Below are positions 1 through 42,108 of a stretch of DNA of 42,108 bases, one piece after another. Origin of the DNA: Anaerolinea sp. (GTDB lineage Bacteria > Chloroflexota > Anaerolineae > SpSt-313); NCBI GenBank assembly GCA_020725765.1, contig DYEI01000564.1, forward strand, positions 1-42,108, given 5' to 3'. Numbering within the stretch: the first letter of the stretch is position 1; every line of letters starts with the position of its first letter. The notes under the pieces are model-generated. The model made no database searches. It was not told where the DNA came from and worked only from the letters and a program-made list of their open reading frames with translations. The position numbers and the translations under genes are program-made.

Positions 1-155
1 GGCAGGCGCCCGGCGCCTGCCTGGGGGAGGGGCAGGGGCGGGGGCACTCAGTTCCAGCACATCGCGGCTGCCGCTCGGCATGTCCCGAGCAGCGGTGTGT
101 ACGGCGGGTGGTGCGCTGGGACGGGCGCCAGGGCACTATCCCATGCACATGAGCC
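1..155 (-). repeat. Dispersed palindromic element, copy A (cut by window start)
   Basis: Positions 1-21 form a hairpin (9-bp arms, 3-nt loop) followed by a G-rich arm to about position 47. A block at about 51-155 then matches, in reverse complement, the block at 41884-42005 near the other window end. The left G/C arm of the hairpin is cut off by the window edge. The same block without the hairpin lies at 26244-26365, and a longer hairpin alone lies at 34342-34406. No ORF of note lies in it. It behaves like a REP- or MITE-type intergenic repeat; mobility is not shown. Confidence 0.8.
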
Positions 156-194
156 TGCCCCCACAGTGAACTATACCCCCCGCATCTGCGCCTC

Positions 195-223
195 TTGACC
201 GCCAATGCCCGATATCATACAAT
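195..223 (+). promoter_or_regulatory. Sigma-70 type promoter of the chaperone/CHAT operon
   Basis: TTGACC at 195-200 and TACAAT at 218-223 are separated by 17 nt, close to the housekeeping consensus. Transcription would begin near 230, almost on the ATG at 233, so the first gene may be read from a leaderless or near-leaderless mRNA. This is the only good promoter I see before the 19-kb gene array. Confidence 0.7.
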
Positions 224-232
224 TTCGAAAAG

Positions 233-853
233 ATGGCGCAGAGAGCGCCCCGGCAACGAGGCCCCCACGGTGCGAGCCTGCTCCACCGGGCCGAGCTCCG
301 CCATCGCGGTGTGCACGTCAGAAAGGATGACCCGGTGGCCAGCCGCCCCGCGCGCCCAGATGCACAGAATGAACTCGCGTCCTTCGTGCTGAGTGTCGTG
401 CGCGCGTACCGACGCCGACCCGGATACCAGCTTCTGTCCGAGGACGAGTTCGTCGCCAGGCTTGCTTCCCGCGCCGGCCATCTTGCTGACCACGCCGGGT
501 CCGCCACCGGCCCCTCACTCCTGGAACAGCTCTCCCTCCTCGCCCAGAGGATCTGTGCCGAGGCCCTCTTCGAGGCCTGCCGCAGCCCCAATCCACACGA
601 GCAGAACCAGGGCTACACCCAGTTGGCCGCTTACCTCTACCGCCTCGGCTACAATGCCCTCAAGAGGCAGAATCGCCCCACGGACCTCGCCGAGGATTGC
701 ACCCAGGACGCACTCCGTCAGGTCTGGCAACACATCGATCGCTGCCGGGAGCCCGCCGCCTTTCTGAAATGGGCCGCGGTCATTGAGATGCGCATTCTGC
801 AGCGGCGTCTCCGCTATGAGCGCGAGCACCTGCCCCTGCCCGAGGAGGATTGA
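233..853 (+). CDS. Sigma factor fragment: sigma-70 region 2 protein (ECF-like)
   Basis: The 206-residue product has the helices of sigma region 2 in its C-terminal half (about 131-200), including an LAEDCTQDALRQVW stretch typical of ECF sigma factors, and then stops after an acidic tail with no region 4. Region 4 is encoded by the next ORF in another frame. The start is uncertain. ATG at 233 sits 9 nt after the -10 box (leaderless option). GTG at 335 has a GAAAGGA ribosome site 7 nt upstream and would remove an Arg-rich, poorly convincing N-terminus. Residues before region 2 match no domain I know. It probably binds core polymerase and the -10 region together with the next protein, and may be restrained by the zinc-binding protein at 1192. 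B. subtilis SigO/RsoA is the known precedent for a two-subunit sigma. Confidence 0.75.
   Translation: MAQRAPRQRGPHGASLLHRAELRHRGVHVRKDDPVASRPARPDAQNELASFVLSVVRAYRRRPGYQLLSEDEFVARLASRAGHLADHAGSATGPSLLEQLSLLAQRICAEALFEACRSPNPHEQNQGYTQLAAYLYRLGYNALKRQNRPTDLAEDCTQDALRQVWQHIDRCREPAAFLKWAAVIEMRILQRRLRYEREHLPLPEED
842..848 (+). promoter_or_regulatory. Shine-Dalgarno site inside the end of the region 2 gene
   Basis: GAGGAGG lies in the last codons of the upstream sigma ORF, 10 nt before ATG 859. It argues that the region 4 ORF is translated as its own protein, coupled to the first, and does not arise only from a frameshift. Confidence 0.6.
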
Positions 854-858
854 CGCTG

Positions 859-1128
859 ATGCTCCAGGCCCCCGCCACGCCTGAGGATGAGGCCGAACGG
901 AACGACCTTGTCGGGATACTCACCGAAGCCCTCGCCGCCCTCCCCGATGGCCGGCAGCAGCTGGTCCTCCTCTGGGGCTACCTCCTCGGACTCGATGACG
1001 GTGAGATCGCCGGGCGACTTGGCATCACCCGCAACCACGTGCATCAGCTCCGACACCGAGCCCTGAACAACCTGCGCAGAGATCGGACACTCTTGCAGCG
1101 ACTCCGCGCCTACCTGGGCCGGGAATGA
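859..1128 (+). CDS. Sigma factor fragment: sigma-70 region 4 protein
   Basis: This 89-residue protein is a sigma region 4 unit: a short acidic linker (TPEDEAERNDL), then helices ending in a helix-turn-helix (GEIAGRLGITRNHVHQLRHRAL) that would read the -35 element. It has no region 2. A TTG at 850 overlaps the upstream stop (TTGA), but ATG 859 has a much better ribosome site at 842-848. Joined to the preceding ORF by a -1 shift it would make one ordinary ECF sigma, so an ancestral or sequencing frameshift is possible. The in-place ribosome site and the intact reading frames favour two cooperating subunits. Confidence 0.75.
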   Translation: MLQAPATPEDEAERNDLVGILTEALAALPDGRQQLVLLWGYLLGLDDGEIAGRLGITRNHVHQLRHRALNNLRRDRTLLQRLRAYLGRE

Positions 1129-1191
1129 CGACCTCCCGTAAGCCCGAAGCCGCCCGCTGCCTCTTATATGGATAGGGGGAGATGACCGACA

Positions 1192-2097
1192 ATGCCGACT
1201 CCTGAGCGCCCGCAGCATACCGACAACCCGGGCTGCGAGGAGGTCGCACGGACCCTCGAGGCTGGGGCGGTACCCATGGACCCGGCGCGTCTGAGAGCAA
1301 TTGCCAGCCACTGCCGACGCTGCCCTACCTGCTGGCGCCATCTCGCCGGCCTGGCCGAGGCGATCCTCTCTTTCCGGGAAGAGGTCACCTGCGCTGAGTG
1401 TGAGGCCGCCTGGCCAGCCCTGCTGGAGGCTCGGCGAGGACCGGGGCGCCATCGGGACCACCTGCGCCGTGCCAAAGCACACCTCTCCCGCTGCCAGGAC
1501 TGCAACACGGCTTTTTTCACCCTCTCTCAGTTGCTCCAGCTCGAAGAGCAGGGCAGGCTAGAGGAACCGGTCTCTTACCCGCGCTTTGACCTGTCGTTCC
1601 TCGTGCCTACGCCGCTCTGGACTCCGGCAGCCGCAGCGGCCGGGGCAGCCCGCGAGGTCCGTGAGCTCGTGCGTGGCGCGGCCCTCCGGGCACGCGTGCT
1701 CGGGAGAGGGCTCGCCGCAGCCTTTACCGGGCTGCCAGCCGGGTTACGGCCGGTGCCCATCGCTGCCCAGGCGATCCGTGGTGGTCCTGTGGCGCGGGGC
1801 GAGCGCCTGGTGCTGGCCGACCCGGACGCCAACGTCTCCATCATCCTTTCCCTGCAGGGAGCAGGCAGGGGCCGATGCCACCTTGGCATCGAGGTGCGCG
1901 ACCTGGATGCCGACTGCCCCCTGCAGGGGAGGGTCAGCCTGCGCGGCGGCTCGGGGGAGGAGATCACCCCCCTGAGCGAGGGCAGGGCCATATTCGCCGA
2001 CCTGGGGCCGGCACACTACGTCCTGGACGTGCTCATCCCATCGCCGGGTGGCGTGGAGCGATGGTGGCGTCTGCCCATCTCCCTGGAGGTTGTGTGA
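1192..2097 (+). CDS. Soluble anti-sigma-like protein with two zinc modules and a beta-rich C-terminus
   Basis: Two zinc-finger anti-sigma (ZAS/zf-HC2) signatures follow each other. The first has C15 then H40-x3-C44-x2-C47; the second has C67/C70 then H97-x3-C101-x2-C104. ZAS proteins bind and block ECF sigma factors, and this gene directly follows the split sigma, so it is its likely regulator. Unlike most such anti-sigmas it has no membrane segment. Residues about 140-190 are Ala/Arg-rich, and about 200-301 look like a beta-sandwich with a GRVSLRGG-type turn, resembling carboxypeptidase-regulatory-like folds. That part may sense a ligand or dock on another operon product. A GGGGGAG ribosome site precedes ATG 1192. 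The anti-sigma role is inferred from the motif and the neighbourhood. Confidence 0.7.
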   Translation: MPTPERPQHTDNPGCEEVARTLEAGAVPMDPARLRAIASHCRRCPTCWRHLAGLAEAILSFREEVTCAECEAAWPALLEARRGPGRHRDHLRRAKAHLSRCQDCNTAFFTLSQLLQLEEQGRLEEPVSYPRFDLSFLVPTPLWTPAAAAAGAAREVRELVRGAALRARVLGRGLAAAFTGLPAGLRPVPIAAQAIRGGPVARGERLVLADPDANVSIILSLQGAGRGRCHLGIEVRDLDADCPLQGRVSLRGGSGEEITPLSEGRAIFADLGPAHYVLDVLIPSPGGVERWWRLPISLEVV

Positions 2098-2207
2098 GCG
2101 AGCTGTCGAAATGCGCCTCAGCGGGCAGCCAGAGCGCCCGGCGGGCCGTGCGGACCAGAGGCTCAAGATACGCGCCCGGGCGCGCTGCCGTCGGACGGGA
2201 ACATGAT

Positions 2208-2212
2208 GGAGG
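2208..2212 (+). promoter_or_regulatory. Shine-Dalgarno site that sets the CHAT-Clp start
   Basis: GGAGG lies 8 nt before GTG 2221. The upstream in-frame ATGs at 2203 and 2206 overlap or precede it and have no ribosome site of their own, so GTG 2221 is preferred. Confidence 0.6.
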
Positions 2213-2220
2213 TAGCATCG

Positions 2221-5200
2221 GTGCAAAAGCCGGTCCTGCTTGAGATCTCCCACGTGGAGGATACCTATCGCTTCCGCCTGGAGCAGCCCGAACCGGGGGC
2301 AGCCGTCCGTCAGTACGCCACGCCCCCCATCTCCAGGGCCGATCAGCAGAGCCTCCGGCGGGCTGTCGAGCAGGCTGCACGCAGCCCCCTGAACCCCTTC
2401 TCGCTCGAGGAGCTTGGGCGACTCATGTACAACCTCCTGCTCCCTGCGGAGATCCAGGACTTCCTCCGCTGCCTCGACGCGCCGCTTCTCATCTCGACTG
2501 ATGCGCCAGAGATACCCTGGGAGCTGTTCTACGAGGAAACAAGCAAGCAGTTCGTCGGGCTCAAGTGTGCAGTCGGCAGGCGCCTCGTCACCGACGCGGC
2601 CGTGTCTCCCCGCGCCGATGCCGCCACGGACACGCCGTTGGCCTTCCTCCTCATCGGCAACCCGCAGGGTGACCTCGACGGCGCGGACCGCGAGATCCAG
2701 TTGCTGAGCGAGCTCATCACGGCCAGTGGCGGCACAGTGCGAACCCTTCTCGGAAGCCGCGCCGGCCTCCTACCGGTTCAACTCGCGCTGCAGAGCGAGC
2801 AGAGCTACCTGGGTATCCACTATGCCGGTCACGCGGATCACGACAAGGCCTCGCGGCAGCACGCCCTGCTCCTTGCCGAGCGCACAAAGCTGACCGCCGA
2901 CGCCATCCGCAAGCTCCTGCGTGGTCAGCCCTTCGTCTTCCTCAACGCCTGTGGCACCGACCAGCCCAGCCAGAGCGGCCGGCGGGCCGCGATCTCGTGG
3001 CAGGTCACCGAGGGGCTGGCTGCCGCCTTTGTCGCCGGGGGCGCCCGGGCGGTCCTCGCCACCCGCTGGGAGGTCGACGACCAGCGCTCCGCCGCGTTCG
3101 CCGCCCACTTTTACGAGGCGGCTCTCCTCGGCGTCCCCATCGGCGAGGCCCTGCGCCGGGCCAGGGTGCGGTGCCGCGAGGAGCAGAGCGACGACTCGAC
3201 CTGGGCCGCCTTCGTCCTCTATGGGGACCCCTGCCAGCCCCTCGTCGACGTGTCTGTCTTTGGTGCCGACGGAGAGCTCCGACGGGCACGCTTCAGCCCG
3301 GATGTCAGCACGGCCCTCGACCTGCTGCCCGGGGAGGCCCAACAGTCGGGGTACGACTTTGTCGGCACGCCGCACCTTTTCATAGCCCTTGCCCGGATCG
3401 AGGGCGGCTGCACCCAGGACGCGCTGCGCCGCCTCGGCCGCCCGCCCCACGAGGTGTGCGAGCGGCTCCGCCGAGATATTCGCCGCGGACGGCCTGCGGC
3501 CAGCGCCCCGAGGCTGGCCAGGCCTTCGCTGTCGGAGCGAGTGCGGCGCATCCTGCAGGCTGCCAGCGACGCGGCCATCGCTGCCGGGTCAAGTCTCATT
3601 GGGGAGCGACACCTCCTCGAGGGATTCCTACGTGAGGCCGACGGCCCCACCGTCGAGAGCCTTCGCCGGCAGGGGATCGATCCAGAGCGCCTCCGCGCCA
3701 TCCTCCACGGTGAGCCGGAGCCCGAAGGTGCGGTAGCCGTTGCCTCGTCCTCTGCCAGGGAGAAGAGGGCAGAGCTCACCTTCGCGCCCGATGCCCAGCA
3801 AGCGTTGACCGTTGCCCTTCAGGAGGCCTGCCGCACGGGCGCCAGCCTGATCGAGACCCCTCACCTCGTCATCGGTTTGACCAAGGTGCCGGGCGGGTAC
3901 ACCGCCGGCGCCCTCGGCCGGCAGGGTTTTGACCCCAAACGCGTTCGGGACGCGATCCGTGCTGCGCTGCGCCCCGCCGGCCCTCCGCGGGAGATGCCCG
4001 CGGCCATCACCCCCGAGCTCCTTGCGCCACGCGTGCAGCAGATCGTCGAGCTTGCCGCAGCCGAGGCGCGCGCGGCCGGTCACACGGCCATCGGCGAGCG
4101 GCACCTGCTGCTTGCCTTCCTCCAAACCGAGGGAAGCGCCACCGCCGAGTTCCTGCGCAGCCTGGGCATCGACCTGAAGGAGATGGCCGCTGCTGTGCGC
4201 CAGAGTCCCGAGGGGCCGCCCCAACCCAGCCCGACCCCGCTCCTCGACCGGCTGGGCCGCGACCTCACGCGCCTGGCTCGTGAGGGGCGCCTGAAGCCGG
4301 TGATCGGCCGCCGGAAGGAGATGGCGCGCATCGCGCAGGTCCTCGCCCGGTCCGACAAGAATACCCCCCTCCTCATCGGCGACGCCGGCGTCGGCAAGAC
4401 GGCCATCGTGGAGGGTCTCGCCCAGCGGATCGCCGATGGCAGGGTGCCGCCACACCTGCAGGGCAAACGCATCGTCGAGCTGCAGGTGGCAGCCCTCGTC
4501 GCCGGCACCAAGTACCGCGGCGAGCTTGAGGAGCGCCTGGCACAGGTCCTGCGCGAGGCGACCCAGCCGGACGTCATCCTCTTTCTCGACGAGATTCACA
4601 CCCTCGTCGGCGCCGGCCGCGGAGAGGGGACGACCCTTGACGCCGGCAACATCTTCAAGCCCGCGCTAGCCCGAGGCGAGATCCGCTGCATCGGCGCCAC
4701 AACCCTCGCCGAGTTCCGCAAGACAATCGAGAAGGACGCCGCCCTTGAGCGGCGCTTCCAGCGCATCATGGTCGAGGAGCCCAGCCCCGGCGAGACTCTG
4801 GAGATCCTCCAGCAGACCCGCTCCCGCTACGAGAGCCACCACGGCGTGCGTCTCCTCGATGAGGCTCTCGAGGCCGCCGTCCGCATGTCTGTGGCCTACC
4901 TGCCCGACCGTCACCTCCCGGACAAGGCTTGCGACCTGATCGACGAGGCGTGCGTCCGCCTCCGCGTCGGGTCGGCCAGCCAGTGGCCGTCGGAGGCGCC
5001 CGGTGCCGAGTCGCCCGTCGTCGACGCCGAAGCCGTTGCCCGGGTCGTCGCAGAGTGGACCGGCATCCCCGTCGGGCGCCTGACCGAGCCCGAGCAGGAG
5101 CGGCTCCTCGGGCTCGAGGAGCTGCTCGGCCAGCGGGTCGTGGGTCAGGACGAGGCGGTGACCGCAGTGGCCGAAGCGGTGCGCCAGGCCCGGGCGGGAC

Positions 5201-6012
5201 TCAAGCGCCCCCGGCGCCCCGTGGGGGTCTTTCTCTTCGTTGGCCCGACCGGCGTCGGCAAGACGGAGCTGGCCAGGGCCCTCGCCGAGGTGCTGTTCGG
5301 CTCACCGGAGGAGCTGATCCGCCTGGACATGTCGGAGTACCAGGAGCCGCATAGCGTGTCCAGGCTCGTGGGCGCTCCGCCAGGCTATGTCGGCTACGGC
5401 GAGGGCGGGCAGCTCACCGGCGCCCTGCGCCGCAAGCCCTACGCCGTGGTGCTGATGGACGAGATCGAGAAAGCGCACCCCAACGTCTTCGACCTCTTCC
5501 TCCAACTCTTCGACGAGGGGCACCTGACCGACTCACAGGGCCGTACAGCGAACGGGCGCAATGCCATATTCATTCTCACCTGCAACGTCGCCTCGGACGT
5601 CGTGCGGCGCCATACGATGGGCTTTGGCCGCGATAACCCCGAAACAGCACGTCAGGATGTCATGGATCGGCTGCGGCAGACCTTCCGGCCCGAGTTCCTG
5701 AATCGGCTGGATGAGGTCGTCGTTTTCCGTCCCCTCAGCCCGGAGCACGTGCGGGCCATCGCGCACCGCCACGCCGCGGAGCTCTCGGCGCGCCTGCAGG
5801 CGAGCCACGGCGTCACCCTGCAGGTAGGGGAGGAGGCCCTCGACCTGATCTGCCGCGCCGGGTACAGCGAGATGTACGGTGCCCGCCACCTGCAGCGCGC
5901 CTTCGAGCAGATGCTGACCAGGCCGCTGAGCACTCTCCTGCTGACGGGGCGCCGCGGCACCATCGTCGCCCGTGCTGAGGGAGACCGGGTGACACTTTCC
6001 TGGGAGGGATAG
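2221..6012 (+). CDS. CHAT caspase-like peptidase fused to a two-ring Clp/Hsp100 AAA+ unfoldase
   Basis: The 1263-residue protein has three parts. Residues 1-345 are a CHAT domain with its usual N-terminal extension and an intact dyad: His204 in HYAGH and Cys244 in NACGT. Residues about 355-495 and 517-660 are two Clp N-domains. From about 668 come two AAA+ modules. The first has Walker A 720-727 (GDAGVGKT) and Walker B D790/E791. The second has Walker A 1008-1015 (GPTGVGKT) and Walker B D1080/E1081. Only some 25 residues separate the modules where ClpB has its long coiled-coil middle domain, so this is not a ClpB disaggregase. An M-G-F tripeptide at 1133-1135 sits where ClpC/ClpA carry the ClpP-docking loop. 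Both rings look catalytically intact. The simplest reading is an unfoldase that controls, or feeds substrates to, its own CHAT peptidase. No clpP is in the window. Confidence 0.9.
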
Positions 6013-6020
6013 GCGAAGCC

Positions 6021-7502
6021 ATGCCTCTCAAGCCGGAAGACAGGCTGCTCAAGCGCTTCCATATTGCATCCGTGCTGGGCCAGGGGGCCTTTGGGTGCAC
6101 CTACCTGGCCTTCGACCAGCGCCTGCGCAGGCCCGTGGCCATCAAAGAGCTTCTGAGCCAGCACCTCGCCGACCAGAGCGCCCGCGAGCGCTTTGTCAAC
6201 GAGGCGCGCGTCATGGGCCAGCTCGCGCACCCCAACATCGTCACCGTCTACGACCTGATCGAGGCCGACCCGGCCCAGCGCCTCGATGCCTACTACATCA
6301 TTATGGAGTACCTCGACGGTGGCTCACTCGAGCACGCCATCCGCGAGGGCATGACCATTGAGCGGGCCATCGCAGTCGCCGTAGCGGTCTGTGCCGCCCT
6401 TGCCCGTGCGCACCAGCACGGCATCATCCACAGGGATATCAAGCCCGCCAACGTCCTCCTCAGCAAGGACGGTAACCTCATCAAGCTCGGCGACTTTGGT
6501 ATTGCCCACCTGCCCGATGTGCACCAGACCGTCGGCGGTCATCCGGGGACGCTTGTCTACATGTCCCCCGAGCAGACGCGGAGCGGCCCCCAGGCCAGGC
6601 TCGATGGGCGCTCTGACCTGTACAGCACCGGCGCCATGCTCTACGAGATGCTCACCGGGCGCCTCTACCTGGACTTTTCCCGCTACGTCCGCCAGGCCAG
6701 CCTGGACTTTTTCGGTGCCAAAGGCCTGCCCCATGGGGCGGACCTCAGCCCCTTCCTCAAGCTCGAGCTCGAGATGGCGATCCAGCACGCAGTCTCCCAG
6801 GCCGTGAGTGAAGTAGCGCCGGAGGACCCCCGCCGACACAACCCGAACATACCTGCTTCTCTGGCCGAGGCGGTGCTCAAAGCGCTGGCCAAGGATCCCG
6901 GCGAGCGCTATGCCAGCGCCGAAGAGATGATCGAGGCCCTGCGGGCGATCAAGACCCGCAGGCTCGGGCAGACAACCACACCAGGGCGCCCGTCGCTCGA
7001 GCAGCACCTCGACGACCTGTTTGCCCGCTCCCGGGCCGCGACCGAGCGCGGTGAGCTGAGCGCAGCCCTCGAGCTCCTCGCGCAGGCTCACGACCTCGCC
7101 CCCGATAACCCCCGCGTCCATTGCGAGCTCGGCCTCCTCCAGGTCAGGCGCGGCGACTATCGCACCGCAGCCGAGCACTGGAAGGAGGTCATCGCCCTCG
7201 ACCGAACCTATGCCCGCGCCTACCTGGAGCTCGCCCGCTGCTACAACCAGCTCGAGCTGTACGCGCGGGCCATTGAGGTGCAGGAAGAGGCCCTGCGTGC
7301 GGGCCTCGCCAGGAACGACGCCACCTTCTACGACTGCCTGTCGATGGCCTACTGGATGGCCAACCGGCCTGAAGAAGCGATCTGGGCCCTGGAGAAGGCC
7401 ATCCAACTCGAGGATAGCCCCAAACGCCGCGCGCTCCTGCGGCAGTGGCGGCGCAAGACCGGCGGGACGTCGCGCACGCACTCGAGGGAGGACACCCGGT
7501 GA
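6021..7502 (+). CDS. Ser/Thr protein kinase with C-terminal TPRs
   Basis: A 493-residue PKN2-type kinase. The domain spans about 12-310 and is complete: glycine loop GQGAFG (20-25), Lys42, Glu61, HRD 137-139 with Asn144, DFG 158-160, and a GTLVYMSPEQ activation segment. Residues about 340-480 hold TPR helices. There is no membrane segment, so it is cytoplasmic, unlike many bacterial kinases with exported sensors. It starts 8 nt after the unfoldase stop, with GGGAGGG as ribosome site, which suggests co-translation. It likely phosphorylates operon partners, with the TPRs choosing the targets; the substrate is unknown. Confidence 0.92.
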   Translation: MPLKPEDRLLKRFHIASVLGQGAFGCTYLAFDQRLRRPVAIKELLSQHLADQSARERFVNEARVMGQLAHPNIVTVYDLIEADPAQRLDAYYIIMEYLDGGSLEHAIREGMTIERAIAVAVAVCAALARAHQHGIIHRDIKPANVLLSKDGNLIKLGDFGIAHLPDVHQTVGGHPGTLVYMSPEQTRSGPQARLDGRSDLYSTGAMLYEMLTGRLYLDFSRYVRQASLDFFGAKGLPHGADLSPFLKLELEMAIQHAVSQAVSEVAPEDPRRHNPNIPASLAEAVLKALAKDPGERYASAEEMIEALRAIKTRRLGQTTTPGRPSLEQHLDDLFARSRAATERGELSAALELLAQAHDLAPDNPRVHCELGLLQVRRGDYRTAAEHWKEVIALDRTYARAYLELARCYNQLELYARAIEVQEEALRAGLARNDATFYDCLSMAYWMANRPEEAIWALEKAIQLEDSPKRRALLRQWRRKTGGTSRTHSREDTR

Positions 7503-8857
7503 ACGGACGCAAGCTGTCGCTCGCTGCGTTGGCTGCCTGGTTTGGCTTGTGGGCGGCCGCGGCGGCGCTTGCCGCCCGGCTGGCCGCCAGCAGGTACCCG
7601 CCGCTCATTCCCGTATGTCTGCTCCTCGCCATGGCCAACGCTGCAGCGGCTGCCGGCCTCGCCGGGTACCGAAAGTGGGGTCGTTGGGTCGCCACCGCCC
7701 TCGCCGGTCTGGGCCTGGCGGTCCCCCTTCTGGGAACGTTGGTCAATGCTGCGATCCTGTGGTTGCTCTGGCGCAAGGAGATCACCGCGGCCCTCAATGA
7801 GGCCGAGGCGGAGCGCCGGGCCCGCCTGCCCTGGCTGCGCGAGTATCGGGCTGAGACGCGCCTGTGCCTCGCGGCAATCGTCGTGCTCGCCATGCTCGAC
7901 CTGGTGCTGTGGGCCCGGTATACAGCCAGCGCCGGAGCTCCGCGCACCGCTCGTACGCTCCCGGCGGCAACCGTCAGCAAGTCCCGCGTGCCCACCCGTG
8001 TGCCACCCACGCGCACTCCGCAGCCCACCCGCGTGCTCGCGACACTCCCTCCCAAGCCGACGCAAGCGCCTCAGCTAACGCGCGCACCCGCCGCCGCAGC
8101 CACAGTGACTCCCGATCGCAAGCCTGCTTCCCCACTCGACGGCTCCGCGTTGCTCAGCGACGACTTTTCAGGCCCGGTGTGTCTGGCGACCTTGAGCAAC
8201 GATAAGGGCGAGATGGGCTGCGAGGATGGCGAGTTCAGCATGCTGACTGAACCGGCCGGTCTGATCCACAAGGCTGTGTACGATCTCGCGGTCACGAGCT
8301 ACACCCTCGAGGCAGACGCCCGCGTGGTCGATGGTCCCGACCAGTGCTGTTACGGCCTCGTTTTCGGCTGGCAAGTGCCCGATGACTTTTACTACTTCTG
8401 GGTTTCCGCCGACGGGTACTACGCCCTTCAGAGACGCTCCGGTGGCCAATGGCAGATTGTCGTTCCCCTCGAAGCCTCAACCCATATCCGGCGGGGCAAG
8501 GCTGCCAACCATGTACGGATAGAGGTAGATAGGGGGAAGGTCACACTTTCGGTCAACGGCCACGAGCTGGCCACCGTCGCCCAGACCACTCAGGCGACGA
8601 CCGGCAGGGTAGGCCTTGCCTCGGGAACCTGCTTGATGGAGACAGGCGTGCACGTGCACTTTGACAACGTGCAGGTGTACAGCCTGCCGGCGGCCACGTC
8701 GCTTGAGCCGGCCGCCGCGCCCCGCAAAGCTCCGGCCAGCCTCTCATCGGGCGCGCACGGCATTGCCAATCGCGCTGGCCTGGCCCGGGATGACACTCCC
8801 CTCCGCCTGGCAGGTGAGCGCTTGGAGATGGCCTTCTATGTGGGCCCGGAAGCGTGA
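7499..8857 (+). CDS. Four-helix membrane protein with an exported LamG/DUF1080-like beta-sandwich
   Basis: GTG 7499 overlaps the kinase stop by 4 nt and has GGGAGG 7 nt upstream; an earlier in-frame start at 7445 has no ribosome site. The 452-residue product has hydrophobic segments at about 7-27, 33-52, 58-83 and 120-138. A Pro/Thr-rich linker follows (about 145-210), typical of extracellular spacers. Residues about 225-400 form a beta-rich domain (LLSDDFSG opening, NHVRIEVDRGKVTLSVNG core) like concanavalin/LamG or 3-keto-glycoside hydrolase-type folds. I see no clear catalytic set, so it may bind glycan. It probably presents a sensor or anchor outside the membrane for the cytoplasmic machinery. 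Confidence 0.75.
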   Translation: MNGRKLSLAALAAWFGLWAAAAALAARLAASRYPPLIPVCLLLAMANAAAAAGLAGYRKWGRWVATALAGLGLAVPLLGTLVNAAILWLLWRKEITAALNEAEAERRARLPWLREYRAETRLCLAAIVVLAMLDLVLWARYTASAGAPRTARTLPAATVSKSRVPTRVPPTRTPQPTRVLATLPPKPTQAPQLTRAPAAAATVTPDRKPASPLDGSALLSDDFSGPVCLATLSNDKGEMGCEDGEFSMLTEPAGLIHKAVYDLAVTSYTLEADARVVDGPDQCCYGLVFGWQVPDDFYYFWVSADGYYALQRRSGGQWQIVVPLEASTHIRRGKAANHVRIEVDRGKVTLSVNGHELATVAQTTQATTGRVGLASGTCLMETGVHVHFDNVQVYSLPAATSLEPAAAPRKAPASLSSGAHGIANRAGLARDDTPLRLAGERLEMAFYVGPEA

Positions 8858-8894
8858 GACCAGCAGAGGCTCTTCGATAGGGTAGGAGCGAAGC

Positions 8895-11800
8895 ATGAGC
8901 ACCGTTGGGACTGAGGCCAAGGCGGTCTCCAGACGCCACAGAACCTACCGCGCCATGGCGCAGACTGCGGCGCTTATGGCTGGGATCGGGGTCTACGGAG
9001 CGGCACGGTCCGTAGCCACGGCCGCTGTGACCGCCGTCCTGGCCTATATCGCCGGCGTCGAGCTGGCCAGCGTCCTCAGCCGTCGGCGGCGGGCGCTCCC
9101 GCTCTTGTGCTGGCTGTCTGCCGTGGCGGTCTTCCTCGCCTGCCTGGCCGCAGAGGTGGTCGTGCTCACCACCCTTCAGGTCCGCCCGGGATCGCTCGTC
9201 CTGCCCCTCGCCCTCGCCTCGTCCGGGGCTGCCGGATGGCTGGCCCATCGGGGCTTACGACACCTGGCCTGCCGGCGTGCCCCCTGGCTACCGTTCGAGG
9301 ACCAGATCCACGCCACCATCATCGCTCCCGGCAGGCTCACGCCTGCCGAGGTGGCGATCCGACTGCAATGGCTGCGGCTCCGGCGCGCGTCGGCCCTGAT
9401 CCCCGCCTATCGTCAGGCCCTGGAGCAGGCCCGCCGCACGCCGGCGGTTGCCAGTGCCGTCTACCGGGCCCTCGTGGAGGACCTGGCAGAAGTTGAGGGG
9501 CTGACGGCGGACCTGAGGCAGGTCCTGGGCCAGGCCTACCTGGGCCTGGGCGAGCTGGCACTGCAGCAGAACAGGCCGGCGGAGGCTCTGGCCCGCTTCC
9601 TCGAAGCCCAGAGATGGATCGCCCTGCCCCGCGCCGCCCTGCAGCACCTGGCGGGGTATTATGTCGAGCGCCAGGATGCCTCCGAGGAGGCGATTCACGC
9701 CTACCTGGCCTACCTCGAAGCGCGCCGACAGGAGCCCGCGGACCAGACCGCAGTCGCCTGCCGCAACCTCCTGAGGAGCCTGGTCCAGATCGACGAGGGT
9801 GCGAGCCGCTCCACCGCCGAAGGCGCTGCCGCTCTTGCCCGGCGCATCATCGGGGCGGACCCGACGACAGACTGGGCCCACTACTACCTGGGCGTCAGCC
9901 TGTACCTGCTGGGCGAGTATGGATACGCGGCCGAGGCCCTCGAGCGCGCGGCGGCGCTGAACCCCTCTCACGCCATGTCCGGCGTCTTTCTTGGCCGCAC
10001 CCGCCTGGAGCGCGGCGAGGTGGCAGCGGCACTCGACGCCTTCCGCCGGGCCCTTGCCGCCGACCCTGCCTGCCAGCCGGCCCTCTACTGGCTTGGCCGG
10101 GCCCTCGTCGGCGAGGCTGAGACGCGTGCCGACACCGCCCTCGCACAGGAGGCCGTAGCCCTTCTGCAGCAGGCACACGGCCTGGCACCAGCGCAGGCGG
10201 AGGTGCTCTACTACCTGGGCCGGGCCCATGCGCTCACCGGCGCCAACGACGAGGCCGCCCGTGCCCTGGAGGGGGCCATCTCCCTCGATGCCAGCCAGGC
10301 GCCGTATCACTACCGGCTCGCCCTGGTCCAGGAGGCTCTGGGGTTGCCTCGGGCGGCGATGGTGTCGCTCGAGCGCTCCCTTGCCCTCGACCCCCAGCAA
10401 GCCGCCGCGTGGCAGCTCCTCGGCGACCTGAGCCTGGCCGCGGGCGACTATGCGCACGCCGAGGCCAGCTACACGCAGGCCCTCGCCCTCCTGCCTGCGG
10501 ACGCGCACGCCCGCGAGGGGCTTGGCCGGAGCCTCTTCTATCAGGGCCGCTACGTTGAGGCCATCACGCAGCTCACCGGGGCGAGCCCACTGGGCCGGGA
10601 GGGCCTCTATGCGCTGGGCCGCGCCCAGGCGCTCACGGGCGATATGGTCGCTGCCTGTGCGAGCTATGAGCAGCATCTGGGAAGGTTCGGGCCCGACGCC
10701 GACGTCTCCTACTACCTCGGCTGCGCCCGTGCCCACCGGGGGGACTGGCCCGGAGCACTGGCAGCTCTCGACCAGGCCGCTACGCTCGCCCCAGAGCGGG
10801 CCGATATCCTGCTCCAGAGAGGCAACGTCCGCCTGCTGCAGGGCGAGCTGGCGCTGGCCAGGGAGGATCTGACCCACGCCCGCGCCCGGGCCCCGGAGAG
10901 TGCTGCAATCGCCTACGCCCTGGGCGTGTGCCTCGCGCGCCTCGGAGATGAAGGTGCAGCCACGGCCGAGCTGGAGCGGGCGGTAGAGCTCGATCCCTCC
11001 CATGCTGCGGCGCACCTCGGCCTCGGGCTCGCGCTCGAGCGGCGCAGGGAGCACGCCCGTGCTGCCGAGGCCTACCGGCAGGCGCTGGCCGCTGGCGCTA
11101 ACCCGGCGCAGTTGCACCTGCGCCTCGGAGCAGTCACCGCTCGGCTCGGCGAGGCTGCGACCGCACTCGAGCACCTACTGGAAGCCCGGCGTCTGGGGGT
11201 CGAGGGAGACGAGCTGCGCTATCACCTTGGCTTCGCCCTCGCAACCCTCGGCCGCCATGAGGAGGCCATCGCGGAGTGGGAGGCGCTCCTCGAGACGCAC
11301 CCCGACGACCGCGCCCTCGCCCTCGATATCGCCCGCTCCCAGTACCTGCTCGGCTGCCAGCACTTCGAGGCGGGCGCTTACGAGCAATCGATCGCCGCCT
11401 GGGGCCGCTGTCAGGACATCTGGGGCGACGATCCATCGCTGGTCGCCGGCCTGGCCGAGGCCTGGTTCCGCCTGGGCGTTGAGAGCCTGGCCCGCGGAGA
11501 GCGAGAGATGGGCCGAGCATCGCTGCAGCGCTCTTTGTCGCTCGGCCAGGATGCAGAGCGCGTCCACTACTACCTTGGCCTCGGCGCCCTCGCCGCCGAG
11601 GAGTGGGGCACCGCCCTGGAGGAGCTCGCGCCGCTGGCGCAGGCACACCCGGAGGGCGCCCGCTACCAGTACCACCTGGGCCTGGCCTTGCTCAACGCGG
11701 GCAGGCCCGAGGAGGCGGTGCCCGTGCTCCAGCAGGCCCTGGCCGGGGAGGGATCGGCCGAGTACGCCCTGGGAGCCCAACTGGCCCTGGCCGGGGCTCA

Positions 11801-11933
11801 CGTCCGGGCCGCGCGCTGGGCCGAGGCCGCCGCGCTCTACCGCGCCGTGCTGACCGGAGAGAGTCCGCCACGGGCGGACCGCAAGGCTGCTGCCCGTCAG
11901 ACAGAGCCTGACGAGGCCGCGGAGGACGCATGA
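8895..11933 (+). CDS. Large membrane-anchored TPR scaffold protein
   Basis: A 1012-residue protein. Four hydrophobic segments lie in the first 120 residues or so (about 20-40, 41-60, 68-95, 98-118). From about residue 175 to the end it is built almost entirely of TPR-type helix pairs, with recurring YYLG, ALGRA and A-x-YRQAL patterns, on the order of twenty repeats. There is no catalytic motif. GGTAGGAG precedes the ATG by 6 nt. TPR arrays are protein-docking solenoids, so this is probably the membrane platform that gathers the chaperone, kinase and peptidase parts. The stop overlaps the next start (ATGA). Confidence 0.85.
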   Translation: MSTVGTEAKAVSRRHRTYRAMAQTAALMAGIGVYGAARSVATAAVTAVLAYIAGVELASVLSRRRRALPLLCWLSAVAVFLACLAAEVVVLTTLQVRPGSLVLPLALASSGAAGWLAHRGLRHLACRRAPWLPFEDQIHATIIAPGRLTPAEVAIRLQWLRLRRASALIPAYRQALEQARRTPAVASAVYRALVEDLAEVEGLTADLRQVLGQAYLGLGELALQQNRPAEALARFLEAQRWIALPRAALQHLAGYYVERQDASEEAIHAYLAYLEARRQEPADQTAVACRNLLRSLVQIDEGASRSTAEGAAALARRIIGADPTTDWAHYYLGVSLYLLGEYGYAAEALERAAALNPSHAMSGVFLGRTRLERGEVAAALDAFRRALAADPACQPALYWLGRALVGEAETRADTALAQEAVALLQQAHGLAPAQAEVLYYLGRAHALTGANDEAARALEGAISLDASQAPYHYRLALVQEALGLPRAAMVSLERSLALDPQQAAAWQLLGDLSLAAGDYAHAEASYTQALALLPADAHAREGLGRSLFYQGRYVEAITQLTGASPLGREGLYALGRAQALTGDMVAACASYEQHLGRFGPDADVSYYLGCARAHRGDWPGALAALDQAATLAPERADILLQRGNVRLLQGELALAREDLTHARARAPESAAIAYALGVCLARLGDEGAATAELERAVELDPSHAAAHLGLGLALERRREHARAAEAYRQALAAGANPAQLHLRLGAVTARLGEAATALEHLLEARRLGVEGDELRYHLGFALATLGRHEEAIAEWEALLETHPDDRALALDIARSQYLLGCQHFEAGAYEQSIAAWGRCQDIWGDDPSLVAGLAEAWFRLGVESLARGEREMGRASLQRSLSLGQDAERVHYYLGLGALAAEEWGTALEELAPLAQAHPEGARYQYHLGLALLNAGRPEEAVPVLQQALAGEGSAEYALGAQLALAGAHVRAARWAEAAALYRAVLTGESPPRADRKAAARQTEPDEAAEDA

Positions 11934-14900
11934 GGAGCATTGGCATCCACTTCGGCGAACACAACCTCGTCATGGCTGGGGCTCCGAATGGCAAGCCCCG
12001 GGTCATCCCCAACCGCGAGGGCGAGACGCACACGCCATCAGCCGTGGCCATCGGCCCGATCGGCGAGTTGCTCGTGGGCAGGACCGCCTGCGAGCGGAGC
12101 GCCTCGGTGCCCGACAGCGCCGTCTCCAACCTCAGGGGCCTGCTGGCGCGCCAGGAGGCAGTGCTGCTGGAAGGCCGGCCCTTCACGCCAGCTGAGCTGG
12201 CGGGCCTGCTCCTGTGCAGGCAGAGAGAGGACGCGGAGAGCCTCTTTGGCGAGCCGGTCCGCAGTGCCGTCCTCACCGTGCCCGGGATCTACCCGGCGGA
12301 AGGCGCAGCAGCCCTCGAGGCAGCGGCCTGCCTCGCCGGCCTTTCGGCGCTGCAGCTCATCCCCGAGCCGATTGCCGCCTGCCTGGCCTACAGGTCGGCG
12401 TTTGGCGGACGCGAGACCGTGCTCGTCTATCACCTGACAAGCGCCGGAGTGGCGGCCTCGGTCCTGCGGCATGCGGATGGGGCGATCCGGCTGCTGGCCC
12501 ATGCCGACTCGTCGGTCCTGAGCGGCGACGCGATGACCGACGCCCTGCTCGAGCTCCTGACTGAGGTCATCGGCACCATGCCCCTGGGCGGTTCCGACGA
12601 CCAGGAGGCCGCCCGCAGGGCCTCGCTCCGCCGGATCGCCGAGGAGGTCAAGATCCACTTCAGCGCGCCGCGCTCCGGAAGCGGAATGTCGACGCCCATC
12701 GATCCGGATTCCGGCTATCTCGGCGAGGTCTCTGCCGAGCAGTACGAGGCGCGCATCCGCCCCATGGTCGAGGAAAGCATCGCCCTCGCCCGCAAGGTGA
12801 TCGGCCTGGCCGGGCTTACCCCGGATGCGATCGACTGGGTGATCCCCGTCGGCGCTGCCACGCGGACGCCCCTTGTCGGTCGCGCCCTCGCCGGCGTGAG
12901 TCGCCGTGAGAGGCTGCTGACGAGCATCGACCCCAGCTGCTGCCTCGCCCTGGGCGCCGCCGCCCATGCCGCGCTCCTTGTGCAAGAGGCCGCCAGGCCA
13001 CTGTGGCATGCCCGCCTGTGCGGTGTGCTGGGGCACCGGGTGTCGAACCTGAAATCGCAGGCGCAGGCAGCGGCAGCTACCGTCCCTGAGGTTGTTGACC
13101 GCTGCTCCCACGAGGGCTGCGAGGCCCCGGCCACCTGCCGCTGCGACATCTGCGGGCGCCCGTGCTGCTCGCGGCACGGCGCCGGCGGACGCTGTGTGGA
13201 TTGCCTCGCCACTCTCACGGCCGCGATGGTCGGCTGTTACGAGAAGATGGGGCGTCTGCACGAGGCCGCGACGGCGCTGGAGGGGCTGGCCATCCATCCT
13301 GCCCGTTACCATCTCGGCCGCATCCGCGCTCTCGAGGGGCAGCTCGAGTCAGCCCTGGTCGAGCTGGAGTCGGCCCTGACCGCCTCTCCCGTTGCCGACG
13401 ACGCGCGCCGGGCGACGGCACGTGTCCTCTCGGCCCGCGCCGCGCAGCACGCGGCGGCGGGCGAACACGTCGCTGCCGCCGATGACCTGCGCCGCGCTCT
13501 GGAGCTCGACCCCAGCCTCCCCGGGATACGGCGATACCTGACCATCCTCGAGAATCTGAGCGCCTTTGCCTACATCCAGCGCGGAGAGCCCGGCCGCGCT
13601 CTCGCCGCCTGGGAAGAAGAGCAGCAACGGTCGCCGGATAGCTATCGCCTTGCCCACAACCTGGCCATCCTCTACTACCGCCTGGCCTGCGAGCGCGAGG
13701 AGGCCGGCGACCCGGCCGCCGATGAGGCGTGGCGCAAGGCCATCGCCCACTGGACGCTGGTCGCGCACACACCGGCCTTTTGGGAGGAGTGGCTCGCGGA
13801 GCGGGCGGCCTGCGTGGGCGATATCCCCGAGTCGGCGGCCGAAGAGCTGCAGCGGCACCTTCTGAGCTCGCTGCGCTCGGACCTGCAGGAATACCACAGC
13901 CGATATCTCCAGGCTGGCCGCCCCGCTGACGCGGCAAGGCATCGCGAGTACCAGGTCCTGCTCGCGCTCGAGTGTCGGGCCGCGGCGGTGCTCCGCGCCG
14001 TGCTCGAGGCCACAGGTCACGATCGAGCCGGGCAGGATGTGCCCTTCTGCTGCGGGCCGCTCATGCTGGGCTATCTCGAGCGCTCCGCCAGGGGCCGCCA
14101 GATCGTGGACGGGATCAGGGCGTTCTGTGCCCGGGTGCGCGCGGGCGATGGCTCCGAGGCCCTGCAGGCGAGCGTACGGGCCACCCTCGCCGCCCAGAGG
14201 GACGCGCAGCCTCCGGACGTCTACCTCTTCTCGCCTCTCGGCCGCATCCACATCCTGCTCGAGGAGAGTTGGGTCGACCAGGCAATTGCCGAGCTCGAGC
14301 GACTGCTTGCGGCGGCTCCGGGCAACCAGGAGGCGACCTCGCTCATCGTCGCAGCCCTCGCCCGCAAGGGGGAGGACCTCATCGGGGCCGAGCAGTACGA
14401 GGACGCCCTCAGGGTGCTGGAGCGTGCACTGGGGTACGGGCGCGACGCGGAGGCGGTTCGCCGCCTCATCTCAGCCGCCTGCACCAGGCGTGCGCACCAG
14501 CTCTCGCAGGAGAAGCGCGTCGAGCAGGCCATCGCCGTGCTCGAGCGAGGCCTGTACCTCGCCCCACAGGATGCCGAGATCAAGAGCAACCTCTGCGCCT
14601 GCTACTGTGAGCAAGGCCGCCTGCTCAACAACGATGACAAGTACGAGGCGGCCATCAAGATGCTCGAGCGAGCGCTCCAGGTCGATAGCGAGAGCGCTCA
14701 GGCACGCCATATCCTGCAGGTCGCGCTGCTCAACCGGGCAGCGCAGATAGCGAGCGGGAGCAGCTACCGCCGATACGATCAGGCGCTGCGGCTGGTAGAG
14801 CGGGCAATGGAGCTAGGGGACCTCTCTCCGGACCACCGCCGCTTCGTCGCCCACCTCTACAACCAGCGCGGCGTCGAGAGCTGGAATAGTGGCAACCGCT

Positions 14901-15052
14901 TTGCAGCGCGAGGTGACTTTGAGCAGGCGTACAGGCTTGACCCGGCAAACCCCGTCATCCGACAGAACCTCATCAACGCCGGGGGCGTTCCCAGCCTGGA
15001 CGGAGCGACCCTCCAGGACATCCTTCGGAACCTTCAGCAGAAGCGCCACTGA
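11930..15052 (+). CDS. Degenerate Hsp70 ATPase domain fused to a zinc cluster and TPRs
   Basis: The first 345 residues or so (of 1040) align with an Hsp70/DnaK nucleotide-binding domain, but nucleotide-contacting residues are lost. The phosphate-1 loop reads GIHFGEHN (His7 for the Asp; Glu and His for the two Thr). The phosphate-2 loop reads VYHLTSAG in place of DLGGGT. The Lys70 equivalent appears to be Arg. IPEPIAACLAY and GAATRTPLV remain, so the fold is probably kept. Residues 392-425 hold a dense Cys/His cluster (B-box-like), then TPR helices run to the end. There is no substrate-binding domain. It overlaps the TPR gene by 4 nt. It is likely a pseudo-ATPase adaptor, perhaps dimerising with or titrating the active Hsp70 at 16218. 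Confidence 0.85.
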   Translation: MRSIGIHFGEHNLVMAGAPNGKPRVIPNREGETHTPSAVAIGPIGELLVGRTACERSASVPDSAVSNLRGLLARQEAVLLEGRPFTPAELAGLLLCRQREDAESLFGEPVRSAVLTVPGIYPAEGAAALEAAACLAGLSALQLIPEPIAACLAYRSAFGGRETVLVYHLTSAGVAASVLRHADGAIRLLAHADSSVLSGDAMTDALLELLTEVIGTMPLGGSDDQEAARRASLRRIAEEVKIHFSAPRSGSGMSTPIDPDSGYLGEVSAEQYEARIRPMVEESIALARKVIGLAGLTPDAIDWVIPVGAATRTPLVGRALAGVSRRERLLTSIDPSCCLALGAAAHAALLVQEAARPLWHARLCGVLGHRVSNLKSQAQAAAATVPEVVDRCSHEGCEAPATCRCDICGRPCCSRHGAGGRCVDCLATLTAAMVGCYEKMGRLHEAATALEGLAIHPARYHLGRIRALEGQLESALVELESALTASPVADDARRATARVLSARAAQHAAAGEHVAAADDLRRALELDPSLPGIRRYLTILENLSAFAYIQRGEPGRALAAWEEEQQRSPDSYRLAHNLAILYYRLACEREEAGDPAADEAWRKAIAHWTLVAHTPAFWEEWLAERAACVGDIPESAAEELQRHLLSSLRSDLQEYHSRYLQAGRPADAARHREYQVLLALECRAAAVLRAVLEATGHDRAGQDVPFCCGPLMLGYLERSARGRQIVDGIRAFCARVRAGDGSEALQASVRATLAAQRDAQPPDVYLFSPLGRIHILLEESWVDQAIAELERLLAAAPGNQEATSLIVAALARKGEDLIGAEQYEDALRVLERALGYGRDAEAVRRLISAACTRRAHQLSQEKRVEQAIAVLERGLYLAPQDAEIKSNLCACYCEQGRLLNNDDKYEAAIKMLERALQVDSESAQARHILQVALLNRAAQIASGSSYRRYDQALRLVERAMELGDLSPDHRRFVAHLYNQRGVESWNSGNRFAARGDFEQAYRLDPANPVIRQNLINAGGVPSLDGATLQDILRNLQQKRH

Positions 15053-15072
15053 ACGGCAGGAGAGCCAGAGCC

Positions 15073-15492
15073 ATGCCCTATCCAAAAGAATCGCCCTACG
15101 ACCTCCTGGAGATCTCGCCCACGGCGACGGCGCGCGATATCGTCGCCGCCTATCCCAGGGCCCTGGCGGCAAAGCGCCAGCGCGCCAGCGAGGTGCAGCA
15201 CGCCTTCAACGAGTTGCGAAACCCCAGGCGACGCCTCGAGCACGACCTCCTGCTCTTCTGCAGCCTCGGGGGCAGCGCCGATGTGGAGCAGTTCTCCAGC
15301 GACTATGGGCGCGTCAGCCTGCCGACCCTCACGGCAGAGCCGGTGCCTGTCGGCCCGGCCCTCACCGATCTGGCCATGGGCCGGTACAGGCGCGACTATC
15401 GGCACCCGCCGCGCCGGAAGGTCAGGCTCACGGCAAGAGCACGGTACGCGAACCCCGCCTGGGACCTGTTGCCGGTAATGCTGGATCGATAG
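15073..15492 (+). CDS. J-domain-like protein lacking the HPD motif
   Basis: Of 139 residues, about 7-60 resemble a J domain: SPYDLLEIS opening, helix II (ATARDIVAAY), and a helix III/IV region with HAFNELRNPRRRLEHD. The loop that should carry His-Pro-Asp is shortened and the motif is absent, so ordinary stimulation of Hsp70 ATPase is not expected. The rest is basic and unclassified. A GGAG site lies before ATG 15073. Its place between the pseudo-Hsp70 and the GrpE-like gene supports a co-chaperone origin. It could be a J-like docking module. Confidence 0.7.
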   Translation: MPYPKESPYDLLEISPTATARDIVAAYPRALAAKRQRASEVQHAFNELRNPRRRLEHDLLLFCSLGGSADVEQFSSDYGRVSLPTLTAEPVPVGPALTDLAMGRYRRDYRHPPRRKVRLTARARYANPAWDLLPVMLDR

Positions 15493-15586
15493 CCTGTACG
15501 CGCAGCGCCCATCGGACCCCGATAACCGGGTTCAGCGCTTCGCGTCCGCCTGGTGCAGAACTGAACAGGAGCAGCACACCACACCG

Positions 15587-16069
15587 ATGGACGAGCCACA
15601 GCCACTGCTGGACGATCCCTGGGCTACCCTCCCCGAGGTCCTCGCCGCCGATCCGGCCGCCGCCATGGTCCAGCTAATGCGCCGCTGCGGCCGGCTCGAG
15701 AGCCGCCTCGAGGAGAGCGAGCGCACCGCCCACGACACGGCTCGGAGCCTGCTGCGTGCGCTCCTCGACATCGTCGACGACCTCGATCGCATCCTGACGC
15801 AACAGCCGGTGCGCAGCGTTGAGCTCGTGCGCAAAAAGCTCCTTCGGCTGCTGGAGAGGCAGGGCGTGACCGCTATCGGGGTGCTTGGTCAGCCCTTCGA
15901 CCCCGCACTCGCGGAAGCCACCGGGGAGGAGGAGCGTGACGATCTCCCCGACGAGACCGTCATTCAGGAGGTCGTCACCGGGTACCGCTGGCGCGGCGAG
16001 GTGCTCCGCCCCGCCGTCGTCATCGTCAGCAGGCGCGCAGCTGCCGCCGCAATCGATGCGCCGCAATGA
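15587..16069 (+). CDS. grpE: GrpE-like nucleotide exchange factor
   Basis: The 160-residue protein has a central helix (about 28-90) and then the GrpE beta-domain signature: GVTAIGVLGQPFDPALAEA, DETVIQEVVTGYRW, LRPAVVIVSR. The usual His-Glu after FDP is Ala-Glu. GrpE dimers release ADP from Hsp70, so the partner is most likely the intact Hsp70 148 nt downstream. The N-terminal helix is shorter than in E. coli GrpE. AGGAG occurs upstream but rather far from ATG 15587, so the exact start is less sure. This is probably a specialised paralogue; a housekeeping grpE would be expected elsewhere. Confidence 0.85.
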   Translation: MDEPQPLLDDPWATLPEVLAADPAAAMVQLMRRCGRLESRLEESERTAHDTARSLLRALLDIVDDLDRILTQQPVRSVELVRKKLLRLLERQGVTAIGVLGQPFDPALAEATGEEERDDLPDETVIQEVVTGYRWRGEVLRPAVVIVSRRAAAAAIDAPQ

Positions 16070-16217
16070 AAGGATCCAGAGGCTGGCAGTGCTGTTTCCC
16101 AAAGCGAACGCTTACGGCGGGAGCGCGGCTCCCATGGGGCAGTCGGCAGGGTGCGCAACGCGCGCCGGACTCCCGCAAGAGTGTGGGGATGCCCGCCACG
16201 AGTGAAAGGAGAACACC

Positions 16218-18659
16218 ATGACACGCTCCATCGGCATCGACTTTGGCACCTGCAACTCGGCCATGGCGTACATGCACCGTGGCGAGCCCCGGGTCATCCT
16301 CAACCTGCAGAATATGGATGTGACGCCCTCGGCCGTCAGCCTCGGCAAGCGCGGCGAGCTGCTGGTCGGCAAAGAGGCGCGAAACCGGGCCATCCTCGAG
16401 CCTGAGAACACCATCCTCTCCATCAAACGCAAGATCGGCTCCGACGAGCGCATCACCTTCAACGGCCGGACCTACACCCCTACCGAGATCGCCGCCCTCA
16501 TCCTCCGCAAGATGAAGAGGGATGCCGAGCTGCGCCTCGGCGAGCCGGTCGGCAGGGCGGTGATCACGGTACCCGCTTACTACGGCGAGCGCGCCGCCGC
16601 GGCAACCCGCGAGGCCGGGCGCCTTGCCGGGTTCACCGTCCTGCGCATGATCAACGAGCCGATGGCCGCCTCGCTCGCCTACGGCCTCGACCGCGCGCCC
16701 GAGGCTGCCAAAACCATCCTCGTCTACGACCTCGGCGCCGGCACCTTCGACATCTCCATCGTCATGCTCGTGCAGGGGGCCTTCGCCGTCATGGGCCACC
16801 TCGGCGACACTCACCTCGGCGGCGACGACTTTGACCAGCTGATCATGGACTACCTGCTCGGCCTCGTCCGCACCGAGCATGGCGTCGACCTCAGCCAGGA
16901 CCGCCGGGCCCTGCAAAAGCTGCGCGCTGCTGCCGAGGAAGCCAAGATCACCCTCTCCAGCCAGTCCTACGCCGAAATAGTCCTCCCTGCCATCGCCCCG
17001 GGCGTTGACCTCGAGACAGAGCTCAGCCGCAGCGAGTACGAGGGGTGGATCCGCCCCTTTGTGGAGCGCACCGTCGAGCTCGTGCGCCAGGCCATACACG
17101 AAGCCGATATGGCCCTCGACATGGTCGACCATATGCTCCTCGTCGGCGGGCCGACCTACACGCCGCTGGTGCAGGGCGTGCTGGAGTCGCTGGTAGGCCG
17201 GGAGCGGCTGCTCCGTCGGGTGAACCCGATGCTCTGCGTGGCCATGGGCGCCGCCATACAGACAGGGCTCGTCACCGAGATCGACTGCCCCAACCCCAAG
17301 TGCAACCAGAAGAACCCCATCGATGCCGAGGTCTGCTCCGCCTGCGGCCGCTCGCTCGTTGGCGACCAGAAGGTCGATTGCCCGGCCTGCTTCATGCCCA
17401 ACGACATCGACCGTCGCTCCTGCTGGAAGTGCGGCACCACACTGGCCGGCGCAACTCCGCCCCGGCGGGCGGCAGCAGCCACATGGACCTGCCAGGAGTG
17501 CGGCAAGCCCAACCCGAGCGACCTCGCAGCGTGTAGCGTCTGCCAGGCGCCCCGTGACCGCGGCGGCCTGCGCTGCCCGAGTCCAGAGTGCGGCTATGTG
17601 AACGAGCCCGGCGCCCGCAGTTGCGCCCGCTGCGGGGCCGACCTGGTTCGCGACGTCCTCGACGTCACCGCCAAAGACCTCGGTGTCGAGCTGCACGATG
17701 GGCGTATGTCCGCGATCATCCCCAAAGGCACCGGCTTCCCAACCGCCAGGCCCACCACCAGGGTCTACTACACCGTCGCCGACAGTCAGCGGCAGCTCGA
17801 GGTCGCCATCTATGAGGGCGAGAACCCCCAGGCCAACCGCAACGACTACTGCGGCGTCGTCGCCATGGACCTGCCGCCCGGGCTTCCCAAGGGCACTCCG
17901 GTCGCCATATCCTTCGACCTCGACGCCAGCCGCACCATCTACGTCACCGTCCAGCTCCAGGATGGCTCCGGCAGGCAGGTGCAGGCGCGCATCCGCCGCA
18001 CCACCATGCCGGCCGACATGAGGAAAGAGCTGGAGCAGATGCAGCGGCAGGCGGAAAAGCTGCTCGAAGAGGCACAGGAGGCCCTCGACGACGCCGACCG
18101 GAGGAACCTCGAAAGCCTCCGCAGCGAAGTCGCCGAGGCGATGGACTCGGGCGACTCGGCCCGGGCCGAACAGGCCCTTCCCGGCTGGAAGGAGTGCCTC
18201 GCCGCTGCCCAGCGCAAGGCCGACACGCTCGACGAGATCCAGCACGTGCTCGCCCGCGCCTCGTGGGTGGTCGGGGTCGTGCGGGAGTACATGGAGAAGG
18301 AAAAGGCCGACGCCATCGCCCGCATGGTCGCCGAGGTCGAGGCCGCCCTCGGCAAGCGTCGGGTCGAGGAGGCCGCGCAAAAGGCCCGTGCGCTGAGCCA
18401 GTACATGGACGGTCTCGGCGGCGCCATCAACCTCATCACCTACTGCCAGTACGCCTCCGCCCATCCCAGCGTGCCGCCTGCGCTGCAGAGCCGCCTCGCC
18501 GGCGCTCTCGCCGAGCTCAAGCGGGCCTTTCAGTCCAACAACCGGCAGCTCCTGGAGCGAAAGATCGGCGAGCTCGGCCAACTGCTGGATGAGGCCGCCC
18601 GGTACCTGAACGTCAGGCCCGAGGATATGGCCTCGGGCATCACCGACACCAAGCACTGA
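16218..18659 (+). CDS. Hsp70 (DnaK-like) with four zinc ribbons inserted between ATPase and substrate domains
   Basis: An 813-residue Hsp70 with an intact ATPase: GIDFGTCNS (Asp8), Lys70 in SIKRKIG, phosphate-2 DLGAGT (171-176), INEPMAASLAYG and LVGGPTYTPLV. Residues 357-472 contain four successive double-CxxC/CxxxxC zinc ribbons, a feature normal DnaK lacks. After them a DVLDVT linker leads into a substrate-binding beta domain (about 480-595), with a long helical lid to the end. AAAGGAG precedes ATG 16218. The ribbons may bind nucleic acid, or a partner such as the zinc-ribbon LysM protein next door. This is the one apparently active Hsp70 of the locus, served by the GrpE-like and perhaps the J-like protein. 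Confidence 0.92.
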   Translation: MTRSIGIDFGTCNSAMAYMHRGEPRVILNLQNMDVTPSAVSLGKRGELLVGKEARNRAILEPENTILSIKRKIGSDERITFNGRTYTPTEIAALILRKMKRDAELRLGEPVGRAVITVPAYYGERAAAATREAGRLAGFTVLRMINEPMAASLAYGLDRAPEAAKTILVYDLGAGTFDISIVMLVQGAFAVMGHLGDTHLGGDDFDQLIMDYLLGLVRTEHGVDLSQDRRALQKLRAAAEEAKITLSSQSYAEIVLPAIAPGVDLETELSRSEYEGWIRPFVERTVELVRQAIHEADMALDMVDHMLLVGGPTYTPLVQGVLESLVGRERLLRRVNPMLCVAMGAAIQTGLVTEIDCPNPKCNQKNPIDAEVCSACGRSLVGDQKVDCPACFMPNDIDRRSCWKCGTTLAGATPPRRAAAATWTCQECGKPNPSDLAACSVCQAPRDRGGLRCPSPECGYVNEPGARSCARCGADLVRDVLDVTAKDLGVELHDGRMSAIIPKGTGFPTARPTTRVYYTVADSQRQLEVAIYEGENPQANRNDYCGVVAMDLPPGLPKGTPVAISFDLDASRTIYVTVQLQDGSGRQVQARIRRTTMPADMRKELEQMQRQAEKLLEEAQEALDDADRRNLESLRSEVAEAMDSGDSARAEQALPGWKECLAAAQRKADTLDEIQHVLARASWVVGVVREYMEKEKADAIARMVAEVEAALGKRRVEEAAQKARALSQYMDGLGGAINLITYCQYASAHPSVPPALQSRLAGALAELKRAFQSNNRQLLERKIGELGQLLDEAARYLNVRPEDMASGITDTKH

Positions 18660-18671
18660 GATGGGGGAGTC

Positions 18672-19604
18672 ATGCAGCAAAGGACAATCCTCTGCCCCAC
18701 CTGCGGCGTGCCGCCGAGGCCGGGGACAACGATCTGCCCCCAATGTAAGGAGGACCTGGCGGCCCTGATCCAGCTTCAGAGGCTGCCGGCCATCTACTAC
18801 AACGAGGGCGTGCGCCTCGCCAGCGAGGGACAGGTCGATGCCGCCATAGCCCGGCTGCTCCTCGCGGTTGGCCGCGACCCCTCGCTCATCGCACCCTATG
18901 CCATGCTTGCACGCCTCTATGCCCAGAAGCGGCTGTGGCAGGAGGCGGCCTCCTGGTGGCGTGAGGTGCTGGCCCGCGAGCCCGAGAATGCCGCGGCCCA
19001 AGCGGGCCTCGCCACGGCACTGCGGCGGGAGGCGGCCCGCCGGCGGGAGCGATGGGCCATCCCCCTCGGAGCGTTCCTGGCGGGGGCCATCCTCATCGCC
19101 GTGCCGGCCAGCGCCCGGCTGCTGCGTCCGCTTCCAGAGCCGACGCGGCCGCCCATCGTGGCCATCGCGCCCACCCTGCAGCCCACCGCCACGCCACCAC
19201 CGACGGCTGTGCCCACCGCTCCGCCATCACCCACACCGGCCCCCTCGCCTACGCCGCTCGCGGACCTGTCTTCAGCCGTTGCTCAAGCCCTCCGGCGCGA
19301 GCACGAGGCCCTCGCCGGCCTCACGGTGACACAGGATGGCCTCGGCATCCGTCTGGCCGGGGAGGTGCCGGCCTTGCACCTGAAGTACCGGGCCGAGGGG
19401 GCCGTCCGCGGGGTCAGCGGCGTGAGCTGGGTCGACACGAGCGAGGTGCGGCTCGCGCCCTATGTCGTGCAGCCGGGCGACTCCCTGAGCCGCATCGCCC
19501 GGCGCCTCTATGGGGACATGGAGCAGTGGCAGGCCATCGCCGAGGCCAACCACCTGCCCGATCCGAACCTCATCCTGCCCGGGCAGGTGCTCACACTGCC
19601 GTGA
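18672..19604 (+). CDS. Zinc-ribbon/TPR protein with one TM helix and exported BON and LysM domains
   Basis: 310 residues in clear order: zinc ribbon (Cys8, Cys11, Cys22, Cys25), TPR helices (about 38-118), one TM segment (about 128-149), Pro/Thr linker (153-196), BON-like domain (about 200-262) and LysM (264-309, YVVQPGDSLSRIA start). Positive residues before the TM put the N-terminus inside. LysM binds peptidoglycan-type glycans and BON binds membranes or surfaces, so the protein links the cell wall to a cytoplasmic zinc-ribbon/TPR face. It starts 12 nt after the Hsp70 stop with GGGGAG as ribosome site. It may signal envelope state to the chaperones. Confidence 0.88.
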   Translation: MQQRTILCPTCGVPPRPGTTICPQCKEDLAALIQLQRLPAIYYNEGVRLASEGQVDAAIARLLLAVGRDPSLIAPYAMLARLYAQKRLWQEAASWWREVLAREPENAAAQAGLATALRREAARRRERWAIPLGAFLAGAILIAVPASARLLRPLPEPTRPPIVAIAPTLQPTATPPPTAVPTAPPSPTPAPSPTPLADLSSAVAQALRREHEALAGLTVTQDGLGIRLAGEVPALHLKYRAEGAVRGVSGVSWVDTSEVRLAPYVVQPGDSLSRIARRLYGDMEQWQAIAEANHLPDPNLILPGQVLTLP

Positions 19605-19619
19605 GGGGTGAGGGGCGCT

Positions 19620-19724
19620 GTCATCGTGAGCCCGCCCGCACGGCCGGCGAAGCAATCCCCAACACAATCCCCAACACAGAGGGCGGAATTGCTTCGCCAG
19701 CCCTGCGGGCTGGCTCGCAATAAC
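19620..19724. repeat. Inverted intergenic repeat with a 12-bp tandem in its loop
   Basis: Arms at 19620-19659 and 19682-19724 are imperfect inverted copies sharing TTGCGAGCC-like and GGCGAAGCAAT segments. Similar GCGAG...GCGAAGCAAT repeats are common intergenic elements in many bacteria. Between them AATCCCCAACAC occurs twice in tandem (19654-19665, 19666-19677). It lies after the last gene of the chaperone array and may mark its end, but it lacks a T-run typical of a terminator. Confidence 0.65.
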
Positions 19725-19916
19725 AGCGTGCCGGGCAGACCCCCATTTCTCCATCAGGTGCACATGAGCGGTCCGTCGGCAGAGCTTCCTGTCGGAGGCG
19801 GCAGACAGAGCGCCGCCTGGCAGTGGAATGGGCGTGACCAGATTGCGGGACCCTCACGGACCACTCAGGCCCGAAACGCACCGACGATTGTGGGATATGC
19901 CCCCATTGTGTGGCGC
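19725..19916. other. Intergenic stretch without recognised features
   Basis: Between the inverted repeat and the tRNA promoter I see no supported gene, and only scattered short ORFs. Confidence 0.5.
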
Positions 19917-19945
19917 TTGCCATGGGGGCCGATCTCTGCTATAAT
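19917..19945 (+). promoter_or_regulatory. Promoter of tRNA-Pro
   Basis: TTGCCA (19917-19922) and a perfect TATAAT (19940-19945) are spaced by 17 nt; the tRNA begins 10 nt after the -10 box. Confidence 0.85.
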
Positions 19946-19955
19946 GGGGGCCGTT

Positions 19956-20029
19956 CGGGGCGTAGCGCAGCCCGGTAGCGCACTTGAATGGGGTTCAAGT
20001 GGTCGGAGGTTCAAATCCTCTCGCCCCGA
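19956..20029 (+). tRNA. tRNA-Pro (anticodon GGG)
   Basis: A full 74-nt cloverleaf: acceptor CGGGGCG/CGCCCCG with discriminator A, D-stem GCGC/GCGC, anticodon stem CTTGA/TCAAG with loop ATGGGGT (anticodon GGG), and T-stem GGAGG/CCTCT with loop TTCAAAT. CCA is not encoded. It reads proline CCC/CCT codons. It is a stand-alone gene with its own promoter and terminator. Confidence 0.95.
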
Positions 20030-20034
20030 CAGCA

Positions 20035-20067
20035 AGCCCTCAGCCGCAAAGGTGCTGAGGGCTTTTC
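20035..20067 (+). terminator. Rho-independent terminator of tRNA-Pro
   Basis: Perfect 10-bp arms AGCCCTCAGC (20035-20044) and GCTGAGGGCT (20054-20063) around a 9-nt loop, followed by TTTTCT. Confidence 0.88.
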
Positions 20068-20197
20068 TGTGCATCGTGGCTTGGCCCATCGCCCGGAGCC
20101 TTTTCGGCCCGTGGTGCGCGTGCTCCCGCCATGGTGCCCCGAGCCAGCGGTGTGACGGGCTTTTCGCCGACCGTCATTTTCCTACCGAGGGTGCAAG

Positions 20198-20497
20198 ATG
20201 CCGCGGCGCTTCAAACTGTTCCCGCGCTACAGGAAACCCAGCGTGAATGAGCTCCTGGGCATCACCCAGGCGAGACGTAGGGTCAGCCGCAAGCTGGGGC
20301 TTGCGACCCTCAGGGATCCCCGCACGCCGATCAGGAATCTCGAGCGTCGGATGAAGCGGCGCGCGGGATACTACTCGGAGCCCATGAAGGCCGCGAGGAG
20401 GATGGGGCTCTTGACGCGCGGGGGCTCTGGGTGCCTGGTCGCCGCCCTGGTGCTCACCAGCGGCGTGATGGCGACCCTCCTCTGTCTGCTTGCCTGA
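20198..20497 (+). CDS. Small basic protein with a C-terminal membrane helix, unknown function
   Basis: 99 residues: a Lys/Arg-rich N-terminal part (about 1-70) with SVNELLGITQARRRVSRKLG, likely helical, and a hydrophobic C-terminal segment (about 78-98). Codon third positions are strongly G/C, as in neighbouring real genes, and a GAGGGTG-like site precedes the ATG. I do not recognise the family. It could be a tail-anchored, membrane- or nucleic-acid-associated protein. It may use its own weak promoter or leakage past the tRNA terminator. Confidence 0.6.
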   Translation: MPRRFKLFPRYRKPSVNELLGITQARRRVSRKLGLATLRDPRTPIRNLERRMKRRAGYYSEPMKAARRMGLLTRGGSGCLVAALVLTSGVMATLLCLLA

Positions 20498-20802
20498 GGC
20501 ATCGTGAAACGCGCGGAGGGCGATGGCGCGGACGTCAGACCTGGCGACAGCCCGCCAGAGGCGTCGACAGGGACTGCATTGCCGACGGGCCTTTTGGCTC
20601 TCGGAAGAGCTCGCTCATCGATGCTGACAGACGCCGTCTCGAGCGAAGCCATGGCCCTGCGATGAGCTAACTGCAGAAGACGCTCTCCACTGGCACCGGT
20701 CGCGGACGAGCAGAGTCCAGAGTGAGCCAACCCGGGAGTCTCGCCACACCGAGCCACCGGCGTGATGCTCCGGGTTAGCCCCTGGCAGGCAAACGCTGGA
20801 TT
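20498..20802. other. Intergenic stretch between convergent genes
   Basis: No supported gene, tRNA, clear terminator or repeat is seen here. Confidence 0.5.
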
Positions 20803-21471
20803 CTACCTGCCTGAGCGGCGGTCCTCGAAGCCGCGCAGGAGCCGGACGAGGGCGATGCCGGTGATCGCCCCGACGACGAGGCCCATGACCCAGCCGCTGA
20901 CCAGACCCGCGGCGATGTAGGCGATCGTGGGGCTGCTGTCCGGCACAAGGGCCACAGCCGCGATGGGGACGGTCAGCCCGGCGGCCCACGCCGCAGCGTT
21001 GGCGAGTATCCACCACCCGGCTCGCGGCACGTGGTGTCGCAGCGTGAGCCACTGGGCGAAACCGATCGAGACGAGCAGCAGGAGCGCCGCCAGCACTGCT
21101 GCCGGAAGGATCGTCCCGAACGAGGCGCCGAGGTCCGAGAGGGTGCTGGGCAGGAGTCCCAGAACATAGGCGATGCCAGCGGCGACCGCCGTCGGCAGCA
21201 CCCAGGCGCGTGCGGCTATGGCCGGCAGGGCGCGGCGCAGGATCAGCCACTGGGCATAGCCCAGCGCGGCCCCCTCGACGACGCCGGCGAGGGCCAGCAG
21301 CGCCAGCGTGGCCAGCGCCCGGGGGACGGGGGAGAGTCCCACAAGCGCCCGGACTGCCACCGGGCCGACGGCCGCGGGCACGGCAAAGCCGACAAACTCA
21401 CCGGCTGCCGTGGCGAGAGTCCAGCGCCACCAGAGCCGGCAACCGGAGAGCTGATCCGCACGTCGAGACAT
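20803..21471 (-). CDS. Multi-TM membrane protein with an internal repeat, unknown function
   Basis: 222 residues, about six hydrophobic segments. Two related stretches, GYAQWLILRRALP and GFAQWLTLRHHVP, each followed by a small-residue TM helix, show an internal duplication typical of an uncharacterised membrane family that I recall from Chloroflexi and cyanobacteria. ATG 21471 is chosen because AGGAGG (21481-21486) lies 9 nt upstream; the ATG at 21480 abuts that site. The C-terminus is basic. No catalytic residues stand out. Confidence 0.8.
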   Translation of the reverse strand: MSRRADQLSGCRLWWRWTLATAAGEFVGFAVPAAVGPVAVRALVGLSPVPRALATLALLALAGVVEGAALGYAQWLILRRALPAIAARAWVLPTAVAAGIAYVLGLLPSTLSDLGASFGTILPAAVLAALLLLVSIGFAQWLTLRHHVPRAGWWILANAAAWAAGLTVPIAAVALVPDSSPTIAYIAAGLVSGWVMGLVVGAITGIALVRLLRGFEDRRSGR

Positions 21472-21567
21472 CCCTGCCATCCTCCTCTGGGGTGACTGCC
21501 GCGAGCGGGGAGCCCGCCGGATAGGGCCCGCCGGGCGGTCATAGAAGCCATCTGCATAGAGCCGAGT

Positions 21568-23658
21568 CTAGGCTGGGAGCGGACTCTCCAGCTCTTCCCC
21601 TCGGGCGATGGGCAGCGAGAAGGAGAAGGTGCTGCCGACATTCAGTTCGCTGCGCGCCCAGATCTCCCCGCCGTGCGCCTCGACGAGCAGTCGCGTGACA
21701 TAAAGGCCAAGTCCAAGCCCCTCGCGGCCCTCGCGGGCAGTGCGCGCCCGGTAGTAGCGCTTGAAGAGGTGAGGCACCTCGTCCGGAGCAATACCCGGGC
21801 CCCGGTCGGTGATAGAGGTCACGACGTGCCCTGCCCGCTCGCGAAAGCTCACGGTGACCGCTGTTTCAGGGTCGGAGTACTTTAGGGCGTTGGAGAGCAG
21901 GTTGTCGAAGATGCGCTCGAGCCGGTCCGCGTCGGCGAGGACGGGGGGCAGCGGCTCCGTTGGCTCCATGCGGATGCGATCGGCCTCCATCGTCGTGGCC
22001 CGCTCGCGCAAATACTCCTGCAGGAAGGCCGGAAGGTCGATGGGCCGGCGGCTCAGCCTGAGCTGGCCGTGCTCGGAGCGTGCCGAGTCGACGAGGTCGC
22101 CGATCATGGTGTTCATGCGTCGGGCGCTGCGAAGGATCCACCTGACGCTCTCCCGGATCCTCTCAGGAGGCGAGCCCTGCAGGAGGCGGCGCTCGACCAA
22201 CTGGGCCTGGCCATAGATGCCGGTCAGGGGATTGCGCAGATCATGGGAAACTGCGCGGAGGATGTCCTCCCACTGCTCCTGTAGCTCGACGATGGGAGTG
22301 ATGTCGGCAAAGGTCATGATGGCGCCCCGGATGTCTTCCTCTCGCTCGCGGATAGGCCCGGCGTTGACAAGCAGCTCGCGGTGCTGGCCGTCGGGCCGGC
22401 GGATGCGAAGACGTGAGGCGAGGACCCGCTCCCCGTGCAGGGCGCGGTCGAGAGGGGAGCCTTCCCCGAGCAACGCTGAGCGCTCGTCCGATCCGGGCGC
22501 AAGGCCGGCGTGGACCCCAAGGATGCGGAGGGCCGCCTCGTTCATGCGAACGATGGCCGCAGAGGCGTCGGTGATGATCAACCCGTCGCTGATGGCTGAG
22601 ATCGTGGCATCCAGCTCGGCTGCCCGACGCTGGACCTCTGCGAGCAGCCGCTCGCGCTCCAACTGCGCGCGTGCACGCTCCGCGATCTCCTGTCGCAGGG
22701 TCTGGATGGCCTCCGACAGCTCCCGGGTGCGCTCGATCACCCGCTGCTCGAGCTCGGCGTTGAGCCTGCGGATCTCTTCGTCGGCCTGCTTGAGCTGGGT
22801 GATATCCATGCCTGTCTCGAGGATCAGTGGGGTACCGTCCGTGCCCGCAAAGGGAAAGTCGTAGATGTGGTAGCAGCGCCCATCCGGGCCGTTCCACTCC
22901 CACTCGACTGGCTGACCGGTCCGGAGGACCTCGTACGCCCGGCAGTCGTGGCACGGCTCGGTACGGCCGAAGAGGTACTCGAAGCAGCGGCGACCGTGCG
23001 ATTCGCCAAAGCGCCGTCGGAAGAGGCGGTTGGCGAAGGCGATATGGTAGTCCGAGGTCAGCAGCACCACGGAGGTCGGGAGCTCGTCGAGGAGGCTGTG
23101 CAGGAGCTGCAACTCGGCGCCCTGCCCTTCGAGGGAGCCTGGCAGAGCGATGCCGTACGCCCTGGCAGGCGGCTCGGGCCGAGGGGCGGATTCCGCGATT
23201 GCGCGCGCTGGTGGCCCCTGGTCTGTGACGTCGAGCCCTGTGGCAACGGTGATCTCCCCCGTGCCCTCTGGCCCCGTGGCTGGTTGCACGGTGAACCGGA
23301 GTGTCCTCGGGCCGCCCGCTGCCGGGAGTGCAAGCTCTGCGGTGACCGGTCTGCCCGACGCAAGGGCCTGTTGGCGGAGGTCATCAAGGGCAGTGGCCGC
23401 CTCGGCAGGCAGGCCGGCATCGCGCCATGTCGTGCCGACGATTCCAGAAGGCGGCAGCCCGAGCGCCGCGGCGAGGGCGGGGCTGATGAAGAGGCACCGC
23501 CCGGCCCGATCGTGGGCGCAAATGAGTGCGGTGCTGGCGCCGAGTATCGTCTCGAGGAGGCGCTCGCCGCTCCGATGTCGGTCGTCCGGGCGGCGTTGGG
23601 GGCTCGCCCGTCGGTGCCGGCGCGGAGCGCTCGGGGCAGGGTCGGCTTCGGTGGGCAT
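21568..23658 (-). CDS. Orphan sensor histidine kinase with three PAS domains
   Basis: From ATG 23658 the product has 696 residues. PAS-like domains lie at about 30-145, 190-310 and 375-460. A coiled coil (about 310-370, RRLNAELEQRVIERTREL) follows the second. HisKA comes next, with phospho-acceptor His472 in SHDLRNPL, then HATPase (about 570-685) with N, G1 (ITDRGPGI) and G2 (GLGLGL) boxes. No TM helix is seen, so it is a cytoplasmic sensor. The second PAS has a Cys-rich EPCHDC motif with further Cys nearby, as in PAS domains that may hold metal or sense redox. A longer frame to 23841 exists, but its first 60 residues look non-coding. No response regulator is adjacent. Confidence 0.88.
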   Translation of the reverse strand: MPTEADPAPSAPRRHRRASPQRRPDDRHRSGERLLETILGASTALICAHDRAGRCLFISPALAAALGLPPSGIVGTTWRDAGLPAEAATALDDLRQQALASGRPVTAELALPAAGGPRTLRFTVQPATGPEGTGEITVATGLDVTDQGPPARAIAESAPRPEPPARAYGIALPGSLEGQGAELQLLHSLLDELPTSVVLLTSDYHIAFANRLFRRRFGESHGRRCFEYLFGRTEPCHDCRAYEVLRTGQPVEWEWNGPDGRCYHIYDFPFAGTDGTPLILETGMDITQLKQADEEIRRLNAELEQRVIERTRELSEAIQTLRQEIAERARAQLERERLLAEVQRRAAELDATISAISDGLIITDASAAIVRMNEAALRILGVHAGLAPGSDERSALLGEGSPLDRALHGERVLASRLRIRRPDGQHRELLVNAGPIREREEDIRGAIMTFADITPIVELQEQWEDILRAVSHDLRNPLTGIYGQAQLVERRLLQGSPPERIRESVRWILRSARRMNTMIGDLVDSARSEHGQLRLSRRPIDLPAFLQEYLRERATTMEADRIRMEPTEPLPPVLADADRLERIFDNLLSNALKYSDPETAVTVSFRERAGHVVTSITDRGPGIAPDEVPHLFKRYYRARTAREGREGLGLGLYVTRLLVEAHGGEIWARSELNVGSTFSFSLPIARGEELESPLPA

Positions 23659-24045
23659 AGCTGCTTCCGTCCTCGGTCTGCAAAGAGAATGGGTTGCCTG
23701 GACCCGCGACCACGCTGGAACGCGATGCCGGCTGGGCCGAATACTCAGCGCAACTCGATTATGGCAGTGCCGTCCTTTGTATGTACGTATAGCACGGAAA
23801 GCCGCGGGCGTCCAGCCGGAGGCGCGTTCTTGGGCCCCCATCGGGGCTGAGGCATGACCCCGCGGGGCGCGGGCAAGGCAGCGCGGGCCGGGGCGCAGGA
23901 AAGGGCCCGGGAGGCGCTACCCATTGGTGGAAGCTTTCCCTCTCGGCGGTGAGGGCTCGCGCGCCGGGAGGCATCGGCGGCTGGCCGGCAACGCCATCTG
24001 CTCCGCGCTCTGCCGCCTCTGTACGTTGCTGACAAGGGAGCATCG
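23659..24045. other. Intergenic stretch between divergent genes
   Basis: This should hold promoters for the histidine kinase (-) and the M23 peptidase (+), but I find no convincing -35/-10 pair. The AT-richer patch at about 23755-23800 is the likeliest regulatory part. Confidence 0.4.
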
Positions 24046-25464
24046 ATGCATCGTCCTCCGCATAGGGTTGTGGCTCTGGCTATTGCGCTTGGAGCGCTGC
24101 TGGCGCCGGCGGCGCCTCTGGTGGGACCGATGCACCCCACGATCTCGGGCGAGGTGCGGGCGGCGGACCCCGGCCTGCCGCTGCCAGGAGGGATGCCGAC
24201 CGCGGCTCCTGGCCTCGAAGAGGCTTTGCACGCCGCCCTGGCCGGCTTTGTGGCGCGCCACGCCCCCGGCGCGCGCTACCGCCTCGGGGCTGCGCGGCGC
24301 TATGGCGACTGGGCGTATGCCGTGGCGCAGGAGGTTGCGGCCGAGGGGCGGTCAGGGAGAGAGCGGTTTGTGGCCCTTCTTGCCCGGCATCAACCCGGCA
24401 AGGGCTGGCAGATCGTTGCTCCCGAGCCCGGCGCCCGCGAGGAGTACAATGCGCTCCTCGAGCAGTTCCCCGAGCAGCTCATGGATGAGAGCGAGCGGGC
24501 CTTCCTCTACCTGCCGGCTGCAGAGGCTGCGGCCAGCTTTGCCGGGCATCGGTTGCCCTGGCCCGGAGGGCAGTATGCCTACGTCACGCAGATCGATGTG
24601 GATCCGTACCACCTCAATCAGGTCGACTTTGATATCCTCGGACTGGCAGCCTCGGGGGACGTCTATGCCTCCAAGCCGGGAAGGGTCGTCTTTGTCAAGG
24701 AATGCAGCAACTATGGGGCGTGCGACTATGGCGCGAGGGGCAAGGGGAATATGGTTGTGATCGAGCACGCCCCCGGGGAGTACTCGTGGTACCTGCATCT
24801 CGCGTACAACAGCGTCCCCGTGGAGGTTGGCGACTGGGTGGGTTACGGTACCAGGATAGGTGTTGAGGGCAACACCGGCTACTCCTGCGGCGTGCACCTG
24901 CACTACATGGTCTCGACTGGCCACACCGCCTGGACGGATCCCAACAATCCAGACGTCGAGCCATGGGCGACGGGGATCACAGCCGTGGATTTCGTCGAGG
25001 TGCCGTGGCGTGACCTGGTCGTGATGCGGACCTACACCTCGCAGAACTATCCCGAGCCCTTCGGCGGGAGCGTCGAGGTCACAGAGCCCCTGCGGGTGAT
25101 CCCGGAGACGGCCTCCTGTGTCGAAGCGATCACGGCCGAGTTCCGGGTGCGCAACGTGGGGAGCGCGCCGATCATGCTCGCTCAGGTCGTGGCTGCCGTG
25201 CGGGATGCTGCTTGCCCGAGCTGGGAATGCCCGTACCGGGCCGACCTGCCGGCGGACCTATCTGTGGTGCTCGCGCCGGGGGAGGAGTATCGCTATGCCC
25301 GCCAGGGCAGGCTGAGCCGACCCGGCACATATGTCGTGAGCCTTGCCTACCAGGACGCCGCGGGAGTCTGGCACTATGAGGCGGACGCCAGTGCACCGGT
25401 TTCGGTGACTGTCTCGTGCCCGTTTCGCTCGTTCCTGCCGCTGGTGCTGGCGGGAGGGCCATAG
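24046..25464 (+). CDS. Secreted M23 (LytM-type) peptidase
   Basis: 472 residues. A signal peptide covers about the first 40. Residues about 150-310 form an M23 metallopeptidase domain with the zinc set His189...Asp194 (HLNQVDFD), His251 (YLHL) and His284-Leu-His286 (HLHY). Such enzymes usually cut peptidoglycan cross-bridges. A beta-rich domain (about 345-455) follows, and the protein ends in FLPLVLAGG, a hydrophobic tail like that of many exported Chloroflexi proteins. AAGGGAG precedes ATG 24046. The spacing HxxxxD matches active members, so it is probably catalytic; a purely regulatory LytM role cannot be excluded. Confidence 0.9.
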   Translation: MHRPPHRVVALAIALGALLAPAAPLVGPMHPTISGEVRAADPGLPLPGGMPTAAPGLEEALHAALAGFVARHAPGARYRLGAARRYGDWAYAVAQEVAAEGRSGRERFVALLARHQPGKGWQIVAPEPGAREEYNALLEQFPEQLMDESERAFLYLPAAEAAASFAGHRLPWPGGQYAYVTQIDVDPYHLNQVDFDILGLAASGDVYASKPGRVVFVKECSNYGACDYGARGKGNMVVIEHAPGEYSWYLHLAYNSVPVEVGDWVGYGTRIGVEGNTGYSCGVHLHYMVSTGHTAWTDPNNPDVEPWATGITAVDFVEVPWRDLVVMRTYTSQNYPEPFGGSVEVTEPLRVIPETASCVEAITAEFRVRNVGSAPIMLAQVVAAVRDAACPSWECPYRADLPADLSVVLAPGEEYRYARQGRLSRPGTYVVSLAYQDAAGVWHYEADASAPVSVTVSCPFRSFLPLVLAGGP

Positions 25465-25506
25465 GGCTGGGCTGTAGGCCGGCGAGCCGGTGTCGCGTCG
25501 GGGCGC

Positions 25507-26184
25507 TCAGGTGAGAGAGGTGGACAACTGCTCCAGGATCCACTGGTGTACGAGGCGCTCGATCTCGCCAGCCGCCTCGTCGAGGCCGTGGCCGACGTCG
25601 GGCAGCAGGACGAGGCGTTTGGGCTCACGGGCGATGCGGTAGACGTAATCCGAGCTGTGGGCTGGCACGACGCTGTCGGCGGTGCCGTGGATCAGGAGGA
25701 TGGAGCAGCGTGGCGCGAGGCTGCCGGCCAGGTCAGTGCCGTAGCTCTGCGTCGCGAGGGTGACGACGGTCCGCGCCAGAGGTGATGCCGCCGCGGCACG
25801 GATGGCCACGGCGCCGCCGAAGGAATGGCCGGCGAGGGCTGCGGCAGTTACGGCGGTGCCCGCGAGCAGTTCGAGGCCGCTGAGTGCATCAAGGGTGCAC
25901 TCGTCGAGGTTTCCGGGAAGGCGGTAGCGGAGGCGAAGCGAGGCCACCCCTTCCGCGGCAAGCTGGCGGCAGAGCCTGGGGTAGAGGCTTCGGGCGGGCG
26001 TGTCCCAGCCACCGCCGGCGCCGCCGAGCCAGAGGGCACCGAGTTGCTTCTGGGGGGTCTGGCTGGGGTAGTAGTGGCCCTCGATGCGCCCTCGGCTGGT
26101 GAGGAGGGCGAGCTCCCGGAAGCCGTTCTCCTCCTTGCCCTCTTCGATGCCCTGCATGATCACTTCGAGGGTACGCTGGACCAT
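25507..26184 (-). CDS. Alpha/beta hydrolase
   Basis: A 225-residue alpha/beta-hydrolase (dienelactone hydrolase/serine esterase type). The triad is visible: nucleophile Ser121 in GHSFGG, Asp170 in HGTADSVVP, His199 in VGHGLD. An oxyanion-type GGAGGGW lies at 54-60. ATG 26184 is chosen for the AGGAGG just upstream; a longer frame to 26223 has no ribosome site. No signal peptide. The substrate cannot be told; ester or thioester hydrolysis is the family norm. Confidence 0.88.
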   Translation of the reverse strand: MVQRTLEVIMQGIEEGKEENGFRELALLTSRGRIEGHYYPSQTPQKQLGALWLGGAGGGWDTPARSLYPRLCRQLAAEGVASLRLRYRLPGNLDECTLDALSGLELLAGTAVTAAALAGHSFGGAVAIRAAAASPLARTVVTLATQSYGTDLAGSLAPRCSILLIHGTADSVVPAHSSDYVYRIAREPKRLVLLPDVGHGLDEAAGEIERLVHQWILEQLSTSLT

Positions 26185-26543
26185 GGCGGCGCCTCCTGGT
26201 GGTGTTCGTGGGACAGGGAGCAAGGTCTGTGCCGGTGTGCCGACAAGTCGGGCTGCACAGCATCACCGGTCATGAGATAGCGCCCTGGCGCCGATCCCAG
26301 CGGACCACCCGCCGTACACATCGCTGCTCGGGATACCACGAGCGGCAGCCGCGATGTGCTGCAACAGGCAACATGTGGCAGCCGGTGCTGTCCGGATGCG
26401 AGTCTGAGTAGCTGCGCCCATGGGGGCGTAGGGGTGGGGGGACCGCCCCAGGGTGGCGCAGTGCCGATCCCGATGGCCGGAGCTCCTGGGGGCCTGGCTC
26501 CGTGGCATGCGCCGGACGCGAGGCTCACGTGCGCAGCCAAAGC
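26185..26543. other. Intergenic stretch carrying a repeat copy
   Basis: Contains the dispersed-repeat core (26244-26365), then G-rich unassigned sequence to the pdtaS promoter. Part of 26370-26500 shares short segments with the region around the hairpin at 34300-34430. No supported gene. Confidence 0.6.
26244..26365 (+). repeat. Dispersed palindromic element, core block without hairpin (copy C)
   Basis: This block matches 41884-42005 in the same orientation and about 51-155 in the opposite one, sharing ATGAGATAGCGCCCTGG and GCGATGTGCTGCAAC among other segments. The adjacent GC hairpin seen in those copies is missing; a GTGGCAGCCGG segment follows, also present beside the hairpin at 34342-34406. 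Confidence 0.8.
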
Positions 26544-26571
26544 TTGACCCGATGTTGCAGGTGAGTATAAT
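26544..26571 (+). promoter_or_regulatory. Promoter of pdtaS-pdtaR
   Basis: TTGACC (26544-26549) and TATAAT (26566-26571) with a 16-nt spacer. Start of transcription would be near 26578, giving a leader of about 175 nt before ATG 26754. Confidence 0.78.
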
Positions 26572-26753
26572 TGTGCTAAGTGGTCTGGCGTACGCCAGCT
26601 GTGGGCAGTTCGTCGGCGGACGAAGACGAGCGATCATGGTCGATGGCCCGCGTGCTATCGGCCATTCTTTGTATACGGGCCTGTAGTGTGGCCCGACGGG
26701 GTGGACTCGTGGCTGGCAGAGACGATGAAGTCTGCAAGCGGAATGGACCGGCG

Positions 26754-28220
26754 ATGAAGGACGACGCCCTCCTCGAGAGGATACGGGCGGCGATGCCGGT
26801 GCTGGCAGACCTGAGCCGCGCCGACCTGCTGCTCTTTCGCAGGAGCGGTGCCGAGAGGGCTGTGGTCGTTGCGCACGCCCGGCCGCACTCTCTGTCGCCG
26901 GTCTATGCCGAATCGCAGACCGGATGCGAGGTGACAGCGGCCGAAAGGCCCGATGTCCTCAGGGCATTCCACGCGCGACCCTGGCGTCGACGCGTCCACA
27001 GCGAGACGGTCAATCGCGCCCCGATCGCCCGCGAGTTGCTTCCGGTCTATGGCAGTAACGGCCTTGTGATCGCCGTGCTCGCCATTGATACGAGTTGGCT
27101 GGCCCACGAGCGACAGCTCCGGCGCAGCCGGGCCTTCAGGGCCGCGCTGCAGCGGTTGCAGGAGACGGTCCTCCGTGGCGAGCTGGAGGGTGCCGAACAC
27201 CTCTCGCCCTTTGGCGAGCACGACGGCATCGTGGTAGTGGACTCGGAGCTGCGTATCCGCTATGTGAGCGGCATCGCGGCCAACCTGTATCGGAGGCTGG
27301 GCTACCCACAGAGTCTGGTCGGCAGGCACATCTCGACGCTGGAGACGCGCGACTATGCCCTGATCGCGGCCTCACTCCGCGAGCAACGCTGCCTGGAGGA
27401 GCAGGGGACGGAGCACGAGTTCACGTGGATCCGCAAGACCATCCCCTTTCGCTCGCGGGACTATCGGCCCGTCTTCCGGCGGCTGGCGCGCGGCGACTCT
27501 CGACCGGCCGGCGTGCTGATTGCCATCCACGATGCGACGGAGGCTCTGCGGCGTGAGCAGGAGCTGCGGATCAAGTCGGCGATGATCCAGGAGATCCACC
27601 ATCGGGTCAAGAACAACCTTCAGACCATCGCCTCGCTGCTCCGGCTTCAGGCGAGGCGGAGTGGAGACCCGACGGTGAGCCACATCCTTGGAGAGAGCGT
27701 GAACCGCATCCTCAGCGTGGCGGTGGTACACGAGTTCCTGTCGCAGAACGAGACGGCAGCCATCAGCATCCGCGAGATGAGCCAGCGAATCCTCTCGCAG
27801 ACGGTAGCGGGGGTCCTCGACCCTGGCAAGGAGATCGCCTTCCGACTGCAGGGAGGCAACCCCCATCTGCCCGCACAGCAGGCGACGGTCTGTGCGCTGG
27901 TGATCAACGAGCTGGTGCAGAACGCGCTGGAGCATGGGTACGATCACCGGGACAAGGGGCTGATCACCGTGACGCTCAAGGACGAGGGGGAACGCGTGAC
28001 GGTTCTCGTGGAGGATGATGGCGAGGGCCTCCCCGAGGGCTTTAATGTGGCGACCGACGGGAGCCTTGGCCTGCGCATCGTGCACACACTGGTCGAGGAG
28101 GACCTGAAGGGGCGCTTTGTGCTGGAGAGCGGTACGTCAGAGGGGGCCGGCGTAAGGGCCGTGGTCTCATTCCCCAAGTCGACCGTAGGAGGTGAGGAAG
28201 GTTGGAACGCACGAGGGTAA
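26754..28220 (+). CDS. pdtaS: PdtaS-type sensor histidine kinase (GAF-like, PAS, HisKA_2, HATPase)
   Basis: 488 residues, close in size and order to mycobacterial PdtaS: an N-terminal H_kinase_N/GAF-like domain (about 1-140), a PAS-like domain (about 155-275), HisKA_2 with EIHHRVKNNLQ (His282/His283), and an HATPase with ELVQNALEHG and EDDGEGLP. No TM helix, so it is a soluble sensor. It would phosphorylate the ANTAR regulator whose gene overlaps its 3' end by 19 nt. The frame is open back to GTG 26580, which sits 8 nt after the -10 box, but that stretch has weaker codon bias; ATG 26754 gives the family length. Confidence 0.88.
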   Translation: MKDDALLERIRAAMPVLADLSRADLLLFRRSGAERAVVVAHARPHSLSPVYAESQTGCEVTAAERPDVLRAFHARPWRRRVHSETVNRAPIARELLPVYGSNGLVIAVLAIDTSWLAHERQLRRSRAFRAALQRLQETVLRGELEGAEHLSPFGEHDGIVVVDSELRIRYVSGIAANLYRRLGYPQSLVGRHISTLETRDYALIAASLREQRCLEEQGTEHEFTWIRKTIPFRSRDYRPVFRRLARGDSRPAGVLIAIHDATEALRREQELRIKSAMIQEIHHRVKNNLQTIASLLRLQARRSGDPTVSHILGESVNRILSVAVVHEFLSQNETAAISIREMSQRILSQTVAGVLDPGKEIAFRLQGGNPHLPAQQATVCALVINELVQNALEHGYDHRDKGLITVTLKDEGERVTVLVEDDGEGLPEGFNVATDGSLGLRIVHTLVEEDLKGRFVLESGTSEGAGVRAVVSFPKSTVGGEEGWNARG

Positions 28221-28786
28221 TCATAGCCGACGATGAGTCGATCATCCGCATGGACCTGCGAGAGATGCTGACGAACCTGGGCTACCTGGTCGTCGGCGAG
28301 GCGGGGGATGGCCGGAGCGCCGTGAACCAGGCGCGCGAGCTGAGGCCGGACGTTGTCATCATGGACATCAAGATGCCGGACATGGACGGCATCGAAGCCG
28401 CCAAGATCCTGACTCAGGAGCGGATCGCTCCGGTCGTGCTGCTCACGGCCTTTAGCCAGCGCGATCTGGTCGAGCGGGCCAAAGAAGCCGGTGTCGTTGG
28501 CTACCTGGTCAAGCCGTTCCGCGAGTCGGACCTTGGGCCGGCCATCGAGGTCGCTCTGGCGCGCTTTGCCGAGTTTCGGACGCTCGAGCGCGAAGTCGCC
28601 GACCTCAAGGAGACCCTGGAGACCCGCAAGCTGGTCGACCGGGCCAAGGGCATCCTCATGGATACGCAGGGCCTGACGGAGGCCGAAGCCTTCCGCAAGA
28701 TCCAGAAGATGAGCATGAACACCCGCAAGCCGATGAAGGAGATTGCGGAGGCCATCATCCTGGCGCGGGAAGCGCAGTCGCAGTAG
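28202..28786 (+). CDS. pdtaR: PdtaR-type ANTAR response regulator
   Basis: 194 residues: a receiver domain (1-120, acidic pocket Asp10/Asp11, phospho-acceptor Asp55 in IMDIKMPDMDG, LLTAF, VKPF) followed by an ANTAR domain (about 130-190; RAKGILMDTQGLTEAEAFRKI). ANTAR domains bind paired RNA hairpins and prevent transcription termination, so output is at the RNA level. The start is TTG 28202 with AGGAGGTG 7 nt upstream (28187-28194). It is translated from within the kinase gene end, so the two proteins should be made together. Its RNA targets are not evident in this window. Confidence 0.92.
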   Translation: MERTRVIIADDESIIRMDLREMLTNLGYLVVGEAGDGRSAVNQARELRPDVVIMDIKMPDMDGIEAAKILTQERIAPVVLLTAFSQRDLVERAKEAGVVGYLVKPFRESDLGPAIEVALARFAEFRTLEREVADLKETLETRKLVDRAKGILMDTQGLTEAEAFRKIQKMSMNTRKPMKEIAEAIILAREAQSQ

Positions 28787-29101
28787 CCTCATCGCCTCTG
28801 CGGCGCTGCTCATCACCCACGAGTGTCCTGGCGGGGAGCGCAGGCGCCTGCGGCCTCGGTAGCCTCTCGCGGAGGCAGCCATTCCCTTCTCCTGGCGGAC
28901 GCGTCACGTCCACCAGGAGGAGGGGAATGCTCTTTGGGCTGGAGCTGCAGCACAGCGCGGCTCTCGCCCGGCGTGTTCCGATCCTCTTGCCGGCACGATG
29001 TCGGCGCCAGTGAGTGGCGTGCTTCCGCATGCGATGCTGGAGGGCCCGCCCCTGAGGGAAAGAAACCGCAGGAGATGGAGGGCACCCCGGCCAGCGGTGG
29101 C
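28787..29101. other. Intergenic stretch between convergent operons
   Basis: Contains a 14-bp perfect palindrome (CGCAGGCGCCTGCG, 28839-28852) and the large hairpin listed separately. No supported gene. Confidence 0.55.
28881..28928. terminator. Large imperfect hairpin, possible bidirectional terminator
   Basis: Arms 28881-28901 and 28907-28928 pair almost fully around a 5-nt loop (CGTCA). It lies between the ends of pdtaR (+) and the glycan operon (-), a fitting place for termination in both directions, but the T-run after it is weak (CTCTTT). Confidence 0.5.
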
Positions 29102-30583
29102 CTATGGCCTGAGGTAGGGGATCACATAGCCATAGAGGCACAGGAGATCGAGCCCCACGAGCAGCGGGTATGGCAGGGCGTAGAGCCAGTCTGCTGCACC
29201 ATCGGGGAGGCGTGAGGCAAGCCAAGAGGAAACGCTCGTGCCGAGGAGCGCGATCAATGTGCGTCTGTCCTGGGCCTGAGCCTGGATCGCGTCACCCGTG
29301 GCGAGCACGAGGGCAAACCCGCAGAGGGCGCCGGCGAGCAGGGTGCGGCGAGCACGTCGCGTTACCTCGTGCCAGCCGGCCGCGAGCAAGAGTGACATGG
29401 GGACGAGGGCAGGAAACAGGTAACGCCCCTGGTGCTGCACGAAGGACAGGTTGTACCAGATGAAGCTTGCCCCGGTGAGGAGGAGCGATCCGGCGAGCAG
29501 CAGCCAGGGAACCCGCTGCTCCCGCTCCAGCTCCCTCCAGGCCCGAGGAACCCGCAGGGCGAGGCCGGCGAGCGCAAGCGCCGTCAGAATCGCCAGGCCG
29601 CGGTAGATCCGCGGATCGATTGGCACCCCCATCCATCCGAACTGGCCCCAGAAGCTGTGGAACGTGGTCGTGGCCAGCGCGGCCACGGCGTGTCGCAGCC
29701 CGACGTCCGCCAGCCAGTCCGCCGTCCGAAGCTGGCCGATGACCACCGTGCTGTGGCGCGCGAAGGCGAAGGGATCGCCGGCGCCATACACCCTCATGTT
29801 GCGCGCGACCCAGGGGAGGACGAGCACTAGTGCCGGCAGGGCGACCGCCAGGCTGCGTCGCAGGGCGAACCTGCCCCAATCCCGCGGCCGCCTCCGCGTG
29901 ACGTAGCATACCACTGCTCCTACCAGCGGGAGTGTCGCCCAGGTGCTGGTCTTGGTCAGGCCCGCGAGGCCGACGGTCACGCCCAGCAGCAGCCACGGCT
30001 GCAGGGGTTTGGGGGACCGCAGGCGCGCCACGAGTTGCCACAGGATCAGCGCGACCCACACCTCGGCGAGCGTGTCGTTGTTGACCGCCGAGGTCATGGC
30101 CACGTGCATGGGGACGGTAGCTACGATCGCCATGGCCCCGAGGGCGAGCCAGGTGGCGCCGGGGGCGATGCAGGCGGCGACGCGCCCTGCCACGATGACG
30201 AGCAGCGCTCCGAACAGAACCGAGAGCAGCCGCAGCGCCAGGACCCTCCCGGGCAGATCGAGCCCCTGACACAGGCGGTATACCGCGGCGGCCATGGCAT
30301 AGTACAGGGGAGGCTGCCACGACTCGTAGCGCACGCTGTCGATGGACATGTGCGGGGGAAAGCGGTTCGCCTTGAGCTTTTCGAGGTAATCATGGGGATA
30401 GTCGCCGGGCTGCAGGACCGGGAGCTCGCCGTGCTCGGCGACATATCTCACATAGTTGTAATGGGCTGGCTCGTCGGGTGCCTGCCAGAGAGGCGTGAGG
30501 CGGGCATACTGAACGGCGACTGCCACATAGAGGCCGACGATCAGCACTTGAGCGAGGATGGGAAGGCGCTGCACACGGCTCAT
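29102..30583 (-). CDS. Polytopic GT-C-like glycosyltransferase (PMT/DUF2142 type)
   Basis: 493 residues with about ten or more TM helices. After the first TM comes an exported loop with APDEPAHYNYVRYVAEHGELP, matching the acidic catalytic loop of GT-C enzymes such as ArnT/PMT and DUF2142 relatives. These use polyprenyl-phosphate sugars outside the membrane. ATG 30583 overlaps the stop of the upstream glycosyltransferase (ATGA), so translation is coupled; a longer frame to 30922 runs through that gene and is rejected. Probably the last enzyme of the operon, adding sugars to a surface glycan or protein. Confidence 0.82.
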   Translation of the reverse strand: MSRVQRLPILAQVLIVGLYVAVAVQYARLTPLWQAPDEPAHYNYVRYVAEHGELPVLQPGDYPHDYLEKLKANRFPPHMSIDSVRYESWQPPLYYAMAAAVYRLCQGLDLPGRVLALRLLSVLFGALLVIVAGRVAACIAPGATWLALGAMAIVATVPMHVAMTSAVNNDTLAEVWVALILWQLVARLRSPKPLQPWLLLGVTVGLAGLTKTSTWATLPLVGAVVCYVTRRRPRDWGRFALRRSLAVALPALVLVLPWVARNMRVYGAGDPFAFARHSTVVIGQLRTADWLADVGLRHAVAALATTTFHSFWGQFGWMGVPIDPRIYRGLAILTALALAGLALRVPRAWRELEREQRVPWLLLAGSLLLTGASFIWYNLSFVQHQGRYLFPALVPMSLLLAAGWHEVTRRARRTLLAGALCGFALVLATGDAIQAQAQDRRTLIALLGTSVSSWLASRLPDGAADWLYALPYPLLVGLDLLCLYGYVIPYLRP

Positions 30584-31536
30584 TGGGCGTGCTCCAGGAT
30601 GGATTCCAGATACTCGATGCTGACCCGGCGCGTCGCCTGAACGGCGTGGCGCTGCCTCAACACCCGAGGCAGGCCGAGGAGGCCTGCGAGCTGGCCGCGG
30701 AGCCTGGCTCGCGCCGCCTCGCCACGGAAGGCCCTCAGCGCCTCCCAGGCGATCCGCAACTGCGCGCGCACGATGGCCAGCCAGTGTCTGCGCCACAGGG
30801 GGCCGGGGAGGTCTTTGGCCAGCACCCAGATCGTGTTGCGCCCTGTGTAGTAGCTGGCGATGGGGCCGCCGCCCGTCGCGCTCAGATGATGGTAGACGAC
30901 GGCGTCCGGGACAAAGACACACCGCCAGCCGGCCAGCTGGGCGCGCCAGGCCAGATCCACGTCCTCACAACTCAGGAAAAAGCCCTCGTCGAGCAGACCG
31001 ATCTCCTCCAGCATGCGGCGCCGGTAGGCGACTGCCCCGCCGCAACCACCAAAGACGTACTCCTCGCGGTCGAACTGCCCACGGTCCTCCTGCCACACGC
31101 CGCGGTTGGTGGGGAGGCCATCGGTGCGGAAGGAGTCCCCTGCGGAGTGTATGTGGCTGCGACGGTCGAAGAGGCGCATCTTGCTCGCGGCCATGCCGGC
31201 TTCGGGGTGCTGGTCCAGGGCACGGACGAGGGCCGCGAGCCACCCCGGCTCGGCCTCGGTGTCGTTGTTGAGGAGAACGAGAATCTCCCCGCGTGCGGCG
31301 CGGATGCCCGCGTTCACACCGCCGGCAAAGCCACGGTTCTCGGTCAGAGCAACTACGCGGACCTCGGGGTAGTCCTGCTGCAGGAGCTGAAGGGACTGGT
31401 CCCGTGAGGCGTTGTCTACGACGATCACCTCAGCGTCGCTGAAGGTCTGGCGGCGCAGGGCGTCCAGGCAGGTCGGCAGGAATCGGGCGCCGTTCCAGTT
31501 GGGGATGATAACCGACGCTCTCGGTGGTGTGTTCAC
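30580..31536 (-). CDS. Family 2 glycosyltransferase (rhamnosyltransferase-like)
   Basis: 318 residues, GT-A fold. ASVIIPNWNGARFL opens the domain, DNAS carries the first nucleotide-sugar Asp, LLNNDTE (Asp92) is the metal-binding motif, and EDVDLAWRAQLAGW is the acceptor/catalytic motif of WbbL-type rhamnosyltransferases. There is no TM in the catalytic part. GTG 31536 overlaps the stop of the rmlD gene (GTGA). Next to a dTDP-rhamnose synthesis gene, transfer of rhamnose to a surface polysaccharide is the best guess. Confidence 0.88.
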   Translation of the reverse strand: MNTPPRASVIIPNWNGARFLPTCLDALRRQTFSDAEVIVVDNASRDQSLQLLQQDYPEVRVVALTENRGFAGGVNAGIRAARGEILVLLNNDTEAEPGWLAALVRALDQHPEAGMAASKMRLFDRRSHIHSAGDSFRTDGLPTNRGVWQEDRGQFDREEYVFGGCGGAVAYRRRMLEEIGLLDEGFFLSCEDVDLAWRAQLAGWRCVFVPDAVVYHHLSATGGGPIASYYTGRNTIWVLAKDLPGPLWRRHWLAIVRAQLRIAWEALRAFRGEAARARLRGQLAGLLGLPRVLRQRHAVQATRRVSIEYLESILEHAQ

Positions 31537-32363
31537 GGGGCGGCCTCAAAGTAGTCGCGCAGCGCCTCCTGCCAGGGGCGCAGGACGATGCCGAGAGACT
31601 CCCCACACAGGTTGCGCAGCTCGACAAGCCGCGGCACCGGGGCCGGCCGTTTGTATCCCTGAGACGGCGTCACCGGGACGTGCCTCAGGCCGGCGAGGCG
31701 CAGTATCTCGCAGGCCCAGTCGAAGCGGGAGGCGATGCCGGCGTTCGTAAAGTGGTAGATGCCGTATTGCTCGGTAGGGAGCAGGCGGGCGATGGCTTGG
31801 GCCAGATCGGGCGCGTAGGTGGGTGAGCCCGCCTCGTCGGTGACCATGCTGAGCGAGCCGCGCTCCCGGGCGAGGCGGAGCACGGTTTCCACAAAGTTCC
31901 GTCCGCCGCGGGCGTAGAGCCAGGCGGTGCGGACGATGTAGAAGCGTGGTGCAAAGGTCTGAGTCGCCCACTCGCCTGCCAGCTTGCTGCGAGCGTAGAT
32001 GCTCAGGGGCGCAGGCGGGTCGTATTCGACGTAGGGCGCTCCCTTGCTGCCATCGAAGACATAGTCGGTGCTCACGTAGAGCATGGTCGCGCCGAGCCGC
32101 TGGCAGGCCAATGCCACATTCTGGCTTCCGAGGGCGTTGACGCGGTAGGCCAGCTCCGGCTCGAGCTCGCATTGGTCGACGTTGGTGAGGGCCGCGGCGT
32201 GGATCACCACATCGGGCCGGAACGCATCGAGGGTGCGCCGCACATCGGCCGCGTCGGTGACATCGAGTTCCGGCAGGTCGAGGGGCAGGAGCTCTTCCGC
32301 CGCAAGCCGGGCCTGGAGGGCAGTGCCCAGCTGCCCCTTGCTGCCTGTGATCGCAATTCGCAT
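31533..32363 (-). CDS. rfbD: dTDP-4-dehydrorhamnose reductase
   Basis: 276 residues of the RmlD family, the last step of dTDP-L-rhamnose synthesis using NAD(P)H. The Rossmann motif GSKGQLG (7-13), STDYVFDG (98-105) and the catalytic Tyr123-x3-Lys127 (YARSK) are all present. ATG 32363 shares one base with the stop of the upstream gene. The frame continues to 32837 but that part overlaps the upstream gene and is not coding. rmlA/B/C are not in the window and must be elsewhere if the pathway is complete. Confidence 0.93.
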   Translation of the reverse strand: MRIAITGSKGQLGTALQARLAAEELLPLDLPELDVTDAADVRRTLDAFRPDVVIHAAALTNVDQCELEPELAYRVNALGSQNVALACQRLGATMLYVSTDYVFDGSKGAPYVEYDPPAPLSIYARSKLAGEWATQTFAPRFYIVRTAWLYARGGRNFVETVLRLARERGSLSMVTDEAGSPTYAPDLAQAIARLLPTEQYGIYHFTNAGIASRFDWACEILRLAGLRHVPVTPSQGYKRPAPVPRLVELRNLCGESLGIVLRPWQEALRDYFEAAP

Positions 32364-34126
32364 CAGTTGCCTCCGGTGGCACGTACGTGCCACCTCAGAG
32401 TCGTTACGCCCTGGTAGGTGAGTCCAGCCAGGAGCAGGAGCACGGGAAGCACAAAGGCAAAAGCGACCGCCACGAGGGCCTGCACCAACGCCGTGACCTG
32501 CCAGAAGGCGATGCCCAGGTCGGGCACGTACCAGGTAAAGCGAAATCCGTTCAGCCAGTACACGATGGATGCCTGGCAGCCCAGCAGGTAGACCACGAGC
32601 AGGGAGTAGGCCAGGCTCGTCTGGATCACTTCGAGTACCGAGCCCTCCTGGTCCCTCGCCAGGCGCCACAGCACGAGCACCCCGCCGAGGGCGGAGGCGA
32701 GGAGCGTGCGTCGCACAATGGACTCGACAAACGGCCTCATCCCGGTGATGCCGCTGATGGAGTAGACGGCGTCCTCCGCCGCAAAGAGCGCATGGTAGGC
32801 CAGGATTGTCAAGGCCGCCGAGAGAAGGAGCCACCACCCGCGGCGCCCACCCCTGAGGATGAGGACAGCGAGCGGCACGCCCACAAAGGCGGCGGCGACC
32901 GGAAGGCGCAGGCTGCGCTCCCGGCGGATACGGTCGAGACGACCCTGCGCGACCTCCCGATCGATACGCTCGACGGCGAGCGAGGCCAGTCTGTAGGCGC
33001 TTTCCAGATTGCCGACCTGAAGAGAGCTGAGGGCCACGGTCACGTCGCCCTCGGCGGTGTCGCTGAGAGAGCCGCGGCCGATGCTGGCAAGGTAGAGGTT
33101 GGCAAGCTCCTGGCGCTGCAGCGCCAGCTCGAGCTGCGTCTCAGCACGCTTGGCGTCGTCGCAGCGGAGCATGGCGAAGCGGACGATCCCCTGGTTCAGG
33201 CGGGGCATGGGGGCGCCGAGGATGGCCGCAATGGTCGGGGCGATGTCGGCCTGGGCGATCGTGCCACAGTCGCCCGGGACAATGGGTCCGCCGAAGGCGA
33301 CGAACGGCGTGGTGACGACCACCGGGTCGGGTCCGCCGTGGCCTCCGCGATCAATGTGCCCGTGGTCCGAGCAGACCATCAGCACCGAGGTGCGCTGGTC
33401 TATGGCTGCAGCGATGTCATGGATGTGGCGATCGACCTGAAGGGTGGCTTCGTGATATGGGGCGCCGACGGCGCCATAGTCGTGGCCGACGGCGTCGACG
33501 TTGTCAAAGTGGACGAGCATAAAGCCCGGCTGAAAGTTGTGCAGGAAGCGGATGGCGGCATCGGCGACCTGCTGGTCGGCTGCGGGGCCCGAGCCCTCAG
33601 GGCAGGCGACGGCGTCGAGGACATCCCGGGGCACCATACGCTGCCAAGAGAAGCTCCCGGCTAGCGCGGTGCTCAGATTGGCGCGCCGGGCCGCTGCAAA
33701 GATCGTGTCGATTGAGATCGGGGCAAGCTCCTCTTCGGGCACGTTGATGAGCGGGGCGCCGCTGATCTCCGGCCACGCTCCGGTAACGATGGTCGTCCAG
33801 GCGGGCTGGGAGAGCGAAGGCGCCTGGAGGACGGCCTGCGCGGAAGCACCCTCGCGGCGCAGGCGTGAGAGGGTCGGCATCTGGGCGACGGCGTCGTCCC
33901 GCAGGCCGTCGACAACGACGAGCACGACCTGTCGTGCGAGGGGCGCGGTAGTATGCCCGGGCGAGCGCGGCTGGGCGCGGATCGGCGGGCGGTAGGTGTT
34001 CATCGAGGCCTGGCCGTGTAGCAGCCAGAGGTAAGCTCCGCCCGCTGCGCTCAGCAACAGGGCGATGGAGCCCAAAACGGTCAGGACCCTGACGAACCGT
34101 CTGAGCTTGCTCACTCCTCGGGACAC
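32363..34126 (-). CDS. Membrane-anchored alkaline-phosphatase-superfamily phosphodiesterase
   Basis: 587 residues. One N-terminal TM (about 14-36) leads to an exported catalytic domain with alkaline phosphatase/PIG-N type motifs: metal Asp73 in VVDGLRDD, nucleophile Thr111 in PAWTTIVTG, DNVDAVGHDYG, and SDHGHIDRGGHGG. The C-terminal part (about 408-580) has some five TM helices. It may transfer or remove phospho-groups (for example phosphoethanolamine or lipid phosphates) on surface glycans; the substrate is not known. GTG 34126 is used, preceded by an AGGA site and by the promoter at 34219-34246. It is first in the four-gene operon. Confidence 0.85.
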   Translation of the reverse strand: MSRGVSKLRRFVRVLTVLGSIALLLSAAGGAYLWLLHGQASMNTYRPPIRAQPRSPGHTTAPLARQVVLVVVDGLRDDAVAQMPTLSRLRREGASAQAVLQAPSLSQPAWTTIVTGAWPEISGAPLINVPEEELAPISIDTIFAAARRANLSTALAGSFSWQRMVPRDVLDAVACPEGSGPAADQQVADAAIRFLHNFQPGFMLVHFDNVDAVGHDYGAVGAPYHEATLQVDRHIHDIAAAIDQRTSVLMVCSDHGHIDRGGHGGPDPVVVTTPFVAFGGPIVPGDCGTIAQADIAPTIAAILGAPMPRLNQGIVRFAMLRCDDAKRAETQLELALQRQELANLYLASIGRGSLSDTAEGDVTVALSSLQVGNLESAYRLASLAVERIDREVAQGRLDRIRRERSLRLPVAAAFVGVPLAVLILRGGRRGWWLLLSAALTILAYHALFAAEDAVYSISGITGMRPFVESIVRRTLLASALGGVLVLWRLARDQEGSVLEVIQTSLAYSLLVVYLLGCQASIVYWLNGFRFTWYVPDLGIAFWQVTALVQALVAVAFAFVLPVLLLLAGLTYQGVTTLRWHVRATGGN

Positions 34127-34218
34127 GGTGACGTCCTGGCCATCATGTACAAGAGACGGGCTGATGTCCTTCGCCTGCGGTGCGGCCGGGAGGAACTCCG
34201 GCGGCCACGGCAGAAGGC

Positions 34219-34246
34219 ATTATAGCTCGGGGGCAAGGGGCGTCAA
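34219..34246 (-). promoter_or_regulatory. Promoter of the surface-glycan operon
   Basis: Read on the minus strand, TTGACG (34246-34241), a 16-nt spacer and a perfect TATAAT (34224-34219). The leader to GTG 34126 would be about 85 nt. Confidence 0.8.
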
Positions 34247-34341
34247 ACTATGTCGTACGCGTTCAGACTGGGGTTCAGCGCACGGAACGGATGCCGGCTG
34301 CTGGGAGCTCTGCCCGCCGGGATCGGCTTTGCACCGGGGAG

Positions 34342-34406
34342 TGCCCCCACCCCTGCCCCTCCAGGCAGGCGCCAAGCGCCTGCCTGGAGGGGCAGGGGTG
34401 GGGGCA
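34342..34406. repeat. Perfect 31-bp-arm hairpin, dispersed repeat (copy H)
   Basis: Arms 34342-34372 and 34376-34406 are exact inverted repeats around a 3-nt loop (CAA). The inner GGCAGGCGC part and the CCCCTGCCCCTCC part match the hairpins at both window ends. It lies between two divergent promoters and could block read-through or act as a nucleoid or REP site. Confidence 0.88.
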
Positions 34407-34506
34407 AGACGTGGCAGCCGGGGCTGTCACCGCCATGTGTGTCTCAGTCGCGGTGGCGAAGGCTCCGGAGCTGCACGACTGTGAACAGTCTCTACACTGC
34501 GAGAAT

Positions 34507-34535
34507 TTGACAGGGCATGGCCGCTATGTTATACT
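34507..34535 (+). promoter_or_regulatory. Promoter of the cobO-transporter gene group
   Basis: Perfect TTGACA (34507-34512), a 17-nt spacer and TATACT (34530-34535). It gives a leader of about 110 nt before GTG 34656. Confidence 0.85.
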
Positions 34536-34564
34536 CGTCGGCTGTACCCGTCATTATACAATGC

Positions 34565-34588
34565 GCGGGAAGGAGCTAGCCTTCCCGC
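34565..34588 (+). promoter_or_regulatory. Hairpin in the cobO leader
   Basis: 9-bp perfect arms GCGGGAAGG (34565-34573) and CCTTCCCGC (34580-34588) with a 6-nt loop; further GC-rich pairing (CTGGGCG/CGCCCAG) follows. It may modulate translation or attenuation. The leader is too short for a normal cobalamin riboswitch. Confidence 0.45.
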
Positions 34589-34655
34589 CGGCCGCGGCTG
34601 GGCGCCCCTTCCCCGGCCGCCCAGTGTAGCGTCGTTGCAGCTACTGGAGGTCAGT

Positions 34656-35189
34656 GTGGTGCCCGCTCTCAAGCAGGGCCTTGTTCAAGTCTACACTGGC
34701 GAAGGCAAAGGCAAGACCACAGCCGCACTAGGCCTGATCCTCCGAGCCACGGGTTGGCAGTTCCGCTCTTACCTCCTGCAATTCATGAAGCACGAGCGCA
34801 CCGGCGAAATCGCGGCTCTGCGCTTGCTCGCCCCGTACGTAACCTTTGAGCAGTTTGGGCGCCCCGGGTTTTTTCGCCCCGGAGAGGCCACCCCCGAGGA
34901 CATCGCCCTGGCCCGTCAGGGGCTGCAGCGTGCCCGCGAGGTGTTGGTCGCGGGCGAGTACGATCTGGTCGTGCTTGACGAGGTCAACACGGCCGTGTCC
35001 TTCGGGCTGCTGACAGAGCAGGAGCTCCTCGATGTGGTTGCGGTGCGTCCGCGGCACGTTGAGCTGGTGCTGACCGGCCGTGGCGCCGGGCCTGGCGTCC
35101 TCGCGGCGGCTGATCTGGTGACGAGGATGGTCGACGAGAAGCACCCTCTGCAGCGTGGAGTAGGGGCGCGGCGGGGAATCGAGTTCTAG
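34656..35189 (+). CDS. cobO: Cob(I)alamin adenosyltransferase, CobO/BtuR family
   Basis: About 177 residues. Transfers the adenosyl group of ATP to cob(I)alamin or cobyrinate diamide to make coenzyme B12 forms. The P-loop GEGKGKTT (15-22) is the family hallmark; VVLDEVNTAV is Walker B and the C-terminal ARRGIEF is the usual end. The start is GTG 34656 or 34659, behind GGAGG at 34646-34650; a TTG at 34635 precedes that site. It is followed by transporter genes with no evident tie to cobalamin, so the co-transcription may be incidental. Confidence 0.93.
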   Translation: MVPALKQGLVQVYTGEGKGKTTAALGLILRATGWQFRSYLLQFMKHERTGEIAALRLLAPYVTFEQFGRPGFFRPGEATPEDIALARQGLQRAREVLVAGEYDLVVLDEVNTAVSFGLLTEQELLDVVAVRPRHVELVLTGRGAGPGVLAAADLVTRMVDEKHPLQRGVGARRGIEF

Positions 35190-35294
35190 CAGGCTCCACT
35201 GGAGACCCCTTCCAGCGTCAGTGTGGTCCAAGGCTGCGGCGCACCGCGAGCGGCGTGGTGTGAGCCGCGCATCGTTCAGGCGGAGATTGAGACC

Positions 35295-36659
35295 ATGGGC
35301 AGAAGGCAATTGTGTCTGTTGCTGGTTGTGGCTGCTCTGATCGGCGCAGCCCTCGCCGGCTGTAGCGGCGGTGCCGGCCCTCAGGAGCCAACGCCGACGC
35401 CGATTCCTACAGCCGTTGTCCCCTCCAAGCCCACGTACAAGGTTGAGCGTGGGACGGTGATAGAGGAGGTCAAGTTCACCGGGCGCATTGCGCCTGTCGA
35501 GGAGGAGCAGCTCTACTTCCGCGTCGACGGGCGTGTCGCTACGGTGAACGTGAAGCAGGGCGACACGGTCAAAGCGGGGGACATCCTGGCCGAGCTGGAG
35601 ATTGACAACCTGCTGAACGCCCTTGCTCAGGCTGAGGTAGGATTGCAGACCGCGCAGTTGCAGCTCAAGACGGCTCAGGAGGCCTCGACGGAGCAGCGGA
35701 CTCGCCTCCAGATCAACCTCGAGGTCGCCAAGCTGCGGCTTGAGCAGGCGAAGGCGCAGAATCCTGCGCCGAGCGTGGCGATAGCAGCTGCGAACCTGGA
35801 GAGGGCTGCGGCGGAGGTGCAGCGGGCACAGGCGGCCTACGACAGGAGAGCTACCCAGCCCGGCGTTTCGGCCTCGTGGGAGGCTGCGAGCCTGCAGGAT
35901 GCCACGATCAACTATCAGATCGCCAAGGCGCAGTATGACCAGGCCCTGCAGAACCAGAAGGCCCACGAGCTCGACCTGCAGATACTTGAGAGGAACGTGC
36001 GTATTGCCCAGATGGAGCTGGACAGGCTCGAGAGCGCGGTCGACCCGGTGCTGGAGCAGCAAGTCGCGAGAGCGCAACTCGAGGTGGATCGCCTCAGGGC
36101 GGAGGTGGCTAACGCCCGTCTGGTTGCGCCGATAGACGGCGAGGTCACGATGGTCGGCGCCTACGCGGGGCGCACGGTGAACGCGTACCGCCCGGTGATG
36201 ACCGTGGCGGCCCCCGGTGCGCTAGAGGTCAGCGCCGATCTGACGAGCGACACGATGCAAAAGCTGAGCGTCGGGCAGGAGTGCACGATCATTATCGTGA
36301 ACTATCCTGCCAAAGAGTTCCATGGGAAGATCCGTCGCCTCCCCTATCCCTATGGCACGGGCGGGTCGATTACCGCCAGCACTGCGGAAGAGGACCGCTC
36401 GACGAGGGTGTCGATCGAGGACGCCGATGTGACGCTCGAGAAAGGCGCCCTCGTGCGGGTCAGCGTGGTCCTCCAGAAGAAGGACAATGTCCTCTGGCTG
36501 CCGCCGGCCGCCATCCGTACCTTCCAGGGCAAGAACTTTGTGCTGGTTCTGGAGGGAGAGGGCCAGCGGCGTGTGCCCGTGCAGTTGGGCATCAAGGCTG
36601 AGGACCGTGTCGAGATTCTGAGCGGAGTGGAGGAGGGGCAGGTGGTCGTCGGGCCGTAG
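35295..36659 (+). CDS. Lipoprotein membrane-fusion (HlyD/MacA-like) protein
   Basis: 454 residues. Lipoprotein signal with lipobox ending at Cys23 (LAGC), then a PTPTP linker, a lipoyl-like half motif (VKQGDTVKAGDILAELE), a long coiled-coil hairpin (about 110-285) with many Ala/Gln/Leu heptads, the second lipoyl half (ARLVAPIDGEVTMV) and beta-barrel domains to the end. It would sit on the outer face and work with the FtsX-type permease downstream. ATG 35295 is chosen for the signal peptide; the frame opens at 35223. In a single-membrane cell it would be an extracytoplasmic module and not a bridge to an outer-membrane channel. Confidence 0.88.
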   Translation: MGRRQLCLLLVVAALIGAALAGCSGGAGPQEPTPTPIPTAVVPSKPTYKVERGTVIEEVKFTGRIAPVEEEQLYFRVDGRVATVNVKQGDTVKAGDILAELEIDNLLNALAQAEVGLQTAQLQLKTAQEASTEQRTRLQINLEVAKLRLEQAKAQNPAPSVAIAAANLERAAAEVQRAQAAYDRRATQPGVSASWEAASLQDATINYQIAKAQYDQALQNQKAHELDLQILERNVRIAQMELDRLESAVDPVLEQQVARAQLEVDRLRAEVANARLVAPIDGEVTMVGAYAGRTVNAYRPVMTVAAPGALEVSADLTSDTMQKLSVGQECTIIIVNYPAKEFHGKIRRLPYPYGTGGSITASTAEEDRSTRVSIEDADVTLEKGALVRVSVVLQKKDNVLWLPPAAIRTFQGKNFVLVLEGEGQRRVPVQLGIKAEDRVEILSGVEEGQVVVGP

Positions 36660-36711
36660 CCGGCGCAGGCCGGGCGGCCCGTGGCCGCTGCGATGATGGC
36701 GGAAGAAACCT

Positions 36712-39630
36712 ATGAAACTCTTTCGCAACCTGTGGTCAGTGTTTGTACTCGCGGCCAGGCGGCTGTGGAGCAACCTTGGGCTCATGATCGGCACGGCCCT
36801 CGGGCTGATCGTGGCCGTTTCCCTGGCGATGAGCATCCCGCTCTATGCCGATGGCGTCAACTACCGGCTGCTGCGCAAAGCGCTCTCTGAGAAGGAGCAG
36901 GGACGCAAGCGCCCGCCGTTCGCCTTCATGTGGCGCTACGTCGGTGCCTGGCACGGTGCGGTGGAGTGGAAGAGCTATGAGGCTATCGACAGCTTCTTCA
37001 AGGGGCAGTGCCAGGCCCTGATCGGGCTGCCGGTGGAGCTGGAGGTCCGGCACGTCAAGACCGACAACTTTCGCCTGTACCCGTCCGATGCGAGCAACTA
37101 TGAAGACCCCAAGCAAGCGATGGATTGGATCGCCCTGGGGTTTGTCAGCGACCTGGCCGACCACGTCAAGATGGTCGACGGCTCCTTCCCCGAGCCACAG
37201 CCACCGGGGGAGGGGACGGTCCTGGACGTGGTGGTGCAGGAGGACAAGGCCAACGAGTTCGGCCTGCTGGTTGGCGAGCAGTTTGTGATGATGAGCAGCG
37301 CGCCGGGCCCGGGCGGCAAACCAGCCCAGGTCCGTGTGCGAATCGCGGGCGTCTGGCGGGCGGCAGATCCCGAGGAGCCGTTCTGGTTCTATGCGCCGAT
37401 GGCGTTCGACAGCGTTTTCCTGACGGCTGAGGAGTCCTTTGTCAACCACGTTGTGCCCCTGCTGAAGGAGCCGGCGTATCTCGGGCTGTGGTACCTGGTG
37501 TTCGATGGCCGAGGTGTGCATACGGAGGATGTGCCCGGCTTTCTGGGGCGGGTGATCGTGGCCCGCACGATGGCCAACTCGCTCCTCGAGAACACGAGCC
37601 TTGACGTCTCACCGGTGGACGCGATGCTGTCCTACACGACGGCGGCGCGGCTGCTGACCATTCTCCTGTACGTCTTTGCCATCCCCATCATCGGGCTGAT
37701 CCTGTACTTTATCGTGCTGACTTCGAATCTGGTGGTGCAGCGGCAGCGGAATGAGATCGCCGTGCTGCGCAGTCGTGGCTCGTCCAGCCTGCAGATTGTG
37801 GCGCTCTACCTGTTGGAGGGGGCGATCCTTGGAGGGATCGCGCTCCTGATCGGGCCGCTTCTGGGGCAGGGCGTGGCGCAGGTGATGGGGAAGGCACGCT
37901 CGTTCCTGATGTTTGCCCCCAGTGAGGGCCTCGTGATCTCCATCTCGAAGCAGAGCCTCAGGCTGGGCTTTGCGGCCGTGCTGATCTCGCTCTTTGCCAG
38001 CATGCTGCCGGCTCTTGGCGCCGCCCGACACACCATCGTGACGTACAAGCAGGATGTGGCCCGCGCCCTTGAGAAGCCCTGGTGGCAGCGGCTGTACCTG
38101 GACTTTATGCTCCTCGCGGTGCCGCTCTACGGATACTACATGCTCCGGCAGCGGGGCACAATCTCCTTCCTCGGCCGTAACGTTGCCGCAGCCGAGGGAG
38201 ATCCGTTCCGGAACCCCCTGCTCTTCCTGGTGCCGACTCTGTTCGTCTTTGCCCTTGCGCTGATCTTCATCCGTCTATTTCCGCTCCTTATGGAGGCGCT
38301 CTCGAGGCTCGCGCGCCACATCTCCGAGCCGGCGCCGGTGCTGGCCCTGCGGCAGTTGGCGCGCTCCTCGCGGCAGTACACCGGGCCGCTGCTGCTCATC
38401 ACCCTGACGCTGGGTCTGGCCTGCTTTACTGCGTCGATGGCCAAGACGCTGGATCAGGGCCTGGTAGATCAGACGTACTATCAGGTTGGCGCGGACCTGC
38501 GCCTGGTGGAGACGGGCGAGTCTAGCGAGCGGCCGGGCGCGTCGGGCTTCATGGGCATGGGCATGGGGCCCGGAGGCGGACAGTCAGGCACCGGCCAGGG
38601 GGCGACGGAAGAGGAGCCGGTGTACTGGCTCTTCTTGCCGGTGTCAGAGCATCTGAAGGTCGACGGGGTGCTCGGGGCGGCGCGGATTGCCACCTTCAGG
38701 AGCTCGATGCGGCTCGGGCAGGGTGAAGTCAGTGCGACGCTCGTGGGCATCGACCGAGTGGACTATCAGCAGGTAGGATACTTCAGGCATGACTTTGCGC
38801 GGGGCTCCCTTGGGGCGCTCATGAACCGCCTGGCAGCCGATGATAGCGCGGCGCTGGTGCCCACCTCGCTGCTCGCGGCGCATGGCCTGGCGGTGGGTGA
38901 CCTGATCAACGTACGGGTTAGACTCTACACCGAGTCCTACGAGGTGCCGCTGACGATCGTCGGCGTGTGCGACCTGTTCCCGACGGTCTATCCCGAGGAT
39001 GGCCCGTTTGTCGTCGCAAACCTGGACTATGTCTTTGAGCGGATGGGGGGCGAGTATCCGTACGATGTGCTGCTGCGCACCGCGCCGGGCAGCGACACGC
39101 GCAAGATCGTCTCGGCGCTGGAGGATGTTGGGCTGCGCATACTGAACACCTACGATGCGCGGCACATGATCAACGAGGAGCGGCAGCGGCCAGAGCGGCA
39201 GGGCATCCTCGGGCTCCTCTCCGTGGGTTTCCTGGCCTCGGCGCTCCTGACGGTGCTGGGGTTCCTGCTGTACTCGTTCCTGTCCTTCCGGCGGCGGTTT
39301 ATCGAGCTGGGCATCCTGCGGGCGATCGGCCTCTCGGTGGCGCAGATGGCCGGCTTTCTCGGGTTTGAGCAGTTTGCCCTGATTATGAGCGGTGTGGCGG
39401 CCGGCACAGGGTTTGGTGTGTGGGCGAGCAAGCTGTTCATCCCCTTCCTGCAGGTGCAGGGGGGGCCGCACCCACACACCCCGGCCTTTATCGTGCAGAT
39501 CGCCTGGGGCGACATCCTCAAGGTCTATGCGATCTTTGGGGCGATGCTGCTGTGTGCGGTTGCTGGCCTGGCATGGCTGCTGGTGCACATGCGCATCGCT
39601 CAGGCGGTCAAGCTGGGCGAGGCAGTCTAG
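36712..39630 (+). CDS. Large ABC permease with two FtsX/MacB domains
   Basis: 972 residues. An N-terminal TM (about 20-45) is followed by a long exported MacB periplasmic-core-like domain, then a TM bundle (about 320-445), further TMs (about 470-570), a second exported domain (about 590-830) and a last FtsX TM bundle (about 845-970). This is a duplicated MacB-type mechanotransmission permease in one chain, as in LolC/E-like or YbbP-type proteins. The second exported domain begins with a Gly/Met-rich stretch (GFMGMGMGPGGG) of low complexity. The preceding MFP and the two following ATPases complete the transporter. The substrate is unknown; lipids, peptides or surface molecules are usual. Confidence 0.9.
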   Translation: MKLFRNLWSVFVLAARRLWSNLGLMIGTALGLIVAVSLAMSIPLYADGVNYRLLRKALSEKEQGRKRPPFAFMWRYVGAWHGAVEWKSYEAIDSFFKGQCQALIGLPVELEVRHVKTDNFRLYPSDASNYEDPKQAMDWIALGFVSDLADHVKMVDGSFPEPQPPGEGTVLDVVVQEDKANEFGLLVGEQFVMMSSAPGPGGKPAQVRVRIAGVWRAADPEEPFWFYAPMAFDSVFLTAEESFVNHVVPLLKEPAYLGLWYLVFDGRGVHTEDVPGFLGRVIVARTMANSLLENTSLDVSPVDAMLSYTTAARLLTILLYVFAIPIIGLILYFIVLTSNLVVQRQRNEIAVLRSRGSSSLQIVALYLLEGAILGGIALLIGPLLGQGVAQVMGKARSFLMFAPSEGLVISISKQSLRLGFAAVLISLFASMLPALGAARHTIVTYKQDVARALEKPWWQRLYLDFMLLAVPLYGYYMLRQRGTISFLGRNVAAAEGDPFRNPLLFLVPTLFVFALALIFIRLFPLLMEALSRLARHISEPAPVLALRQLARSSRQYTGPLLLITLTLGLACFTASMAKTLDQGLVDQTYYQVGADLRLVETGESSERPGASGFMGMGMGPGGGQSGTGQGATEEEPVYWLFLPVSEHLKVDGVLGAARIATFRSSMRLGQGEVSATLVGIDRVDYQQVGYFRHDFARGSLGALMNRLAADDSAALVPTSLLAAHGLAVGDLINVRVRLYTESYEVPLTIVGVCDLFPTVYPEDGPFVVANLDYVFERMGGEYPYDVLLRTAPGSDTRKIVSALEDVGLRILNTYDARHMINEERQRPERQGILGLLSVGFLASALLTVLGFLLYSFLSFRRRFIELGILRAIGLSVAQMAGFLGFEQFALIMSGVAAGTGFGVWASKLFIPFLQVQGGPHPHTPAFIVQIAWGDILKVYAIFGAMLLCAVAGLAWLLVHMRIAQAVKLGEAV

Positions 39631-39664
39631 ACAGCGTCTGGTCGAGTTCAAGGAAGGTGTCCGC

Positions 39665-40732
39665 ATGGCAGCAGTGGCGGCTTCGGAAGCGCCCTTTGTC
39701 TCGTGCGAGAACCTGGTCAAGATCTACAAGATCGCCGACCTGGAGGTGGTCGCCCTGCAGGGTCTGGACCTGCAGGTGGCGAAAGGCGAGTTGCTCGCCA
39801 TAGTCGGCTCGAGCGGCAGTGGCAAGAGCACGCTGCTGAACATCCTCGGAGGGCTCGACAGGCCGACGGCGGGCAAGGTCACGGTTGGCGGCGTTGATCT
39901 GCTCAAGCTCTCGGCACGGGCTCTCACCCGGTATCGGCGGGACAAGGTGGGCTTTGTCTGGCAGCAGACCTCTCGGAACCTGATTCCGTACCTCACGGCT
40001 CAGGAGAACGTCGAGCTACCGATGCTGATGGCCGGCAAGCCGCCCAGGCTGGCGCGGGAGTGGGCGAGGGAGCTGCTGGATGCGGTGGAGTTGGGGGACC
40101 GCCGGTCGCACCGGCTGGCTCAGCTCTCCGGAGGGCAACAGCAGCGCGTCGCCATCGCTCTGGCGCTGGCCAATGACCCGGAGCTACTCCTGGCCGACGA
40201 GCCGACCGGAGAGATGGACTCGGCGACGGCACGGGTGATCTGGGACACCTTCCGGCGGCTGAATGCACGCTTTGGGCTGACGACCATCATCGTCACCCAC
40301 GACCCCAAGATCGCGCAGGAGGTCGACCGCGTCGTCAGCATCCGCGATGGCAAGACCAGTACCGAGACGGTGCGGCAGGTGGCGCCCGAGAACCAGCACG
40401 CCGGAGCGGACGCTGCCGCGGAGCTACTGGGGGCCGGCGAGGCGACCTACGAGGAGTATGTGGTGCTCGATGGCGCGGGACGTCTCCAGGTGCCCCGTGA
40501 GTATCTCGAGCAGTGGGGCATCGGAACGCGTGCCAAGCTGGAGCTGGTTGAGGACGGGATCCTCATCAAGCCGATCAACGGCGGAAGGCCTGGGCCGGCG
40601 GAAGCTGCAGAGGTGGGCCGCAGGACCAGTCTGTACTACGAGGAGGACGCGCCGCCGGAGCCAGCACACCCACGCTGGCGGCGCAGGTTGGGGGGTCTGG
40701 CGAGCCGCTTTGGGCGGTCGCGCAAGCGCTAG
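39665..40732 (+). CDS. ABC ATPase (MacB/LolD type) with C-terminal AbrB-like domain
   Basis: 355 residues. The ATPase (about 11-235) has Walker A GSSGSGKST (48-56), signature LSGGQ (154-158), Walker B LLLADE (174-179) and His212. Beyond it, residues about 264-304 read VVLDGAGRLQVPREYLEQWGIG..LVEDGILIKP, the pattern of a SpoVT/AbrB swapped-hairpin domain (GR-x-x-x-P and a final beta strand). The C-terminus is strongly basic. ATG 39665 with AAGGAAGGTG upstream is used; the frame opens earlier inside the permease gene. The added domain may dimerise the ATPases or bind DNA. Confidence 0.88.
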   Translation: MAAVAASEAPFVSCENLVKIYKIADLEVVALQGLDLQVAKGELLAIVGSSGSGKSTLLNILGGLDRPTAGKVTVGGVDLLKLSARALTRYRRDKVGFVWQQTSRNLIPYLTAQENVELPMLMAGKPPRLAREWARELLDAVELGDRRSHRLAQLSGGQQQRVAIALALANDPELLLADEPTGEMDSATARVIWDTFRRLNARFGLTTIIVTHDPKIAQEVDRVVSIRDGKTSTETVRQVAPENQHAGADAAAELLGAGEATYEEYVVLDGAGRLQVPREYLEQWGIGTRAKLELVEDGILIKPINGGRPGPAEAAEVGRRTSLYYEEDAPPEPAHPRWRRRLGGLASRFGRSRKR

Positions 40733-40750
40733 CGCCCACGTTGTGGGCGC
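40732..40750 (+). other. Hairpin between the two ATPase genes
   Basis: GCGCCCAC/GTGGGCGC arms (40732-40739, 40743-40750) with a 3-nt loop overlap the stop of the first ATPase. There is no T-run, so it is more likely an mRNA processing or stability element than a terminator. Confidence 0.45.
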
Positions 40751-40773
40751 GGCACCGGGCAGCGAGATGAGAG

Positions 40774-41526
40774 ATGGCCACTGAGAGAGCGTCGGTAGAT
40801 CAGGATGGGCGGGCCGGGGCTGGCCTGGCCGAGGACTCTGTGATTGTGGAGACGGTGGACCTGCGCCGGGTCTACCAGGTCGGCAGCGAGCAGGTTCACG
40901 CTCTGCGTGGCGTGAACCTGAAGATCCGGCGAGGCCAGTTTGCGGCTTTCAAGGGGCGGTCCGGATCGGGCAAGACAACGCTGCTCAACCTCATTGGGGG
41001 CCTCGATCAGCCCACCTCAGGCAAGGTGTACCTGTTTGGCAGGGAGATCAGCTCGCTCTCGGAGGCGGAGCGTACAAAGCTGCGGCGCGACAAGCTGGGG
41101 TTTGTTTTCCAGTCCTTCGCTCTGATTCCGACCTTTACCGCCTACGAGAATGTGGAGCTGCCGCTGAGGATTGCCCGGGTCGGCGCGCGCGAGCGACGGG
41201 AGCGGGCGATGCACTGCCTGACGATTGTGGGCTTGCGCCGCTGGGCGGATCACCGGCCCTTTGAGATGTCTGGCGGGCAGCAACAGCGGCTCTCCATCGC
41301 ACGGGCGCTGGTGCGGAGCCCTGAGATCATCATAGCCGACGAGCCGACGGGCGAGCTGGATAGCGAGACCGGCCGCCGCATCATCCTCCTGTTCCAGCAG
41401 CTGGTGCGGGAGGAGGGCGTCACCATCCTCATGGCCAGCCACGACCCGACGGTGGACGAGTTCGTGTCGGATGTGTATCAGCTCGTCGATGGACAGATTG
41501 TGGATCATATCAGCTATGGAGGCTGA
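40774..41526 (+). CDS. ABC ATPase (MacB/LolD type)
   Basis: 250 residues with Walker A GRSGSGKTT (61-69), Q-loop (VFQSF), signature MSGGQ (165-169), Walker B IIIADE (185-190) and switch His223. It ends normally with no extra domain. Having two distinct ATPases next to a single duplicated permease suggests an asymmetric ATPase pair, or alternative ATPases. A weak GAGATGAGAG-type site precedes the ATG. Confidence 0.9.
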   Translation: MATERASVDQDGRAGAGLAEDSVIVETVDLRRVYQVGSEQVHALRGVNLKIRRGQFAAFKGRSGSGKTTLLNLIGGLDQPTSGKVYLFGREISSLSEAERTKLRRDKLGFVFQSFALIPTFTAYENVELPLRIARVGARERRERAMHCLTIVGLRRWADHRPFEMSGGQQQRLSIARALVRSPEIIIADEPTGELDSETGRRIILLFQQLVREEGVTILMASHDPTVDEFVSDVYQLVDGQIVDHISYGG

Positions 41527-41557
41527 GCGCAGACTGCTCGATTGAGGGCGAGATGCA

Positions 41558-41586
41558 GCGCCCCGCCTGCACAAGCAGCGGGGCGC
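41558..41586 (+). terminator. GC hairpin after the ABC transporter genes
   Basis: GCGCCCCGC (41558-41566) and GCGGGGCGC (41578-41586) with an 11-nt loop that can pair further (TGC/GCA). It is 31 nt after the last ATPase stop. The following sequence (CGTTCTTCTG) is only weakly T-rich. Confidence 0.6.
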
Positions 41587-41626
41587 CGTGCGTTCTTCTG
41601 ATGACATCCCCTCTGGTGCTTCTACT

Positions 41627-41840
41627 TCAGGGGCGGACAGGCTTCTTCGGTCGCAGGGCGGGGGCATGGCCTATCGAGGGACTCCCCACCCCTAACCCCT
41701 TTCAGGGGCGGACAGGTGCCTTTTTTGTCCCACAGGAGGGCCAAAAACAGGGCCTGAAAGGCTGTCTGCGCCCCACTCAGGCCCCTCCAGGCCGGCTTTT
41801 CAAGGGCGTCCAGCCTCGATTGTGGCTGCCTGTCCGCCCC
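41627..41840. repeat. Short repeats: two direct copies and one inverted copy of a 12-15-bp unit
   Basis: TCAGGGGCGGACAGG occurs at 41627-41641 and 41702-41716; its core is inverted (CCTGTCCGCCCC) at 41829-41840. The second and third copies could be ends of a decayed small element about 140 bp long. Confidence 0.6.
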
Positions 41841-41883
41841 GGAACCCCTAAGCCCGCCCCCGCGCGGCGCTATGCATTACCCA

Positions 41884-42069
41884 TAAGTCTGGCTGGACAG
41901 CATCACGGGGCATGAGATAGCGCCCTGGTGCCCATGCCAGCGGACCACCCACCGTACACACGGCCGCTCGGGACACGCCGAGCAGCGGCCGCGATGTGCT
42001 GCAACTGCGGAGCGCCCCCACCCCTGCCCCTCCCCCAGGCAGGCGCCACGCGCCTGCCTGGGGGAGGGG
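41884..42069 (+). repeat. Dispersed palindromic element, full copy D
   Basis: The core block 41884-42005 is followed by a hairpin with perfect 20-bp arms (42027-42046, 42050-42069) and a 3-nt loop (CAC). Copy A at 1-155 has the same order in reverse. The rest to 42108 shows nothing recognisable. Confidence 0.85.
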
Positions 42070-42108
42070 TGATGAGAAATGGGCGGTTTCGGGCGGTCGA
42101 GCGCGCCA

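Follow-up and report, generated by a model that had tools for sequence, protein, structure and literature searches.

What is a caspase-like peptidase doing at the head of a two-ring protein-unfolding motor, and which protein would it cut there? The question is raised by a gene of Anaerolinea sp. lying in a window of 42,108 nucleotides, the whole of the DNA stretch analysed here, in which all features named below are on the forward (+) strand. The gene (2221-6012) codes for a protein of 1263 residues, CHAT-Clp, made from its N- to its C-terminus of a CHAT domain, two Clp N-domains and the rings D1 and D2. The reading frame is present in the window (2203/2221-6012), and it likely starts at the GTG at 2221, because the Shine-Dalgarno motif GGAGG (2208-2212) and the onset of the conserved protein coincide in a relative from the same genus, an Anaerolineae bacterium with 89% identity (L001/L135, relative R hereafter). 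Pfam matches the protein to CHAT (E 2.7e-32), to four stretches of Clp_N and to AAA, AAA_lid_9, AAA_2 and ClpB_D2-small. An earlier note on this DNA had placed the gene at 2221-6012, numbered the putative catalytic residues His204 and Cys244 and seen that one chain unites a protease head with a two-ring motor; coordinates and numbering are correct, and Pfam matches and motifs bear out the layout. The same note proposed that the motor might feed the CHAT domain directly, and it is here that our reading departs from it. As argued below, CHAT-Clp may be the protease part of a cytosolic sigma/anti-sigma switch, with a ClpC-type ring replacing the usual TPR; we give this reading a probability of roughly 0.4. 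It is proposed because the dyad and the two-ring motor are intact, because genes for a sigma factor and for a zinc-binding anti-sigma-like protein, ZAS-beta, are adjacent, and because this pair is recurrently linked to CHAT.

The head itself looks competent. The CHAT domain (2410-3228, residues 64-336) carries the CHAT dyad, His204 in the motif YAGHAD (2830-2832) and Cys244 in LNACGT (2950-2952), and both residues are unchanged in an alignment of six sequences that includes four more distant CHAT proteins, which upholds the view that the dyad is intact. Comparison with relative R shows purifying selection, with dN/dS of 0.11 for CHAT, 0.07 for D1 and 0.12 for D2; the constraint on CHAT is therefore about as strong as that on the motor. 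With the dyad kept and dN/dS at this value, CHAT is not a relic in this genus, as far as its sequence tells. A scan of viral contigs to deepen the alignment found no CHAT relatives there. An AlphaFold2 model of residues 64-1263 gave pLDDT below 50 for the CHAT part, and a model of CHAT alone, built from two sequences, was discarded at pLDDT 42. In the same model of residues 64-1263, both N-domains, D1 and D2 are confident (pLDDT mostly 75-95).

The motor is of the ClpC/ClpA kind. The four Clp_N repeats make up two N-domains, the first (3289-3720, residues about 357-500) holding two of them and modelled with pLDDT 75-90, the second (3781-4197, residues about 521-659) being a feature, like the sigma and anti-sigma genes upstream, that the earlier note did not mention. 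Both Walker sets are intact in the alignment, as had been claimed: GDAGVGKT (4378-4401) and DE (4588-4593) in D1, GPTGVGKT (5242-5265) and DE (5458-5463) in D2; so are the pore loops KYR and GYVG. The tripeptide M-G-F (5617-5625, residues 1133-1135), proposed from the sequence to lie where ClpC and ClpA bind ClpP, does align with VGF/LGF of ClpC and IGL of ClpA, at a position where ClpB has no such tripeptide. Between D1 and D2 the junction (4915-5073) is 53 residues long, compared with 45 in Escherichia coli ClpA, about 102 in ClpC and about 165 in ClpB, and therefore leaves no M domain; the AlphaFold2 model has no coiled coil there. The absence of a middle domain thus stands, but the comparison with ClpB, from which a lost DnaK contact had been drawn, does not. 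ClpB is the wrong yardstick, because the loop and the best structural matches of the model, ClpC-ClpP complexes, point to ClpC, because ClpA is likewise without an M domain, and because the same genome encodes an ordinary ClpB (C245a) as well as two ClpC and a ClpP. That ClpB is this genome's ClpB for work with Hsp70; the missing M domain tells little about Hsp70, and CHAT-Clp is not a stripped ClpB. It shares with ClpB/Hsp104 a two-ring Hsp100 motor while differing from them in its missing M domain and its ClpP-type tripeptide.

Two AAA+ modules, Clp_N and a hydrophobic-G-[FL] loop would, from sequence, place the protein in class I of the Hsp100 family. It resembles ClpC and ClpA in its N-domain, two AAA+ rings, pore loops and hydrophobic-G-F/L tripeptide, but has an N-terminal CHAT domain and a duplicated N-domain, and neither the short M domain of ClpC (about 100 residues between D1 and D2), the long one of ClpB, nor a position among ClpC in the motor tree. 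There, CHAT-Clp and related M-less unfoldases form a clade of their own (100/99), outside the sampled ClpC and ClpB rows, within which the CHAT-Clp rows and one truncated sequence group together (95/89). Loss of the M domain is not a unique trait of the fusion, since M-less Clp proteins without CHAT occur in 16 of 244 cyanobacterial genomes. Contiguous motor matches in cyanobacteria (L168-L177) lie in reading frames of some 700-840 residues without CHAT, and those that were aligned are M-less. A ClpC-like protein of Nonomuraea (L072, 9881-12226) is without the ClpP tripeptide loop, and plasmid records yielded ordinary Clp proteins only. Our searches of the open-access literature found no paper with both CHAT and Clp, and a structure search with the AlphaFold2 model found no solved structure uniting them.

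A second lineage tells more about what the motor needs. A search of the class with the N-terminal 520 residues had suggested that the fusion was confined to one genus; this was overturned when the whole protein was searched against 400 Chloroflexota genomes, revealing M-less matches in reading frames of about 1200 residues in one other family of the phylum (f76, genomes of about 3-14 Mb), which may, at a guess, belong to the Ktedonobacterales. These proteins align with CHAT-Clp from the first residue and are the same fusion, with one Clp N-domain instead of two, the second being the one that is missing, and a CHAT domain still matched by Pfam (E 5e-22). A single clade for the fusions is not rejected (p-AU 0.34), and the CHAT tree gives no resolution. 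None of the 26 f76 copies that were read has kept the dyad: P, V or A stands in place of His, and Y, H or T in place of Cys. All four of their Walker motifs, A and B in each ring, are perfect. To judge from these motifs, the fusion motor is kept there in the absence of CHAT catalysis, and hence does not need it; no other single finding speaks as strongly against a motor that feeds CHAT. Active-looking CHAT-Clp is, as judged from sequence, known from one genus only.

The loss of the dyad also favours another reading, in which the CHAT head serves chiefly for recognition or as an adaptor, and a ClpA/ClpC-like unfoldase delivers its substrates to ClpP by means of the MGF loop; CHAT catalysis would then only make an initial cut or be a relic. 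This fits the 26 dyad-less fusions that keep the CHAT fold and all their Walker motifs, the alignment of the MGF loop with ClpC and ClpA, the presence of ClpP in the genome and, on the strength of the model, the structural match to ClpC-ClpP complexes. We nevertheless hold it doubtful for the window protein, whose dyad is conserved in the genus under a CHAT dN/dS about as low as that of the motor; and in most f76 copies the tripeptide is S-G-F, not hydrophobic-G-F, which makes the link to ClpP questionable even there.

The feature most telling of function, overlooked in the earlier note, lies just upstream of the fusion: a sigma/anti-sigma pair that recurs with CHAT genes. An ECF sigma factor is encoded by two separate reading frames, region 2 at 233-853 (Pfam Sigma70_r2, 4e-7) and region 4 at 859-1128 (Sigma70_r4, 3e-8). 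The stop of the first, the Shine-Dalgarno motif GAGGAGG (842-848) and the ATG of the second are conserved in both species (233-1128 in the window, 147-1093 in relative R), which makes the pair a candidate two-subunit ECF sigma factor. The ZAS-beta gene follows (1192-2097), directly upstream of CHAT-Clp; its product of 301 residues has two Hx3Cx2C motifs and a beta-rich C-terminal part, and no Pfam match. Sigma, ZAS-beta and CHAT-Clp adjoin in the window and in relative R alike. About 10 nucleotides before the sigma ATG, the upstream regions of the two species share a conserved stretch (195-235) with TTGACC-17-TACAAT (195-223), which, on comparison by eye with the sigma-70 consensus, appears to be a housekeeping-type promoter and would yield a nearly leaderless mRNA. 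That the operon is driven by an ECF box of its own found no support, the conserved motif looking housekeeping-type; autoregulation by the operon's own sigma factor is therefore not visible.

Downstream of CHAT-Clp the operon continues. A Ser/Thr protein kinase with TPR (6021-7502, Pfam) is followed by a probable membrane protein with a weak, sub-threshold ConA-like match (7445-8857), a TPR protein with N-terminal hydrophobic segments (8895-11933, Pfam scan and sequence) and an Hsp70 ATPase-domain protein fused to TPR (11930-15052, Pfam). Then come a probable, degenerate J-domain-like protein without HPD or Pfam match, recognised from its sequence (15073-15492), GrpE (15587-16069, Pfam 4e-23) and an Hsp70 with zinc ribbons (16218-18659, Pfam 1e-124). 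The J-domain-like gene thus lies between two Hsp70 genes, and the Hsp70s noticed in the operon at first reading are confirmed by Pfam. In another family of the phylum, one run of genes (L158, 2821-16000) brings together a Clp that lacks both the M domain and CHAT, an ECF sigma factor, FHA, a JAB-like gene (identified by eye), a J-like protein and an Hsp70.

The trio of sigma, ZAS-beta and CHAT is not peculiar to this genus. Homologues of ZAS-beta lie beside sigma and CHAT, in the same order, at two further loci, whose related sigma factors are single chains, unlike the split one of the window, and whose CHAT domains have the dyad motifs. At the first (L121, genome G115), where a Uma2-type gene stands between sigma and ZAS-beta, CHAT is joined to a membrane segment, its gene being broken off by the contig end; at the second (L125, genome G198), sigma and ZAS-beta are followed in the same order by a CHAT-STAND-TPR protein. 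We then searched the class with a ZAS-beta profile and read 16 of the best-covered loci (L205-L220), all from genomes of the same class and all without any Clp. At every one of the 16, ZAS-beta has a sigma gene as well as a CHAT gene within a few kilobases; since the profile was built from CHAT-linked loci, these are not a blind sample. Chance would place CHAT nearby in 0.3 of 16, the genomes carrying 1-16 CHAT genes each. CHAT is on the opposite strand at many of these loci, a pattern search detected both dyad motifs at 13 of them, and all seven CHAT neighbours scanned are TPR-CHAT proteins. Gene order, motifs, conservation and co-occurrence are here directly seen: CHAT is what stays constant beside the sigma/anti-sigma pair, and its fusion partner changes (TPR, STAND-TPR, membrane segment or Clp). 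Because all 16 ZAS-beta loci have CHAT and the seven scanned are TPR-CHAT, CHAT-Clp probably takes the place of TPR-CHAT in this switch. Around the f76 fusions, ZAS-beta was found at none of the 11 loci with flanks, so that a fusion without ZAS-beta coincides with loss of the dyad, a correlation between two lineages only, which phylogeny alone could therefore produce.

The varying partner of CHAT brings up a further explanation, namely that the Clp ring serves as a scaffold for ATP-dependent oligomerisation and activates CHAT by clustering, translocation being secondary. STAND ATPases activate caspase-like domains in just this way, and a CHAT-STAND-TPR protein does occupy the same slot at L125. 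CHAT is also switched allosterically in Csx29 (PMC10028731). Yet a mere scaffold would have no need of the two pore loops and the ClpP tripeptide, all of which are intact, nor would the motor sites be expected to persist in the 26 copies that have no working CHAT, and we consider this explanation quite unlikely. The least probable is a self-contained processive protease in which the ring threads unfolded chains straight into the CHAT heads after the manner of FtsH or Lon: protease and motor do share one chain, but CHAT precedes the N-domains, on the entry side, whereas Clp motors pull towards D2 and ClpP (PMC9663308, PMC7707817), Csx29 makes a single cut and is not processive (PMC10028731), and the motor outlives a working CHAT in f76.

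The geometry deserves to be spelled out. In Clp machines, the N-domains and D1 receive adaptors and substrates, while ClpP is bound at D2, by way of the tripeptide loops (PMC9663308, PMC7707817); a head that precedes the N-domains therefore sits at the entrance, and direct feeding of CHAT by the motor is unlikely for that reason. The other option of the earlier note, use of ClpP with CHAT as a trigger, may hold, given the MGF loop and the ClpP gene of the genome. AAA+ motor and protease are on one chain in FtsH and Lon too. Their protease, however, is C-terminal, at the exit, while that of CHAT-Clp is N-terminal.

How, then, might a protease-controlled sigma switch with a Clp ring work? Six subunits would assemble into a ring whose entry face bears the CHAT heads, each held by two N-domains. 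The ring would recognise or pull a substrate, which may be ZAS-beta, the anti-sigma factor, or else a misfolded protein that serves as the signal. The CHAT heads would make a limited cut in ZAS-beta, and the ring would unfold the remnant off the sigma factor, perhaps passing this remnant on to ClpP by way of the MGF loop; the sigma factor would thereby be freed. The Hsp70, GrpE, J-like and kinase genes of the operon may serve the same protein-quality task. In this scheme we infer the substrate, the order of events, the use of ClpP and the signal. A more specific version, which we regard as unlikely, makes the Clp ring the sensor: an unfolded protein would engage the ring, CHAT would then cut the zinc anti-sigma factor and the two-piece sigma factor would be set free.

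The choice of ZAS-beta as target draws on known systems. CASP-sigma is inhibited by Csx30, which the TPR-CHAT protein Csx29 cuts once (PMC10028731), and the occurrence of CHAT near ECF54 sigma factors led to the proposal of proteolytic control (PMC8999054); by analogy with both, CHAT would most likely act on ZAS-beta. The CASP/Craspase locus of type III-E CRISPR resembles ours in encoding a CHAT protease, an ECF sigma factor and a candidate inhibitor together (PMC10028731), whereas in CHAT-Clp a Clp motor stands instead of TPR, and the candidate inhibitor is ZAS-beta; no Cas7-11 effector was found among the operon reading frames scanned. The likeness to ECF54 loci is one of gene neighbourhood, ECF sigma genes lying near CHAT genes (PMC8999054), but ECF54 has been described without an anti-sigma factor, while the window locus has an anti-sigma-like gene. 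The set of sigma, ZAS-beta and CHAT may, again by analogy, be a relative of the Csx29/Csx30/CASP-sigma circuit that lacks CRISPR.

If this reading is right, CHAT-Clp would be a CHAT-sigma switch with an unfoldase where TPR usually stands, and a caspase-like protease at the entry side of an unfoldase is a layout unlike that of FtsH, Lon or ClpP complexes. Family f76 would offer a natural experiment, 26 copies in which the motor is kept while the protease, judged by its lost dyad, is dead. The conserved set of sigma, ZAS-beta and CHAT names a testable candidate substrate. Should the sensor version be true, these bacteria would possess an alarm for proteotoxic stress in which an unfoldase reads damaged proteins directly. 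Beyond this genus, the gene set suggests that the CRISPR Csx29-sigma circuit may be one member of a wider range of protease-controlled sigma switches that do without CRISPR.
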